DNA from: Enterobacter sp. RHBSTW-00994
GTDB lineage: Bacteria; Pseudomonadota; Gammaproteobacteria; Enterobacterales; Enterobacteriaceae
NCBI RefSeq assembly: GCF_013782625.1
Contig: NZ_CP056199.1
Location: 700,588-764,587 of the forward strand
DNA length: 64,000 nucleotides
Reading direction: 5' to 3'
The position numbers were made by a program, and so were the translations under genes. A model generated the notes under the pieces. The model was not told where the DNA came from. It did no database searches and saw nothing but the letters and a program-made list of their open reading frames with translations. Within the stretch, counting starts at the first letter, position 1, and each line of letters begins with the position of its first letter. This document shows positions 1-64,000 of this stretch, piece after piece.

Positions 1-809
1 GTCATTAGGTAGTAATCGGGGTTCAGGGAGATAATTTTTTCTACCGACACATTACCGGTTGCCCCTGGCAGCAACTGCGAGCCAATGTTTGTACCGCCAG
101 CGGCTTCGACCAGCCCGCCCCAACCGTTGCGTGCGTGGGTAAAGCAGCAGCCATTATCCAGCCCACCGACACCGGCAATCGGTTCGATAAAGACCAGGGG
201 TTTCTTCGTGGCTGACGCCAGACGCTGGTGGATTTTATCCAGTCGCTGTTGATAGAAATCGATATAGGCCTGAGCGCGATCGGTCTGGCCCATGACTTTA
301 CCCAGTAAGGCGATACTTGGCAGGGTGTTTTCGACCGGATGCAATTCGTAATCAACGAACACCACCGGAATATGCAGCGCGTCGAGTTTTGCCAGCACGC
401 CGCTTTGCACCAGCGAAGGTTTAGCACGAAGCTGAGCGATCATCAGGTCTGGCTGGCGAGAGATCACCGTTTCGAGATCCACATTTCCCTGATCGGAAAA
501 CTTCATGTCGAGGATCTTCTCCGCTTCCGGCCACTGGCGCTTCAGAACGTTCCAGGTTTCGGTATCCTGCTTTTTCGGCAGGTTGTTCCACGCCACCACT
601 TTCGCGAACGGATTATCTCGCTCAAGCAATGCCAGGGCGAAAATGTCCCGCCCGTCCTGCAAAATGATGCGTTGCGGTTCGTGTTGAATCGTCACTTCGC
701 GGTTATCCCGGTCTTTTACCGTGACCGGCCAGTTTTGTGCCTGGGCGATAAAAGGTGAAAGGAGTAATGCCAGGCCACCCGCGGCCGCGATGATTTTTTT
801 TAGCGTCAT
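1..809 (-). CDS. Periplasmic iron/siderophore-binding protein of an ABC transporter (3' end outside window)
   Basis: The reverse strand reads open from an ATG at 809 to the window edge, about 269 residues with no stop, so the C-terminus is missing. It starts MTLKKIIAAAGGLALLLSPF and reaches AQA-QNWPV, a clear signal peptide of about 24 residues. The mature part has the FecB/BtuF-type layout: a PQRII strand, then DLMIAQL and PVVFVDYE strands, and later GVGGLDNGCCFTHARNGWGG followed by GLVEAAGGTNIG, typical of class III binding proteins. It lies 22 bases after the ATPase gene in the same direction, so it is the last known gene of a permease-ATPase-binder operon. The ligand is not readable; a ferric siderophore or haem is inferred from the Fur box upstream of the operon. 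Confidence 0.85.
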   Translation of the reverse strand, partial: MTLKKIIAAAGGLALLLSPFIAQAQNWPVTVKDRDNREVTIQHEPQRIILQDGRDIFALALLERDNPFAKVVAWNNLPKKQDTETWNVLKRQWPEAEKILDMKFSDQGNVDLETVISRQPDLMIAQLRAKPSLVQSGVLAKLDALHIPVVFVDYELHPVENTLPSIALLGKVMGQTDRAQAYIDFYQQRLDKIHQRLASATKKPLVFIEPIAGVGGLDNGCCFTHARNGWGGLVEAAGGTNIGSQLLPGATGNVSVEKIISLNPDYYLM

Positions 810-831
810 GTTTTCCCCGTCTTCTTTTTTC

Positions 832-1608
832 TTATGGTGTTAACCCGTCGACCACCACGTGTGGTAGCCCACGGGAACAGTATTCCACCCGGCCATCGAC
901 GCCATATACAGTCGCCAGATTCGCAGGGGTAACAACCTCTCCCGGAATGCCGCTGGCAATCAGTTCGCCGCTTTTTAGCATCAGGGCATATTGTGCATGG
1001 CGCAACGCAATGTTGATGTCGTGGATCACCACCACGGTGACGATGTTACGCAACCGCGTTTCACGGGCGACGATATCCATCACGTGAAACTGGTAGTTGA
1101 GGTCGAGCGCACTTAACGGTTCATCGAGCAACAGCAGGTCCGGCTGGCGGATGAGCGACTGAGCAAGGCCAATCAGCTGTTTTTGTCCGCCGGAAAGCTG
1201 GTCAAGGAAGCTCATCGCCAGATGGGCTACGCCCAGTTTGTCGAGGATGGCGTAGGCTTCCTGTTCGGCGTTATGGCCGGAATCATTACCGCTGGCACGT
1301 CGAGCGACAATCACTGACTCCAGCGCATGCAGATGCACGCCCTGGGGTAAGGATTGCGGCAGATAAACCACTTTTTGCGCCCGTTTCGCCGAGGGCAACG
1401 TCATCAGATCGTCGCCATTCAGCAGCAGTTGTCCCTGGGCGGGGTTTAAATCTGCAAGTGCGCGCAAAAGGGTTGATTTCCCGGAGCCGTTCGGCCCAAG
1501 CAGAGCCGTGATTTGTCCGCGAGGAAGCAATGGCGTATTTAGTCCGGCAATGATCTTTTTCTTGCGATAACCAGTGTGCAGGTCGTGTACGCGAAGGCCG
1601 TCGGTCAT
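832..1608 (-). CDS. ABC transporter ATPase, FecE/FepC type
   Basis: 258 residues, normal for iron-chelate importer ATPases. Walker A is GPNGSGKS at residues 38-45, the ABC signature LSGGQKQ at 138-144, Walker B LLLLDEP at 158-164, and a switch histidine follows in VVVIHDIN. It should power import of an iron chelate across the inner membrane together with the permease encoded just upstream, with which it overlaps by four bases (ATGA), implying translational coupling. The substrate is not defined by the sequence. Confidence 0.9.
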   Translation of the reverse strand: MTDGLRVHDLHTGYRKKKIIAGLNTPLLPRGQITALLGPNGSGKSTLLRALADLNPAQGQLLLNGDDLMTLPSAKRAQKVVYLPQSLPQGVHLHALESVIVARRASGNDSGHNAEQEAYAILDKLGVAHLAMSFLDQLSGGQKQLIGLAQSLIRQPDLLLLDEPLSALDLNYQFHVMDIVARETRLRNIVTVVVIHDINIALRHAQYALMLKSGELIASGIPGEVVTPANLATVYGVDGRVEYCSRGLPHVVVDGLTP

Positions 1609-2678
1609 ATGTTCCCCCGGTTACGAATAATGATACTGAGGAAGAACGGGACCCCCACCAGCGAAGTCACAATGCCGACGGGAATAATGACGCCGGGCAC
1701 GATATTTTTGGAAAATACGGATGCCAGGGAGAGCACCAGCGCGCCGATCAGCATACTGCCAGGCAGATAAAAACGATGGTCCTCGCCAAACATCATGCGT
1801 GAGATATGCGGCGCAACCAGGCCGATAAAGCCAACGGGGCCGACGAAGGCAACCGTTAGCGCGGAAATAATGCTGATGCGTAACAATGTGGTCAGGCGCA
1901 GTTTCTTCACGTTAATGCCAAAACTCACCGCACGATCTTCGCCCAGGCGTAGTGCCGTCAGCTTCCAGGCGTTTTTCAACGACAGTGGCACGATAATCAC
2001 CAACGCGACGGCCAGGATCGCGAGTTTATCCCATGAGGCTCTAGCCAGGCTGCCCATGGTCCAGAAGACCAGCCCTTGCAGGGTATCTTCACTGGCGACA
2101 AACTGCAGAATGGAAATCAGGGCGTTAAAGGTAAATACCAGTGCGATGCCAAAGAGCACCACGCCAGAGGTTGCCACGCGCGTCCAGCGGCTGATGCCAT
2201 CAAGAATAAAACAGGCCAGCAGTGCGAAAACAAAAGCGTTCGCGGGAATAAACCACTTATCAGCAATACCCGGAATGCCTAAGCCCAGCACAATGGCCAG
2301 TGCTGCGCCGAAAGATGCCGCAGAAGACACACCAAGCGTAAAGGGGCTGGCAAGTGGGTTATTCAGGATGGTTTGCATTTCTGCCCCGGCCAGTCCTAGC
2401 GCCATACCGACGGCGACAGCCATCAACGCAAAGGGCAGGCGTAAATCCCAGACAATCACACGTGTTCCTGCATCTGCACCTGCAGCATTAACCAGGGTGT
2501 GCCAGAGCGTGGAAACGGAGATTCCGGACGGACCGAGTGTGAAATCCAGGATTAAGGAGCAGACAATACAGAGCAGAAGTATGCCTGCCAGTATGAAGCG
2601 TCTGATCAGGATCTTACGGTAATGCGATGCGATGGTGGTCTCGCCAGATTGTTCACTGGCGGCAAGGCTGGAATTCAT
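1605..2678 (-). CDS. Iron-chelate ABC transporter permease, FecCD/BtuC family
   Basis: 357 residues with about nine to ten hydrophobic segments. Family signatures are visible: LRLPFALMAVAVGMALGLAG in the first third, AGAEMQTILNNPLASPFTLG, and near the C-terminus VGPVGFIGLVAPHISRM, the coupling-helix region that contacts the ATPase. Only one permease gene is present, so a homodimer is expected. It is the first gene of the operon; a near-consensus Fur box lies about 110 bases upstream. The 50-residue hydrophilic/first-helix N-terminus is slightly longer than in some relatives, so a later start cannot be excluded. Confidence 0.9.
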   Translation of the reverse strand: MNSSLAASEQSGETTIASHYRKILIRRFILAGILLLCIVCSLILDFTLGPSGISVSTLWHTLVNAAGADAGTRVIVWDLRLPFALMAVAVGMALGLAGAEMQTILNNPLASPFTLGVSSAASFGAALAIVLGLGIPGIADKWFIPANAFVFALLACFILDGISRWTRVATSGVVLFGIALVFTFNALISILQFVASEDTLQGLVFWTMGSLARASWDKLAILAVALVIIVPLSLKNAWKLTALRLGEDRAVSFGINVKKLRLTTLLRISIISALTVAFVGPVGFIGLVAPHISRMMFGEDHRFYLPGSMLIGALVLSLASVFSKNIVPGVIIPVGIVTSLVGVPFFLSIIIRNRGNI

Positions 2679-2786
2679 CAGATAACCTTATGCAACACGA
2701 GAGAATCGTTTTATCCCTTTAACGTTCCTGTTCGGGTGCTGCCTGATATCCAATATCCGGGATGCGCCAGGCAACACTATTCTCAA

Positions 2787-2801
2787 TGATAATGCTTATC
2801 A
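2787..2801 (-). promoter_or_regulatory. Fur box upstream of the iron ABC transporter operon
   Basis: TGATAATGCTTATCA matches the 7-1-7 Fur consensus TGATAATnATTATCA at 14 of the 15 positions (one half-site base differs). It sits 109 bases before the permease start and downstream of the ClC gene stop. Iron repression of the operon is inferred from this site. The rest of 2679-2859 shows no gene. Confidence 0.8.
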
Positions 2802-2859
2802 ATTAAATGTCGTGATTATTCTAATTCCGTTTAGTAATCGTTTCTGTTTAGTACGAAAA

Positions 2860-4125
2860 TTAATCTTTCTTCGTGTATTCCAGCTGTCTGCAGGTCATAT
2901 AAGCCCCTGTTACACACAGCGTCACCGGGACCAGAAAACTGTGGTCCATCCGGGTAAACTCCATCATCAGCGTAATCGCCGTCACCGGCATTTGCATGGA
3001 TGCTGACAAAAAGCCAGCCGCGCCAGTCAGGGCAAAGCCGGCCATGTCGCTGCCGGGGAAGAATCGACCAATAAGGATAAACAGCAGAGATCCCAACAGA
3101 GCGCCAAGCGTCAGTCCTGGTGTCAACAACCCCCCTTCGGCCCCCCCGCGGAGTACCGCCCAAATGACAAAGACCTTGATACATAAGATTGCCAGTGCGA
3201 GCTGCAAGGTGACATCTCCGTCGAGTGTCAATTGCGTTGGACCTTTACCATTTCCGGGTAACTGCGGAAACCATATTGAGAGTGCACCGAGAACCACGAA
3301 GGCTATCAGACTGAAAACTGGCATTTGCCAGTTGTTACGCACTTTACTGCGCGCACGCTGCGTGAGGCGACGGAAAAGAAATGCTGCCGTACCAAACAGA
3401 GGGCCAGACAGCGCGCCCCAGAAAACCAGTGAAGTGGCCGCGATTTCACTGGTGAAGCGATACTGGTGCTCGTTGCCCAGTCCCAGCGTCGCAACCCAGG
3501 CGGCCAGTGCAGAGGTGACCAGTGCCGCAATAGCGGTTTCCCAACTGAAGCTCACCAGCAATACCTCGAGGGTAAAGACCGCGCCTGCCAGCGGCACATT
3601 GTACACCGCAGCAAGACCTGCACCTGCCCCACAGGCGATCATCAACCGGAGGTCGGTTGTCGTAAGATGCAACTGACGGGCGACACCGCCTGCAAACAAC
3701 GCACCGACTTCACGCGGGGCAACTTCCCGGCCAAGTGGGGAGCCCATCGCCACGGTGATGATTTGCAGTAGCGCATGAATCATTGTGGTGATGCCTGGCA
3801 TTGGGGTATCCGGGTTTTTAACGGCAGCGCTAATGCTGACACGTTTTTTGCCATATCGGCCAAGTAGCCACCACCCACAACCGGCAACAATACCGGCGGC
3901 TACGATAGCAAGAAAGCGTCGTTGTGCGCTGGCATCAGTCACGCCCTCCAGAAAGGTTTGAGGACTAAGCACTGTGCTCTGGCTGTAGCCATAAACAAGA
4001 TGCTGAATTTCATGAAGCAGGAGAGCAAGAAGCATGCCGCCAAGACCGGCTAATACACCGGTGAGAAGAAGGGCCGTCCAGCGCCGGAGCCAGTTAGTGC
4101 GGGTTAAAGAGGTCATCATGGTCAA
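2860..4125 (-). CDS. ClC-family chloride channel/transporter, divergent
   Basis: 421 residues with ten or more hydrophobic segments, shorter than E. coli ClcA (473). ClC landmarks are recognisable but altered. GSPLGREVAP (128-137) corresponds to the GREGP motif and keeps the gating glutamate (E134). NVPLAGAVFTLEVLL (176-190) aligns with NAPLAGILFIIEEM of ClcA, where the second Glu (ClcA E203, the intracellular proton glutamate) is Val188 here. GGLLTPG (331-337) stands for GxFxP. The GSGIP chloride-filter motif is not seen; TPMPG occupies that place. An anion transport role is secure at family level; whether it is a channel or an exchanger is open. It stands alone, between the iron transporter operon and satP. 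Confidence 0.85.
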   Translation of the reverse strand: MTMMTSLTRTNWLRRWTALLLTGVLAGLGGMLLALLLHEIQHLVYGYSQSTVLSPQTFLEGVTDASAQRRFLAIVAAGIVAGCGWWLLGRYGKKRVSISAAVKNPDTPMPGITTMIHALLQIITVAMGSPLGREVAPREVGALFAGGVARQLHLTTTDLRLMIACGAGAGLAAVYNVPLAGAVFTLEVLLVSFSWETAIAALVTSALAAWVATLGLGNEHQYRFTSEIAATSLVFWGALSGPLFGTAAFLFRRLTQRARSKVRNNWQMPVFSLIAFVVLGALSIWFPQLPGNGKGPTQLTLDGDVTLQLALAILCIKVFVIWAVLRGGAEGGLLTPGLTLGALLGSLLFILIGRFFPGSDMAGFALTGAAGFLSASMQMPVTAITLMMEFTRMDHSFLVPVTLCVTGAYMTCRQLEYTKKD

Positions 4126-4210
4126 TGTGTTGTGATGGAAAGCGGTAGCACCATCATTTCACAAAGTGGGTTAACGGGATATCAATCGACAGGATTGGAG
4201 CAGGGAAGAT

Positions 4211-4235
4211 TTCGTGCCCGTGAACCGGGCACGAA
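4211..4235 (-). terminator. Hairpin after satP, possible terminator
   Basis: A perfect 10-bp stem (TTCGTGCCCG with CGGGCACGAA) and a 5-nt loop begin 8 bases after the satP stop. No proper U tract follows on the satP strand, so intrinsic termination is uncertain. Confidence 0.4.
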
Positions 4236-4243
4236 AGCGTTGA

Positions 4244-4810
4244 TTAGTGAGATTCACCAATCGGCAGAATGGTGCGACCGAACTGCTCGTTCAGTACTTC
4301 ACCCATTGCCAGGTAGATTGCGCTTGCGCCACAGACCAGACCAATCCAGCCAGCAACGTGAACGATGCCCTCGTTATCCACCAGATGACCAATCGCCAGC
4401 AGGGCGAAAAGAACGGTCAGGCTCAGGAAAACGAACTGCAGTGCACGGTTAGCTTTCAGGGTTCCGAAGAACATGAACAGGGTGAAGACGCCCCACAGGC
4501 CCAGGTAGACACCCAGGAAGTGCGCGTTAGCGGCATCAGCCAGACCCATTTTTGGCATCAGCAGGATCGCAACCAGGGTCAGCCAGAAAGAACCGTAAGA
4601 GGTAAAGGCGGTTAAGCCAAAGGTATTGCCTTTCTTATATTCCAGCAGGCCCGCGAAGATTTGCGCGATACCGCCGTAGAAAATGCCCATCGCCAGGATA
4701 ATGCCATCCATCGGGAACATCCCGATATTGTGCAGGTTCAGCAGGATAGTGGTCATGCCAAAACCCATCAGGCCCAGCGGAGCCGGATTAGCCAACTTAG
4801 TGTTGCCCAT
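4244..4810 (-). CDS. satP: Acetate/succinate-proton symporter SatP
   Basis: 188 residues, the E. coli length, with six hydrophobic helices. The N-terminus holds the GPR1/FUN34/YaaH signature NPAPLGLMGFGMTT (residues 8-21), and YGGIAQIFAGLLEYKKGNTF follows. The family imports acetate and succinate across the inner membrane. In E. coli yaaW and yaaI lie between satP and dnaK; here satP directly faces dnaK, divergently, across a 295-bp spacer. Confidence 0.95.
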   Translation of the reverse strand: MGNTKLANPAPLGLMGFGMTTILLNLHNIGMFPMDGIILAMGIFYGGIAQIFAGLLEYKKGNTFGLTAFTSYGSFWLTLVAILLMPKMGLADAANAHFLGVYLGLWGVFTLFMFFGTLKANRALQFVFLSLTVLFALLAIGHLVDNEGIVHVAGWIGLVCGASAIYLAMGEVLNEQFGRTILPIGESH

Positions 4811-4955
4811 AAGTCCTCAAAAAATCATCATTAATATGGTGAAATGGTTAATCCCACGCCAATTCTCCCAGGCGGGGCGCGGCATCATAATTGGAGCAAA
4901 TGGCGGCGTCTATGATCTAATCAGGGTGAAATTAAAAAAATTTTTATCCTTCCCC

Positions 4956-4983
4956 CTTGATGGATGCCGTTACGACCCCATCT
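4956..4983 (+). promoter_or_regulatory. dnaK sigma-32 promoter P1
   Basis: CTTGATG (4956-4962), a 13-bp spacer and CCCCATCT (4976-4983) match the heat-shock sigma factor consensus and closely resemble E. coli dnaK P1. It lies about 120 bp upstream of the dnaK start, giving a long leader. Confidence 0.85.
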
Positions 4984-5030
4984 TGTAGTCAACCGCAGTG
5001 TGTGGACCTGAAAAAAATCAAATCTGGGCA

Positions 5031-5057
5031 GTTGAAAAAGCACGTTCTGCCCTTATT
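5031..5057 (+). promoter_or_regulatory. dnaK sigma-32 promoter P2
   Basis: GTTGAAA (5031-5037), 12 bp, then CCCTTATT (5050-5057) corresponds to the second, weaker sigma-32 promoter described for E. coli dnaK. The start codon follows at 5106. Confidence 0.65.
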
Positions 5058-5105
5058 ACAGGTACACAACCACATGTTGATCGAATTTTTAGTGGAGACG
5101 TTTAG

Positions 5106-7019
5106 ATGGGTAAAATTATTGGTATCGACCTGGGTACTACCAACTCTTGTGTAGCGATTATGGACGGCACTACTGCACGTGTGCTGGAGAACGCCGAGGG
5201 CGATCGCACCACGCCTTCTATCATTGCTTATACCCAGGATGGTGAAACTCTGGTTGGTCAGCCGGCTAAACGTCAGGCAGTGACAAACCCGCAAAACACC
5301 CTGTTTGCGATTAAACGCCTGATTGGTCGCCGCTTCCAGGACGAAGAAGTGCAGCGTGATGAAGCCATCATGCCGTACAAAATCATCGGTGCTGACAACG
5401 GTGATGCATGGATTGATGTAAAAGGTCAGAAACTTGCACCACCGCAGATCTCAGCTGAAGTGCTGAAGAAAATGAAGAAAACGGCTGAAGATTACCTGGG
5501 CGAACCAGTAACTGAAGCCGTTATCACCGTACCGGCATACTTCAACGATGCGCAGCGTCAGGCAACCAAAGATGCCGGCCGTATTGCGGGTCTGGAAGTC
5601 AAACGTATCATCAACGAACCAACCGCTGCTGCACTGGCTTACGGTCTGGATAAAGAAGTTGGCAACCGTACTATCGCGGTTTACGACCTGGGTGGTGGTA
5701 CTTTCGATATCTCTATTATCGAAATCGATGAAGTTGACGGCGAGAAAACCTTTGAAGTTCTGGCTACCAACGGTGATACCCACCTGGGTGGCGAAGACTT
5801 CGATAGCCGTATGATCAACTACCTCGTTGATGAGTTTAAGAAAGATCAGGGCATTGACCTGCGTAACGATCCGCTGGCTATGCAGCGCCTGAAAGAAGCC
5901 GCTGAGAAAGCGAAGATCGAGCTGTCTTCCGCTCAGCAGACCGACGTAAACCTGCCGTACATTACTGCAGATGCGAGCGGTCCAAAACACATGAACATCA
6001 AAGTGACGCGTGCGAAACTGGAAAGCCTGGTTGAAGACCTGGTAAACCGTTCCATCGAGCCACTGAAAGTTGCACTGCAGGATGCTGGCCTGTCCGTATC
6101 GGACATCCAGGACGTTATCCTGGTCGGTGGTCAGACACGTATGCCAATGGTTCAGAAGAAAGTTGCTGAATTCTTTGGTAAAGAGCCTCGTAAAGACGTT
6201 AACCCAGATGAAGCTGTTGCGATTGGTGCAGCCGTTCAGGGGGGGGTATTGACGGGTGATGTTAAAGACGTACTGCTGCTGGACGTTACCCCGCTGTCTC
6301 TGGGTATCGAAACCATGGGCGGTGTGATGACTGCACTCATCAACAAAAACACCACTATCCCAACCAAGCACAGCCAGGTGTTCTCTACCGCTGAAGACAA
6401 CCAGTCTGCGGTAACCATCCATGTGCTGCAGGGTGAACGTAAACGTGCTGCAGATAACAAAGATTTGGGTCAGTTCAACCTCGATGGTATCAGCCCAGCA
6501 CCACGCGGCATGCCGCAAATCGAAGTGACCTTCGATATCGATGCTGACGGCATTCTGCACGTTTCCGCGAAAGACAAAAACAGCGGTAAAGAGCAGAAAA
6601 TCACCATCAAGGCATCTTCTGGTCTGAACGAAGATGAAATCGAAAAAATGGTTCGCGAAGCGGAAGCAAACGCTGAGTCTGACCGTAAATTCGAAGAGTT
6701 GGTGCAGACCCGCAACCAGGGTGACCACTTGCTGCACAGCACCCGTAAGCAGGTTGAAGAAGCAGGCGATAAACTGCCAGCTGACGACAAAGCGGCGATC
6801 GAGACTGCACTGAGCGCGCTGGAATCTTCTCTGAAAGGCGAAGATAAAGCGGATATCGAAGCGAAGATGCAGGAACTGGCGCAGGCTTCTCAGAAGCTGA
6901 TGGAAATTGCTCAGCAGCAGCACGCACAACAGCAGGCTGGCGCTGACGCTTCCGCGAACAATGCGAAAGACGACGATGTTGTCGACGCTGAGTTCGAAGA
7001 AGTGAAAGATAAAAAATAA
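5106..7019 (+). CDS. dnaK: Hsp70 chaperone DnaK
   Basis: 637 residues, one fewer than E. coli DnaK. The nucleotide-binding domain starts with [13 protein letters not shown] (phosphate 1 loop) and has [14 protein letters not shown] (phosphate 2) and the adenosine-site [10 protein letters not shown]. The interdomain linker [19 protein letters not shown] leads into the beta substrate-binding domain and helical lid, and the C-terminus ends in the [15 protein letters not shown] tail typical of proteobacterial DnaK. It folds and disaggregates proteins with DnaJ and GrpE and restrains sigma-32. Two sigma-32 promoters precede it and dnaJ follows 87 bp downstream. Confidence 0.99.
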
Positions 7020-7045
7020 TCGCCCTGATGCAGGGTAATTAATCG

Positions 7046-7078
7046 GCACGGGCGTAGGAGATTTCTCCACGCCCGTGC
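7046..7078 (+). other. Intergenic hairpin between dnaK and dnaJ
   Basis: GCACGGGCGT (7046-7055) pairs with ACGCCCGTGC (7069-7078). An inner GGAG/CTCC helix extends it and A7056 bulges out. No U tract follows, so it looks like an RNA-stability, processing or partial attenuation element that could set the DnaK:DnaJ ratio rather than a full terminator. Confidence 0.6.
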
Positions 7079-7106
7079 TCGCATGTTAAGGGGCTTAAAA
7101 AAACCA

Positions 7107-8252
7107 ATGGCGAAGCAAGACTATTACGAGATTTTAGGCGTTCCGAAAACTGCGGAAGAGCGTGAAATCAAAAAGGCGTATAAGCGCCTGGCTATGAAAT
7201 TCCACCCGGACCGTAACCAGGGGGACAAAGAGGCCGAAGCCAAATTTAAAGAGATCAAAGAAGCTTACGAAATCCTGACTGACGCACAGAAACGTGCAGC
7301 CTACGACCAGTACGGTCACGCGGCCTTTGAACAAGGCGGCATGGGAGGCGGTGGATTTGGTGGCGGCGGTTTTGGCGGCGGCGCAGATTTTGGCGATATC
7401 TTTGGCGATGTGTTCGGCGATATCTTCGGCGGCGGTCGTGGACGTCAGCGAGCAGCTCGTGGTGCGGATCTGCGTTACAACATGGATCTGTCTCTTGAAG
7501 AAGCGGTACGGGGCGTGACCAAAGAGATCCGCATTCCGACGCTGGAAGAGTGTGATATCTGTCATGGCAGCGGCGCGAAAGCAGGAACGCAACCACAGAC
7601 CTGTCCAACCTGTCACGGTTCAGGCCAGGTGCAGATGCGTCAGGGCTTCTTTGCAGTACAGCAGGCCTGTCCGCACTGTCATGGTCGCGGTACGCTGATT
7701 AAAGACCCATGCACTAAGTGTCATGGTCATGGTCGCGTTGAGAAAACCAAAACCTTGTCCGTTAAAATCCCGGCGGGTGTCGATACGGGCGACCGTATCC
7801 GTCTGACAGGCGAAGGCGAAGCGGGTGAGCATGGCGCACCAGCAGGCGATCTGTACGTTCAGGTTCAGGTGAAGCAGCATCCAATCTTCGAGCGCGAAGG
7901 CAATAACCTGTACTGTGAAGTGCCAATTAACTTTGCGATGGCAGCGCTTGGCGGTGAAATCGAAGTACCGACACTGGATGGACGCGTCAAACTGAAAGTA
8001 CCGGGCGAAACGCAGACAGGAAAACTGTTCCGCATGCGCGGCAAAGGTGTGAAATCAGTCCGCGGTGGAGCGCAAGGCGACTTGCTGTGCCGCGTTGTGG
8101 TTGAAACGCCTGTGGGCCTGAATGAGAAACAAAAACAACTGTTGAAGGATTTGCAGGATAGCTTTGGTGGCCCAACGGGTGAAAAAAATAGCCCGCGCTC
8201 CAAAAGCTTCTTTGATGGCGTGAAAAAATTCTTTGATGATTTGACCCGCTAA
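7107..8252 (+). CDS. dnaJ: Hsp40 co-chaperone DnaJ
   Basis: 381 residues from the ATG at 7107, chosen because [12 protein letters not shown] is the conserved start; an in-frame ATG at 7083 would add eight non-conserved residues. The J domain (1-70) has the HPD motif in [11 protein letters not shown] Gly/Phe linker follows with an extra GGGFGGG repeat compared with E. coli (376 aa). Four zinc motifs are present: [24 protein letters not shown] and CTKCHGHG. The C-terminal substrate domain ends in [15 protein letters not shown]. It delivers clients to DnaK and stimulates its ATPase. Confidence 0.98.
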
Positions 8253-8281
8253 TCAACCTCTGACAGATGTGAATTTCTCAA

Positions 8282-8307
8282 AGCCCGGAAGCGATTCCGG
8301 GCTTTTT
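8282..8307 (+). terminator. Rho-independent terminator after dnaJ
   Basis: AGCCCGGAA, loop GCGA, TTCCGGGCT, then TTTTCTT: a 9-bp stem with a U tract 30 bases after the dnaJ stop. Confidence 0.9.
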
Positions 8308-8429
8308 CTTGTACGTGATAATAGCTCGGTAAAATCGAGCATATAGTCAATATTAATCTGTTTTTACCGACTGGTTTGGCTTGGTAATATGGTTTTATCG
8401 AGGTATTGTCGTTAAAGAGAGAATAAAAA

Positions 8430-9605
8430 GTGAAACTTCTACATCAATTCTTCCGCAATGAAGCATCCGGCGGCATCATTTTAATTATTGCTGCTGTGAC
8501 GGCGATGGTGTTGGCCAACCTGGGTGCAACACGCGACTTGTACCACGCATTTCTGGAAACCCCTGTTGAACTTCGGGTCGGTATTCTGGAAATCAATAAA
8601 AACATGCTGCTGTGGATCAATGATGCGTTAATGGCTGTGTTCTTCCTGTTGGTGGGGCTGGAAGTCAAACGTGAGCTGGTTCAGGGATCGCTTGCCAGCC
8701 GTCAGCGCGCCGCATTTCCGGTGATTGCGGCAATCGGCGGAATGGTTGTTCCGGCACTTCTTTTCCTGGCCTTTAACTATCAGGACCCGGTTGCCCGCCA
8801 CGGTTGGGCTATCCCGGCGGCAACGGACATTGCCTTTGCTCTCGGTGTCCTGGCGTTACTGGGAAATCGTGTCCCGGTAGCGTTGAAAATTTTCCTGATG
8901 GCGCTGGCGATCATTGATGACCTCGGGGCAATCGTCATTATCGCGTTGTTCTACACCAGCGAACTGTCGATATTGTCATTAAGCGTTGCTGCTGCTGCGA
9001 TTGTTGTGTTGGCGCTGTTGAATATCTGCAATGTTCGCCGCATTGGTATTTATGTCCTCGTGGGGATCATCCTGTGGACTGCCGTGTTGAAATCGGGCGT
9101 GCATGCGACCCTGGCGGGTGTCATTGTGGGCTTCTTCGTGCCACTTAAGGCTCAGGAGGGGAAATCGCCTGCCAAACAGCTTGAGCATATGCTCCATCCC
9201 TGGGTTGCCTTCATGATCCTGCCGCTGTTTGCCTTTGCTAACGCGGGTGTTTCGCTGGATGGAGTGACGCTGGAAGGCCTGACCTCAATGCTGCCGTTAG
9301 GTATTGCTGCGGGTCTGCTTATTGGTAAGCCATTGGGTATTGGCCTTTTCTGCTGGCTGGCGCTTAAACTTAAACTCGCTTCATTGCCTCAGGGAACAAC
9401 CTGCAAGCAGATTATGGCGGTAGGCGTGTTGTGCGGCATCGGATTTACCATGTCGATTTTCATCTCGACGCTGGCATTTGGCGCTCATGCGCCTGAGCTT
9501 ATCGTGTGGGCTAAACTCGGTATCTTAATCGGGTCATTACTGGCGGCAGTGATTGGTTTTACGTTGCTGAAGATGAAATTGCCGGGACACCTAGGTCAGG
9601 CATAA
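8430..9605 (+). CDS. nhaA: Na+/H+ antiporter NhaA
   Basis: 391 residues beginning with a GTG codon, as in E. coli nha[20 protein letters not shown] aligns with its N-terminus. Twelve hydrophobic segments are present. The ion-binding pair is in [13 protein letters not shown] (Asp-Asp), the unwound-helix aspartate in [18 protein letters not shown], and the pH-sensing histidine region in [14 protein letters not shown]. It exports Na+ in exchange for protons at alkaline pH or high salt. nhaR follows 58 bp downstream. Confidence 0.97.
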
Positions 9606-9611
9606 CGGAGA

Positions 9612-9638
9612 CCGGGAGAGGGGAGCACCTTCTCCCGG
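9612..9638 (+). other. Hairpin between nhaA and nhaR
   Basis: CCGGGAGA (9612-9619) pairs with TCTCCCGG (9631-9638) around an 11-nt loop. No U tract follows. It may protect or partly attenuate the nhaA message before nhaR. Confidence 0.5.
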
Positions 9639-9663
9639 CATACAATCAGGGAGTGAAGGGACG

Positions 9664-10563
9664 ATGTCTCATTTAAATTACAACCATCTGTACTACTTCT
9701 GGCATGTCTATAAAGAAGGGTCGGTCGTCGGTGCTGCAGAAGCCCTCTACCTGACGCCACAGACCATTACCGGGCAGATAAAAGCCCTGGAAGAGCGTCT
9801 GCAAGGGAAGCTATTTAAGCGTAAAGGCCGCGGTATTGAGCCGAGCGAGTTGGGAGAACTGGTGTTCCGTTATGCGGATAAGATGTTTACCCTCAGCCAG
9901 GAGATGCTCGATATCGTGAATTATCGCAAAGAGTCGAATTTGCTCTTTGATGTGGGCGTGGCCGATGCGTTATCAAAACGTCTGGTGAGCGGGGTGCTGG
10001 ATGCGGCTGTCGTGGAGGATGAACAGATCCATCTGCGCTGCTTTGAATCCACGCATGAGATGCTGCTGGAGCAATTGAGTCAACACAAGCTGGATATGAT
10101 TATTTCGGATTGTCCGATTGATTCCACCCAGCAGGAAGGATTGTTCTCGGTGAAGATTGGTGAATGCGGCGTGAGTTTCTGGTGTATTAATCCGCCACCG
10201 GAAAAACCCTTCCCGGCTTGCCTTGAGGAGCGTCGTTTGCTGGTTCCCGGAAGGCGTTCCATGCTTGGCCGTAAGCTGCTGAACTGGTTTAACTCCCAGG
10301 GGCTTAAGGTTGAGATCCTCGGTGAGTTTGATGATGCTGCGCTGATGAAAGCGTTTGGCGAAGCACATAATGCTATCTTCGTTGCGCCCACACTCTATGC
10401 GCATGATCTCTATGCGGATCACAAAATTACGGAGATTGGACGGGTAGACAACGTCATGGAAGAGTATCACGCGATTTTCGCAGAAAGGATGATTCAGCAC
10501 CCGGCAGTACAGCGTATCTGCAACCGTGATTATTCGGCGCTCTTTACGCCCCCGGTAATGTAA
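9664..10563 (+). CDS. nhaR: LysR-type activator NhaR
   Basis: 299 residues. The N-terminal winged helix-turn-helix (1-60) reads [20 protein letters not shown], followed by [17 protein letters not shown], and the LysR effector domain fills the rest. Alignment from memory to E. coli NhaR is near complete ([20 protein letters not shown] start). In E. coli it activates nhaA in response to Na+ and also osmC and pga genes. It is read after nhaA and ends next to the convergent rpsT terminator. Confidence 0.96.
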
Positions 10564-10574
10564 GGCAATAAAAA

Positions 10575-10593
10575 AACCCGCGTTAAGCGGGTT
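10575..10593 (-). terminator. Terminator of rpsT, probably bidirectional with nhaR
   Basis: AACCCGC, loop GTTAA, GCGGGTT. On the rpsT strand a run of seven U follows, so it is a classic intrinsic terminator. On the nhaR strand the tail is CTTTT, which is weaker. Confidence 0.85.
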
Positions 10594-10621
10594 CTTTTAA
10601 ACAAGCAACAACAAGTGGCGA

Positions 10622-11213
<592 letters not shown>

Positions 11214-12152
11214 ATGAAGCTGATACGCGGCATACATAATCTCAGTAACGCCCCTCATGGGTGCGTGCTGACTATTGGTAATTTCGACGGCGTGCATCGT
11301 GGGCATCAGGCGCTGTTGCAGGGATTGCGTAAAGAGGGGCAGGCCCGTGGTCTGCCCGTCGTAGTAATGATATTCGAGCCACAGCCGCTGGAGCTGTTTG
11401 CGGGCGATAAATCGCCCGCACGCCTGACTCGCCTGCGTGAGAAATTGCGCTATCTGGCGGAGTGCGGTGTGGACTACGTACTCTGTGTACGTTTCGACCG
11501 TCGCTTTGCCGCGCTGACAGCACAAAATTTTGTTGGCGACCTGTTGGTCAAGCAGCTTGGCGTGCAGTTTCTCGCTGTGGGCGATGATTTCCGCTTTGGC
11601 GCTGGTCGTCAGGGCGATTTCTTGTTATTACAGAAGGCTGGTCTGGAGTACGGTTTTGACGTCACCAGTGCGATGACGTTCTGTGAAGGCGGCGTTCGTG
11701 TCAGCAGCACGGCGGTTCGCCAGGCGCTGGCAGATGATGAACTGGAAACGGCAGAAAATCTGCTGGGGCATCCATTCACCATTTCAGGCCGTGTAGTACA
11801 CGGTGATGCGCTGGGCCGTACGATAGGTTTCCCGACGGCGAATATACCGCTACGTCGTCAGGTATCCCCGGTTAAAGGGGTCTATGCGGTAGAAGTGACC
11901 GGACTGGGCGATACGCCATTCTTCGGTGTCGCCAATATTGGCACACGTCCAACCATTGCCGGTGTGCGACAGCAGCTGGAAGTCCATCTGCTGGATGTTG
12001 TAATGGACCTCTATGGTCGCCATATAGATGTAATCCTGCGTAAAAAAATACGCAATGAGCAGCGATTTGGTTCGCTGGATGAACTTAAAGCACAAATCGC
12101 GCGAGATGAATTAACCGCCCGCGAGTTTTTTGGGCTATCAAACCCGGCTTAA
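11214..12152 (+). CDS. ribF: Bifunctional riboflavin kinase/FAD synthetase
   Basis: 312 residues. The N-terminal nucleotidyltransferase half has [20 protein letters not shown] and ISSTAVRQ-like [10 protein letters not shown], the adenylyl-transfer motifs. The C-terminal flavokinase half has [13 protein letters not shown] and [10 protein letters not shown]. It converts riboflavin to FMN and then FAD in the cytoplasm. It heads the ribF-ileS-lspA-fkpB-ispH operon; ileS starts 34 bases after its stop. Confidence 0.97.
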
Positions 12153-12186
12153 ATGCCTACGTGATAAATACGGAACCGAGAATCTG

Positions 12187-15003
12187 ATGAGTGACTATAA
12201 ATCAACCCTGAATTTGCCGGAAACAGGGTTCCCGATGCGCGGCGATCTCGCCAAGCGCGAACCGGGAATGCTGGCGCGTTGGACCGATGATGACCTGTAC
12301 GGCATCATTCGTGCAGCCAAAAAAGGCAAAAAAACCTTCATTCTGCATGATGGCCCTCCATATGCGAATGGCAGCATTCATATTGGTCACTCTGTAAACA
12401 AGATTCTGAAAGACATTATCGTGAAGTCCAAAGGACTCACGGGTTTTGACTCGCCTTATGTTCCAGGCTGGGACTGCCACGGTCTGCCAATTGAGCTGAA
12501 AGTGGAGCAGGAATTCGGCAAGCCGGGTGAGAAATTCACCGCAGCGGAATTCCGCGCAAAATGCCGCGAATACGCTGCAAACCAGGTTGATGGTCAGCGT
12601 AAAGACTTTATCCGTCTTGGCGTACTGGGCGACTGGTCACATCCGTACCTGACCATGGACTTCAAAACCGAAGCCAACATCATCCGTGCGCTGGGCAAAA
12701 TCATCGGTAACGGCCACCTGCACAAAGGCGCGAAGCCAGTGCACTGGTGTGTAGATTGCCGTTCTGCACTGGCAGAAGCGGAAGTTGAGTATTACGACAA
12801 AACGTCACCATCCATTGATGTGGCTTTCCAGGCCGTTGACCAGGATGCCGTAAAAGCCAAATTTGGCGTGTCATCTGTAAACGGCCCAATCTCTCTGGTT
12901 ATCTGGACGACCACTCCGTGGACACTGCCAGCAAACCGAGCGATCTCCCTGTCTGGTGAATTTGAATATGCGCTGGTACAGGTTGAAGGTCAGGCGGTTA
13001 TCCTGGCGAAAGATCTGGTCGAAAGCGTACTGAAGCGCGCACATATCAGCGAATACAGCATTCTGGGTACTGTGAATGGCGCTGAGCTGGAGCTGATGCG
13101 CTTCAAACACCCGTTCCTGGACTTCGATGTCCCGGCAATCCTGGGTGACCACGTTACGCTGGAAGCCGGTACGGGCGCAGTCCATACCGCAGGCGGTCAC
13201 GGTCCTGACGACTACAATATCAGCCTGAAATACGGTCTGGAAATCGCCAACCCGGTTGGTCCTGACGGCTCTTACCTGCCAGGAACATACCCGTCTCTGG
13301 ATGGCATTAACGTCTTCAAAGCAAACGACATCATCGTCGACATGCTGCGTACCAGTGGCGCGTTGCTGCACGTTGAGAAGATGCAACACAGCTATCCGTG
13401 CTGCTGGCGTCACAAGTCGCCAATCATCTTCCGTGCAACGCCGCAGTGGTTCGTAAGCATGGATCAGAAAGGCCTGCGCGAGCAGTCTCTGAAAGAGATC
13501 AAAGGCGTACAGTGGATCCCGGACTGGGGCCAGGCGCGTATCGAATCCATGGTGGCAAACCGTCCTGACTGGTGTATCTCCCGTCAGCGTACCTGGGGTG
13601 TGCCGATGTCTCTGTTTGTCCACAAAGAGACACAGGAGTTGCATCCGCGTACCCTGGAATTGATGGAAGAAGTGGCGAAGCGCGTTGAAGTTGACGGCAT
13701 TCAGGCATGGTGGGATCTCGACTCCCGCGACATCCTGGGTGCAGATGCGGATAACTACGAGAAAGTGCCAGATACCCTGGACGTATGGTTCGATTCAGGA
13801 TCAACCCACTCCTCAGTGGTTGATGTGCGTCCGGAGTTTAGCGGCCATGCGGCAGATATGTATCTGGAAGGTTCTGACCAACACCGTGGCTGGTTTATGT
13901 CATCTCTGATGATCTCTACCGCGATGAAGGGCAAAGCGCCATATCGCCAGGTACTGACTCACGGTTTCACCGTGGATGGTCAGGGCCGTAAAATGTCCAA
14001 GTCCATCGGTAACACCGTCTCTCCTCAGGATGTGATGAACAAACTCGGCGCGGATATCCTGCGTCTGTGGGTGGCATCGACTGACTATACCGGCGAAATG
14101 GCCGTGTCGGATGAGATCCTGAAACGTGCTGCCGACAGTTATCGTCGTATCCGTAACACCGCGCGCTTCTTGCTGGCAAACCTGAATGGGTTTGACCCAG
14201 TAAAAGACATGGTACAGCCGGAAGAGATGGTGGTGCTGGATCGCTGGGCTGTAGGCTGCGCGAAAGCGGCTCAGGACGATATCCTGAAAGCCTATGAATC
14301 TTACGATTTCCACGAAGTGGTACAGCGCCTGATGCGCTTCTGCTCCATTGAGATGGGCTCGTTCTACCTCGATATCATCAAAGACCGCCAGTACACCGCG
14401 AAAGCGGACAGCGTAGCCCGTCGTAGCTGCCAGACTGCGCTGTTCCACATTGCAGAAGCACTGGTACGCTGGATGGCGCCTATCATGTCCTTCACTGCGG
14501 ATGAAATCTGGGGCTACTTGCCAGGCGATCGTGAGAAATATGTCTTCACGGGCGAATGGTACGAAGGTCTGTTTGATCTCTCTGGCACTGAAACCATGAA
14601 CGATGCATTCTGGGATGAGCTGCTGAAAGTTCGTGGTGAAGTGAATAAGGTCATCGAGCAGGCTCGTGCTGACAAGAAAGTCGGCGGCTCTCTGGAAGCG
14701 GCAGTGACGCTGTATGCAGAACCTGAGCTGGCGACGAAACTGACAGCGCTGGGTGATGAATTACGATTTGTCCTGTTGACCTCTGGTGCAAAAGTTGCGG
14801 ATTATGCCGACGCTTCTGCAGATGCACAGCAGAGCGAGTTGCTCAAAGGGCTGAAAATTGCTCTGAGCAAAGCCGACGGTGAGAAATGCCCGCGTTGCTG
14901 GCATTACACAACGGATGTCGGTCAGGTGGCGGAACACGCAGAAATCTGCGGACGCTGTGTGAGCAACGTCGCCGGAGACGGCGAGAAACGTAAGTTTGCC
15001 TGA
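12187..15003 (+). CDS. ileS: Isoleucyl-tRNA synthetase
   Basis: 938 residues from the ATG at 12187 ([20 protein letters not shown]), exactly the E. coli length; an upstream in-frame ATG at 12130 lies inside ribF and is not conserved. Class I motifs are [17 protein letters not shown] (HIGH) and [10 protein letters not shown] (KMSKS). The CP1 editing domain has [16 protein letters not shown] and [14 protein letters not shown]. coli has Pro in place of the first Gly (HTAPGHG). The C-terminal zinc site shows CPRCWHY and CGRCVSN. It charges tRNA-Ile and edits Val. Its stop overlaps the lspA start by one base (TGATG). Confidence 0.98.
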
Positions 15004-15503
15004 TGAGTAAATCTCTCTGTTCAACAGGACTGCGCTGGCTGTGGCTGGTGGTGGTAGTGCTGATTATTGATTTGGGCAGCAAGTATCTGATCCTCCAGAA
15101 TTTCGCTCTGGGGGAGACAGTGCCGCTGTTCCCGTCTCTTAACCTGCACTATGCCCGTAACTACGGTGCGGCATTCAGCTTCCTTGCTGACAGCGGTGGC
15201 TGGCAGCGCTGGTTCTTCGCCGGTATCGCGCTCGGTATCTGCGTTGTACTGTCGGTGCTGATGTACCGTTCGAAGGCGACGCAAAAACTGAATAACATTG
15301 CTTATGCTCTGATCATCGGTGGTGCATTAGGCAACCTGTTTGATCGTCTGTGGCATGGTTTTGTTGTCGATATGATCGACTTCTATGTCGGCGACTGGCA
15401 CTTTGCAACCTTTAACCTGGCCGATAGCGCAATATGTATCGGTGCGGCGTTAATTGTGCTGGAAGGCTTCTTGCCGAACGCAGCTGCGAAAAAACAGGCG
15501 TAA
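15003..15503 (+). CDS. lspA: Prolipoprotein signal peptidase (signal peptidase II)
   Basis: 166 residues with four transmembrane helices. Conserved blocks are [20 protein letters not shown] and the two catalytic aspartates, D123 in VVDMIDFY and D141 in FNLADSAI. It cleaves lipoprotein signal peptides after diacylglyceryl modification, in the inner membrane. Translational coupling to ileS is suggested by the one-base overlap; fkpB follows about 55 bases on. Confidence 0.97.
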
Positions 15504-15558
15504 TCTCTCCCACCCGGTGTGCATTATGCCGCCGGGTTAAAACAACTGGACGATGTGC

Positions 15559-16029
15559 ATGTCTAAATCCATACAGAGCAATAGCGCAGTACTGGTTCAC
15601 TTCACGTTGAAACTGGATGATGGCTCAACCGCGGAATCCACACGCAACAACGGTAAACCGGCCCTGTTTCGTCTTGGTGATACTTCCCTGTCTGAAGGTC
15701 TGGAACAACAGCTTCTGGGTCTGAAAGAGGGAGAGAAAAAGGCGTTTTCGCTGGAGCCGGATGCGGCATTTGGCGTGCCAAGCCCGGATCTGATCCAGTA
15801 TTTCTCTCGCCGTGAATTTATGGATGCGGGCGAGCCGGAAATCGGCGCAATTATGCTCTTTACCGCAATGGATGGCAGCGAAATGCCTGGCGTGATCCGC
15901 GAGATCAACGGCGATTCAATCACCGTCGATTTCAACCATCCGCTAGCCGGGCGTACCGTCCATTTTGATGTCGACGTGCTGGAGATTGACCCAGCGCTGG
16001 AGGATGTGAATGCAGATCCTGTTGGCTAA
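15559..16029 (+). CDS. fkpB: FKBP-type peptidyl-prolyl isomerase, SlpA/FkpB type
   Basis: 156 residues from the ATG at 15559 ([20 protein letters not shown]), which fits the E. coli start; an ATG two codons earlier is possible. The FKBP domain has the inserted IF flap ([20 protein letters not shown]). The C-terminus runs past the usual IDPALE end by about eight residues (DVNADPVG), so the gene overlaps ispH by 20 bases; in E. coli, recalled from memory, the two genes do not overlap this way. It is a cytoplasmic prolyl isomerase and chaperone. Confidence 0.95.
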
Positions 16030-16960
16030 CCCGCGCGGCTTCTGCGCCGGTGTAGACCGCGCTATCAGCATTGTTGAAAATGCGCTGGAAATATACGGCG
16101 CACCTATCTATGTTCGACACGAAGTGGTGCATAACCGCTATGTGGTTGACAGCCTGCGCGAGCGCGGGGCGATTTTTATTGAGCAGATCAGCGAAGTGCC
16201 AGATGGGGCGATCCTGATTTTCTCTGCACACGGCGTATCTCAGGCTGTACGTAACGAAGCCAAAAGCCGCGATCTGACGGTGTTTGACGCGACCTGCCCG
16301 TTAGTGACCAAAGTCCATATGGAAGTGGCGCGCGCCAGTCGCCGTGGTGAAGAGTCTATTCTGATTGGTCATGCAGGCCATCCGGAAGTGGAAGGAACCA
16401 TGGGCCAGTACAGCAACCCGGAAGGGGGGATGTACCTGGTGGAATCACCGGATGATGTCTTTTCACTGAATGTGAAAAATGAAGCTCGTCTGTCGTTTAT
16501 GACTCAGACAACGCTTTCAGTGGACGATACGTCTGATGTGATCGACGCATTGCGCAGTCGTTTCCCGAAGATTGTTGGGCCGCGTAAAGACGATATCTGC
16601 TATGCCACGACCAACCGTCAGGAAGCCGTGCGTGCGCTGGCCGAGCAGGCTGATGTCGTGCTGGTTGTCGGTTCTAAAAACTCCTCCAACTCCAACCGAC
16701 TGGCTGAACTGGCACAGCGGATGGGCAAAGCTGCTTTTTTGATTGATGACGCGACGGATATTCAGGAAACATGGGTCAAAAATGCGGGCTGTGTAGGCGT
16801 AACGGCAGGGGCATCCGCACCTGACATTCTGGTGCAGAACGTGATTTCTCGTCTGCAAGAGCTAGGGGGCGGTGAGGCGATACCGCTTGAAGGCCGCGAA
16901 GAAAATATCGTCTTCGAAGTGCCAAAAGAACTGCGTATTGACGCCCGTGAAGTCGAATAA
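16010..16960 (+). CDS. ispH: 4-hydroxy-3-methylbut-2-enyl diphosphate reductase
   Basis: 316 residues, the E. coli length. The three iron-sulfur cysteines lie in [26 protein letters not shown] and [14 protein letters not shown], and the substrate-binding histidines in [11 protein letters not shown] and [10 protein letters not shown]. It makes IPP and DMAPP in the last step of the non-mevalonate isoprenoid route. It is the last gene of the ribF operon and is followed by a strong terminator. rihC, next in E. coli, is absent. Confidence 0.98.
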
Positions 16961-16975
16961 TCCCTTTTCAGATAA

Positions 16976-17008
16976 AAGGCCAGCACCTCATGTGCTGGCC
17001 TTTTTTTT
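16976..17008 (+). terminator. Terminator of the ribF-ispH operon
   Basis: AAGGCCAGCAC (16976-16986) pairs with GTGCTGGCCTT (16992-17002) over a 5-nt loop and runs into eight T residues, 16 bases after the ispH stop. Confidence 0.95.
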
Positions 17009-17089
17009 AGCCATTACTTTATCGTGAAGACGAAATCATGTCTTTTTCTGATATTTAAGTCAGTTTCACGTTAAATTCTAATTATCGGT

Positions 17090-17133
17090 GTTTTCAGTTG
17101 GCGGCCTAGACGAAGGCTGGGTAATCTGAAAAC
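17090..17133 (+). other. Inverted repeat in the dapB leader region
   Basis: GTTTTCAG (17090-17097) pairs perfectly with CTGAAAAC (17126-17133); inside, GCCT (17104-17107) can pair with AGGC (17114-17117). It lies 33 bases before the dapB start, in the space where E. coli keeps rihC. It could be a leader structure or an operator; I know no described element with this shape. Confidence 0.35.
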
Positions 17134-17150
17134 GGTTTACATCATTTTAA

Positions 17151-17987
<837 letters not shown>

Positions 17988-18040
17988 GATTTATTACCCA
18001 TCGTGATGTGGTTATTGCAGTCGTAATGCATTGATTGCAT

Positions 18041-18068
18041 AGGGCAATATTTTATTGCCCTTTTATTT
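18041..18068 (+). terminator. Terminator after dapB
   Basis: AGGGCAATA, loop TTT, TATTGCCCT with a following TTTATTTTT tract. Confidence 0.85.
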
Positions 18069-18206
18069 TTCATGTTTAACTGAATTAATTAAACATAACT
18101 CTTGAAAATAAACGTTATCTTGTGTTTTTGTGTTGGTATTTTGTAAATTTTGACCATCTGGTCTACTTTTTACTGTCTTCTCTCTTTATTTTCCATTAAA
18201 CGTGCC

Positions 18207-18222
18207 ACGCAAGCGTTTTCCG
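18207..18222 (+). promoter_or_regulatory. PurR operator in the carAB control region
   Basis: ACGCAAGCGTTTTCCG fits the PurR consensus (ACGCAAACGTTTTCGT) and the known E. coli carAB PurR site upstream of the pyrimidine-controlled promoter P1. The 454-bp space between dapB and carA (17988-18441) otherwise holds the dapB terminator, the upstream P1 control region and the ARG boxes; no gene is seen. Confidence 0.75.
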
Positions 18223-18391
18223 ATGTGATTTACTTGATCTTTTTGTCGGTTAATCGGCTTAACGCGCGCCAGCTTCCCAAAAGAACAAACAAAATATCCG
18301 TTTTGAGTTGACTTTCACCGACTAAATCCCCAGAATGCCGCCGTTTGCCGAAAATCCACTGGCAACAAATTTGCATTGATTCATGACATGG

Positions 18392-18432
18392 TTGTGAATT
18401 AATATGCAGATAAAGTGAGTGAATATTCTCTG
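18392..18432 (+). promoter_or_regulatory. Tandem ARG boxes over the downstream carAB promoter
   Basis: Two ARG boxes with the TGAAT core are visible: TTGTGAATTAATATGCAG (18392-18409) and one over 18415-18432 containing GAGTGAATATTCTC. They lie just upstream of carA, as the ArgR operators overlapping promoter P2 do in E. coli, so arginine repression is expected. Confidence 0.8.
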
Positions 18433-18441
18433 GAGGGTGTT

Positions 18442-19590
18442 TTGATTAAGTCAGCGCTATTGGTTCTGGAAGACGGAACCCAGTTTATCGGTCGGGCCAT
18501 AGGGGCAACAGGTTCGGCGGTTGGGGAAGTCGTTTTCAATACTTCAATGACCGGTTATCAAGAAATCCTCACTGATCCTTCCTATTCCCGCCAAATCGTC
18601 ACCCTTACTTATCCCCATATCGGCAATGTCGGCACTAACGCCGCTGATGAAGAGTCCTCTCAGGTACATGCACAAGGTCTGATTATTCGCGACCTGCCGC
18701 TGATTGCCAGCAACTACCGCAATACCGAAGATCTTTCTTCTTACCTGAAGCGCCATAACATCGTGGCGATTGCTGATATCGATACCCGTAAGCTGACGCG
18801 TTTGCTGCGTGAGAAGGGTGCACAAAACGGTTGCATCATCGCGGGTGATAACCTGGATGCGGCCCTGGCGCAGGAAAAAGCAAAAGCTTTCCCTGGTCTG
18901 AACGGCATGGACCTCGCGAAAGAGGTCACCACCGCGGAAGCCTACAGCTGGACACAAGGTAGCTGGACGCTGGAAGGTGAGCTGCCGGAAGCGAAAAAAG
19001 AGAGCGAATTGCCTTTCCATGTTGTGGCATACGATTTCGGCGCGAAACGTAACATTCTGCGCATGCTGGTTGATCGCGGCTGCCGCCTGACAGTGGTTCC
19101 GGCGAAAACCTCTGCTGAAGAAGTGCTGAAGATGAATCCGGACGGTATCTTCCTCTCCAACGGCCCTGGTGACCCGGCGCCATGTGATTACGCAATCAAC
19201 GCGATTACCTCCTTCCTCGAAACGGATGTTCCGGTCTTCGGCATCTGTCTTGGCCACCAGTTGCTGGCGCTGGCGAGCGGAGCTAACACCGTAAAAATGA
19301 AGTTTGGTCACCACGGTGGCAACCATCCGGTAAAAGATATCGATAATAATACCGTGATGATCACCGCCCAGAACCACGGCTTCGCCGTCGATGAGGCATC
19401 TATGCCTGCTAACCTGCGCGTGACACACAAATCGCTGTTCGATGGCACTCTGCAGGGCATCCATCGTACCGACAAGCCTGCATTCAGTTTCCAGGGTCAC
19501 CCGGAAGCGAGCCCAGGCCCGCACGATGCCGCACCGCTGTTCGATCACTTCATCGAACTTATTGAGCAATACCGTAAGACCGCTAAATAA
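18442..19590 (+). CDS. carA: Carbamoyl phosphate synthase small (glutaminase) subunit
   Basis: 382 residues from a TTG at 18442, chosen because [14 protein letters not shown] is the E. coli N-terminus, which also starts UUG, and a GGAGGG ribosome site lies just upstream. The open frame extends back to a GTG inside the ARG boxes, which is unlikely. The class I amidotransferase domain has the nucleophile Cys in [10 protein letters not shown] and the His/Glu pair in [13 protein letters not shown]. It releases ammonia from glutamine for CarB. Confidence 0.97.
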
Positions 19591-19608
19591 TCAGGAGCCG
19601 AGAAGAAA

Positions 19609-22600
19609 ATGCCAAAACGTACAGATATAAAAAGCATCCTGATCCTTGGCGCTGGCCCGATTGTTATCGGTCAGGCCTGTGAATTTGACTACTCCGGCGC
19701 GCAGGCCTGTAAAGCCCTGCGTGAAGAGGGTTACCGCGTTATCCTGGTCAACTCTAACCCGGCAACCATCATGACCGACCCGGAAATGGCTGATGCAACT
19801 TACATCGAGCCGATTCACTGGGAAGTCGTACGTAAAATCATCGAGAAAGAGCGTCCGGACGCGGTTCTGCCAACCATGGGCGGCCAGACTGCGCTGAACT
19901 GTGCGTTGGAACTGGAACGTCAGGGCGTGCTGGAAGAGTTCGGCGTCACCATGATCGGCGCAACCGCTGATGCGATTGACAAAGCAGAAGACCGCCGCCG
20001 TTTCGATGTGGCAATGAAAAAAATCGGTCTCGACACAGCACGTTCCGGTATCGCACATACCATGGAAGAAGCGCTGGCTGTGGCGGCTGACGTGGGCTAT
20101 CCGTGCATCATCCGTCCGTCCTTTACCATGGGCGGCACGGGCGGCGGGATCGCGTACAACCGCGAAGAGTTCGAAGAGATTTGCGAACGTGGCCTGGATC
20201 TTTCCCCAACCAAAGAGCTACTGATTGATGAGTCGCTGATTGGCTGGAAAGAGTACGAGATGGAAGTGGTGCGTGATAAAAACGACAACTGCATCATCGT
20301 CTGCTCTATCGAAAACTTTGATGCGATGGGTATCCACACGGGTGACTCCATCACGGTTGCACCAGCCCAGACACTGACCGATAAAGAATATCAAATCATG
20401 CGTAACGCCTCGATGGCGGTGCTGCGTGAAATTGGCGTGGAAACTGGCGGGTCAAACGTTCAGTTCTCAGTGAACCCGAAAAATGGCCGTCTGATTGTTA
20501 TCGAGATGAACCCGCGTGTATCACGTTCTTCCGCGCTGGCATCCAAAGCAACAGGCTTCCCGATTGCTAAAGTCGCGGCGAAACTGGCTGTGGGTTACAC
20601 CCTCGACGAGTTGATGAACGATATCACCGGTGGCCGTACTCCGGCATCGTTTGAACCGTCTATCGACTACGTTGTGACTAAAATTCCGCGCTTCAACTTC
20701 GAGAAATTCGCGGGCGCGAATGACCGCCTGACCACCCAGATGAAATCGGTGGGTGAAGTGATGGCGATTGGCCGCACGCAGCAGGAATCCCTGCAAAAAG
20801 CACTACGCGGCCTGGAAGTGGGCGCAACCGGCTTTGACCCGAAAGTCAGCCTGGATGACCCGGAAGCGCTGACGAAAATTCGCCGTGAGCTGAAAGATGC
20901 AGGCGCTGAGCGTATCTGGTACATCGCCGATGCCTTCCGTGCAGGCCTGTCTGTAGATGGCGTATTCAACCTGACCAACATTGACCGCTGGTTCCTGGTG
21001 CAGATTGAAGAGCTGGTTCGTCTCGAAGAGAGCGTGGCTGAGATGGGCATCAACGGCCTTGATGCCGATTTCCTGCGCGTGCTCAAGCGCAAGGGCTTTG
21101 CTGATGCGCGTCTGGCGAAACTGGCTGGTGTTCGCGAAGCGGAAATCCGCAAACTGCGTGACCAGTACAACCTGCATCCTGTGTACAAACGCGTGGATAC
21201 CTGCGCCGCAGAATTTGCGACTGACACTGCATACATGTACTCCACGTATGAGGATGAGTGCGAAGCGAACCCATCCGTTGACCGCGATAAAATTATGGTA
21301 CTCGGCGGCGGTCCAAACCGTATCGGCCAGGGTATTGAGTTCGACTACTGCTGTGTACACGCCTCGCTGGCGCTGCGTGAAGACGGTTACGAGACCATCA
21401 TGGTGAACTGTAACCCGGAAACCGTCTCAACCGACTACGACACCTCTGACCGCCTGTACTTTGAGCCGGTAACGCTGGAAGATGTGCTGGAAATCGTGCG
21501 TATCGAGAAGCCAAAAGGCGTTATCGTGCAGTACGGTGGCCAGACCCCGCTGAAACTGGCGCGTGCGCTGGAAGCGGCAGGTGTTCCGGTTATCGGCACA
21601 AGCCCGGATGCCATTGACCGTGCAGAAGACCGCGAGCGTTTCCAGCAGGCGGTTGACCGTCTGAAACTGAAACAACCGGCAAACGCCACTGTCACCGCGA
21701 TTGAACAGGCCGTTGATCGGGCCAAAGAGATTGGTTACCCGCTGGTGGTTCGTCCATCCTACGTGCTGGGTGGCCGCGCGATGGAAATCGTTTATGACGA
21801 AGCTGACCTGCGTCGCTACTTCCAGACCGCGGTAAGCGTATCCAACGACGCACCAGTCCTGCTCGACCGTTTCCTCGACGATGCGGTTGAAGTGGATGTG
21901 GATGCGATTTGCGACGGCGAAATGGTGTTGATTGGCGGCATCATGGAGCACATTGAGCAGGCCGGTGTTCACTCCGGTGACTCAGCCTGTTCTCTGCCAG
22001 CGTACACCCTGAGCCAGGAGATCCAGGACGTCATGCGCCAGCAGGTGCAGAAACTGGCCTTCGAGCTACAGGTTCGCGGCCTGATGAACGTGCAGTTCGC
22101 GGTGAAAGATAACGAAGTCTACCTGATTGAAGTGAACCCGCGTGCGGCGCGTACCGTACCGTTCGTCTCCAAAGCGACGGGTGTGCCGCTGGCAAAAGTG
22201 GCTGCTCGCGTAATGGCAGGCCAGACGCTGGCTCAGCAGGGTGTCACTAAAGAGATCATTCCACCGTATTACTCGGTGAAAGAAGTTGTGCTTCCGTTCA
22301 ATAAATTCCCTGGCGTTGACCCGCTGTTAGGGCCAGAAATGCGCTCGACCGGGGAAGTGATGGGTGTGGGCCGTACATTCGCCGAAGCGTTCGCAAAAGC
22401 GCAACTGGGCAGCAGCTCTACCATGAAAAAACAGGGGCGTGCGCTGCTCTCTGTGCGCGAAGGTGATAAAGAGCGTGTGGTTGACCTGGCCGCTAAACTG
22501 CTGAAACAGGGCTTCGAGCTGGATGCGACTCACGGAACGGCGATTGTTCTGGGTGAAGCAGGCATTAACCCGCGTCTGGTGAATAAGGTGCATGAAGGTC

Positions 22601-22833
22601 GTCCGCACATTCAGGACCGTATCAAGAATGGCGAATACACCTACATCATCAATACCACGGCAGGTCGTCAAGCGATTGAAGACTCCAAACTGATTCGCCG
22701 CAGCGCACTGCAGTACAAAGTGCACTACGACACCACCCTGAACGGCGGTTTTGCAACAGCCATGGCGCTGAATGCGGATGCGACCGAGAAGGTGACTTCA
22801 GTACAGGAAATGCACGCGCAAATTAACAAGTAA
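19609..22833 (+). CDS. carB: Carbamoyl phosphate synthase large subunit
   Basis: 1074 residues (E. coli 1073), beginning 18 bases after carA. Two homologous ATP-grasp halves are clear: [19 protein letters not shown] opens the first and [19 protein letters not shown] the second, with [19 protein letters not shown] and [19 protein letters not shown] as the matching metal-binding strands. The C-terminal MGS-like domain (about 930-1074) is the allosteric site for UMP and ornithine. The complex makes carbamoyl phosphate for arginine and pyrimidines. Confidence 0.98.
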
Positions 22834-22842
22834 GCCAAAATG

Positions 22843-22866
22843 CCCGGCAGCATCTCGTCTGCCGGG
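22843..22866 (+). terminator. Probable carB terminator hairpin
   Basis: CCCGGCAG (22843-22850) pairs with CTGCCGGG (22859-22866) 9 bases after carB. The tail is TATTATCC, so the U tract is poor. Confidence 0.55.
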
Positions 22867-22910
22867 TATTATCCCCACTTCAGAACCTTCTGGTTTCCCC
22901 TCCCGGCTCA

Positions 22911-22933
22911 GTTAGCTAACCTAAAATGGTTAG
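22911..22933 (+). promoter_or_regulatory. Overlapping palindromes before the small lipoprotein gene
   Basis: GTTAGCTAAC (22911-22920) is a perfect palindrome, and CTAACC (22916-22921) pairs with GGTTAG (22928-22933), so the half-site CTAAC/GTTAG occurs three times in 23 bp, about 40 bp before the start codon. A repressor or activator site is likely; the protein is unknown. Confidence 0.4.
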
Positions 22934-22972
22934 GACGATAATGACATTCAACTGAGAGCAGGGAAAAACACC

Positions 22973-23206
22973 ATGCAAAATAAACAACTGATCGCATCGA
23001 TTTTGACCGCAGCAGCGCTGTTTACCGTTGCAGGCTGTTCATCTAATCAGGCTGTTAAAACGACTGACGGCAGAACCATTGTGACTGACGGTAAGCCGCA
23101 GGTGGATGATGATACGGGCCTGGTATCCTACAAAAATGCCGAGACGGGTAAAACCGAGCAGATTAACCGTGACCAGGTTAAATCCATGGGTGAGCTGGAT
23201 AACTAA
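22973..23206 (+). CDS. Small outer-membrane lipoprotein, YgdI/YgdR family
   Basis: 77 residues. The signal peptide ends in the lipobox VAGC (Cys at residue 22), followed by Ser-Ser, which favours outer-membrane sorting. The mature part TTDGRTIVTDGKPQVDDDTG and the following SYKNAETGKTEQINRD match the DUF903/YgdI-YgdR family, a small SH3-like fold of unknown function. A GAGAGCAGGG stretch precedes the ATG. It stands alone between carB and the convergent sugar-acid operon and is not present here in E. coli K-12. Confidence 0.85.
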   Translation: MQNKQLIASILTAAALFTVAGCSSNQAVKTTDGRTIVTDGKPQVDDDTGLVSYKNAETGKTEQINRDQVKSMGELDN

Positions 23207-23246
23207 GTTCTGCCAGTGGCCCCGTGAATGGGGCCAGCAATACAAC

Positions 23247-23714
23247 CTACAGCAGATCCTGATTGATTTTGACGATGATCTTGCGCAGCGGTGCACCTGC
23301 ATCAAGCGCACACATTGGGCGGTGTAGTTCGCCGGGGAAGAGGATCGCCAGCTCCTCCGGATGAAGGTGAATCAACGTTTCACTGCTGATGTGTTCACAA
23401 AAGCCGATATCATGCGCATCATTAAATGGACCGTTCGGGGTGATGCTAAGCCCCTTATTCCCCGCCCCAATAATCTCTTCACCTTTCAGAACAATATGAA
23501 TATCTATGTACTGCCGATGATACTCTGGACGCTGTTCTGTCAACGATTTTGTCTGGCCTTCGACCACAGAGAAAAAGAGATTATCGCCTTCCACCGTATA
23601 TTTCCCGGCGGGTAGTGTATGCGGATCTTGCGCGATAACCGCGTGAAGCGCTTTACGGATAGCCCGCGGATACGAGGTGTTTTTAGCGGCTGCGGTTAAG
23701 GTATCGATAATCAT
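23247..23714 (-). CDS. YhcH/YjgK/YiaL (DUF386) family protein
   Basis: 155 residues, the family length. The cupin-like core shows EGDNLFFSVVEGQTKS, RPEYHRQYIDIHIVLKGEE with possible metal-binding His and Glu, and a late FPGELHRPMC. Relatives (YhcH, YiaL, TabA/YjgK, EbgC) occur in sialic acid, diketogulonate and biofilm loci; proposed roles are sugar-acid processing or epimerisation. It is the last gene of the three-gene minus-strand operon and overlaps the kinase by four bases. Confidence 0.85.
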   Translation of the reverse strand: MIIDTLTAAAKNTSYPRAIRKALHAVIAQDPHTLPAGKYTVEGDNLFFSVVEGQTKSLTEQRPEYHRQYIDIHIVLKGEEIIGAGNKGLSITPNGPFNDAHDIGFCEHISSETLIHLHPEELAILFPGELHRPMCALDAGAPLRKIIVKINQDLL

Positions 23715-24241
23715 GCCAGTATCTCCCTGGGATGTGTCTGTTCGAGTAGCGTTAATGCGTTTGTCACGATCTGCGCCACGTTCGGCGCGACATCGACGGC
23801 GATAATATCCGGTTCGCTTTCATCAGGAGCTTCCAGTGCGGCAAACTGACTGCGTAACAACGCTTCTGGCATAAAATGCCCTTTACGCTGTTGCATACGC
23901 CCGAGGATGCAGTCGTAATCCCCTGTCAGCCAAAGAAAGCGCACATTATCACTCCCCTTGCGCAGTTGGTCGCGGTAGCGTTTTTTTAGCGCCGAGCAGA
24001 CCAGCACGCCGGATTCATTCTTTTGCTCCAGGCTAAACATGACGTCCGCAATCCGCTCCAGCCAGGGGTTGCGATCCTGGTCATTAAGCGGCTGACTCGC
24101 CGCCATTTTGATAATATTCTGCCGTGGGTGAAGATCATCTCCATCGATAAACTTTGCCCCCAGTTGCTGGGCAAGGGCTTGCCCGACTGTCGTCTTTCCC
24201 GTACCCGATACGCCCATCAGAATAATGCATTGTCCCGCCAT
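23711..24241 (-). CDS. Gluconokinase (GntK/IdnK type)
   Basis: 176 residues from the ATG at 24241 (MAGQCIILMGVSGTGKTTVG); the frame extends 15 codons further upstream into the neighbouring gene, without support. Walker A is GVSGTGKT (10-17), and DGDDLHP follows, the gluconate-binding lid region, then SALKKRYRDQLR and GHFMPEALLRSQFAALE, all hallmarks of the FGGY-unrelated gluconokinase family. It makes 6-phosphogluconate from gluconate. It lies 13 bases after the dehydrogenase gene. Confidence 0.92.
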   Translation of the reverse strand: MAGQCIILMGVSGTGKTTVGQALAQQLGAKFIDGDDLHPRQNIIKMAASQPLNDQDRNPWLERIADVMFSLEQKNESGVLVCSALKKRYRDQLRKGSDNVRFLWLTGDYDCILGRMQQRKGHFMPEALLRSQFAALEAPDESEPDIIAVDVAPNVAQIVTNALTLLEQTHPREILA

Positions 24242-24254
24242 AATGCCTCCCGAC

Positions 24255-25019
24255 TCAGACGGCAACCAGCATGCCGCCATCGACAAACAGCAGATGCCCG
24301 TTAACGAAATCAGATGCCTTTGAGGACAAGAACACCGCAGCTCCCATCAGTTCCTGAGGATCACCCCAGCGCGCCGCCGGTGTACGTTTGCAGAGCCAGT
24401 CGGTAAAGGCTTTGTCGTCGACCAGCGTTTGCGTCATCGCTGTTTTGAAGTAACCGGGGGCAATGCCGTTGACCTGGATGTTATGGCGAGCCAGCTCGAC
24501 GCACATGCCGCGGGTGAGCATTTTGACTGCCCCTTTAGCTGCCGCATACGGCGTAATGGTGTCGCGCCCCAGTTCACTTTGCATGGAGCAGATATTGACT
24601 ATTTTTCCCTGTCGGCGAGTGACCATACGTTTAGCCACAGCCTGAGAAACCAGGAATACGGCGGTCTGGTTAACGGAAATAACGTCATTCCACTCCTGGA
24701 CCGGAAATTCGGTAAAAGGATGACGACGTTGAATGCCCGCGTTATTAAATAACACATCAATTGCGCCAATCTCTTTTTCAATCTGGCTAATGGCATTTTC
24801 TACGGAATCTGCGTCGGTGACATTAAATACCGCCGGATAAGCCGTTGCGCCTTCATCGCGTAATTTCATGACGGCATCATTAGCCCGGGTTTCAGAAATA
24901 TCATTAATAATAATTTCCGCACCGTATTGCGCCAGACCCTGAGCCATGACAAAACCAATACCTTGCCCTGCGCCCGTAATTAAAATGCGTTTACCTTGTA
25001 AGCTGAAAAGATCTTTCAT
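24255..25019 (-). CDS. Short-chain dehydrogenase, gluconate 5-dehydrogenase (IdnO) type
   Basis: 254 residues, a classical SDR. The cofactor motif TGAGQGIG is at 15-22, NNAG at 92-95 and the catalytic YxxxK at Y158/K162. The overall pattern (FSLQGKRILITGAGQGIGF, HNIQVNGIAPGYFKT) is that of 5-keto-D-gluconate reductases. With the gluconokinase next door it would turn 5-ketogluconate into gluconate and then 6-phosphogluconate. It is the first gene of the minus-strand operon, reading away from the LacI regulator. Confidence 0.9.
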   Translation of the reverse strand: MKDLFSLQGKRILITGAGQGIGFVMAQGLAQYGAEIIINDISETRANDAVMKLRDEGATAYPAVFNVTDADSVENAISQIEKEIGAIDVLFNNAGIQRRHPFTEFPVQEWNDVISVNQTAVFLVSQAVAKRMVTRRQGKIVNICSMQSELGRDTITPYAAAKGAVKMLTRGMCVELARHNIQVNGIAPGYFKTAMTQTLVDDKAFTDWLCKRTPAARWGDPQELMGAAVFLSSKASDFVNGHLLFVDGGMLVAV

Positions 25020-25093
25020 CTTGATATCCTGATTAACGGCTGAATAGAGATAACGTCGTGTGTTCTATCTCACGGATTTTCACCTGGTAAAAC

Positions 25094-25109
25094 TGTGATG
25101 AAGATCACT
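25094..25109. promoter_or_regulatory. CRP site in the divergent sugar-acid promoter
   Basis: TGTGATGAAGATCACT has TGTGA and TCACT half-sites with a 6-bp spacer, one base off a perfect palindrome. It lies 75 bp before the dehydrogenase operon, in the spacer shared with the regulator, so catabolite control is expected. Confidence 0.75.
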
Positions 25110-25115
25110 TCAAAT

Positions 25116-25137
25116 CGTGTTACGAAAAGGGGTTACG
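25116..25137. promoter_or_regulatory. Candidate operator, copy 1 of a 22-bp motif
   Basis: CGTGTTACG opens this segment and GGTTACG closes it. Its reverse complement matches 26280-26301 at 15 of 22 positions, including GTAAC near one end and AACACG at the other. It lies just beside the CRP site. The GTTAC core resembles the sites of GntR/IdnR-type LacI regulators, so it is probably the operator of the adjacent regulator. Confidence 0.5.
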
Positions 25138-25263
25138 CTAAACGTGAAGCGGGGCGGGAAATGCCACACTGTGTAGGGGTTTTGCCCAGGTTGCGCGATT
25201 CTCTTTTCCCCCTGTGGCAGGCATAATGGCCTGATGTGGCGGCGGTAATTGACGGGTTGGTTG

Positions 25264-26256
25264 ATGAAAGTACAACGTATTACGCTTAATGATATTGCAG
25301 AGCTGGCTGGCGTAACGAAAATGACCGTCAGTCGCTATTTACGTACTCCCGATAAAGTGAAGCCCGATACAGCGGAACGTATTGCCAGCGTGATTGCAGA
25401 GATTGGCTATGAGCCGGACCCGGATAATCCGGCCATGAGCAGTACCGTTGTTCCACGTATTGGCGTATTAATTCCTTCCTTTCATAACCAAATTTTTGCC
25501 GATCTGTTAGCGGGTATCGAATCGGTTACCGCTGCACACGGTTATCAGACGCTGGTGGTGAATTATGACTATGACCGCCAGCGTGAAGAGGAGCAGATTG
25601 CTGCAGTGCTGGCGTTTAACGTCAAAGGCTTGCTCTTAACCGAGTCTGTGCACACCCTACGGGCAGAAAAATATCTCAATGCGGCAAAAATCCCTGTTGC
25701 TGAAGTCATGGGGTTGTCTGATAACCCTGGGCGCATCAACGTGGGGTTTGATAATTTCAATGCGGGCCTGGATATGACCAATATGCTGCTGGCAAGCGGT
25801 AAGCGGCATATTGTCTACTTTGGTTCGATGTCGGATGTCCGCGATGAGCAGCGTTATGCCGGGTATTGCCAGGCGATGGAGCGTGCCGGGCTGGCGGTGG
25901 GGCGTATTGCGCCCAATAAGGTTTCGTCAGTGTCCATCGGGACAGGCATGATGACCCTGGCGCGCCAGATGTATGCCAGTATGGACGGTATTCTGTGTAC
26001 CAACGATGACCTTGCTGTCGGCGTGTTACAGGAGTGTCTGGCATCGGGTATCCGCGTACCGGAGGAGATGGCGATTGCCGGTTTTCATGGCCTGGAGATC
26101 GGCCAGATTGTCTCCCCCCGTCTGGCGAGCGTTTTGACACCGCGTGCGGAGATGGGCAAGGTGGCAACCGAGATCCTGATAAAGAAAATCAAAGGGCTGC
26201 CAACGATTGAAAAAGTCGATCTGCACTACCGCCTGTCGATGGGGGAAACCATCTAA
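25264..26256 (+). CDS. LacI-family regulator, GntR/IdnR type
   Basis: 330 residues from the ATG at 25264 (MKVQRITLNDIAELAGVTKM); an in-frame start five codons upstream is less likely. The helix-turn-helix reads LNDIAELAGVTKMTVSRYLR with the hinge region after it, then a periplasmic-binding-like effector domain (PRIGVLIPSFHNQIFADLL, DGILCTNDDLAVG, EEMAIAGFHGLEIGQ). The GFHGLEIG block is shared with E. coli IdnR and GntR, regulators of gluconate/idonate genes. Location between the two arms of the cluster supports control of both. Confidence 0.9.
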   Translation: MKVQRITLNDIAELAGVTKMTVSRYLRTPDKVKPDTAERIASVIAEIGYEPDPDNPAMSSTVVPRIGVLIPSFHNQIFADLLAGIESVTAAHGYQTLVVNYDYDRQREEEQIAAVLAFNVKGLLLTESVHTLRAEKYLNAAKIPVAEVMGLSDNPGRINVGFDNFNAGLDMTNMLLASGKRHIVYFGSMSDVRDEQRYAGYCQAMERAGLAVGRIAPNKVSSVSIGTGMMTLARQMYASMDGILCTNDDLAVGVLQECLASGIRVPEEMAIAGFHGLEIGQIVSPRLASVLTPRAEMGKVATEILIKKIKGLPTIEKVDLHYRLSMGETI

Positions 26257-26279
26257 ATTGTCTTACCGATCACGGACGG

Positions 26280-26301
26280 TGTAACAGCCGTTTTTAACAC
26301 G
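26280..26301. promoter_or_regulatory. Candidate operator, copy 2 of the 22-bp motif
   Basis: This segment begins TGTAACAG and ends TTTAACACG and matches the reverse complement of 25116-25137 at 15 of 22 positions. It lies between the regulator stop and the 2-hydroxyacid dehydrogenase start, 90 bp before that start, where an operator for the plus-strand arm would be expected. Confidence 0.45.
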
Positions 26302-26390
26302 ATTCAGCGTGACGGAGATCGCAAAAAACCCTACAAAAAACCCGTTTGATAGTGTCATCAGTCTTAACGAAACTTCAAACAGGTGATCCC

Positions 26391-27341
26391 ATGACTACTG
26401 CTATTTCCCGCGCTGTTCTTTTAGTGGCCCCCGTTATCGATAGCCTGCAGACGCAGCTGGCGAGCGAGTTCCCACTGCTGCGCCTGTACGAACAGGACGA
26501 TCCCATCGCATTCCTGCGTGAGCAAGGTGAGAACATTGCCGCCGTCGTGACGCGTGGGGATGTGGGCGTACAAAACAGCGTGCTGGAGCTGCTGCCACAT
26601 GCGGGGCTGGTGGCTATCTTTGGCGTTGGTACTGATGCCGTGGATCTGGACTATGTCCGCTCCCGGAATATCGCGGTCACGATTACATCCGGTGTCTTAA
26701 CCAACGATGTAGCCGATCTGGCGATGGGGCTTCTGCTGGCTGGTGCTCGCCAGCTATGCCAGGGCGATCGTTTCGTGCGGGAAGGGCGCTGGCTCAGTGG
26801 TGGCCTGCCGCTGGCTACGCAGGTGAGCGGAAAACGGATTGGTCTGCTGGGCATGGGCAACATTGGTCAGGCAATTGCCCGCCGTGCTTGCGGTTTTGAT
26901 ATGCAGGTGCTGTATCACGACCGCAAACCCGCGCCAGAACTGGGTTATCAATGGTGTGCTGACCTGCATACGCTGGCCCATGAAAGTGATTTTCTGGTGG
27001 TTGCCGCATCTGGCGGTGATGCTAACCGGGGTCTGATCGACGCTTCAGTATTTAACGTGATGCCGAGGCATGCCTGGATTATCAACATCGCCAGAGGTTC
27101 TTTGATTGATGAACCGGCATTAATTCGGGCGTTACAAAACGGTGTTATCGCCGGTGCGGGTCTGGATGTTTTCGACGATGAGCCGAATGTTCCTGCGGAG
27201 TTGATGGCGCTCGAGAATGTCGTGCTGCAACCACATGTCGCCAGTGCGACCCATGAAACACGGCAACGAATGAGCGACGTGGTCTATGCCAACGTTGCCG
27301 CTTATTTTGCAGGCGCGGTATTACCCAACGCGATTAATTAA
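26391..27341 (+). CDS. D-isomer 2-hydroxyacid dehydrogenase (2-ketogluconate/glyoxylate reductase type)
   Basis: 316 residues from the ATG at 26391, preceded by AGGTGAT; an earlier in-frame ATG at 26346 lacks a ribosome site. The NAD(P) motif GMGNIG is at 154-159. The catalytic set is Arg235 (NIARGSLIDE), Glu264 (DVFDDEPNVP) and His282 (QPHVASATHETR). The family includes GhrB, which reduces 2-ketogluconate, 2,5-diketogluconate and 2-keto-L-gulonate as well as glyoxylate. Context with gluconate genes favours a keto-sugar-acid substrate, but this is inference. Confidence 0.9.
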   Translation: MTTAISRAVLLVAPVIDSLQTQLASEFPLLRLYEQDDPIAFLREQGENIAAVVTRGDVGVQNSVLELLPHAGLVAIFGVGTDAVDLDYVRSRNIAVTITSGVLTNDVADLAMGLLLAGARQLCQGDRFVREGRWLSGGLPLATQVSGKRIGLLGMGNIGQAIARRACGFDMQVLYHDRKPAPELGYQWCADLHTLAHESDFLVVAASGGDANRGLIDASVFNVMPRHAWIINIARGSLIDEPALIRALQNGVIAGAGLDVFDDEPNVPAELMALENVVLQPHVASATHETRQRMSDVVYANVAAYFAGAVLPNAIN

Positions 27342-27414
27342 TTCTTCACGTTTTATCTCTGTACCTGGTTCTTATGTAATCACAACAATAACCTCTGCAT
27401 AGAGAGTGCAAAAT

Positions 27415-28719
27415 ATGAACGAGAACATTCCCAGCACCCGCTGGTTGCGTATTATTACGCCGGTCTTGATCGCCTGTATTATTTCTTTTATGGACCGGGT
27501 TAATATTAGTTTCGCGTTACCTGGCGGTATGGAAGAAGATTTAGGTATTACCAGTCAGATGTCTGGTGTTGCCAGTGGTATATTTTTTATTGGTTATTTA
27601 TTTCTGCAAATACCGGGTGGACGTATTGCCGTTAATGGCAGCGGGAAACGTTTTATTGCCTGGTCCCTGATGGCGTGGGCGGTGGTATCCGTAGCAACAG
27701 GTTTTGTGACCCATGAATACCAACTGTTGGTTTTGCGCTTTATTCTCGGTGTCTCTGAAGGGGGGATGTTACCCGTCGTTCTGACGATGGTCAGCAACTG
27801 GTTCCCTGAAAAAGAGTTAGGGCGTGCCAATGCCTTTGTAATGATGTTTGCTCCTCTTGGCGGGATGCTGACAGCCCCGGTTTCCGGGGCCATTATCGCC
27901 TCGCTCGACTGGCGCTGGCTGTTTATCATCGAAGGCTTGTTGTCACTGGTGGTGCTGGCCGTGTGGTGGTTCATGATAAGCGATCGCCCGGAAGAGGCCC
28001 GCTGGTTACCGGCGGCTGAACGTGACTATCTGGTGAAAACCCTCGCGGCAGAGCGGGCCGCAAAACTGGCAGAAGCCCCCGTGAGTAACGCGCCCGTTAA
28101 AGATGTCTTCCGCAATGCCGGGCTGATGAAGCTGGTGATCCTTAACTTCTTCTACCAGACTGGCGATTACGGTTACACGCTGTGGCTGCCGACGATCCTT
28201 AAGGGGCTGACGGGTGGAAATATGGCGAGCGTGGGCTTCCTGGCGGTACTGCCTTTTGTGGCGACGCTTGCGGGGATCTACGTGATTTCTCTGTTCAGCG
28301 ATCGCAGCGGTAAGCGCAGACTGTGGGTTCGTTTTTCACTGTACTGTTTTGCTGCTGCGCTGATTGCTTCCGTCGTGTTGCGCGAACATGTGGTGGCGGC
28401 GTACATCGCACTGGTGATCTGCGGATTCTTCCTGAAGGCGGCAACCAGTCCCTTCTGGTCAATGCCGGGTCGAATTGCTGCGCCAGAAGTGGCGGGGAGC
28501 GCCCGTGGGGTGATTAACGGTCTGGGGAACCTCGGGGGTTTTTGTGGCCCGTACCTGGTGGGGGTGATGATTTATCTTTATGGTCAAAATGTCGCAGTAT
28601 GTGCGCTGGCGGGATCGCTGCTCATTGCCGGAACCATGACCTTCCTGCTGCCGAAAAAATGCGACCTGAGTGTAACCCCTGATGATGAACTCGTCAGTAA
28701 GCAGCCTCGTCGCGCGTAA
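27415..28719 (+). CDS. MFS transporter, anion:cation symporter family
   Basis: 434 residues from the ATG at 27415 with AGAGAG eight bases upstream (a GTG at 27406 is the alternative). Twelve hydrophobic segments; the start of helix 1 shows FMDRVNISFALPGG, a form of the DRxNhxxA signature of the ACS family that moves glucarate, tartrate, phthalate and keto-acids. Loop 2-3 reads GGRIAVNGSGKRF. It follows the dehydrogenase by 73 bases, so the pair likely imports and reduces the same sugar acid. Confidence 0.88.
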   Translation: MNENIPSTRWLRIITPVLIACIISFMDRVNISFALPGGMEEDLGITSQMSGVASGIFFIGYLFLQIPGGRIAVNGSGKRFIAWSLMAWAVVSVATGFVTHEYQLLVLRFILGVSEGGMLPVVLTMVSNWFPEKELGRANAFVMMFAPLGGMLTAPVSGAIIASLDWRWLFIIEGLLSLVVLAVWWFMISDRPEEARWLPAAERDYLVKTLAAERAAKLAEAPVSNAPVKDVFRNAGLMKLVILNFFYQTGDYGYTLWLPTILKGLTGGNMASVGFLAVLPFVATLAGIYVISLFSDRSGKRRLWVRFSLYCFAAALIASVVLREHVVAAYIALVICGFFLKAATSPFWSMPGRIAAPEVAGSARGVINGLGNLGGFCGPYLVGVMIYLYGQNVAVCALAGSLLIAGTMTFLLPKKCDLSVTPDDELVSKQPRRA

Positions 28720-28813
28720 CTCCCGGATACATAAATAACAGTTATCATTGTAAGCGGTTCAATTAACTGTCTACACTCTGCTGATTGCAATACGCGTGAA
28801 GACAGGCTACTCA

Positions 28814-29344
28814 ATGATTCTGATAATTTATGCGCATCCTTATCCGCATCACTCGCATGCGAATAAACGGATGCTGGAACAGGCAGGGACGCTCGACGGC
28901 GTGGAGATCCGCTCCCTTTATCAACTTTACCCCGATTTTAATATCGACATCGCCGCCGAACAGGCGGCGCTGGCACGTGCTGACCTGATTATCTGGCAGC
29001 ACCCGATGCAGTGGTACAGCACACCTCCTTTACTCAAGCTCTGGATCGACAAGGTCTTTTCCCACGGTTGGGCGTACGGCCATAACGGTAACGCACTGAA
29101 GGGGAAAAGCCTGATGTGGGCCGTGACCACCGGAGGTGGCGAAAGTCACTTTGATATCGGTTCGTTCCCAGGTTTTGAGGTACTGGCACAGCCGTTACAG
29201 GCAACTGCACTCTATTGTGGACTGACCTGGCTTCCTCCTTTTGCGATGCACTGCACCTTTGTCTGCGACGATGAGACGTTGCAGGCGCAGGCTCGTCACT
29301 ACAAACAACGCTTACTTGAGTGGCTGGAGGCGCACAATGGATAG
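28814..29344 (+). CDS. kefF: KefC ancillary quinone oxidoreductase KefF
   Basis: 176 residues from the ATG at 28814 ([20 protein letters not shown]). It is a flavodoxin-fold NAD(P)H:quinone reductase with [20 protein letters not shown] and [11 protein letters not shown] as the FMN-binding loops. In E. coli it binds the KefC cytoplasmic domain and is needed for full activity. It overlaps kefC by eight bases. E. coli K-12 has yaaU upstream; that gene is missing here. Confidence 0.97.
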
Positions 29345-31202
29345 CCATACGCTGATACAGGCACTGATTTACCTGGGGGCGGCAGCGCTGATTGTTCCCG
29401 TGGCCGTTCGGCTGGGACTGGGGTCTGTGCTCGGTTATCTGATTGCGGGTTGTGTCATTGGCCCCTGGGGTTTTCGCCTGGTCACTGATGCCGAGTCAAT
29501 TTTGCATTTTGCGGAAATCGGCGTGGTGCTAATGCTGTTTGTGATTGGCCTGGAGCTTGATCCGCAACGGTTGTGGAAACTGCGGGCGTCGGTATTTGGG
29601 GGGGGCGCACTACAGATGGTGGCCTGCGGCCTGTTACTGGGCGGGTTCTGTATCCTGCTGGGCATGGAGTGGAAAGTCGCGGAGCTGATTGGGATGACCC
29701 TGGCGCTCTCGTCCACGGCGATTGCCATGCAGGCGATGAATGAACGTAACCTGACGGTATCCCAGATGGGACGTAGCGCGTTTTCCGTGCTGTTGTTCCA
29801 GGATATTGCCGCCATCCCGCTGGTGGCGATGATCCCGCTTCTTGCAGCTAGCGGCGCATCAACCACGCTGGGTACATTTGCGTTGTCGGCGTTAAAAGTA
29901 GCGGGTGCACTGGCGCTGGTTATTTTGTTAGGCCGCTACGTTACACGTCCTCTGCTGCGTTTTGTGGCTCGATCTGGCCTGCGGGAAGTGTTCAGTGCCG
30001 TAGCACTGTTCCTGGTGTTTGGTTTCGGTTTATTGCTGGAAGAAGCTGGGTTGTCGATGGCGATGGGGGCGTTCCTCGCGGGGGTGTTACTGGCAAGCTC
30101 CGAATACCGTCATGCACTGGAAAGCGATATTGAGCCCTTCAAGGGACTGCTGTTGGGGCTGTTTTTCATCGGCGTGGGTATGTCCATCGATTTTGGCACG
30201 CTGATGACGCATCCACTGCGGATCATTATTCTGCTGGTGGGCTTCCTGGTCATTAAAATGGGGATACTGTGGCTCATTGCCCGTCCCTTGAATGTTCCCA
30301 ACAAACAGCGTCGCTGGTTTGCTGTTTTGCTGGGGCAAGGAAGTGAATTTGCTTTCGTGGTATTTGGTGCAGCGCAGATGGCAAACGTGCTCGATCCTGA
30401 ATGGGCAAAAGCGTTAACGCTGGCGGTGGCTTTGTCGATGGCGGTAACGCCGGTTTTGCTGGTGGTACTGACGCGTCTGGAGAAATCCGGCAGCGAACAA
30501 GAACGCGAAGCGGATGAAATTGATGAAGAGCAGCCGCGCGTAATTATTGCCGGGTTTGGTCGTTTTGGGCAGATCACCGGACGTTTACTGCTGTCGAGCG
30601 GCGTGAAAATGGTGATCCTCGATCACGATCCTGACCATGTTGATACCTTGCGGAAATTCGATATGAAAGTCTTCTACGGTGATGCGACCCGTGTTGATTT
30701 ACTGGAATCCGCAGGTGCGGCGAAAGCGGAAGTGCTGATTAATGCGATCGATGATCCACAAACCAGTCTGCAACTGGTGGAACTGGTGAAAGAGCATTTC
30801 CCGAATCTGGCGATCATTTCTCGTGCCCGCGATGTCGATCACTACATTAAATTGCGTCAGGCCGGCGTTGAGACACCGGAACGTGAAACGTTTGAAGGTG
30901 CGATTAAGTCGGGACGTCTGGCGCTGGAAAGTCTTGGATTAGGTGCATATGAGGCCCGCGAGCGTGCGGACTGGTTCCGTCGCTTCAACACCGAAATGGT
31001 GGAAGAGATGGTGGAGATGGCGGAAAGCACAGCGTCAGAACGTGCGGCGGTGTTTAAACGCACCAGTGCGATGTTGACGGAAATTATTAACGAGGATCGT
31101 AACCATCTGTCGCTTGTCCAGCGACACGGCTGGCAAGGCACTGAAGAGGGAAAACATACGGGCAATCCGCAGGATGAACCAGAGAGTAAACCTAATGCGT
31201 GA
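29337..31202 (+). CDS. kefC: Glutathione-gated K+/H+ efflux antiporter KefC
   Basis: 621 residues from the ATG at 29337 ([20 protein letters not shown]); E. coli KefC has 620. About twelve membrane segments of the CPA2 type fill the first 385 residues. The regulatory KTN/RCK domain starts near residue 401 with [17 protein letters not shown], the nucleotide-binding fold where glutathione adducts open the system. It protects cells from electrophiles by K+ loss and acidification. kefF immediately upstream encodes its partner. Confidence 0.97.
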
Positions 31203-31283
31203 AGTGGAGTTGCCAGCAATTTTAAAAAATTTCCCGTTCTTTACTCTGGCTGTAGTCGACGAAAGATTATGCTTTCCGTATAG

Positions 31284-31796
<513 letters not shown>

Positions 31797-31800
31797 GTCA

Positions 31801-31827
31801 TTAGCCTCCCCCGACGGGGGAGGCTAA
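31801..31827. other. Perfect hairpin between convergent folA and apaH
   Basis: A 12-bp perfect stem, TTAGCCTCCCCC with its complement and a GAC loop, sits in the 37 bases between the two stops. Neither strand has a U tract after the stem, so it may block or stabilise transcripts rather than act as a classical terminator. Confidence 0.6.
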
Positions 31828-31833
31828 AAAGTA

Positions 31834-32682
31834 TCAGGAGGCGACCGCCTCATTTTCCCCTAAGTCCAGTTGCCGGTTCGACGGCTGCACAAAGTAGGTT
31901 TTATCTTCCCAGCGTAAGCAGGTGAGCTCTCCGCCCCAGCAGCACCCGGTATCCAGTCCATAAATCCCTTCAGGCGTGCCTTTCCCTTCAAGCGATGCCC
32001 AGTGACCAAACACCACGCTGTATTCATTTGTTACCGGGCCAGGAATAGCGAACCACGGTTTTAGCGGGGAAGGGGCATTATCTGGTGTATCTTTGCAGTA
32101 CATATCCAGCTGACCGTTCGGGAAGCAATAGCGCATGCGGGTAAATGCATTAGTGATAAAGCGCAAACGGGCAAGACCGCTTAACTCCTCACTCCAGTTG
32201 TTCGGCATATCGCCGTACATGGCATCGAGGAAGAACGGATAGGAGTCGCTTGCCAGAACCGCTTCAACGTCACGCGCACAGGCTTTTGCCGTTTCGAGAT
32301 CCCACTGTGGAGTGATCCCGGCGTGAGCCATCACCAGTTTTTTCTCTTCATCAATTTGCAGCAATGGCTGGCGACGGAGCCAGTTGAGCAGCTCATCGGC
32401 GTCCGGCGCTTCCAGTAACGGTGAAATACGATCTTTGGGTTTATTACGGCTGATCCCCGCAAAGACGGCCAGCAGATGCAGATCATGATTGCCGAGAACA
32501 AGGCGCACGCAGTCGCCCAGTGATTTTACGTAGCGCAGGACGTCAAGAGAGCCAGGGCCGCGCGCAACCAGGTCGCCCGTCAGCCACAGCGTATCTTGCC
32601 CAGGTGTAAAATCGACCTGTTTTAACAACGCGATCAGTTCATCGTAGCAACCGTGAACGTCGCCAATGAGATATGTAGACAT
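31834..32682 (-). CDS. apaH: Symmetrical bis(5'-nucleosyl)-tetraphosphatase
   Basis: 282 residues from the ATG at 32682 ([20 protein letters not shown]); the frame runs on upstream inside apaG without support. Metallophosphatase motifs [19 protein letters not shown] and LGNHDLHLL are in order, with a later VMAHAG and FGHWAS. It hydrolyses Ap4A to two ADP and acts as an RNA decapping enzyme in E. coli. Last gene of the surA-to-apaH operon, four bases after apaG. Confidence 0.97.
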
Positions 32683-32686
32683 TGTA

Positions 32687-33064
32687 TTAGTGAATGAGTG
32701 TTGGGACGGCGAGACGGAACACAGGAATGGCAATGCGGAAGGCATTACCATCGACGTCGACCATTTCATAATGGCCTTGCATGGTTCCCAGCGGTGTTTC
32801 TATCACTGCACCGCTGGTGTACTGATACTCTTCGCCAGGAGCGATGTGGGGTTGTTCACCCACGACACCTTCACCCTGGACTTCGATTTCACGGCCATTG
32901 CCATTAGTGATAAGCCAGTATCGCCCGAGCAACTGCACAGGCATCCGCCCCAGATTGCGTATGGTTACGGTGTAAGCAAATACAAAACGTTCTTCATCCG
33001 GTGTGGATTGCGATTCGATATAGATGCTTTGCACATGAACACAGACGCGGGGCGAATCATACAT
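32687..33064 (-). CDS. apaG: ApaG domain protein
   Basis: 125 residues, the E. coli length. The fibronectin-like ApaG fold shows [11 protein letters not shown]-like [46 protein letters not shown] and GTMQGHYEM. Function is poorly defined (divalent cation and nucleotide links have been proposed). It sits three bases after rsmA and four before apaH, so it is cotranscribed. Confidence 0.96.
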
Positions 33065-33067
33065 GAC

Positions 33068-33889
33068 TTAACTCTCCTTCGGCGGCGCGTTGTCGCTAAC
33101 GTAATTCGCCAACTGACAGTATTGCGCGACGGAAATGTTTTCTGCACGCATGGCCGGATCGATACCCAGTTCCGTTAATACCTCGACGGTAAACAAGTTA
33201 CCGAGGCTGTTGCGGATGGTTTTACGACGTTGGTTAAATGCCTCCGTCGTGATACGGCTCAGTACGCGCAAATCTTTAACCGGATGCGGCATCGTGGCGT
33301 GCGGCACCAGGCGAACAACGGCTGAATCTACTTTTGGTGCTGGTGTAAAGGCGGTTGGTGGTACTTCAAGCACAGGGATAATCTGGCAGTAGTACTGCGC
33401 CATAACACTCAGTCGACCATACGCTTTACTGTTTGGTCCGGCAACCAGTCGGTTGACGACCTCTTTTTGCAACATGAAATGCATGTCGGCAATGGCATCA
33501 GTATAGCTAAACAGATGGAACATAAGCGGCGTAGAGATGTTGTAAGGCAGGTTACCAAAGACGCGCAGTGGTTTACCCAGCTTTTCAGACAGCTCGCTAA
33601 AGTTCATTGTCATGGCATCTTGCTGATAAATCGTCAGCTTTGGCCCCAAAAATGGATGCGTTTGCAGGCGAGCGGCCAGATCGCGATCCAGTTCGATAAC
33701 CGTTAATTCGTCGAGGCGTTCACCGACAGGTTCGGTCAGTGCCGCAAGTCCTGGGCCGATTTCAACCATAGCCTGGCCTTTTTGCGGATTGATAGCCGAG
33801 ACGATACTTTCGATCACAAACTGATCGTTGAGGAAGTTTTGCCCGAAGCGTTTGCGGGCTAAGTGGCCCTGATGGACTCGATTAGTCAT
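33068..33889 (-). CDS. rsmA: 16S rRNA dimethyladenosine transferase
   Basis: 273 residues (also called KsgA). The AdoMet motif is [14 protein letters not shown] and the catalytic motif NLPYNIS. The C-terminal helical domain ends in [12 protein letters not shown]. It dimethylates A1518 and A1519 of 16S rRNA late in 30S assembly. It overlaps pdxA by four bases. Confidence 0.98.
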
Positions 33890-34872
33890 TGCGTATTAGT
33901 GATCATTTTGATGGCGAGATTAAGCGCCGTAATAAAACTGCCGACATCTGCTTTTCCCTGACCCGCCAAATCCAGCGCAGTACCATGGTCAACAGACGTT
34001 CGAATAAAAGGTAGACCGAGAGTGATATTCACACCCCGGCCAAAGCCCTGGTATTTTAGCACGGGCAGGCCCTGATCGTGGTACATCGCGAGCACGGCGT
34101 CGGCATTATCCAGATACTTGGGCTGAAAAAGGGTATCGGCAGGCAGCGGCCCGCTGAGATCCATCCCTTTCGCGCGCATTTCATCCAGCACTGGAATGAT
34201 GGTATCGATCTCTTCCGTGCCCATGTGCCCGCCTTCTCCAGCATGTGGGTTCAGGCCACATACCAAAACATGCGGCTGTTCGATACCGAATTTGGTTTGC
34301 AGATCGTGATGCAAAATCGTGATGATCTCACGCAGAAGTGCGGGAGTAATGGCATCCGGAATCGCTTTGATCGGCAGATGGGTAGTGACCAGCGCGACGC
34401 GCATTTCTTCGGTCGCCAGCATCATCACCACTTTTGGACTCTGCGAACGCTCTTCGAAGAATTCAGTGTGGCCGGTAAAGGGAATACCCGCCTCGTTAAT
34501 CACACCTTTATGCACTGGTCCGGTAATCAATGCGGCAAACTCGCCCTTCAGACAACCATCACACGCGCGCGCGAGCGTCTCGACGACGTAATGACCGTTT
34601 TCTGTGCTGAGTTGGCCGGGTATAACGGGTGACCGCAACGGTACGGAAAGAAGGGTTAACGAGCCAGCCTGCTGTGGCACAGGCGGTTGGCCTTCAACGT
34701 AGGGCAGAAGCGTTAAAGGCAGACCGAGCAATGTTGCCCGGTCTTGTAACAGTGTTGCGTCTGCGCAGACGACCAGTTCGACAGGCCAGCTACGCTGGGC
34801 GAGCTGGACGACGAGGTCCGGACCAATCCCGGCGGGTTCGCCGGGAGTGATGACAACACGATGTTGTTTCAT
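33886..34872 (-). CDS. pdxA: 4-hydroxythreonine-4-phosphate dehydrogenase
   Basis: 328 residues. [20 protein letters not shown] starts it. The substrate/metal histidines fall in [27 protein letters not shown] and AMYHDQG. It oxidises 4-phosphohydroxythreonine in the DXP-dependent pyridoxal phosphate pathway. The start overlaps the surA stop by one base. Confidence 0.97.
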
Positions 34873-36158
34873 CAGTTGCTCAATATTTTCACGTAAGCGC
34901 TGGCGCGTTGTTCCTGCATCCAGGTGGCTGCTTCTTCAGAGAACTTACGGTTAAACAGCATACGGTAAGCTCTGTCTTTTTGCGCCGCGTCGGTTTTATC
35001 CACGTTGCGGGTATCCAGCAGTTCAATCAAGTGCCAGCCAAACGTGGAATGCACAGGAGCGCTCATCTGACCCTTATTCAGTTTCATCAGCGCATCACGG
35101 AAAGCAGGATCGTAAATATCTGACGCTGCCCAACCAAGGTCACCGCCCTGGTTAGCTGAGCCGGGATCCTGAGAGAACTCTTTTGCTGCATTCGCAAAGG
35201 AGGTTTTACCGCTCTTGATGTCAGCTGCAATCTGCTCCAGCTTCACACGAGCCTGGTCGTCAGTCATGATCGGAGATGGCTTCAGAAGGATATGACGTGC
35301 GTGAACTTCCGTTACGGAGATGCTCTGGCTCTGACCACGCAGGTCATTCACTTTCAGAATGTGGAAACCCACGCCTGAACGAATAGGACCCACGATATCG
35401 CCTTTCTTCGCCGTGCTCAGTGCCTGGGCAAAGATTGAAGGGAGTTCCTGAATACGACCCCAGCCCATCTGGCCGCCTTTCAGCGCCTGCTGGTCGGCAG
35501 AGTAGGTGATCGCCAGTTTACCGAAGTCGCCGCCATTACGAGCCTGCTCAACGATTGAACGCGCCTGGCTTTCTGCTTCAGCGGCTTGATCGGATGTTGG
35601 GTTTTCTGGCAGTGGGATCAGAATGTGGCTCAGGTTCAGCTCGGTGCTGGCATCATTTTGATTGCCAACCTGTTTCGCCAGGGCATCAACTTCCTGTGGC
35701 AGGATGGTGACACGGCGACGAACTTCATTGTTACGCACTTCTGAAATCAGCATTTCCTTGCGGATCTGGCTACGATACGTTGGGTAGCTGATGCCATCAT
35801 AGGCCAGGCGGCTACGCATCTGGTCCATGCTCATGTTGTTCTGTTTGGCAATGTTAGCAATCGCCTGATCGAGTTGCTCGTCAGTGACCTTTACGCCCAT
35901 TTTCTGCCCCATCTGGAGGACAATCTGATCCATGATCAGACGTTCCAGGATTTGGTGGCGCAGCGTTGCGTCATCTGGAAGTTGTTGACCTGCCTGGCCC
36001 GAGTTGAGCTTCACAGATTTCATCAAGCCATCAACGTCACTTTCAAGCACTACGCCGTTGTTAACCACAGCGGCGACTTTATCGACAACCTGGGGGGCCG
36101 CGAAGCTGGTGTTCGCAACGATGGCGATACCGAGCAGCAGCGTTTTCCAGTTCTTCAT
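34872..36158 (-). CDS. surA: Periplasmic chaperone/peptidyl-prolyl isomerase SurA
   Basis: 428 residues as in E. coli. A signal peptide of about 20 residues ends in SFA-APQVV. The N-terminal chaperone domain is followed by two parvulin domains, seen from [17 protein letters not shown] and [15 protein letters not shown] onwards. It escorts outer-membrane proteins, including the LptD encoded just upstream, to the Bam complex. It lies 53 bases after lptD. Confidence 0.98.
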
Positions 36159-36211
36159 ACTTTTTCCATTTCAATTAACCGCAAAGCGGATTACGTTGCA
36201 AATCAACTACA

Positions 36212-38563
36212 TCACAAAGAAGTACGGTACGGCAGAATGTTCGAGCGTAGCATTTGCTGCGTGCCCAGACCATAGTTGGAGCTCAGGCCACGTAATTCGA
36301 TATTAAAGCCGATGACGTTATCGTATTTGCTCTGATTGTTGTTGGTATTCCAGCCGTTAAGTTTGCGTTCGTAACCTACACGCAGCGCATAGCAGCAGGA
36401 GTTATATTGCAGACCTAACATCTGGTCGGCTGACTTATTGGTGTTGGTGTCAAAGTAGTACGCGCCCACAATCGACCAGCGATCGGCGACAGGCCAGCTT
36501 GCCGCACCACCCACCTGCGAGATACCTTCTTTGTATTGCTCTGCAGTGTATTGGGGTAATGTTGCCTGAATGTATTCCGGGCTGGCATAACGATAAGTCA
36601 ACTGTACCATCCGGTCTTCATCACGACGATACTCAATTGCCGCACTGCTTGTCGCAACATTATTCAGACGCGTATCGTATTGCAGACCACCGCGTAAACC
36701 CCAACGGTCAGTCATGCGCCAGTAGGTATCACCCGCCCATACCAGTGAGCCTGTTTTGTTGTCTTTCTCCCAGTTGATGTTGTCATCACCGGTGCGAGAC
36801 TCGGTGAAATAGTAGATTTGACCAACAGAAACGTTAAAACGTTCAACGGCTGCATCATCATAAACACGAGATGTAACACCCGAGGTCAACTGGTTGGCTG
36901 ATGCGATACGGTCAAGACCGCCATATGCACGGTCGCGGAACAGACCGCTATAGTCAGACTGCAGTAAAGAAGAGTCGTAGTTGTTGATGTTACTTTGATC
37001 ACGATACGGCACGTACAGGTACTGCATACGAGGTTCGAGCGTCTGAGTATATCCGTCCGCTACGGTCATATCGCGTTCGAAAATCAGCTTACCGTCCATC
37101 TTGAATTGCGGCAGCGTACGGTTGACCGACTCTTCAAGATTAGCGTTATTGCTGGTGTTGTAATCATCAATATTTTTCTGCTGATAGTGAGTCGCCATCA
37201 GCTTAGCTTCGGTGTTCAGGCTTGCCCAGTCGTTCGCCCACGGAAGATCAATGGTCGGTTCAAGGTGGACGCGTGTCGCTTCCGGCATACTTGAACTCGT
37301 ATTGATGAAGTGCACCGCCTGAGCGTAAACGTGGGTATCGAACGGACCGACATCATTCTGATACCAGTTAACGTCTAACTGTGGTTCAGCACCGTATGTA
37401 CTGCTCGTCTGGTTACTAAAGACCTGGAACTCTTTGGTAGAGACCGTCGCGTTAAAGTTCTCCAGAGCATAACCGACGCTGAATTTCTGCGTGGCATAGC
37501 CATCGGTACTCGAACCGTATTTCGAATCGAAGTCGTTAAAGTAGCTTGAGTCGCTGACTTTGGTGTAGTCGACATTGAAACGCCACACCTGGTCCATCAC
37601 CCCGTCATGACGCCAGTAGAACATCCAACGGTGGCGGTTGTCGCCAGACGGATTATTCACGTCGTCCTGGTAGACTTTATCTGAAGGCAGATAGTCAAAC
37701 TCCATCAGACCAATACCCGCCTGGGTCAGATAGCGGTATTCATTTTGCCACTGTATGTTGCCGCGCTTGTGGATATAGTGCGGCGTAATGGTGGCATCCA
37801 TGTTCGGCGCAATGTTCCAGTAATACGGCAGATAGAACTCAAAATAGTTCGAGGTGCTGTATTTGGCATTGGGGATCAGGAAGCCTGAACGGCGCTTGTC
37901 ACCTACCGGCAACTGCAGGTATGGGCTATAGAAAACGGGGACGGGGCCGAGTTTGAAACGCGCGTTCCAAATCTCCGCAACCTGCTCTTCGCGATCGTGG
38001 ATGACTTCGCTACCCACTACACTCCAGGTATTCGAGCCTGGCAGACAGGAGGTGAAAGAGCCATTTTCCAGGATCGTATAGCGGTTTTCTCCGCGCTGTT
38101 TCATCAAGTCTGCCTGACCACGGCCCTGACGTCCTACCATCTGGTAGTCACCTTCCCAGACGTTAGTATCTTTGGTATTCAGGTTGGACCAGGCTTTCGG
38201 ACCTTTCAGGATGACCTGATTGTCGTCGTAGTGCACATTACCCAGCGCATCCACCGTTCGAACCGGTTCGGCCGCACCTTCCGGCTGCTTCTGGTGTAAC
38301 TGCACTTCATCTGCCAGCAAACGGCTGTTGCCCTGATTAATATCCACATTGCCCGTGAACGTGGCGTTGTCAGGATACGTGCCTTTTGAGCTGTCAGCAT
38401 TAATTGTTACCGGCAAGTTATTCGTATCACCCGTCACCAATGGGCGATTATAACTTGGGACGCCAAGCATACACTGCGAGGCGAGATCGGCTGCCAGTCC
38501 CTGATGGCTATACAGGGCTGTGCCAATCATGGTGGCCAGGAGGGTGGGGATACGTTTTTTCAT
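36212..38563 (-). CDS. lptD: LPS-assembly outer membrane protein LptD
   Basis: 783 residues (E. coli 784). A signal peptide ends at GLA-A, then the LptA-like jellyroll domain and a 26-strand barrel. The four cysteines needed for the interlocking disulfides are present: Cys31 in [13 protein letters not shown], one in FTSCLPGSN and the adjacent pair in [11 protein letters not shown]. With LptE it inserts LPS in the outer leaflet. It heads the operon and faces djlA divergently across 239 bp that hold promoters only. Confidence 0.98.
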
Positions 38564-38802
38564 ACGTTGTATTTAGTGTTCCGTCATCAGTGGCTACGGC
38601 TTACAAACGCTCAGAGACTATCTTACTCATTAGCGCAGTGCCAGCGTTAATCCTGCCCGTTTGCGCACCAGAGTGTTAGGCTCGCTATCGAATGACGGGT
38701 ATGATAATGCAAATTATAGGCGATGTCCCTCAATTGACCGTGGCTCGACCACTGTAATGATGGCGTGATGTCGAACCGGGAACCTGACTATTTGGGGAGT
38801 AT

Positions 38803-39621
38803 ATGCAGTATTGGGGTAAAATAATCGGTGTTGCGTTCGCATTAATGATGGGCGCTGGGTTCTGGGGAATCGTGCTGGGCCTCATTATTGGCCATATGTT
38901 TGACAAGGCGCGCAGCCGTAAAATGGCCTGGTTTGCCAACCAGCGCGAGCGTCAGTCGCTCTTTTTTGCCACCACGTTTGAAGTGATGGGGCATCTCACT
39001 AAATCGAAAGGGCGTGTGACAGAAGCTGATATCCAGATTGCCAGCGTCTTCATGGATCGTATGAATCTGCACGGGGAGTCTCGTGTAGCGGCGCAAAATG
39101 CGTTTCGCATTGGTAAAGCGGACAATTATCCACTGCGTGAAAAAATGCGTCAGTTCCGCAGCATCTGCTTTGGCCGTTTTGATTTAATTCGGATGTTTCT
39201 GGAGATCCAAATCCAGGCGGCATTCGCTGATGGCTCCCTGCACCCTAATGAGCGTGATGTTTTATATGTGATCGCCGAAGAGCTGGGTATCTCCCGCATG
39301 CAGTTCGATCAGTTCCTGCGCATGATGCAGGGGGGCGCGCAGTTTGGTGGCGGGTATCAGCAACAGCAGTCTTCTGGTGGTGGCTGGCAGCAGGCGCAGC
39401 GTGGCCCAACGCTGGAAGATGCCTGCAATGTGCTGGGCGTGAAGCCAACAGACGAGGCAACGACGATCAAACGAGCCTACCGTAAGCTGATGAGCGAGCA
39501 CCATCCGGACAAACTGGTGGCGAAAGGCTTGCCGCCAGAGATGATGGAAATGGCGAAGCAGAAAGCTCAGGAAATTCAGAAAGCCTACGAGTTGATAAAA
39601 GAGCAGAAAGGTTTTAGATAA
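38803..39621 (+). CDS. djlA: Membrane-anchored DnaJ-like co-chaperone DjlA
   Basis: 272 residues. One N-terminal transmembrane segment (about 6-30, glycine-rich), a TerB-like central domain, a Gln/Gly linker ([20 protein letters not shown]) and a C-terminal J domain with HPD in [12 protein letters not shown]. It stimulates DnaK and in E. coli affects capsule (Rcs) signalling. A terminator follows directly. Confidence 0.97.
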
Positions 39622-39623
39622 GC

Positions 39624-39651
39624 AGGGCCGCGTAAGCGGCCCTTTGTTTTT
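39624..39651 (+). terminator. Terminator after djlA
   Basis: AGGGCCGC, loop GTAA, GCGGCCCT, then TTGTTTTTG, starting three bases after the djlA stop. On the opposite strand no U run follows, so it is a poor terminator for the autotransporter gene. Confidence 0.85.
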
Positions 39652-39656
39652 GTGAT

Positions 39657-42600
39657 TTAGCGGAACGACACGTTCACACCCGTATTGAATTGCCAGCCGT
39701 CAATACCTGCCTCGCCCAGGCGGGTTTGGTAGCCACCGTTAGCAAAGAGCGTAATGTTTTCAGCAGCTTTTCCATTTATCCCCAGATTGAAACTGGCATA
39801 GCTACCTGGGGTGGCGGCGCTAAAGTCGGCGCTTTGATCCGCATTGTTCCCGGAGATCGTCACGCCAGGATTATTATTTTCATCCCAGTTCACCTGTGAA
39901 CCGGCTGTGAACTCCAGCGCATCAGTAAGATGATAGCGATAACCAAGACCGACGTGATAGAGCGGACGGACGATACTGTCGTAAGACGTGTGCGTATTAT
40001 CAACGTCGTCGATATCATCAATATCAAGGTACTGTACTCCCACCCCTATCGCTGGAGTGACAACATGTTTGCCAAAGGTGAGATCTTTCCCCACGTTCAG
40101 ATCGGCGGTCAGACCTTTCGCTTTCACTTTAGCAATACTTTCACCGCGCAGCGTGGTGCTGATATCACCACTGTATTTAGATACGTCCAGCAGTAGTTCA
40201 CCGAACCAGCCGGAAGCATGACGCCATTCGGTCAGTGTGCTCAATGTATGTGCCGTGTAATCCCCTTGGCTTTCTCCATCCTGCGCATGTGGTGTGACGC
40301 TAATCTCAGCCGTTGACCATGCGACGTTAAGGGACAGGTGCTGTGACTCATCAGGACTTTGCCAGTGTGCTGCACGCCCACCAAACAGGAAGCCGTTTGC
40401 CTTTTGATCGAAATCGTAACCAAACTGGCTGAAGCTCAGGTTGCTGTTATAGCGATCATCCTGATGGAAGTATTCCATAAAGATGCCCAGATTTTCTTTC
40501 TCCGACCGCATAGCTTGCTGGTGAAGTGTGCTTCGCAGGGAATTGTTGTAGTTCAGTAGCGCCGTCGGCAGTGACAGATAGGACGGTACTTGTGGGATAA
40601 CGGCACGACGAACGTTGTCTGCGGGCTGTTCTGGATCTGAAGGGAGATCCTCCGGCGGTGTTACATCAGGCAGTTCATCGTCAGCTGGTGTGTCTGGCTC
40701 GTCAACGACCTCTTCGGCTGGGATGGTGTTTTCCCCTTCAAAAAGAAGATCGTTTTGCAGACGGTAGTCCCAATATCGCTTGCCGGAGGTGAGATTATCA
40801 CCTGCATCGCTTTTCCCTGGTGCGAAGGCATAAAGTGAATAGCGCCATGCCCCCATCGCAACATAACCACCGCTGAGCTTAACGCTTTCCTTACTGACAC
40901 TGCCGTTTACCTGCACCAGCGAGACACCTTCTTGCGCATCGGCTTTACCATTGTTGTTGGTATCGGTATTCAGGGTTTCTCCCGAAAGTGAGAGATTGAG
41001 CCACAGCGGTTCATTTCCGCTGATATCGCCATTGATCACCAGACGGTCGGAAAGGCTGCTGGCTGTACCGAGCTGTGTGCGCAGAACCGCCTGACTATTG
41101 CTGCCAGTGGTCAGCGTACCGTTAATGTTCAGGGTTTCTGGTTCGAACACGCTAGCTTTCAGTAAGATTTCGGGTGTTTCGCGCTGCCAGCCGGGATAAA
41201 TCACCGCGTTGTTGCCAAGCGTGATATCGGCCGTGGTTCCAGAGCCACTTAACAGTGTCCCACTGCCCATCGTGAGTGAAGAGGAGAGACGACCATTTAG
41301 TGCCAGTTGCCCTGCATTGATTGTTGTACCTCCCGTCCAATCGCCATTACCCGTGAACCACAGGATTCCGTTTCCCTCTTTCACCAGTTTGCCGTCTCCG
41401 CCGATGTCAGCGGTAATTTCAACGTCATTAAAGCCATCGGTGCTTTGATCCAGTGAACTGTCTTGAATAACGCGCAATGTGGCATTTTCGGCAAGTAAGG
41501 CTGAACCGCTGAATTTACTCCGGCTTTGCAGTATCAGTTCTGCGTTGTCGCTTATATTCACATTGCTGCTCAAGTCGCCATGCTCACCCACCATCAGGGA
41601 CGTATTACTGCTAACGGTTGTGGTCGTGACAGCAAAGGTGCTATCAATCCAGTCGTTGCTAAACACGATATTATTAGCATGCGGGGTTGGACGCCCGCGC
41701 AGGATCAGATTGCCGTTAGTGAGGGACAACGTATTGACTGCGACATTACCCGCCAGCGTTCGCGTTTTGCTTTCCTCAGTGGATACGACAATATCAAGAT
41801 TCCTCTGGCTCTCAGCAGCACCGATTTCACCAATAAACAACCGGTCTTTGTCAGAAGAGAGCGTGAGCGTAGAGCGTTGCTGGTTATTATTGTTGAGAAG
41901 GGTAGCACCGTTATCGTTGTGTTTGATTTCGTCAAAGGTCATATCGTAACCGTTGAGATCAATATTACCGCCACGGAAGCCAAACTGGACGTTATCAGCC
42001 GTGATTTGACCTTCGCCCGCCAGTTGTACGGTAGGGCGGCCACTTACCAGCGTGATAGTTGAAAAGGCCTGACGTTGACCCTTCTCATCGACACGTTGTG
42101 CTAATACAACAGTACCATCACCGACATTTAGCGCACCGCCGTTGATACCTTCTGCGTTAACATAAAGTGTACCCGCGCCGATTTTATGAAGTGTATCGCC
42201 AGCCAGACCATTAACCTGCCAGTTGACGGTTTTATCCGCATCGACTTCTACACCACCACCGACCCAGGTATAGTTTTGTCCTTCAGCAGGTTTGACGATG
42301 TAGTCATTTGAAAACTGGAGCTTAGCCGCACCATGATTGACGGATTGCTCAAGAACGATTGTCCCCCCGTCACCATTAAAACGGAGATCTTTGGTGGCAT
42401 CTAGCTCAGCATTTGTTGACTGGGAAGGTAATTCTTTGTTCGCAACTCCATGCCATTGCCAGTTTGCGGCACCTTGAGAAATATTATCACTGCGCCATAT
42501 TATGCTGCCGTTCTCAGCGCTGTCCGTTACATCGGGATCGGTGTTTTTAGCTAATACACTCTGATAAAAATCGTTACGGAAATAAAGATTGTAACTATTG

Positions 42601-43382
42601 ACGGAATAAGGGGTACTCCCACTTATCCATGGAGATACTCCAATCAGTTTCCATATTTTATCCTGATTGTCGTAAACGAAAACAGGGCTTCCACTGTCTC
42701 CTGATTGCACCGCTGAACTAAAAGGGAGTGCTTGTGGATTAGGCGGACCGTAGTTTACCCAACGTAACCGGTAAGCATTTTCGAATACCGGGTTTGTAAA
42801 CATACCACCAGTAACCCAGTTATAGGCACCCGTTAATGTTGTGACATTATTTGTCCCTGGAACAACCTGCTTCTGTGTGCCAGAACCGACTCGCGTATAC
42901 CATGTATAACGTGATTTCTCTTTTAAAGCACTGCTGTCTTTAAGAATTGGCGTCGGAGCGCTTTCTGTCACCACTTTATTAAGTCGTGGTACGTGAAAGT
43001 CTATATTATATTCAGGAACGACAGGGTGATTATTACGGTTAATCAGGACATATTTCGTCTTGAATTTTGCATTGTTCCCGAAATCAACAGAAGTATAACC
43101 CCCATTATGCTTTACGCTGGTGATATAAGATGGGCCGACCAGCGTCGCGATACCCAGACTATCTGATACGCTAAAATCAGGCACTGGAAAATCGAGTGTC
43201 CCTGCAACAGTTCCATCCGTTTTATACACCACGATCCCTGTCGTGCCAGGGCTGTACTTCCCTTTGTTTTCAGCAAAATCTCTGTAATCCTGCACGGAAA
43301 CGTCTTCACGCATCACACTTGCGTTAGCATCACAAAGCGCAAAAGAGATAAAACTGGCAAGCAGTTTTTTTTCCCATTTCAT
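39657..43382 (-). CDS. Serine-protease autotransporter with SPATE-like passenger
   Basis: 1241 residues, type V secretion. A short signal peptide (about 22 residues, ending in DANA) lacks the long ESPR extension of classical SPATEs. The S6 protease domain follows: His92 in SVKHNGGYTSVDFGN, Asp128 in NIDFHVPRLNK, Ser230 in QSGDSGSPVFVYD, a full catalytic triad. The passenger continues as a beta helix; VNWQVNGLAGDTLHKIGAGT and FSTITLVSGRPTVQL closely resemble the Pet/Pic/EspP group. At about 880-925 lies an acidic Pro-rich linker (EEVVDEPDTPADDELPD), and from about 960 an autotransporter barrel ending in GVNVSFR. The SPATE linker/cleavage motif EVNNLNKRMGDLRD is absent, so the translocator is of another type and self-release is uncertain. 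Likely a secreted or surface protease; substrate unknown. It is inserted between djlA and rluA, with an AT-rich upstream region. Confidence 0.93.
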   Translation of the reverse strand: MKWEKKLLASFISFALCDANASVMREDVSVQDYRDFAENKGKYSPGTTGIVVYKTDGTVAGTLDFPVPDFSVSDSLGIATLVGPSYITSVKHNGGYTSVDFGNNAKFKTKYVLINRNNHPVVPEYNIDFHVPRLNKVVTESAPTPILKDSSALKEKSRYTWYTRVGSGTQKQVVPGTNNVTTLTGAYNWVTGGMFTNPVFENAYRLRWVNYGPPNPQALPFSSAVQSGDSGSPVFVYDNQDKIWKLIGVSPWISGSTPYSVNSYNLYFRNDFYQSVLAKNTDPDVTDSAENGSIIWRSDNISQGAANWQWHGVANKELPSQSTNAELDATKDLRFNGDGGTIVLEQSVNHGAAKLQFSNDYIVKPAEGQNYTWVGGGVEVDADKTVNWQVNGLAGDTLHKIGAGTLYVNAEGINGGALNVGDGTVVLAQRVDEKGQRQAFSTITLVSGRPTVQLAGEGQITADNVQFGFRGGNIDLNGYDMTFDEIKHNDNGATLLNNNNQQRSTLTLSSDKDRLFIGEIGAAESQRNLDIVVSTEESKTRTLAGNVAVNTLSLTNGNLILRGRPTPHANNIVFSNDWIDSTFAVTTTTVSSNTSLMVGEHGDLSSNVNISDNAELILQSRSKFSGSALLAENATLRVIQDSSLDQSTDGFNDVEITADIGGDGKLVKEGNGILWFTGNGDWTGGTTINAGQLALNGRLSSSLTMGSGTLLSGSGTTADITLGNNAVIYPGWQRETPEILLKASVFEPETLNINGTLTTGSNSQAVLRTQLGTASSLSDRLVINGDISGNEPLWLNLSLSGETLNTDTNNNGKADAQEGVSLVQVNGSVSKESVKLSGGYVAMGAWRYSLYAFAPGKSDAGDNLTSGKRYWDYRLQNDLLFEGENTIPAEEVVDEPDTPADDELPDVTPPEDLPSDPEQPADNVRRAVIPQVPSYLSLPTALLNYNNSLRSTLHQQAMRSEKENLGIFMEYFHQDDRYNSNLSFSQFGYDFDQKANGFLFGGRAAHWQSPDESQHLSLNVAWSTAEISVTPHAQDGESQGDYTAHTLSTLTEWRHASGWFGELLLDVSKYSGDISTTLRGESIAKVKAKGLTADLNVGKDLTFGKHVVTPAIGVGVQYLDIDDIDDVDNTHTSYDSIVRPLYHVGLGYRYHLTDALEFTAGSQVNWDENNNPGVTISGNNADQSADFSAATPGSYASFNLGINGKAAENITLFANGGYQTRLGEAGIDGWQFNTGVNVSFR

Positions 43383-43389
43383 TAATCAG

Positions 43390-43409
43390 CCCCTTACAAA
43401 AATAAGGGG
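43390..43409 (-). promoter_or_regulatory. Hairpin occluding the autotransporter ribosome-binding site
   Basis: On the mRNA strand CCCCTTA, a 6-nt loop and TAAGGGG form a perfect 7-bp stem. The 3' arm AAGGGG is the Shine-Dalgarno sequence, seven bases before the ATG at 43382, so the fold would hide it. Upstream the DNA to 43498 is AT-rich and carries the promoter and the rluA end. Confidence 0.6.
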
Positions 43410-43498
43410 GGGATTATATTTTTATCCGATTTCTGGCGGTTTGGTTTTTATTAATTTGTGAATTTTGTTTATCTTAATATATACAACTCAGTTATATT

Positions 43499-44158
43499 TT
43501 AGAAATCCACCGGAGCTTTAAACGTCATCGCATTACCGAAAATCGGATGGGTAATGGTCAGTATTTGCGCATGCAGTTGTAACCGCGGCGCTAATGCCAG
43601 CGCTTCTGGTGGCGCGTAGAATCGGTCTCCCAGAATCGGATGGCCGATGGCAAGCATATGGACACGAAGCTGATGCGAGCGCCCGGTAATCGGTTTAAGC
43701 AGTATGCGCGCAGTATTGTCGGGCGCGTACTCCAGCACTTCATACTCGGTTTGCGCTGCTTTGCCGGTTTCGTAGCAGACCTTTTGCTTTGGCCTGTTCG
43801 GCCAGTCGCAAATCAGCGGTAAATCTACCAGACCTTCTGCTTTTTCCGGGTGACCCCAGACGCGCGCCACATACTGTTTTTTCGGCTCACGTTCGCGAAA
43901 CTGCCGCTTGAGTTCACGCTCAGCCTCTTTATTCAGAGCCACCACAATCACGCCGCTGGTTGCCATATCAAGGCGATGGACAGACTCAGCCTGCGGATGA
44001 TCGCGCTGAATGCGCGTCATCACGCTGTCTTTGTGCTCTTCAAGACGCCCAGGGACGGATAACAGGCCACTCGGCTTGTTGACCACCATAATGTGTTCAT
44101 CCTGATACAGGATGACCAGCCAGGGCTCCATCGGGGGATTGTAGGGCTCCATTACCAT
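43499..44158 (-). CDS. rluA: Dual-specificity pseudouridine synthase RluA
   Basis: 219 residues as in E. coli. The catalytic Asp64 lies in SVHRLDMATSGV, with KPSGLLSVPGR before and LKPITGRSHQLRVHM after. It makes pseudouridine 746 in 23S rRNA and 32 in several tRNAs. rapA ends 12 bases upstream on the same strand, so the two are probably cotranscribed. Confidence 0.98.
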   Translation of the reverse strand: MVMEPYNPPMEPWLVILYQDEHIMVVNKPSGLLSVPGRLEEHKDSVMTRIQRDHPQAESVHRLDMATSGVIVVALNKEAERELKRQFREREPKKQYVARVWGHPEKAEGLVDLPLICDWPNRPKQKVCYETGKAAQTEYEVLEYAPDNTARILLKPITGRSHQLRVHMLAIGHPILGDRFYAPPEALALAPRLQLHAQILTITHPIFGNAMTFKAPVDF

Positions 44159-44170
44159 CTTGTGCTCCGC

Positions 44171-47077
44171 TTACTGGTGTGTCACGACGATAAGACGCAG
44201 TGCATCCAGACGCCAGCCAGCCTGATCCAGGCTTTCCAGAACCTGCTGGCGATTGCTTTCAATAGCAGCAAGTTCGTCATCACGAATGTTCGGGTTCACT
44301 GCTTTCAGGGCTTCCAGACGAGATAACTCGGCAGACAGCTTCTCATCCGCCTCGCTTCGTGCCGTGTCAATCAACGCTCTGGCCGCGCTTTCAGCCTGAG
44401 ACTCACCCAGTTGCAGAATCGCGTGGACATCTTGCTGTACCGCATTCACCAGCTTGCTGCCCGTGTGGCGGTTGACCGCACTGAGCTGACGGTTAAAGCT
44501 TTCGAACTCGACCTGCGCAGCCAGGTTTGTACCGTTTTTATCCAGTAGCAGGCGCACAGGCGTTGGCGGCAGGAAGCGGGTTAGCTGTAACTGTTTTGGC
44601 GCTTGCGCTTCAACAACGTAGATAAGCTCCACCAGCAACGTACCTACCGGCAAGGCTTTGTTCTTCAGCAGTGAAATGGTGCTGCTGCCAGTATCACCTG
44701 ACAAAATCAGATCCAGTCCATTGCGGATCAGCGGATGTTCCCAGGTAATGAACTGTGCATCTTCCCTGGACAGCGCCACGTCACGTTCGAAGGTGATGGT
44801 GCAGCCATCTTCCGGCAGGCCTGGGAAATCAGGCACAAGCATGTGATCGGATGGTGTCAGGACAATCATGTTCTCGCCACGGTCGTCCTGATTGATGCCA
44901 ACGATATCAAACAGGTTCATAGAGAAACTGATCAGGCTGGTGTCATCATCTTGTTCTTCGATACTTTCTGCCAGCGCCTGGGCTTTCTCTCCACCATTGG
45001 AGTGGATCTCCAGCAGGCGGTCACGCCCCTGCTCCAGTTGAACTTTCAGCGCGTCGTGTTTCTCGCGGCAGGATTTGATCAACTCATCGAAACCGTCAGT
45101 ATTTTCTGGGGCGGCCAGATAACCGATCAGATCGCTATGCACTTGATCGTAAATGGTGCGACCTGTCGGGCAGGTATGTTCAAATGCATCCAGCCCTTCG
45201 TGGAACCAGCGTACCAAAACGGACTGCGCTGTTTTTTCCAGATAAGGGACGTGAATTTGAATATCGTGTGCCTGACCAATACGGTCCAGACGGCCAATAC
45301 GTTGCTCCAGCAGGTCCGGGTTAAACGGCAAATCGAACATCACCAGATTGCTGGCAAACTGGAAGTTACGCCCTTCAGAACCGATTTCAGAGCACAGCAG
45401 AACCTGTGCACCACTGTCTTCTTCACCGAACCAGGCTGCCGCACGGTCTCGCTCAACAATAGACATGCCTTCGTGGAACACTGCTGCACGAATACCTTCG
45501 CGCTCGCGCAACACTTGCTCCAGTTGCAGGGCGGTTGCCGCTTTGGCGCAGATCACCAGCACTTTCTGTGAGCGGTGGGCAGTCAGATAGCCCATCAGCC
45601 ATTCAACGCGCGGGTCGAAGTTCCACCATGTGCCAGTATCGCCCTCGAACTCCTGGTAAATCTGTTCCGGATAAAGCATATCGCGCGCACGTTCTTCCGC
45701 TGTTTTACGCGCACCCATAATGCCGGAGACTTTAATCGCCGTTTGATACTGGGTCGGCAATGGAAGCTTGATGGTATGCAGTTCGCGTTTCGGGAAGCCT
45801 TTAACACCGTTACGGGTGTTACGGAATAGCACGCGGCTGGTTCCGTGGCGGTCCATCAGCATGGCGATCAGTTCCTGACGAGCGGATTCCGCGTCGTCAC
45901 TGTCGCTGTTTGCTGCCTGTAACAGCGGCTCGATGTCCTGCTCACCAATCAGATCGCTCAGTGTATTGAGTTCATCATTCGATAAGTTTTTACCCGCCAG
46001 CAGTAGCGTGACTGCGTCAGCCACCGGGCGATAGTTTTTCTGCTCTTCAACAAACTGCTCAAAATCGTGGAAACGATTTGGATCAAGAAGGCGCAGACGG
46101 GCAAAGTGGCTCTCCAGGCCCAGCTGTTCTGGGGTTGCCGTCAGCAGCAGAACGCCAGGCACGCGCTCAGCCAATTGTTCAATGGCCATGTATTCACGGC
46201 TTGGGGCGTCTTCACTCCAGACCAGATGGTGTGCTTCATCGACGACCATCAGATCCCATTCGGCATCGCACAGGTGTTCCAGGCGCTGCTTGCTGCGGCG
46301 CACGAAATCCAGCGAGCAGATCACTAATTGCTCCGTTTCGAACGGGTTGTCCGCATCGTGCTGGGCTTCAGCGTAGCGTTCGTCATCGAACAGCGAGAAA
46401 CGCAGATTAAAGCGGCGCAGCATTTCGACCAGCCACTGATGTTGCAGCGTTTCAGGAACCACAATCAGAACGCGCTCGGCAGCGCCCGAGAGCAGTTGTT
46501 GATGCAGGATCATGCCGGCTTCAATGGTTTTACCCAGGCCAACTTCGTCTGCCAGCAGCACGCGTGGCGCGTGGCGACGGCCTACATCATGGGCAATATT
46601 AAGCTGATGTGGGATCAGGCTGGTGCGCTGACCGCGCAGGCCACTCCACGGCATGCGGTACTGTTCACTTTGATACTTACGTGCGCGATAGCGCAGAGAA
46701 AAACGGTCCATGCGGTCAATCTGACCGGCAAACAGGCGGTCCTGCGGCTTGCTGAAAACCAGTTTGCTGTCGAGCAGCACTTCACGCAGGATGACATCAG
46801 TCTCGTCGGTATCGAGACGTGTGCCAATGTAAGCGAGCAATCCATTCTCTTCTTTTACGTCTTCAATCTTCAGCTGCCAGCCTTCATGGCTGGAAACGGT
46901 GTCGCCCGGGTTGAACATCACGCGGGTAACCGGGGAGTCATTGCGTGCGTACAGACGGTTTTCACCGGTTGCGGGGAACATGAGTGTCACCATACGCGCA
47001 TCCAGCGCTACCACAGTTCCCAATCCAAGTTCGCTTTCTGTATCGCTGATCCAGCGTTGACCAAGTGTAAAAGGCAT
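44171..47077 (-). CDS. rapA: RNA polymerase-associated SWI/SNF ATPase RapA
   Basis: 968 residues as in E. coli. N-terminal Tudor-like domains ([20 protein letters not shown]) bind RNA polymerase. The helicase core has [18 protein letters not shown] (Walker A), VVDEAHH (DEAH box), LLLTATPEQ and, in lobe 2, [12 protein letters not shown] and [11 protein letters not shown]. It recycles RNA polymerase after transcription. Upstream of it lies a 127-bp spacer to polB with the promoter. Confidence 0.98.
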
Positions 47078-47204
47078 ATTTGTTCGGCTCTAATCTTTAA
47101 TTGCAGGCAATAGTTCAACCACCGTCATAAATGACGGTATCGAAAAATGGGTCCGGGAATGGAAAGGGCGCTATGGTACTGGATGGCAGCGATTTCGTCA
47201 CGCG

Positions 47205-49562
47205 TCAAAATAAGCCAAGTTGCCCTGTCACTAGTGTAGCAAAATCATCGTCGATGAAGGGCAAAATTCCGTCAGCGACGGGTTGCAGCTGGCGCGTCAG
47301 GTAGTGTTCGTAGTCAAGCGGCGATTGTTGATAATCTACCGGTTCCGGGCCGCTGGTGGTCCATATGTACTTGATGGTTCCACGGTTTTGATACTGTGGC
47401 GCACGCCCACGGCGAATGTTTTCTTCATCAGCCAGACGTGCTGCACGGACGTGCGGGGGGACATTTCGCTGGTATTCCGCCAGTGGGCGGCGCAGGCGTT
47501 TGCGGTACACCAGTTGATCATCCAGCTCACCGGCCATCAGGCGGGCAATCGTCTCACGCACATAATCCTGATAGGGCTCGTTGCGAAAGATCCGCCGATA
47601 GAGCGTTTGCTGGAACTGCTGCGCCAGCGGCGTCCAGTCTGTTCGCACCGTTTCCAGCCCTTTAAACACCATGCGCTGGTCCTCACCCTCCTGAATTAAC
47701 CCGGCGTAACGCTTCTTGCTACCCTGATCGGTTCCCCGAATGGTCGGCATCAAAAAGCGGCTGAAATGGGTTTCAAACTCCAGTTCTAATGCGCTGGTTA
47801 ATCGCTCTTTTTGTAGATGGTTTTGCCACCAGCTATTGACGAAAGCGACCAGTTTTTTGCCAATTCGTGAGGCGTCGTCTTCATTGTGTGCACGTTTTAG
47901 CCAGACGAAGGTTGAGTCGGTATCACCGTAAATGACGTCATAGCCCTGAGACTCAATCAGTGCTTTGGTCTGGCGCATGATCTCATGCCCGCGCATGGTG
48001 ATTGACGAGGCGAGGCGCGGATCGAAGAACCGGCACGCGCTGGTTCCGAGCACGCCGTAAAAGGCATTCATGATAATTTTTAGCGCCTGCGACAGCGGTT
48101 GATTGCCGTGACGTTTGGCCTCATCACGCCCGTGCCAGATTTGGCTGACGATGTCAGGCAGGCAGTGTTTTTCACGGGAAAACCATGCGCCAAGAAAGCC
48201 CGTTGTGCTGTGTGCATCATCCGGTTGCGCCATGCCTTCTATCAAACCAACCGGATCGATAAGGAAGGTGCGAATAATCGACGGGTAAAGGCTTTTGTAA
48301 TCCAGCACCAGGACAGAGTCGTACAGGCCGGGGCGGGAATCCATGACATAACCGCCGGGGCTTGCCTGCGGAGGGATTTCACCGAGGTTGGGGGCAACGT
48401 ACCCAGCCCGATGCATTCGCGGCAGATACAGGTGGCCGAATGCGGCGACAGATCCTCCGTGCCTGTCCACCGCCAGTCCATTGACGGTTGCGCGTTCCAG
48501 CAGGAAGGGCATGATCTCTGTTTTGTGAAAAATCCGCGTAACCAGCTCGCAATCTTTCAGATTATAGGTCGCCAGGGCGGGTTTATCTTCGTTAAAACGC
48601 CGGTCAATCTCATCCATTCTGTCCCAGGGATTATCGATAGATTTCCCTTCGCCGAGCAGTTCCTGGGAGACGGTCTCAAGAGAGAATGACGAGAAACTCC
48701 AGAAGGCCGACTTCAGGGCTTCGATGCCGTCGATAAACAAACGGCCATTGGCCTGTGCGAAAAATACGCCGTTTTTAAAGCCGTGTTCACGCCATTCAAT
48801 TTCGGTGTTGTCGCGCCCCAGCATCAGGGGAATACGGTAGCGTTCGGCATGTTTTTGCAGAACACGCAGGTCAAACTGGACGAGGTTCCAGCCGATGATC
48901 ACATCAGGATCATGCTCAACAAACCAGTGGTTAAGCTTCTCCAGCAGTTGCGGACGGCTATTCACATACTCAAGCTGGAAATCGAGCGCAGCGGCGTCGC
49001 CATTGGGCGGTCCGAGCATATACACAACCCGTTGCCCGCATCCTTCCAGGCCGATGCAGTACAGCTCGCCATGGCGTGTGGTTTCGATATCCAGCGAGAC
49101 CCACTTCAGTGGCGGACGATAGTCCGGGTTCGGTTTAAGGCGGGCATTAACCAGGCGTTTGCCTTGCGGTGTTCCATCAACCCAGACTGGTGCGGTAATA
49201 AACCGTTCCATCAGGAAACGTTCGGGGGGACGAATATCGGCTTCGTATAAGGTGATACCCGTTTCCCGCAGCAGCTTTTCATAGCGCATTAACTGGCGAT
49301 GGGCGCGACAATAAAGGCCGTAAACAGGTTGACGATGGAAGTCTTTCAGCGCCAGTGGGGTGATGCGCCAGCCGTTTTCGCCCCGCAACATGTGTTTGGC
49401 TTTTTCGACATCAGACTCGGGGATAAAGGCGACAGATTCCTGCGGCGGTAGCGTCACGTTTAGCGGGCCATTATCTGTTGCCAGCCAGAACTCGACTTCT
49501 GTCCCCTGCGGAGTGTCCCGCCAGTGACGGGTCAGTAAAAAGCCAGCTTGTGCCTGCGTCAC
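47205..49562 (-). CDS. polB: DNA polymerase II
   Basis: 785 residues (E. coli 783). The family B exonuclease motif I is [13 protein letters not shown]; polymerase motifs are [14 protein letters not shown] and [12 protein letters not shown]. It takes part in translesion synthesis and replication restart. A perfect LexA box lies 58 bases upstream, so SOS induction is expected. Confidence 0.97.
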
Positions 49563-49619
49563 GCCGTTATCCCCTGAAATAAAACCAGGCGTGAGTATAG
49601 CCTGGTTGAGGGGGTTATG

Positions 49620-49635
49620 CTGTGGTTTTATACAG
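49620..49635 (-). promoter_or_regulatory. LexA (SOS) box of polB
   Basis: CTGTATAAAACCACAG on the polB strand has perfect CTGT and ACAG arms with an 8-bp spacer and, from memory, equals the E. coli polB SOS box. Confidence 0.9.
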
Positions 49636-49678
49636 GTGTGATTTGCCGGATAATCACTCGTCCCGAAGGGGGAGATTA

Positions 49679-50374
49679 TTACTGCCCGTAATAGGCTTTT
49701 GCGCCGTGTTTACGCAGGTAATGTTTATCCAGCAACGTTTGTTGCATATCCGGCAGTTGCGGTGAGAGCTGGCGGCAGAAAATCCCCATATAGGCCACTT
49801 CCTCCAGCACGATGGCATTATGCACTGCATCTTCCGCATCTTTTCCCCATGCGAACGGGCCGTGAGAGTGCACCAGCACGCCTGGCATTTGTGCGGCGCC
49901 GATACCCTGTTTTTCAAAGGTTTCAACGATCACATTGCCTGTTTCCCATTCGTACTCGCCGTTGATTTCCGCATCGGTCATTTTCCGCGTGCAGGGGATC
50001 GTGCCATAAAAATAGTCTGCATGCGTTGTGCCCGTCGCCGGGATAGATTGTCCGGCCTGAGCCCAGATGGTCGCATGGCGAGAATGGGTATGCACAATAC
50101 CGCCAATGGACGGGAATGACTGGTACAACAGACGGTGGGTCGGGGTATCGGAAGAGGGTTTTTTCTTCCCTTCCACAACGTCACCGGTCGCGATGCTGAC
50201 CACCACCATATCTTCCGCCGTCATCGCGCTGTAATCGACGCCAGAAGGCTTGATAATGAATACCCCTTTGTCACGGTCGACTGCGCTGACGTTGCCCCAG
50301 GTCAGCGTCACGAGGTTATGCCTCGGCAGCGCCAGGTTGGCTTCAAGCACCTGACGTTTAAGATCTTCTAACAT
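49679..50374 (-). CDS. araD: L-ribulose-5-phosphate 4-epimerase
   Basis: 231 residues from the ATG at 50374 ([20 protein letters not shown]) with TGGAGGAT just upstream; the longer frame is not conserved. It is a class II aldolase-fold enzyme, with zinc histidines in [13 protein letters not shown] and [12 protein letters not shown]. It yields D-xylulose 5-phosphate, the last step of arabinose catabolism. A GGCC/GGCC hairpin in the 52-bp araA-araD gap may tune its expression. Confidence 0.98.
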
Positions 50375-50426
50375 GCAATCCTCCAGGAAAAGAGGCCCAC
50401 CCTGCGGCAGGCCAAAGGTTCCCCTG

Positions 50427-51929
50427 TTAACGTTTTGAACCGAAATAGACTTCGTTCCAGCGCAGTGCATCTTTGAATGCCGGCAGACGGGTATCGTTAT
50501 CGATCACCGTCAGCTCAATATCGTGGAGTTCTGCAAACTGACGCATATCGTTCAGATCCAGCGCGTGGCTGAAGACGGTGTGGTGTGCGCCACCGGCCAC
50601 AATCCAGGCTTCGGAAGCTGTTGGTAGATCAGGCTGTGCTTTCCACAGTGCGTTAGCGACCGGCAGTTTCGGCAGTGCGTGCGGGGTTTCGACAGCATCG
50701 ACGCAGTTCACCAGAAGGCGGAAGCGATCGCCCAGATCGATCAGGCTGGCGTTGATCGCCGGTCCGGTACGGGTGTTGAAGATCAGGCGTGCCGGATCGG
50801 CTTTGCCTCCGATGCCGAGGTGCTGAACATCGAGGATCGGCTTATCTTCGACCGCGATAGAAGGACACACTTCCAGCATATGCGAGCCGAGCACCAGATC
50901 ATTGCCGTTCTCGAAGTGGTAGGTGTAATCCTCCATAAAGGAAGTGCCGCCCTGCAGACCGGTTGACATCACCTTCATGATGCGAAGCAGGGCGGCGGTT
51001 TTCCAGTCGCCTTCGCCAGCAAAGCCATAGCCCTGCTGCATCAGACGTTGTACTGCAAGGCCTGGAAGTTGTTTCAGGCCATGGAGATCTTCAAACGTGG
51101 TGGTAAAGGCATGGAAGCCGCCCTGTTCCAGGAAACGCTTCATCCCCAGTTCGATGCGTGCCGCATCCAGTACGTTTTGACGTTTGTCACCGTGTATCTG
51201 CGCGGCTGCGGTCAGGCGATAGCTACTTTCGTATTCATCGACCAGCGCGCTGACTTCCCCGTCAGTAATCTCGTTCACGACCTGTACCAGATCGCCCACC
51301 GCCCAGGTATTCACGGAGAAGCCGAACTTGATCTGCGCGGCGACTTTGTCGCCGTCGGTCACTGCAACTTCACGCATGTTGTCGCCAAAACGCACCACTT
51401 TCAGGTGGCGGGTATCCTGTCTGGAGACCGCCTGGCGCATCCAGGAGCCGATGCGCTGTTGCGCATGTTGATCCTGCCAGTGACCAGTCACCACACCATG
51501 CTGCTGGCGCATACGTGCGCCGATGAAACCGAACTCGCGGCCGCCGTGCGCAGTCTGGTTCAGGTTCATAAAGTCCATATCAATGCTGTCCCACGGAAGG
51601 GAAGCGTTGAACTGGGTATGGAATTGCAGCAGTGGTTTATTAAGGATGGTCAGGCCGTTGATCCACATTTTGGCCGGAGAGAAGGTGTGCAGCCACACCA
51701 CCATGCCTGCACATTTGTCATCGTAGTTTGCATCGCGGCAAATATGGGTGATCTCATCGGGAGATGTTCCCAGTGGCTTTAACACGAGTTTGCACGGCAG
51801 TTTTGCTTCTGCATTCAGTGCATTCACGACATGCTCTGCATGTTGTGTCACCTGACGCAGTGCTTCCGGCCCGTACAGGTGCTGGCTGCCAATGACAAAC
51901 CACACTTCATAATTATTAAAAATGGTCAT
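50427..51929 (-). CDS. araA: L-arabinose isomerase
   Basis: 500 residues as in E. coli. [20 protein letters not shown] opens it; metal and active-site residues lie in [26 protein letters not shown] and [10 protein letters not shown]. It converts L-arabinose to L-ribulose. It begins ten bases after araB. Confidence 0.98.
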
Positions 51930-51939
51930 TATTGTGTCC

Positions 51940-53649
51940 TTAATGTGTCAGGGTTGCCGTAGTGTCCGCGGTGTGTTTGGCCGGGGCGGCGACAGGGAGA
52001 TAGTGAAGTTCGGCGCTTTTCGACCATTGCTGGTAGCGCTGATAAAGTTGTTCAAAGCGTTGAGCCTGCTCGGCGCGTGGCTGAAGCGTATTTTCAACGG
52101 CGCTTGCCATCTGTTTCTGCGCTGTCGGAATGTCTGCATGAACACCTGCGGCTACCGCAGCGAAAATAGCGGCCCCCAGTGCACAGCACTGATCGGAGGC
52201 CACAATTTGTAGCGGACGGTTAAGAACGTCGCAGCAGGCCTGCATGATCACCGGGTTTTTACGGGCGATCCCGCCCAGTGCCAGCACGTTGTTAACGTCG
52301 ATCCCTTGTTCGGTGAAGCACTCCATAATGGCGCGTGCGCCAAAAGCAGTGGCGGCAATCAGGCCACCAAACAGAGCCGGAGCATCGGTGGCCAGGTTGA
52401 GATCGGTAATCACCCCTTTCAGACGCTGGTTGGCAAACGGCGTCCGGCGACCGTTAAACCAGTCGAGCACGACCGGGAGGTGATCAAGTGATGGATTTTG
52501 TGCCCAGGCATCGGTGAGTTGCGGCAGTAACTGTTTTTTACTGGCGGCGATTTGTGCCTTCAGCTCAGGATGTGCTGCGGCCAGCTGATCAAGCGGCCAG
52601 CCTAATACGCGACCAAACCAGGCGTAGATATCACCAAATGCTGATTGACCTGCCTCCAGTCCGATAAAGTCAGGAACGACACTCCCGTCCACCTGGCCGC
52701 AAATGCCTTTCACTGCGCGGTCACCCACGCTCGCTTTATCGGCCGTCAGGATGTCGCAGGTTGACGTCCCAATGACTTTGACCAGCGTATTTGGCTGTGC
52801 ACCTGCGCCGACTGCGCCCATATGGCAGTCAAATGCGCCACCTGAAATCGTCACATTTTTCGGCAAGCCCAGGCGTTTGGCCCACTCGTCACACAGTGTG
52901 CCAACAGGCATGTCTGCGGTGTATGTATCCGTAAACAGGGGATACGTGAGATTTTTATTGATGATCGGATCGAGTTCATCAAAGAACGCAGCGGGTGGCA
53001 GCCCACCCCAGCTCTCATGCCACAGCGATTTATGCCCGGCGCTGCAACGACCACGGCGGATGTCCTGCGGACGCGTTATGCCGGAAAGGAGTGCCGGAAC
53101 CCAGTCGCAGAGTTCAATCCACGAGACTGCGGCCTGTGCAACGGCCCTGTCGGCGCGCGTGACATGTAAAATTTTCGCCCAGAACCACTCACTGGAATAA
53201 ATTCCCCCGATATAGCGGGAATAATCAGTTTTGCCTGGCTGATGGCACAAACGGGTGATGGCTTCTGCTTCTTCGACGGCGGTATGGTCTTTCCACAATA
53301 CGAACATGGCGTTTGGGTTATCGGCAAATTCAGGGCGAAGGGCCAGAACCCGGCCCTCAGCATCAACAGGGGCGGGTGTTGAGCCAGTACTGTCGACGCC
53401 AATCCCGACGATTTGCGCACGCTGAGCTTCATTCAATTCCGCCAGTACGGTCTTAATTGCTGCTTCCATCGACTCAATGTAATCACGCGGGTGATGACGG
53501 AACTGGTTGTTTGGCGCATCGCAGTAGCGCCCTTCCTGCCAGCGCGGATACCACTCAACGCTGGTTGCTATTTCCTGGCCAGTTGTACACTCCACTGCCA
53601 GGGCGCGAACTGAGTCGCTGCCAAAATCGAGGCCAATCGCAATTGCCAT
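51940..53649 (-). CDS. araB: Ribulokinase
   Basis: 569 residues, FGGY kinase family. [16 protein letters not shown] forms the first phosphate loop; [15 protein letters not shown] and [14 protein letters not shown] are later ATP-site strands. It phosphorylates L-ribulose. First gene of araBAD under the AraC-controlled promoter. The C-terminal tail ([17 protein letters not shown]) is a few residues longer than in E. coli (566 aa). Confidence 0.98.
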
Positions 53650-53682
53650 GGTGTTGCTCCATCAAAAAACAGGTATGAAAGA

Positions 53683-53712
53683 ACATTAGAGACTGGGGGC
53701 GAAAATCGTCAG
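53683..53712 (-). promoter_or_regulatory. araBAD promoter
   Basis: On the araB strand CTGACG (-35, 53712-53707), 18 bp and TAATGT (-10, 53688-53683). The weak -35 and its place next to I2 copy the E. coli araBAD promoter. Confidence 0.85.
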
Positions 53713-53745
53713 GCAGGATCCGCTAATCTTATGGACTAACGTGCT
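53712..53745 (-). promoter_or_regulatory. AraC sites araI1 and araI2
   Basis: I2 reads TAGCGGATCCTGCC on the araB strand (53725-53712), nearly identical to E. coli; I1 lies at 53745-53730 and ends TTAGTCCATA. I2 touches the -35 box, so AraC bound to I1-I2 activates. Confidence 0.85.
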
Positions 53746-53757
53746 GTTGCGGTTGAA

Positions 53758-53776
53758 AGTGTGACGCCGTGCAAAT
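53758..53776 (-). promoter_or_regulatory. CRP site of the ara regulon
   Basis: ATTTGCACGGCGTCACACT on the araB strand equals the E. coli pBAD CRP site as I recall it. It lies between I1 and O1. Confidence 0.85.
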
Positions 53777-53782
53777 ATTCAA

Positions 53783-53812
53783 TGTGGACATTTCTGCCGC
53801 AGTTATAGACAC
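53783..53812 (-). promoter_or_regulatory. araO1 operator
   Basis: On the araB strand it begins GTGTCTATAA and ends GTCCACA, matching E. coli araO1, where AraC represses its own gene. The rest of 53813-53940 holds the araC promoter and no gene. Confidence 0.75.
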
Positions 53813-53940
53813 TTTTGTTACTGCTGATCCGCGCTCATCAACGGATAAATCAGGGGGAAGGGCTGAGTTAAGGCGGACCTAAAAGCGAAGTGATACTTTT
53901 TAGTGCTTTCAGAGGCCCGTTTTTATACTGCTTTTTTAGA

Positions 53941-53958
53941 TATGGACAATTGGTTTCC
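53941..53958 (+). promoter_or_regulatory. araO2 looping operator
   Basis: TATGGACAATTGGTTTCC is the reverse complement of the E. coli O2 core AGAAACCAATTGTCCATA with one or two end changes. It lies in the araC leader. The centre-to-centre distance to I1 is about 212 bp, near a whole number of helical turns, as loop repression needs. Confidence 0.85.
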
Positions 53959-53984
53959 TTCGGGACTGCCGGGAGAACTGAAAT

Positions 53985-54830
53985 ATGGCCGAAACGCAAA
54001 ATGACCCCTTACTGCCGGGCTACTCATTTAATGCCCATCTGGTCGCGGGGCTGACCCCGATTGAATCGGAAGGCTATCTCGATTTTTTCGTTGATCGACC
54101 GCTGGGAATGAAAGGGTTTATTTTGAACCTGACTGTGCGTGGTGAAGGGGTGATCAAAAATAATGACCAGCAGTTTGTCTGCCGTCCTGGCGATATGTTG
54201 CTGTTCCCGCCGGGTGAAATTCACCATTACGGGCGTCATCCGGATGCTAAAGAGTGGTATCACCAGTGGGTCTATTTCCGCCCCCGCGCCTACTGGCAGG
54301 AGTGGCTCTCCTGGCCCGCTATTTTTGCCCATACGGGTTTCTATCGTCCTGATGAAGCTCATCTGACTCAGTTCCGGGAATTATTCGCCCAGATTATCGA
54401 GGCCGGGCAGGCAGGGGGACGTTATGCAGAACTGCTGGCGATTAATCTGCTGGAACAGGTGCTACTACGGCGTATGGAGGCCATCAACGAATCGCTCAAT
54501 CCACCGCTGGATAACCGGGTCCGCGATGCCTGTCAGTACATCAGCGACCATCTGGCAGATAGTCAGTTCGATATCGCCAGCGTTGCCCAGCACGTCTGCC
54601 TGTCACCGTCACGTTTGTCACATTTGTTTCGTCAGCAACTGGGAGTCAGTGTGTTGAGCTGGCGTGAAGATCAACGTATCAGCCAGGCGAAACTGTTGCT
54701 CAGTACGACCCGAATGCCTATCGCAACCGTAGGACGAAATGTGGGCTTTGAGGATCAGCTTTATTTCTCGCGTGTTTTTAAGAAATGTACCGGTGCGAGC
54801 CCCAGTGAATTCCGTGCAGGATGTGAATGA
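53985..54830 (+). CDS. araC: Arabinose regulator AraC
   Basis: 281 residues, eleven fewer than E. coli AraC because the C-terminal tail stops at FRAGCE. The cupin sensor domain ([20 protein letters not shown]), preceded by the flexible arm ([20 protein letters not shown]), binds arabinose; the C-terminal double helix-turn-helix includes [20 protein letters not shown] and [20 protein letters not shown]. It represses or activates araBAD through the loop. Confidence 0.97.
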
Positions 54831-54900
54831 AAAGTAAAAAAAGATAAACACGCAGGTGAAGTTTCATCACAGCCAGTAAACTATTTAGACAATTGTTGTC

Positions 54901-54929
54901 TTGACGTGCCAGGGACCTCTTTGCAGAAT
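54901..54929 (+). promoter_or_regulatory. Candidate yabI promoter
   Basis: TTGACG (54901-54906), a 17-bp spacer and CAGAAT (54924-54929), 30 bases before the yabI start. Confidence 0.45.
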
Positions 54930-54958
54930 CCCTGCTTCGTTTTCTGACCGGAATAGTT

Positions 54959-55726
54959 ATGCAGGCATTGCTGGAACATTTTATTACTCAGTCCGTTATG
55001 TATTCGCTGATCGCGGTTGCGCTGGTGGCGTTTCTTGAGTCGCTGGCGCTGGTTGGGCTGATTCTACCTGGCACGGTTATGATGGCGGGCCTCGGCGCGC
55101 TTATTGGTAGCGGCGAGGTAAATTTCTGGCAGGCGTGGCTGGCCGGTATTATCGGTTGTTTGCTGGGGGACTGGATCTCTTTCTGGCTGGGCTGGCGTTT
55201 TAAGAGACCGCTGCACCGCTGGTCATTCATGAAAAAGAATAAAGCGCTGCTGGATAAAACCGAGCACGCTCTTCATCAGCACAGCATGTTCACCATTCTG
55301 GTCGGTCGGTTTGTGGGGCCAACACGCCCGTTAGTGCCGATGGTCGCAGGGATGCTGGATCTTCCCGTATCGAAATTTATCCTGCCCAACATCATTGGCT
55401 GTGTGTTCTGGCCGCCTTTCTATTTCTTGCCGGGGATTCTGGCCGGGGCCGCCATTGATATTCCTGCCGATATGCAAAGCGGCCATTTTAAATGGCTGTT
55501 GCTGGCGACGGCAGTGCTGTTGTGGCTGGCGGTGTGGTTGTGCTGGCGACTGTGGCGCAGTGGTAAAGCGGCAGTGGATCGCCTGACGCATTTTCTGCCT
55601 CGCTCACGTTTACTCTGGCTTGCACCGCTAATGTTGGGTATTGCAGTGGTCGCACTGGTGGCGCTTATTCGTCACCCGTTGATGCCGGTCTATTCTGAGA
55701 TTTTATTGAAAGTGGTAAGCCGATAA
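54959..55726 (+). CDS. yabI: DedA-family membrane protein YabI
   Basis: 255 residues with several hydrophobic helices. DedA signatures are FLESLALVGLILPGTVMMAG, GDWISFWLGWRF and GRFVGPTRPLVPMVAGMLDL. DedA proteins are linked to lipid carrier recycling and proton-dependent membrane homeostasis; the role of YabI itself is unclear. It stands between araC and the convergent thi operon, as in E. coli. Confidence 0.95.
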   Translation: MQALLEHFITQSVMYSLIAVALVAFLESLALVGLILPGTVMMAGLGALIGSGEVNFWQAWLAGIIGCLLGDWISFWLGWRFKRPLHRWSFMKKNKALLDKTEHALHQHSMFTILVGRFVGPTRPLVPMVAGMLDLPVSKFILPNIIGCVFWPPFYFLPGILAGAAIDIPADMQSGHFKWLLLATAVLLWLAVWLCWRLWRSGKAAVDRLTHFLPRSRLLWLAPLMLGIAVVALVALIRHPLMPVYSEILLKVVSR

Positions 55727-55762
55727 CTGACGAGCCCTCTGTTCTGCTTTGAGGGCATCAGT
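55726..55762. other. Hairpin between convergent yabI and thiQ
   Basis: ACTGA...GCCCTC (55726-55739) pairs with GAGGGC...TCAGT (55751-55762), spanning both stop codons. No U tract is present. It may stop or stabilise both messages. Confidence 0.4.
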
Positions 55763-56459
55763 TCGCGCGGATCCCCAACAGGGAAGATGCATCCGCGGTG
55801 CCGCTTAGCAGTGCCTCCGTCTCACCATCCCAGGCAATACGTCCATCCGCAATGACTACCGAACGAGGCGCAATCCGGGCGGCATCTTCAATGCTGTGGG
55901 AAACCATCAGCATGGTGAGTTGCTGGCGCTGGCAGACCTCTTTCACCAGAGAAAGCATCTCCTGGCGCAGAGCAGGATCGAGAGCGGAAAATGGCTCGTC
56001 GAGCAGTAATACTGGCTGCTCGCGAACCAGACATCGTGCCAGTGCCACGCGCTGACGTTGTCCGCCTGAAAGCGCGCCAGGCAGACGGTCAATAAATGCG
56101 GTGATCCCCATTTGCGCTGCGATGATATCCAGTTTCTGCTGTTGCGCGGCGTTGAGTTTCAGCCCTGGATCCATTCCCAGCGCGATGTTTTGCCGGACTG
56201 TCAGGTGGGTAAACAGGTTGTTTTCCTGAAACAGCATTGATACCGGACGCCTGGCGGGCGGCGTGCGAGTATGTTCCCGGCCTTCAATCATAATTGTGCC
56301 GCTGGCAGGCGGGAGGAAACCGGCTATCAGGTTCAGCAAGGTGCTTTTCCCCGCACCACTCGGGCCGAGGACAGCAATCATTTCACCCTGCTGAACGGAC
56401 AGCGTAAAACGCATCGGCAGATGCTGGTAAAGCCAGGTCACATCAATCAGTTTTAACAT
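55758..56459 (-). CDS. thiQ: Thiamine/TPP ABC transporter ATPase
   Basis: 233 residues from the ATG at 56459 ([20 protein letters not shown]); a GTG one codon upstream is also open. Walker A GPSGAGKS (32-39), signature LSGGQRQ (130-136), Walker B LLLDEP (151-156). It overlaps thiP by 17 bases. Confidence 0.97.
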
Positions 56460-58053
56460 CACGCCCCGGAAGTTTTTCGATAACGGTAAATAAGGCGAAG
56501 CACAGTAAGAGCAGCAGCAATGCCGTTACGGCGCCATCCTGGCTGCGGTAAGAGCCAATTTGCTGATAGAGCCAGAAGGGTAACGTGCGGAAATCGTCGT
56601 TACCAAAAAGCGCAACCACGCCAAAATCACCAATCGACAAGACGCTGGCAAATGCCAGAGCCTGAGCCAGCGGGCGTTTTAACGCGCGCAGTTCCACGAC
56701 TTTTAACCGTCGCCAGCCGCGCATCCCCAGCGATTGGCACAGCACGCTGTAACGACTGTTCACATCGCGCATGGGGTTTTCCAGCACTTTAAGCGCGTAG
56801 GGGATAGCCATTAGCGCATTGGTGAAAATCACAATACCATCAGCCCTTTCCGGCAGCCCAATGGTGGTGTTGAACAGTAAAAAGAAGCCTGTCGCCAGCA
56901 CAATACCGGGCATCGCCAGAATCAACATGCCCGTCAACTCAAGCGCCTGCCCGGCCTTGCTGGCCTGGCGGGCGTAAAGCTCACGGCTGCTCCATAACAG
57001 CATCATGGTCAGTATTACGCATAACACCCCGGCAGCCAGCGCAATGCGCAGAGAGGTCCACAGGGCTTGCCAGAGCACAGGTTGCCATAATACGGACAAC
57101 ATGTTCAGGTTCAGACCATCGGCAACAACCGCCATCAGTGGCGGCAGCAGGAGCAATAATGCCAGCGTAATCAAGGCGGTATCGGTAATGCGGCTGTACA
57201 GACAATCCTGCGGATCGCGCCAGCCTGCTATTTGATTACTGCCCGGAGGAATCGCTTTACTTAAGCGCTGGCTCAGTAGCACCAGCCCCAGACAACAGAC
57301 CATTTGCACCATGGCCAGCAATGCGGCCCGTCCTGGATCGTAGTCGTAGCTCAGTGCCTGATAGATTGCCAGCTCAATGGTGGTTGCCTGGGGGCCGCCG
57401 CCGAGCGAGAGGACTGTCGCAAAACTGGCAAAGCAGAGCATAAAAATAAGTGCAGCGACGGGGGGGATTTGTCGCCGCAGCCAGGGCCATTCGACAAAAC
57501 GAAAGAACGGCCAGCCGCGCATTCCGAGCTGTGCTGCGAGCTGGCGCTGTTCACCGGGGATATTTTCCAGCGCCTGCAAAAAGAGCCGTGTTGCCATCGG
57601 CATATTGAAAAAGATGTGTGCCAGCAGGATGCCTTTCAGACCGTAGGGCGAAAAGGTCCACTCCAGTCCGAGAAGGCTGAACAGTGAGGCCAGCCAGCCC
57701 TGACGCCCGTAAACACTCAAAATACCGAACACCGCGACGAGCACAGGAAGGATCAACGTCATGGCACACAGACGCAACAATGCCTGTCGGCCAGGAAAAT
57801 GTCGTCGGTAGAGCGCGCGAGCCAGAAAGATCGCCGGAACGACGGACAGCAATGCGGAGAGAAAAGCCTGCCAGAAGGAAAAACGGATGACATGCCAGAG
57901 ATAGCTATCATGCCAGAGGGAGACAAGATCGCGCTCTGGCGCGTTTAACCACAACGCAAGGAATGCACCCAGGCTGACCGCCACCATCAGGATGGCGGCG
58001 AGCAGCCCAGGGACTAACCAGCCGGGGATTAACGGCTGACGGCGCGTTGCCAT
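56443..58053 (-). CDS. thiP: Thiamine/TPP ABC transporter permease
   Basis: 536 residues as in E. coli, two fused permease halves with about twelve membrane segments. Coupling (EAA) loops are [20 protein letters not shown] in the first half and [20 protein letters not shown] in the second. It overlaps thiB by 25 bases and thiQ by 17, so the three are translationally linked. Confidence 0.97.
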
Positions 58054-59012
58054 TCACTTACCCATGCAGCACGCTGCGCAGCAACCTGCTGCGGTGTAAA
58101 TTCCAGTGAGGTTTGCGGTTTGGTCAGTTGATCAAAACCGGCAGGCAGCGTCACATTGGTCACCGGATACATCCAGTTGCCCGTTGGGATCGCATTCTGG
58201 AACGCAGGAGAAACCATAAACTTCAGGAACTTTTCGGCCAGTTCAGGCTGTTTGCTGGCGGTGGTACGCGCAGCGACTTCTACCTGCAGGTAGTGTCCTT
58301 CAGCAAAATTGGCGGCAGCGTAGTGGTCTTTCTTCTCAGCAATAATGTGATAGGCCGGGGAGGTGGTGTAGCTCAGCACCAGGTCACTTTCTCCTTTCAG
58401 GAACAAACCATAGGCTTCGCTCCAGCCTTTCGTGACGGTGACGGTTTTGGCCGCCAGCTTCTGCCAGGCTTCCGGTGCTTTATCGCCATACACTTTTTGC
58501 ATCCACAGCAGCAGACCAAGCCCCGGTGTGCTGGTACGCGGATCTTCATAAATCACGCGCCATTTTTGATCGCTTTCAACCAGCTCTTTCAGGCTTTTCG
58601 GTGGGTTTTTCAGTTTGTTTTTGTCATACACAAACGCAAAATAGCCATAGTCGAAAGGCACGAAGGTATCGTTTTTCCAGCCGCCAGGAACGCTGACGGC
58701 ATCGGTTGCTACGCCGCTTTTGGCAAACAGTTTGGTTTGTGAGGCGGCATCAAGCAGGTTGTTATCCAGGCCGAGGACGACATCGGCTTTGCTGTTTTTT
58801 CCTTCCATCCGCAGACGGTTGAGCAAGGAGACACCATCTTCCAGCGCCACGAACTTCAGCTCGCAGTTGCAGTCCGCTTCGAAGGCTTTTTTGACCACCG
58901 GGCCAGGACCCCAGTCGGCAGAGAAAGAGTCATAGGTGTAGACCGTCAGGACGGGTTTTGCGACAGCAGGCAGTGCGAAAAGCACCAGCAGGGGAAGAAC
59001 TTTTTTTAACAC
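58029..59012 (-). CDS. thiB: Periplasmic thiamine/TPP-binding protein
   Basis: 327 residues from a GTG at 59012, preceded by GAGGTGC; the frame continues upstream into the riboswitch, which is not coding. A signal peptide ends at PAVA-KPVLTVYTYDSFSADW. NRLRMEGKNSKADVVLGLDN and SYTTSPAYHI are shared with E. coli ThiB. It binds thiamine, TMP and TPP for ThiPQ. Confidence 0.97.
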   Translation of the reverse strand: MLKKVLPLLVLFALPAVAKPVLTVYTYDSFSADWGPGPVVKKAFEADCNCELKFVALEDGVSLLNRLRMEGKNSKADVVLGLDNNLLDAASQTKLFAKSGVATDAVSVPGGWKNDTFVPFDYGYFAFVYDKNKLKNPPKSLKELVESDQKWRVIYEDPRTSTPGLGLLLWMQKVYGDKAPEAWQKLAAKTVTVTKGWSEAYGLFLKGESDLVLSYTTSPAYHIIAEKKDHYAAANFAEGHYLQVEVAARTTASKQPELAEKFLKFMVSPAFQNAIPTGNWMYPVTNVTLPAGFDQLTKPQTSLEFTPQQVAAQRAAWVSEWQRAVSR

Positions 59013-59054
59013 TTTGCACCTCAGAGTTGAGTGGCAAAGGATTTTGAGCGACAG

Positions 59055-59142
59055 CCTCAAATCCCTTCGCCGGCGTTATCCGGATCAGGTTCGACGGGTA
59101 TTATCTCAGCGCACATCAGCAGTGATGCAGCACCCCGTTGAG
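59055..59142 (-). ncRNA. TPP (THI-box) riboswitch before thiB
   Basis: On the thiB strand GGGGTGC (59136-59130), GCTGAGA (59110-59104), CGAACCTGATCCGG (59093-59080) and AAGGGA (59067-59062) appear in order, the universal THI-box blocks of the two TPP-sensing helices. The thiB ribosome site lies some 35 bases downstream, so control of translation initiation is likely; TPP represses the thiBPQ operon. Confidence 0.93.
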
Positions 59143-59183
59143 AACGGCGGTATTGTAATGATTTGGTGAAAATTACGAAAGTA

Positions 59184-60839
59184 TTATGGTTCTGGTGGCG
59201 CAAACCAGGCCGATTTGAAGTCAAACCAGCCCAGGGTGTTCATGCGCAAACCACGCATACTTCGCTGGCCCTGGATCATCAGCCAGTGGTGAATGAGTGG
59301 CACAATTGCCTGTCCGGCAAGTAACTGCTGACACCAGGACGCCAGATTCATCTCGCCTGCGCGCCACTGCGCGGCATCCTGCTGCCAGTCGCGATCGATG
59401 CAGTGCTGGATCAGCGGAACTTCATACAGATGCGAAAACAGCGAGAAATCAAGCGGCAGGGTGAAGTTGGCGCTGTTCAGCCAGATATCGCTGATGATGT
59501 CACCGCGATGCCATTCATCATAGTCGACTTCCTGGATCTCCAGCTTGACGCCTTCAGCCGCCAGCAGTTTGCTCATGATTCTGGCTATGAAGCGGTGCTC
59601 GACGTGCTCGCGGTAGTAACTGAGGGTGATGGATTCCAGCCCAGCGGGTTTTTCACTGCTAATCGGGCGAGCATGATGCCAGCGGGGAAGTAATCCATAG
59701 GCCGGGAACCAGTAAGTCTGGTACTGCTCTTCGGCATGGTAAATCAGGTTTGCAGGAGCCAGAATGTGGCTCACCCATCGGCGAACATCCACGTTTGCAC
59801 CGCGATGGGTCCGGGCATCAAACAGCAGATAGTAGCAGCCCTCTTCAAGGCGGCTCTCTACGGCTTTTTCCCCTGTTGTGGGGCCTTCTATTGTCAGACC
59901 AACGCTGAGTTCTTCGCTGATGTCCGGTAGCACCCAGACGTTCACTTCGTCGATCAGCGCCCGGTAGCCAAAATAGTCATCGAACGCCCGGATCTTCAAC
60001 TGGTTATTATTGTTGCGTGATACCGAGTATGGCCCTGTGCCAATCGGCAGGCTGGCGAAATTATTCAGAGACCCCCATTCGGCCGGCAAGATCATGGATG
60101 GCACATAGCCAAGCAGCCAGGGCAGCCATTTATCGGGTTGGGATAACTCAATATCCAGCGTCCAGGCTGTAGGTGAGTGAATATGTAAAATGTGGGAATA
60201 AAGCGGCAGTTTGCGGGCACGCTCAAGCGAGGCAATGACATCGCTCATTTCCAGTTCACGGCCATGGTGGAAATGGATGCCTGGACGAAGAAAAAAGCGC
60301 CAGTGGAGTGGGGTAAGTTGTTGCCAGTGGTGCGCAATATCCGCTTCCAGTTCCCCGTTTTCCTCATTTATGCGCGTCAGCCCGCTGAAGATCTGGCGAG
60401 CCATGTGCGTTTCAGAGCGGCGTAATGCCGTACCAGGCAACAGATTTTTCATCGGACGGTAGTAGAGCACCCGCAGGATGTGGCGTCCCTGGCGAAAGCT
60501 GCGGCCAAGATGAGACACCAGCATCTGGCGTACAGCCGCCTTGTCGCCAACCAGTTGCACCAGTTGATCGATTCTGTCCTGCTCCAGCAGATCCTCTGCT
60601 CGTTGTTGCTGAAGCGCCAGCCCGGTATAGAGGAAGGTCAGATGCGAGCGTTTGCCGCGCCCCGCTTCGGCTTCCCAGTTCAGCCAGCCCTGCTGCTGCA
60701 TGGTGTTGAGCAATGTACGCATATGTCGGCGGGAACAGTTCAGCAGTTCGGCCAGCTCGTTTAGCGTGGTGTCCTGTGATTGCCCCTCACAGCACTGCCA
60801 AAGGCGGATAAATTGTTGTTGCAGACGACCGGACGGCAT
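59184..60839 (-). CDS. sgrR: Transcription activator SgrR
   Basis: 551 residues as in E. coli. An N-terminal winged helix domain ([20 protein letters not shown]) is fused to an oligopeptide-binding-like domain from about residue 160 ([32 protein letters not shown]). It activates sgrS under glucose-phosphate stress and represses itself. It is divergent from sgrS, 67 bp apart. Confidence 0.96.
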
Positions 60840-60906
60840 AAAAGGGGAACTCCTGACAAAAAATCAGCAATTTATTAATCCCTATATTAAGCCAATAATT
60901 CTTCCC

Positions 60907-61152
60907 GATGAAGCGAGGAGGTAAATTATGAAGAGGTCTACCGCACGTCAGTTTTATCAGCAGTATTTTTCAGCGACAAAGGGAGTGTCCTGGCTGGCCC
61001 GCCGGTGCGCAGAACAGCGGCTGAAAATGTTGGAGGATCTGATGCAGTGGGATGTTACGAAACCGACCTCTTCTCGCTAACTCGCCTCGATCATGTGTGA
61101 CTGAGTATTGGTGCTAATCACCCGCCAGCAAAATGTTTTTGCTGGCTTTTTT
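60907..61152 (+). ncRNA. sgrS: SgrS small RNA, dual-function
   Basis: About 246 nt. It begins GATGAAGCG, as E. coli SgrS begins GATGAAGC. The ptsG-pairing segment TGTGACTGAGTATTGGTG is intact at 61096-61113. The Hfq-type terminator follows: GCCAGCA with TGCTGGC plus an inner AAA/TTT, and a T run at 61147-61152. It blocks ptsG translation with Hfq during sugar-phosphate stress and carries the sgrT frame in its 5' part. setA starts 51 bases past its terminator and is probably served by read-through. Confidence 0.92.
60928..61080 (+). CDS. sgrT: Glucose uptake inhibitor SgrT
   Basis: 50 residues inside sgrS. The core RQFYQQYFSATKG and LKMLEDLMQWD matches E. coli SgrT (43 residues: MRQFYQHYF..., LTMLEGLMQWD). 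E. coli starts at the Met before RQFYQ; here that codon is GCA and the start has moved upstream to give MKRSTA-RQFYQ. A strong GAGGAGG site lies 7 bases before the ATG. SgrT inhibits glucose import by PtsG. Confidence 0.9.
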   Translation: MKRSTARQFYQQYFSATKGVSWLARRCAEQRLKMLEDLMQWDVTKPTSSR

Positions 61153-61203
61153 CGTTTATTATTCCACCCACTTTTGAATCGCTTTCTTCATAAGGATTTG
61201 CGC

Positions 61204-62382
61204 ATGCTCTGGTTGATGACAATGGGGCGACGCCTGAACGGCGTCTATGCCGCTTTTATGCTGGTGGCCTTTATGATGGGCGTGGCTGGGGCATTACAGG
61301 CTCCGACGCTCAGCCTGTTCCTCAGCCGTGAAGTCGGTGCGCAACCTTTCTGGGTTGGCCTGTTTTACACCATCAACGCGATTGCCGGGATCCTGGTCAG
61401 CCTTGGGCTGGCGAAACGATCGGATAGCCGTGGGGATCGCCGTAAGCTGATTCTGTTTTGCTGCGCGATGGCGGTAGGAAATGCGTTGCTGTTTGCTTTC
61501 AACCGCCATTACCTGACGCTTCTTACCTGCGGCGTGTTGCTCGCCTCGTTGGCGAATACCGCAATGCCGCAGCTTTTCGCGCTGGCCCGTGAATACGCCG
61601 ATAATTCTGCGCGTGAAGTGGTGATGTTCAGTTCGGTAATGCGTGCGCAACTCTCACTGGCATGGGTTATTGGCCCGCCGCTGGCGTTTATGCTGGCGTT
61701 GAATTATGGCTTCACCATGATGTTCTCCATTGCGGCGGGGATTTTTGCCATCAGTCTGGCGCTGATTGCCTTCGTGTTACCCTCGGTGGCGCGGGTGGAA
61801 CAGACAGCAGATAAGCCGATAACTCAGGTGAGCGGCTGGAAAGATAAAAACGTTCGCATGTTGTTTATCGCCTCTACGCTGATGTGGACTTGCAACACCA
61901 TGTACATCATTGATATGCCGCTGTGGATCAGCAGCGATCTGGGGCTTCCGGACAAACTTGCTGGGATATTGATGGGAACGGCTGCCGGGCTTGAGATCCC
62001 GGCGATGATTCTGGCGGGTTACTACGTCAAACGTTTTGGAAAACGCCCGATGATGGTGATTGCCGTCGCCGCAGGTGTAGTGTTCTATCTCGGGTTAATT
62101 TTCTTCCACTCACGTGAGGCGTTACTGGTGCTGCAACTGTTCAATGCGGTCTTCATTGGTATCGTCGCCGGGATCGGCATGCTCTGGTTCCAGGATCTGA
62201 TGCCCGGAAGAGCGGGTTCTGCAACCACGCTCTTTACCAACAGCATCTCAACGGGCGTTATTCTGGCGGGGGTTATTCAGGGAGCATTGTCCCAAAGCTA
62301 CGGTCATTCGGCGGTGTATTGGGTGATTGCGGTGATATCCGTTGTCACACTGCTGCTGACCTGCCGTGTCAAAGATGTGTGA
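61204..62382 (+). CDS. setA: Sugar efflux transporter SetA
   Basis: 392 residues from the ATG at 61204 (MLWLMTMGRRLNGVYAAFML), with AAGGA upstream; the longer frame runs back into sgrS. MFS, twelve helices; LFLSREVGAQPFWVGLFYTI and GMLWFQDLMPGRAGSATTLF are shared with E. coli SetA. It exports sugars and analogues and helps in glucose-phosphate stress. In E. coli leuD follows; here an nfrB-like gene follows. Confidence 0.97.
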   Translation: MLWLMTMGRRLNGVYAAFMLVAFMMGVAGALQAPTLSLFLSREVGAQPFWVGLFYTINAIAGILVSLGLAKRSDSRGDRRKLILFCCAMAVGNALLFAFNRHYLTLLTCGVLLASLANTAMPQLFALAREYADNSAREVVMFSSVMRAQLSLAWVIGPPLAFMLALNYGFTMMFSIAAGIFAISLALIAFVLPSVARVEQTADKPITQVSGWKDKNVRMLFIASTLMWTCNTMYIIDMPLWISSDLGLPDKLAGILMGTAAGLEIPAMILAGYYVKRFGKRPMMVIAVAAGVVFYLGLIFFHSREALLVLQLFNAVFIGIVAGIGMLWFQDLMPGRAGSATTLFTNSISTGVILAGVIQGALSQSYGHSAVYWVIAVISVVTLLLTCRVKDV

Positions 62383-62410
62383 TAGACACGTTTTTTGAAT
62401 ATAGCCTGGC

Positions 62411-62440
62411 TGACGGAAGCATATTGTTTCCGTCATTTTC
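62411..62440 (+). terminator. Terminator after setA
   Basis: TGACGGAA (62411-62418) pairs with TTCCGTCA (62428-62435), followed by TTTTC. Confidence 0.75.
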
Positions 62441-62802
62441 TCAGGTGTTATGAAATAGATACATGAGAAACAGCCTAAGTGTGTATGGCACACAGAATTG
62501 AGCCGCTTTAATTAATCGCTTGTTGCACTTCTGAGATCAATAAAATACTATTTTTGTGATGTAAAATATCGCCCCATTATTGATATTTTTACCTTACTGT
62601 TCAACGGACTGACGGTGAAAACTGTTGCTGGCGCACCTGCAAGAGTACGCTATTATGGTCTACGGACACACCCCAGACGGCGATGGATATGCCAGTGAAA
62701 AGTCATCTCTGCTGCCTATGAATTTCTTTAAAAAACCGCAGTTTAGCCTTCATTTATGTTGCTATTTTGCCACTCATTAACAAATTATAATCGGTAAACA
62801 CG
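62441..62802 (+). promoter_or_regulatory. AT-rich nfrB upstream region
   Basis: No clear gene. TTGCAC (62523-62528), 17 bp and TACTAT (62546-62551) is a possible weak promoter. A 27-codon frame from GTG at 62615 has no recognisable product and only a weak ribosome site. A leader of about 250 nt before nfrB is implied if that promoter is used. Confidence 0.35.
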
Positions 62803-64000
62803 ATGAATTCGTTCGTGGATATTTTTTCCGCCTATCTTTATGGTCTTAAATTTGTTGCAATTACGCTTGCCATAATGATGTTAATCAGTGGCTTAGATGA
62901 TTTATTCATCGATATTGTCTACTGGTGTCGTCGCCTTTTCAGGCTATTAACGGTATATCGTCGCCACCCGCGCATGGATTATCGCGAGCTGTATAAGCCC
63001 GATGAAAAACCGCTGGCGATTATGGTTCCAGCATGGAATGAAACCGGTGTGATTGGCAATATGGCTGAACTGGCGGCAATGACGCTGGACTACGAGAATT
63101 ACCATATCTTCGTGGGTACTTATCCAAACGATCCAGATACTCAGCGAGATGTGGATGAAGTCTGCGCCCGTTTTCCGAATGTGCACAAAGTCGTGTGTGC
63201 CCGGCCTGGCCCCACCAGTAAAGCGGATTGCCTGAATAATATTCTCGACGCCATTACCCAGTTTGAACGCAGCGCGAATTTCACCTTTGCCGGCTTTATT
63301 TTGCATGATGCGGAAGATGTTATTTCGCCGATGGAGCTGCGTTTGTTTAACTATCTGGTCGACAGAAAAGATCTTATCCAAATCCCTGTCTATCCGTTTG
63401 AACGTAGCTGGACGCATTTTACCAGCATGTCCTATATCGATGAATTCGCCGAACTCCACGGTAAAGATGTACCGGTGCGTGAGGCCATCGCTGGTCAAGT
63501 TCCCAGTGCAGGTGTAGGGACATGTTTTAGCCGTCGTGCGGTAATGGCACTGCTGGCTGATGGTGATGGTATTGCTTTTGATGTACAGAGTCTTACCGAA
63601 GATTACGACATTGGCTTCCGTCTGAAGGCCAAAGGGATGACGGAAATCTTTGTACGTTTCCCGGTGGTGGACCCTTCTCAGGAAGCCAAACGTCCACGCC
63701 GGTTTTTACAGAACGTCCGTTGGTCGTCCGTGATTTGTGTGCGGGAATATTTTCCGGATACCTTTACGACCGCCATGCGCCAGAAATCACGCTGGATCAT
63801 CGGCATCGTTTTCCAGGGATTTAAAACCCACCGCTGGGCTGATAGCCCTACGCTTAACTACTTCCTGTGGCGAGATCGGAAAGGAGCGATCAGTAACTTC
63901 CTGAGCTTCTTTGCCATGATCATTATGATCCAGCTGGTGATGCTGCTGATTTACCAGCGGTTGTGGCCAGATGCCTGGCAGTTCCTCTCTATTTTCACGG
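62803..64000 (+). CDS. nfrB: NfrB-like glycosyltransferase, phage N4 receptor system (3' end outside window)
   Basis: Open from an ATG at 62803 to the window edge, 399 residues. An N-terminal membrane segment (14-30) leads to a GT2 domain. Processive GT motifs are visible: HDAED (168-172), TED (265-267) and QKSRW (327-331). A second membrane region starts near residue 365. LAIMVPAWNETGVIGNMAEL and the following blocks match E. coli NfrB nearly residue for residue. NfrB makes the secreted glycan used by phage N4 as its first receptor, with NfrA in the outer membrane; a C-terminal c-di-GMP-binding domain, if present, lies outside the window. In E. coli it maps near cus, not beside setA. The start has a weak ribosome site. 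Confidence 0.93.
   Translation, partial: MNSFVDIFSAYLYGLKFVAITLAIMMLISGLDDLFIDIVYWCRRLFRLLTVYRRHPRMDYRELYKPDEKPLAIMVPAWNETGVIGNMAELAAMTLDYENYHIFVGTYPNDPDTQRDVDEVCARFPNVHKVVCARPGPTSKADCLNNILDAITQFERSANFTFAGFILHDAEDVISPMELRLFNYLVDRKDLIQIPVYPFERSWTHFTSMSYIDEFAELHGKDVPVREAIAGQVPSAGVGTCFSRRAVMALLADGDGIAFDVQSLTEDYDIGFRLKAKGMTEIFVRFPVVDPSQEAKRPRRFLQNVRWSSVICVREYFPDTFTTAMRQKSRWIIGIVFQGFKTHRWADSPTLNYFLWRDRKGAISNFLSFFAMIIMIQLVMLLIYQRLWPDAWQFLSIFT

What the first reader, a model, noticed from the sequence alone, without database searches (positions are those of the whole stretch)
39657..43382. Hybrid autotransporter: SPATE-like protease passenger on a non-SPATE translocator
The passenger has the S6 triad (His92, Asp128, Ser230) and blocks close to Pet/Pic/EspP, but the signal peptide is short with no ESPR, the SPATE EVNNLNKRMGDLRD cleavage helix is missing, and an acidic Pro-rich linker joins it to a different barrel. 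This mix suggests domain shuffling and perhaps a surface-held rather than released protease. It sits in a core gap, djlA-rluA.
Basis: partly seen in the sequence, partly recalled or inferred. Interest (0 to 1): 0.7.

Follow-up and report, generated by a model that had tools for sequence, protein, structure and literature searches.

The report
Surface protease with swapped export barrel
This bacterial gene encodes a predicted surface protease whose cutting part resembles known gut-bacterium proteases but sits on an unrelated export barrel, and its relatives look like products of repeated part-swapping near one conserved spot.

Summary
ORF 39657-43382 (-), 1241 aa, is an autotransporter with an S6 protease head (H92, D128, S230), a short signal peptide, no SPATE cleavage motif, an acidic Pro-rich linker and a non-SPATE barrel. 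It fills the djlA-rluA gap, which is 34-57 bp in 28 of 28 other Enterobacter loci where both genes could be read. Domain shuffling is supported, with corrections. (1) It is not a one-off: 21 other sequences share the architecture (Rahnella, Tatumella, Pantoea, Erwinia, Hafnia and others). (2) Fifteen relatives have the same kind of head without this barrel; the 14 with a readable end have, as a group, a SPATE-related barrel. The window's barrel matches adhesin-like and sialidase autotransporters. (3) The exchange was not at the linker. In residues 24-400 the two classes interleave (one clade rejected, p 8e-5); in residues 435-600 each is one clade (100/99). Three of four mosaic lineages break inside residues 386-428, the most conserved stretch. 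(4) The window's own lineage shows no clear break; a third-position GC change near residue 443 is only a hint. Surface retention is plausible and unproven. Best filed as a new variant of a known kind: a mosaic SPATE-like S6 autotransporter family.

The parts
39657..43382 (-). S6 protease autotransporter ORF, 1241 aa
43317..43382 (-). short signal peptide, residues about 1-22; no room for an ESPR (in-frame TGA two codons upstream)
   Evidence: cleavage position inferred by eye
42615..43322 (-). Peptidase_S6 domain, residues 21-256 (H92 at 43107-43109, D128 at 42999-43001, S230 at 42693-42695)
42099..42227 (-). most conserved beta-helix stretch, residues 386-428; three of four mosaic lineages break inside it (relatives, not the window gene itself)
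41529..41798 (-). PIC/HAP1/IgA0 second beta-solenoid, residues 529-618; similarity to the other class fades to background from about residue 600
40833..41138 (-). type-1 autochaperone (AC_1), residues 749-850
40611..40742 (-). acidic Pro-rich linker, residues about 881-924; 31-272 aa across the 22 same-architecture rows
39660..40610 (-). translocator, residues 925-1241: conserved block with VPSYLSLP plus non-SPATE barrel
43383..43498 (-). AT-rich upstream region between rluA and the autotransporter; inverted repeat over the Shine-Dalgarno
   Evidence: z -1.66, 12 of 200 shuffles as good; not significant
39624..39643 (+). terminator-like hairpin just after djlA, differing from the hairpin of the nine empty sites printed
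   Evidence: the scan found 4 such sites, 4.7 expected by chance
38803..39621 (+). djlA, flanking core gene
43499..44158 (-). rluA, flanking core gene, same strand and upstream

Best explanation
A type Va autotransporter protease from an uncharacterised SPATE-like S6 family of Enterobacterales in which protease heads and translocators are mixed and matched. Inferred mechanism: a short Sec signal exports the protein; the C-terminal barrel inserts in the outer membrane; the passenger threads out, with the AC_1 region helping the beta-helix to fold; and the S6 head is displayed at the far end. The SPATE release site is missing and a length-variable acidic Pro-rich spacer joins passenger to barrel, so the protease is probably held at the surface or freed only by other proteolysis. 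The family evolved by exchanging heads (residues up to about 400), mostly at a conserved beta-helix stretch, on top of an older joining of an S6 head to a translocator of the adhesin/sialidase type. In this Enterobacter it probably arrived as a single-gene insertion in the djlA-rluA gap. Shown by sequence: architecture, family, discordant trees, breakpoints in relatives, empty site. Inferred: display, retention, proteolysis of external proteins.
For: Full-length family. Head tree of 60 rows: 37 rows (22 with this barrel, 15 of the other class) form one clade (SH-aLRT 99), apart from SPATE rows and small-genome S6 rows. In the careful 42-row tree the 22 are not one clade (AU p 0.0004) nor are the 15 (p 0.004). 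Residues 24-400: one clade rejected, p 8e-5; residues 435-600: each class one side of a branch, 100/99. Stem-plus-barrel tree: head group A1 rejected as a clade, p 0.007. Barrel profiles: this barrel versus seven outside autotransporters E 1.9e-52, versus the other class 2.2e-6; the other class versus SPATE rows 5e-33. Breakpoints with leave-one-out controls. Cleavage motif absent, ESPR-like pattern absent. Empty site in 28 of 28 readable loci. Similarity limited to the gene between L033 and L052.
Against: The window's own clade of 8 rows is the same in head and stem-plus-barrel trees and its own breakpoint test finds nothing inside (gain 2.1 at the scan edge), so this gene is not shown to be a recent hybrid. 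In one search head group A2 is not rejected (p 0.50), and the split between this class and the outside rows has only 49/32, so a single origin of this translocator class is not shown. E. asburiae breaks elsewhere (298-313). The junction (mostly 60-78% protein identity) need not be where the DNA crossed. Groups A1, A2 and the tested lineages were named after seeing the head tree; long branches meet among the outside rows. No data on retention or activity exist.
Confidence: 0.72

Rival explanations
1. One old family with stable architecture; apparent tree conflicts reflect fast evolution and misplacement, not exchange.
For: 21 other full-length relatives; the window's own eight-row clade is the same in both trees; head group A2 is not rejected by stem and barrel (p 0.50).
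Against: One clade rejected for heads (p 8e-5) against 100/99 support for residues 435-600; interior breakpoints in four lineages, none in 22 leave-one-out controls.
Confidence: 0.15
2. The passenger is released, by the S6 head cutting linkers (as I recall for Hap and IgA proteases) or by another protease, so it works as a secreted enzyme.
For: Head related to Hap and IgA1 protease; long linker.
Against: Linker length and sequence are not conserved (31-272 aa); the conserved block after it, [VI]PSY, also stands in outside autotransporters without an S6 head, so it is not a protease site of this head.
Confidence: 0.35
3. A divergent true SPATE that merely lost its long signal and cleavage motif.
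For: Head similar to class-2 SPATEs.
Against: Barrel profile matches SPATE rows only weakly (E 2e-5 over 171 columns) against 1.9e-52 to outside autotransporters; heads form their own clade.
Confidence: 0.05
4. The gene is ancestral to djlA-rluA in Enterobacterales and was lost from most lineages, rather than inserted later.
For: Same site and orientation in Rahnella victoriana and genome G227.
Against: Only 2 of 60 genomes of the genus have a match at E 1e-20 or better, one of them without this barrel; the gene lies elsewhere in G100 although 81% identical to the R. victoriana copy.
Confidence: 0.3

Closest known systems
Class-2 SPATEs (Hbp/Tsh, Pic, SepA, EatA; class as in PMC9289746, passages seen)
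   Same: S6 head and first part of the beta-helix, about residues 23-509 (to 574 for Hbp)
   Different: no long signal, no EVNNLN site, unrelated barrel
SPATE-like autotransporters (SLATs: Hap, App, MspA, IgA1 proteases; PMC9289746, passages seen)
   Same: S6 head with similarity to Hap and IgA1 protease; short signal (theirs recalled)
   Different: heads in a separate clade from the small-genome S6 rows that I take to be Hap/IgA-like; barrels weakly alike (E 3e-10, still closer than to the sister class at 2e-6)
BNR-sialidase autotransporters, like NanB of Pasteurella multocida (named in PMC9289746; its own sequence was not compared)
   Same: same translocator type in L145, L147, L148; [VI]PSY block in all three, WDYRLQN in L147
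   Different: sialidase domains instead of an S6 head
Autotransporter 'mix-and-match' in PMC3419190 (Celik et al., author name recalled; passages seen) and SPATE beta-domain fusion in PMC3153244 (Dautin 2010; one section and passages seen)
   Same: passenger type and barrel type not tied together
   Different: here a within-family series with two barrel types, a mapped junction and tests

Membership tests
SPATE (criteria in PMC3153244 section 1.2, read) | very conserved beta-domain, 277 residues, 60-99% identical | tested here: not met
   barrel finds no solved chain at E up to 10; profile match to SPATE rows only 2e-5
SPATE | GDSGS serine protease motif in the passenger (residues 250-270 in SPATEs) | tested here: met
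   motif at 228-232, earlier in number because the signal is shorter
SPATE | cleavage at FxxEVNNLNK in the linker | tested here: not met
   no pattern match near the barrel in 37 rows (L075 is cut by its contig end, so 36 could show it); no invariant Asn in the linker region of 21 rows
SPATE | signal sequence longer than 49 residues | tested here: not met
   (upstream stop); ESPR-like pattern (recalled) in 0 of 36 relatives (L035 uninformative, interrupted) and 4 of 5 SPATE rows
SPATE | abundantly secreted | not testable with these tools
   no experiment
MEROPS S6 / Pfam Peptidase_S6 | domain match and His-Asp-Ser triad | tested here: met
Type Va autotransporter | signal, passenger, autochaperone, C-terminal barrel | tested here: met
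SLAT group (Hap, App, IgA1 protease) | passenger clusters with Hap/IgA1 protease | tested here: inconclusive
   own clade; Hap and IgA1 protease themselves were not in the tree, and kinship to the small-genome S6 rows is unresolved

The most novel reading that the evidence does not exclude
S6 heads are exchangeable cassettes: a conserved beta-helix stretch (residues about 386-428) acts as a recombination joint that lets bacteria change the protease while keeping stem, tether and barrel, across two unrelated translocator classes. The window gene itself carries a recently acquired head, hinted at by the third-position GC change near residue 443.
Probability: 0.3. Interest if true: 0.62.

Novelty: new variant of a known kind. 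Interest (0 to 1): 0.47.

Why it matters
SPATEs are usually studied as released proteases of E. coli and Shigella. Here the same kind of head occurs in other Enterobacterales (many of them plant-, insect- or water-associated, as I recall) without the SPATE release site and on two different barrels. That makes a natural experiment on whether the barrel must match its passenger, and on how new autotransporters arise.

Tried and rejected
Single-protein scan of named genomes found no relative; the alignment scan worked. DNA search in E. coli genomes: no match. Solved structures for the barrel alone: none at E up to 10. The RBS hairpin was considered as a control element and dropped: z -1.66, and by eye it is not upstream of the L052 copy. 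Rfam: no match at gathering scores in 39400-43700. The idea that the swap is at the Pro-rich linker was rejected. EaaA/EaaC was considered as nearest named relative and dropped: the SPATE review says its beta-domain is over 90% identical to Pet's (passages).

What was left out of counts: the head tree used 60 rows after removing identical heads, hits under 100 bits and hits covering under 400 head residues; L082 fell out for short coverage, and L086 and L088 gave no ORF in the list. L075, counted in the other class, is cut by its contig end, so its barrel was not seen; its class rests on residues 435-600. L035 is an interrupted copy of which only the larger piece was used. Only L145, L147, L148 and L051 of the seven outside autotransporters were scanned with Pfam; L146, L149 and L150 are called non-S6 because the head search gave no match or a weak partial one outside the protease domain. 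Breakpoint controls covered 8 of 8 W rows, 8 of 8 A2 rows and 6 of 13 B2 rows. Genome searches were samples: 60 genomes of the genus, 295 of the family, 345 of the order; loci were returned for 30 of the 60. Group f9 is called Pasteurellaceae only by inference from genome size and kinship. That no paper on this family was found rests on the listings, in an open-licence library.
Full report
The gene. ORF 39657-43382 (-) encodes 1241 aa. Pfam finds Peptidase_S6 (21-256), the PIC/HAP1/IgA0 second beta-solenoid (529-618) and AC_1 (749-850), and no PF03797 barrel; TIGR01414 covers 749-1240. The triad H92, D128, S230 is present. Nearest solved passengers are Hbp, Pic, SepA and EatA, over about residues 23-509 (to 574 for Hbp), then Hap and IgA1 protease. 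The barrel alone finds no solved chain. The signal is short and cannot be longer, since a stop lies two codons upstream.

The host and the site. G000 is taken to be Enterobacter because a genome of the same genus, G050, has a contig of 664,890 bases, the length of the contig titled Enterobacter asburiae TN152. Of 60 genomes of the genus, 2 have a match at E up to 1e-20: the window's own and G050, and G050 lacks this barrel. rluA was found in 60 of 60 and loci were returned for 30: the own one, one at a contig edge without djlA, and 28 with both genes, 28 of 28 with a gap of 34-57 bp (the values 55-57 come from djlA alignments that stop seven residues early). Nine empty sites that were printed show a hairpin between the two genes. 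In the window the gap is 3,877 bp, with a different terminator-like hairpin after djlA. The same site is occupied in Rahnella victoriana (L052) and in G227 (L035), 2 of the 57 loci L032-L088, some of which are the same genomes twice. In G100 a copy 81% identical to that of R. victoriana lies elsewhere, and similarity ends 63 bp before the start codon and at the stop codon, which points to movement of the single gene.

The family. A family-level search gave matches, to head or barrel, in 31 of 295 genomes. A named-genome scan gave 37 loci. Fifteen have the same kind of head (46-57% identical to the window's) and no detectable match to the barrel (class B: Erwinia psidii, E. endophytica, E. mallotivora, Pantoea species, E. 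asburiae, E. ludwigii by title, Intestinirhabdus, one unnamed); one of these, L075, is cut by its contig end. Where positions can be read, class B has roughly 75 further residues between head and solenoid that class A lacks.

The barrels. By profile comparison class A matches seven outside autotransporters (L051, L145-L150) at E 1.9e-52 after the broken relative L046 was removed, small-genome S6 rows at 3e-10, class B at 2.2e-6 and SPATE rows at 2e-5. Class B matches SPATE rows at 5e-33 and small-genome S6 rows at 1e-11. Three of the outside proteins, L145, L147 and L148, have BNR sialidase domains, and L051 has an autotransporter barrel with AC_1 and no S6 domain. L145, L147-L150 and L051, the six printed, share an [VI]PSY block after the linker.

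Discordant trees. With 60 rows, heads of A and B form one clade (99) apart from SPATE rows and most small-genome S6 rows; L050 and L140 stand just outside it. In a careful tree of 42 rows, neither A (p 0.0004) nor B (p 0.004) is one clade. Cut finer, residues 24-400 reject A as a clade (p 8e-5), while residues 435-600 put A and B on the two sides of a branch with 100/99. Within A, Tatumella and Hafnia/Erwinia 198 have heads near the window's but stems and barrels with the Pantoea/Mixta set (98/98; head group A1 rejected, p 0.007; head group A2 not rejected, p 0.50). In that tree long branches meet among the outside rows, and the split between class A and the outside rows has only 49/32, so a single origin of this translocator class is not shown.

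Breakpoints. Sliding identity shows A-B similarity falling to background from about residue 600 and is highest near residues 370-430. Best breaks, with the score over no break: Tatumella 397 (395-403; 99 against 27), Hafnia/Erwinia 419 (386-428; 96 against 30), E. psidii 428 (427-428; 179 against 3), E. asburiae 305 (298-313; 119 against 16). In 22 leave-one-out controls (8 W, 8 A2, 6 of 13 B2) the best break lies near an edge of the scan (44-51 or 568-577) and gains at most 6.2 over no break (L054; the window row gains 2.1). So at protein level the window row is not a mosaic. Its third-position GC changes from 37% to 52% at residue 443 (413-494), 0 of 200 permutations as strong. Its drop from 430-600 back to 300-430 (17.6 points) is the largest of 37 rows, but by a wider pair of segments it is second (15.3 against 15.5 in L059), several rows have stronger changes at other places, and L063, L073, L075 and L144 also change near 411-458. 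Low GC at the 5' end is common in the family. This is a hint only.

How it probably works. Export by a short Sec signal, barrel insertion, outward threading and AC_1-aided folding follow from general knowledge of type Va secretion. Retention is inferred from three facts: no EVNNLN-type pattern near the barrel in 37 rows, of which 36 could show it (among 5 SPATE rows 2 match the pattern and L049 has a variant); no invariant Asn in the linker region of 21 rows, which the SPATE reaction described in PMC3153244 (passages) needs; and a spacer of 31-272 aa, in L039 made of 29 copies of a 27-base unit. The 6 class B rows printed also have acidic or Pro-rich linkers without that motif, so loss of SPATE release seems to go with the head family and not with the barrel.

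Known or new. PMC3419190 (passages) already states that passenger and barrel types mix, and PMC3153244 (one section and passages) argues the same for SPATE beta-domains. PMC9289746 (passages) groups SPATEs with SPATE-like autotransporters. I saw no paper on this family in the listings of six searches. It fails three tested SPATE criteria (barrel, cleavage site, signal) and meets one (protease motif), so it is not filed as a SPATE. It is a new variant of a known kind.

Noticed in passing
43383-43415 (-): Inverted repeat CCCCTTA/TAAGGGG with a run of seven C covers the Shine-Dalgarno of the autotransporter; folding z -1.66, not significant, and by eye not present upstream of the Rahnella victoriana copy.
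   Followed up: partly
39657-39665: The window protein ends FR, with one Arg after the terminal aromatic residue; the other 10 rows of alignment A1 end in F or Y.
   Followed up: no
L035, about 11000-12400: The G227 copy at djlA-rluA is interrupted: its first 85 codons lie apart from the rest, with what looks like an insertion sequence between. Described only.
   Followed up: partly
L046 (Winslowiella toletana plasmid, by same length and place as hit H3): A broken relative: residues 459-512 and 498-1240 in different frames, head not found.
   Followed up: no
L039:9949-10732: Linker made of 29 copies of a 27-base unit (DDGGSTPPP type), a likely length-variable spacer.
   Followed up: partly
L145, L147, L148: Sialidase (BNR) autotransporters from small-genome relatives share the window's translocator type.
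   Followed up: partly
L081:2740-11702: Achromobacter dolens carries two adjacent SPATE-type S6 autotransporters outside Enterobacterales; one has an ESPR-like start, the other the SPATE cleavage motif.
   Followed up: no
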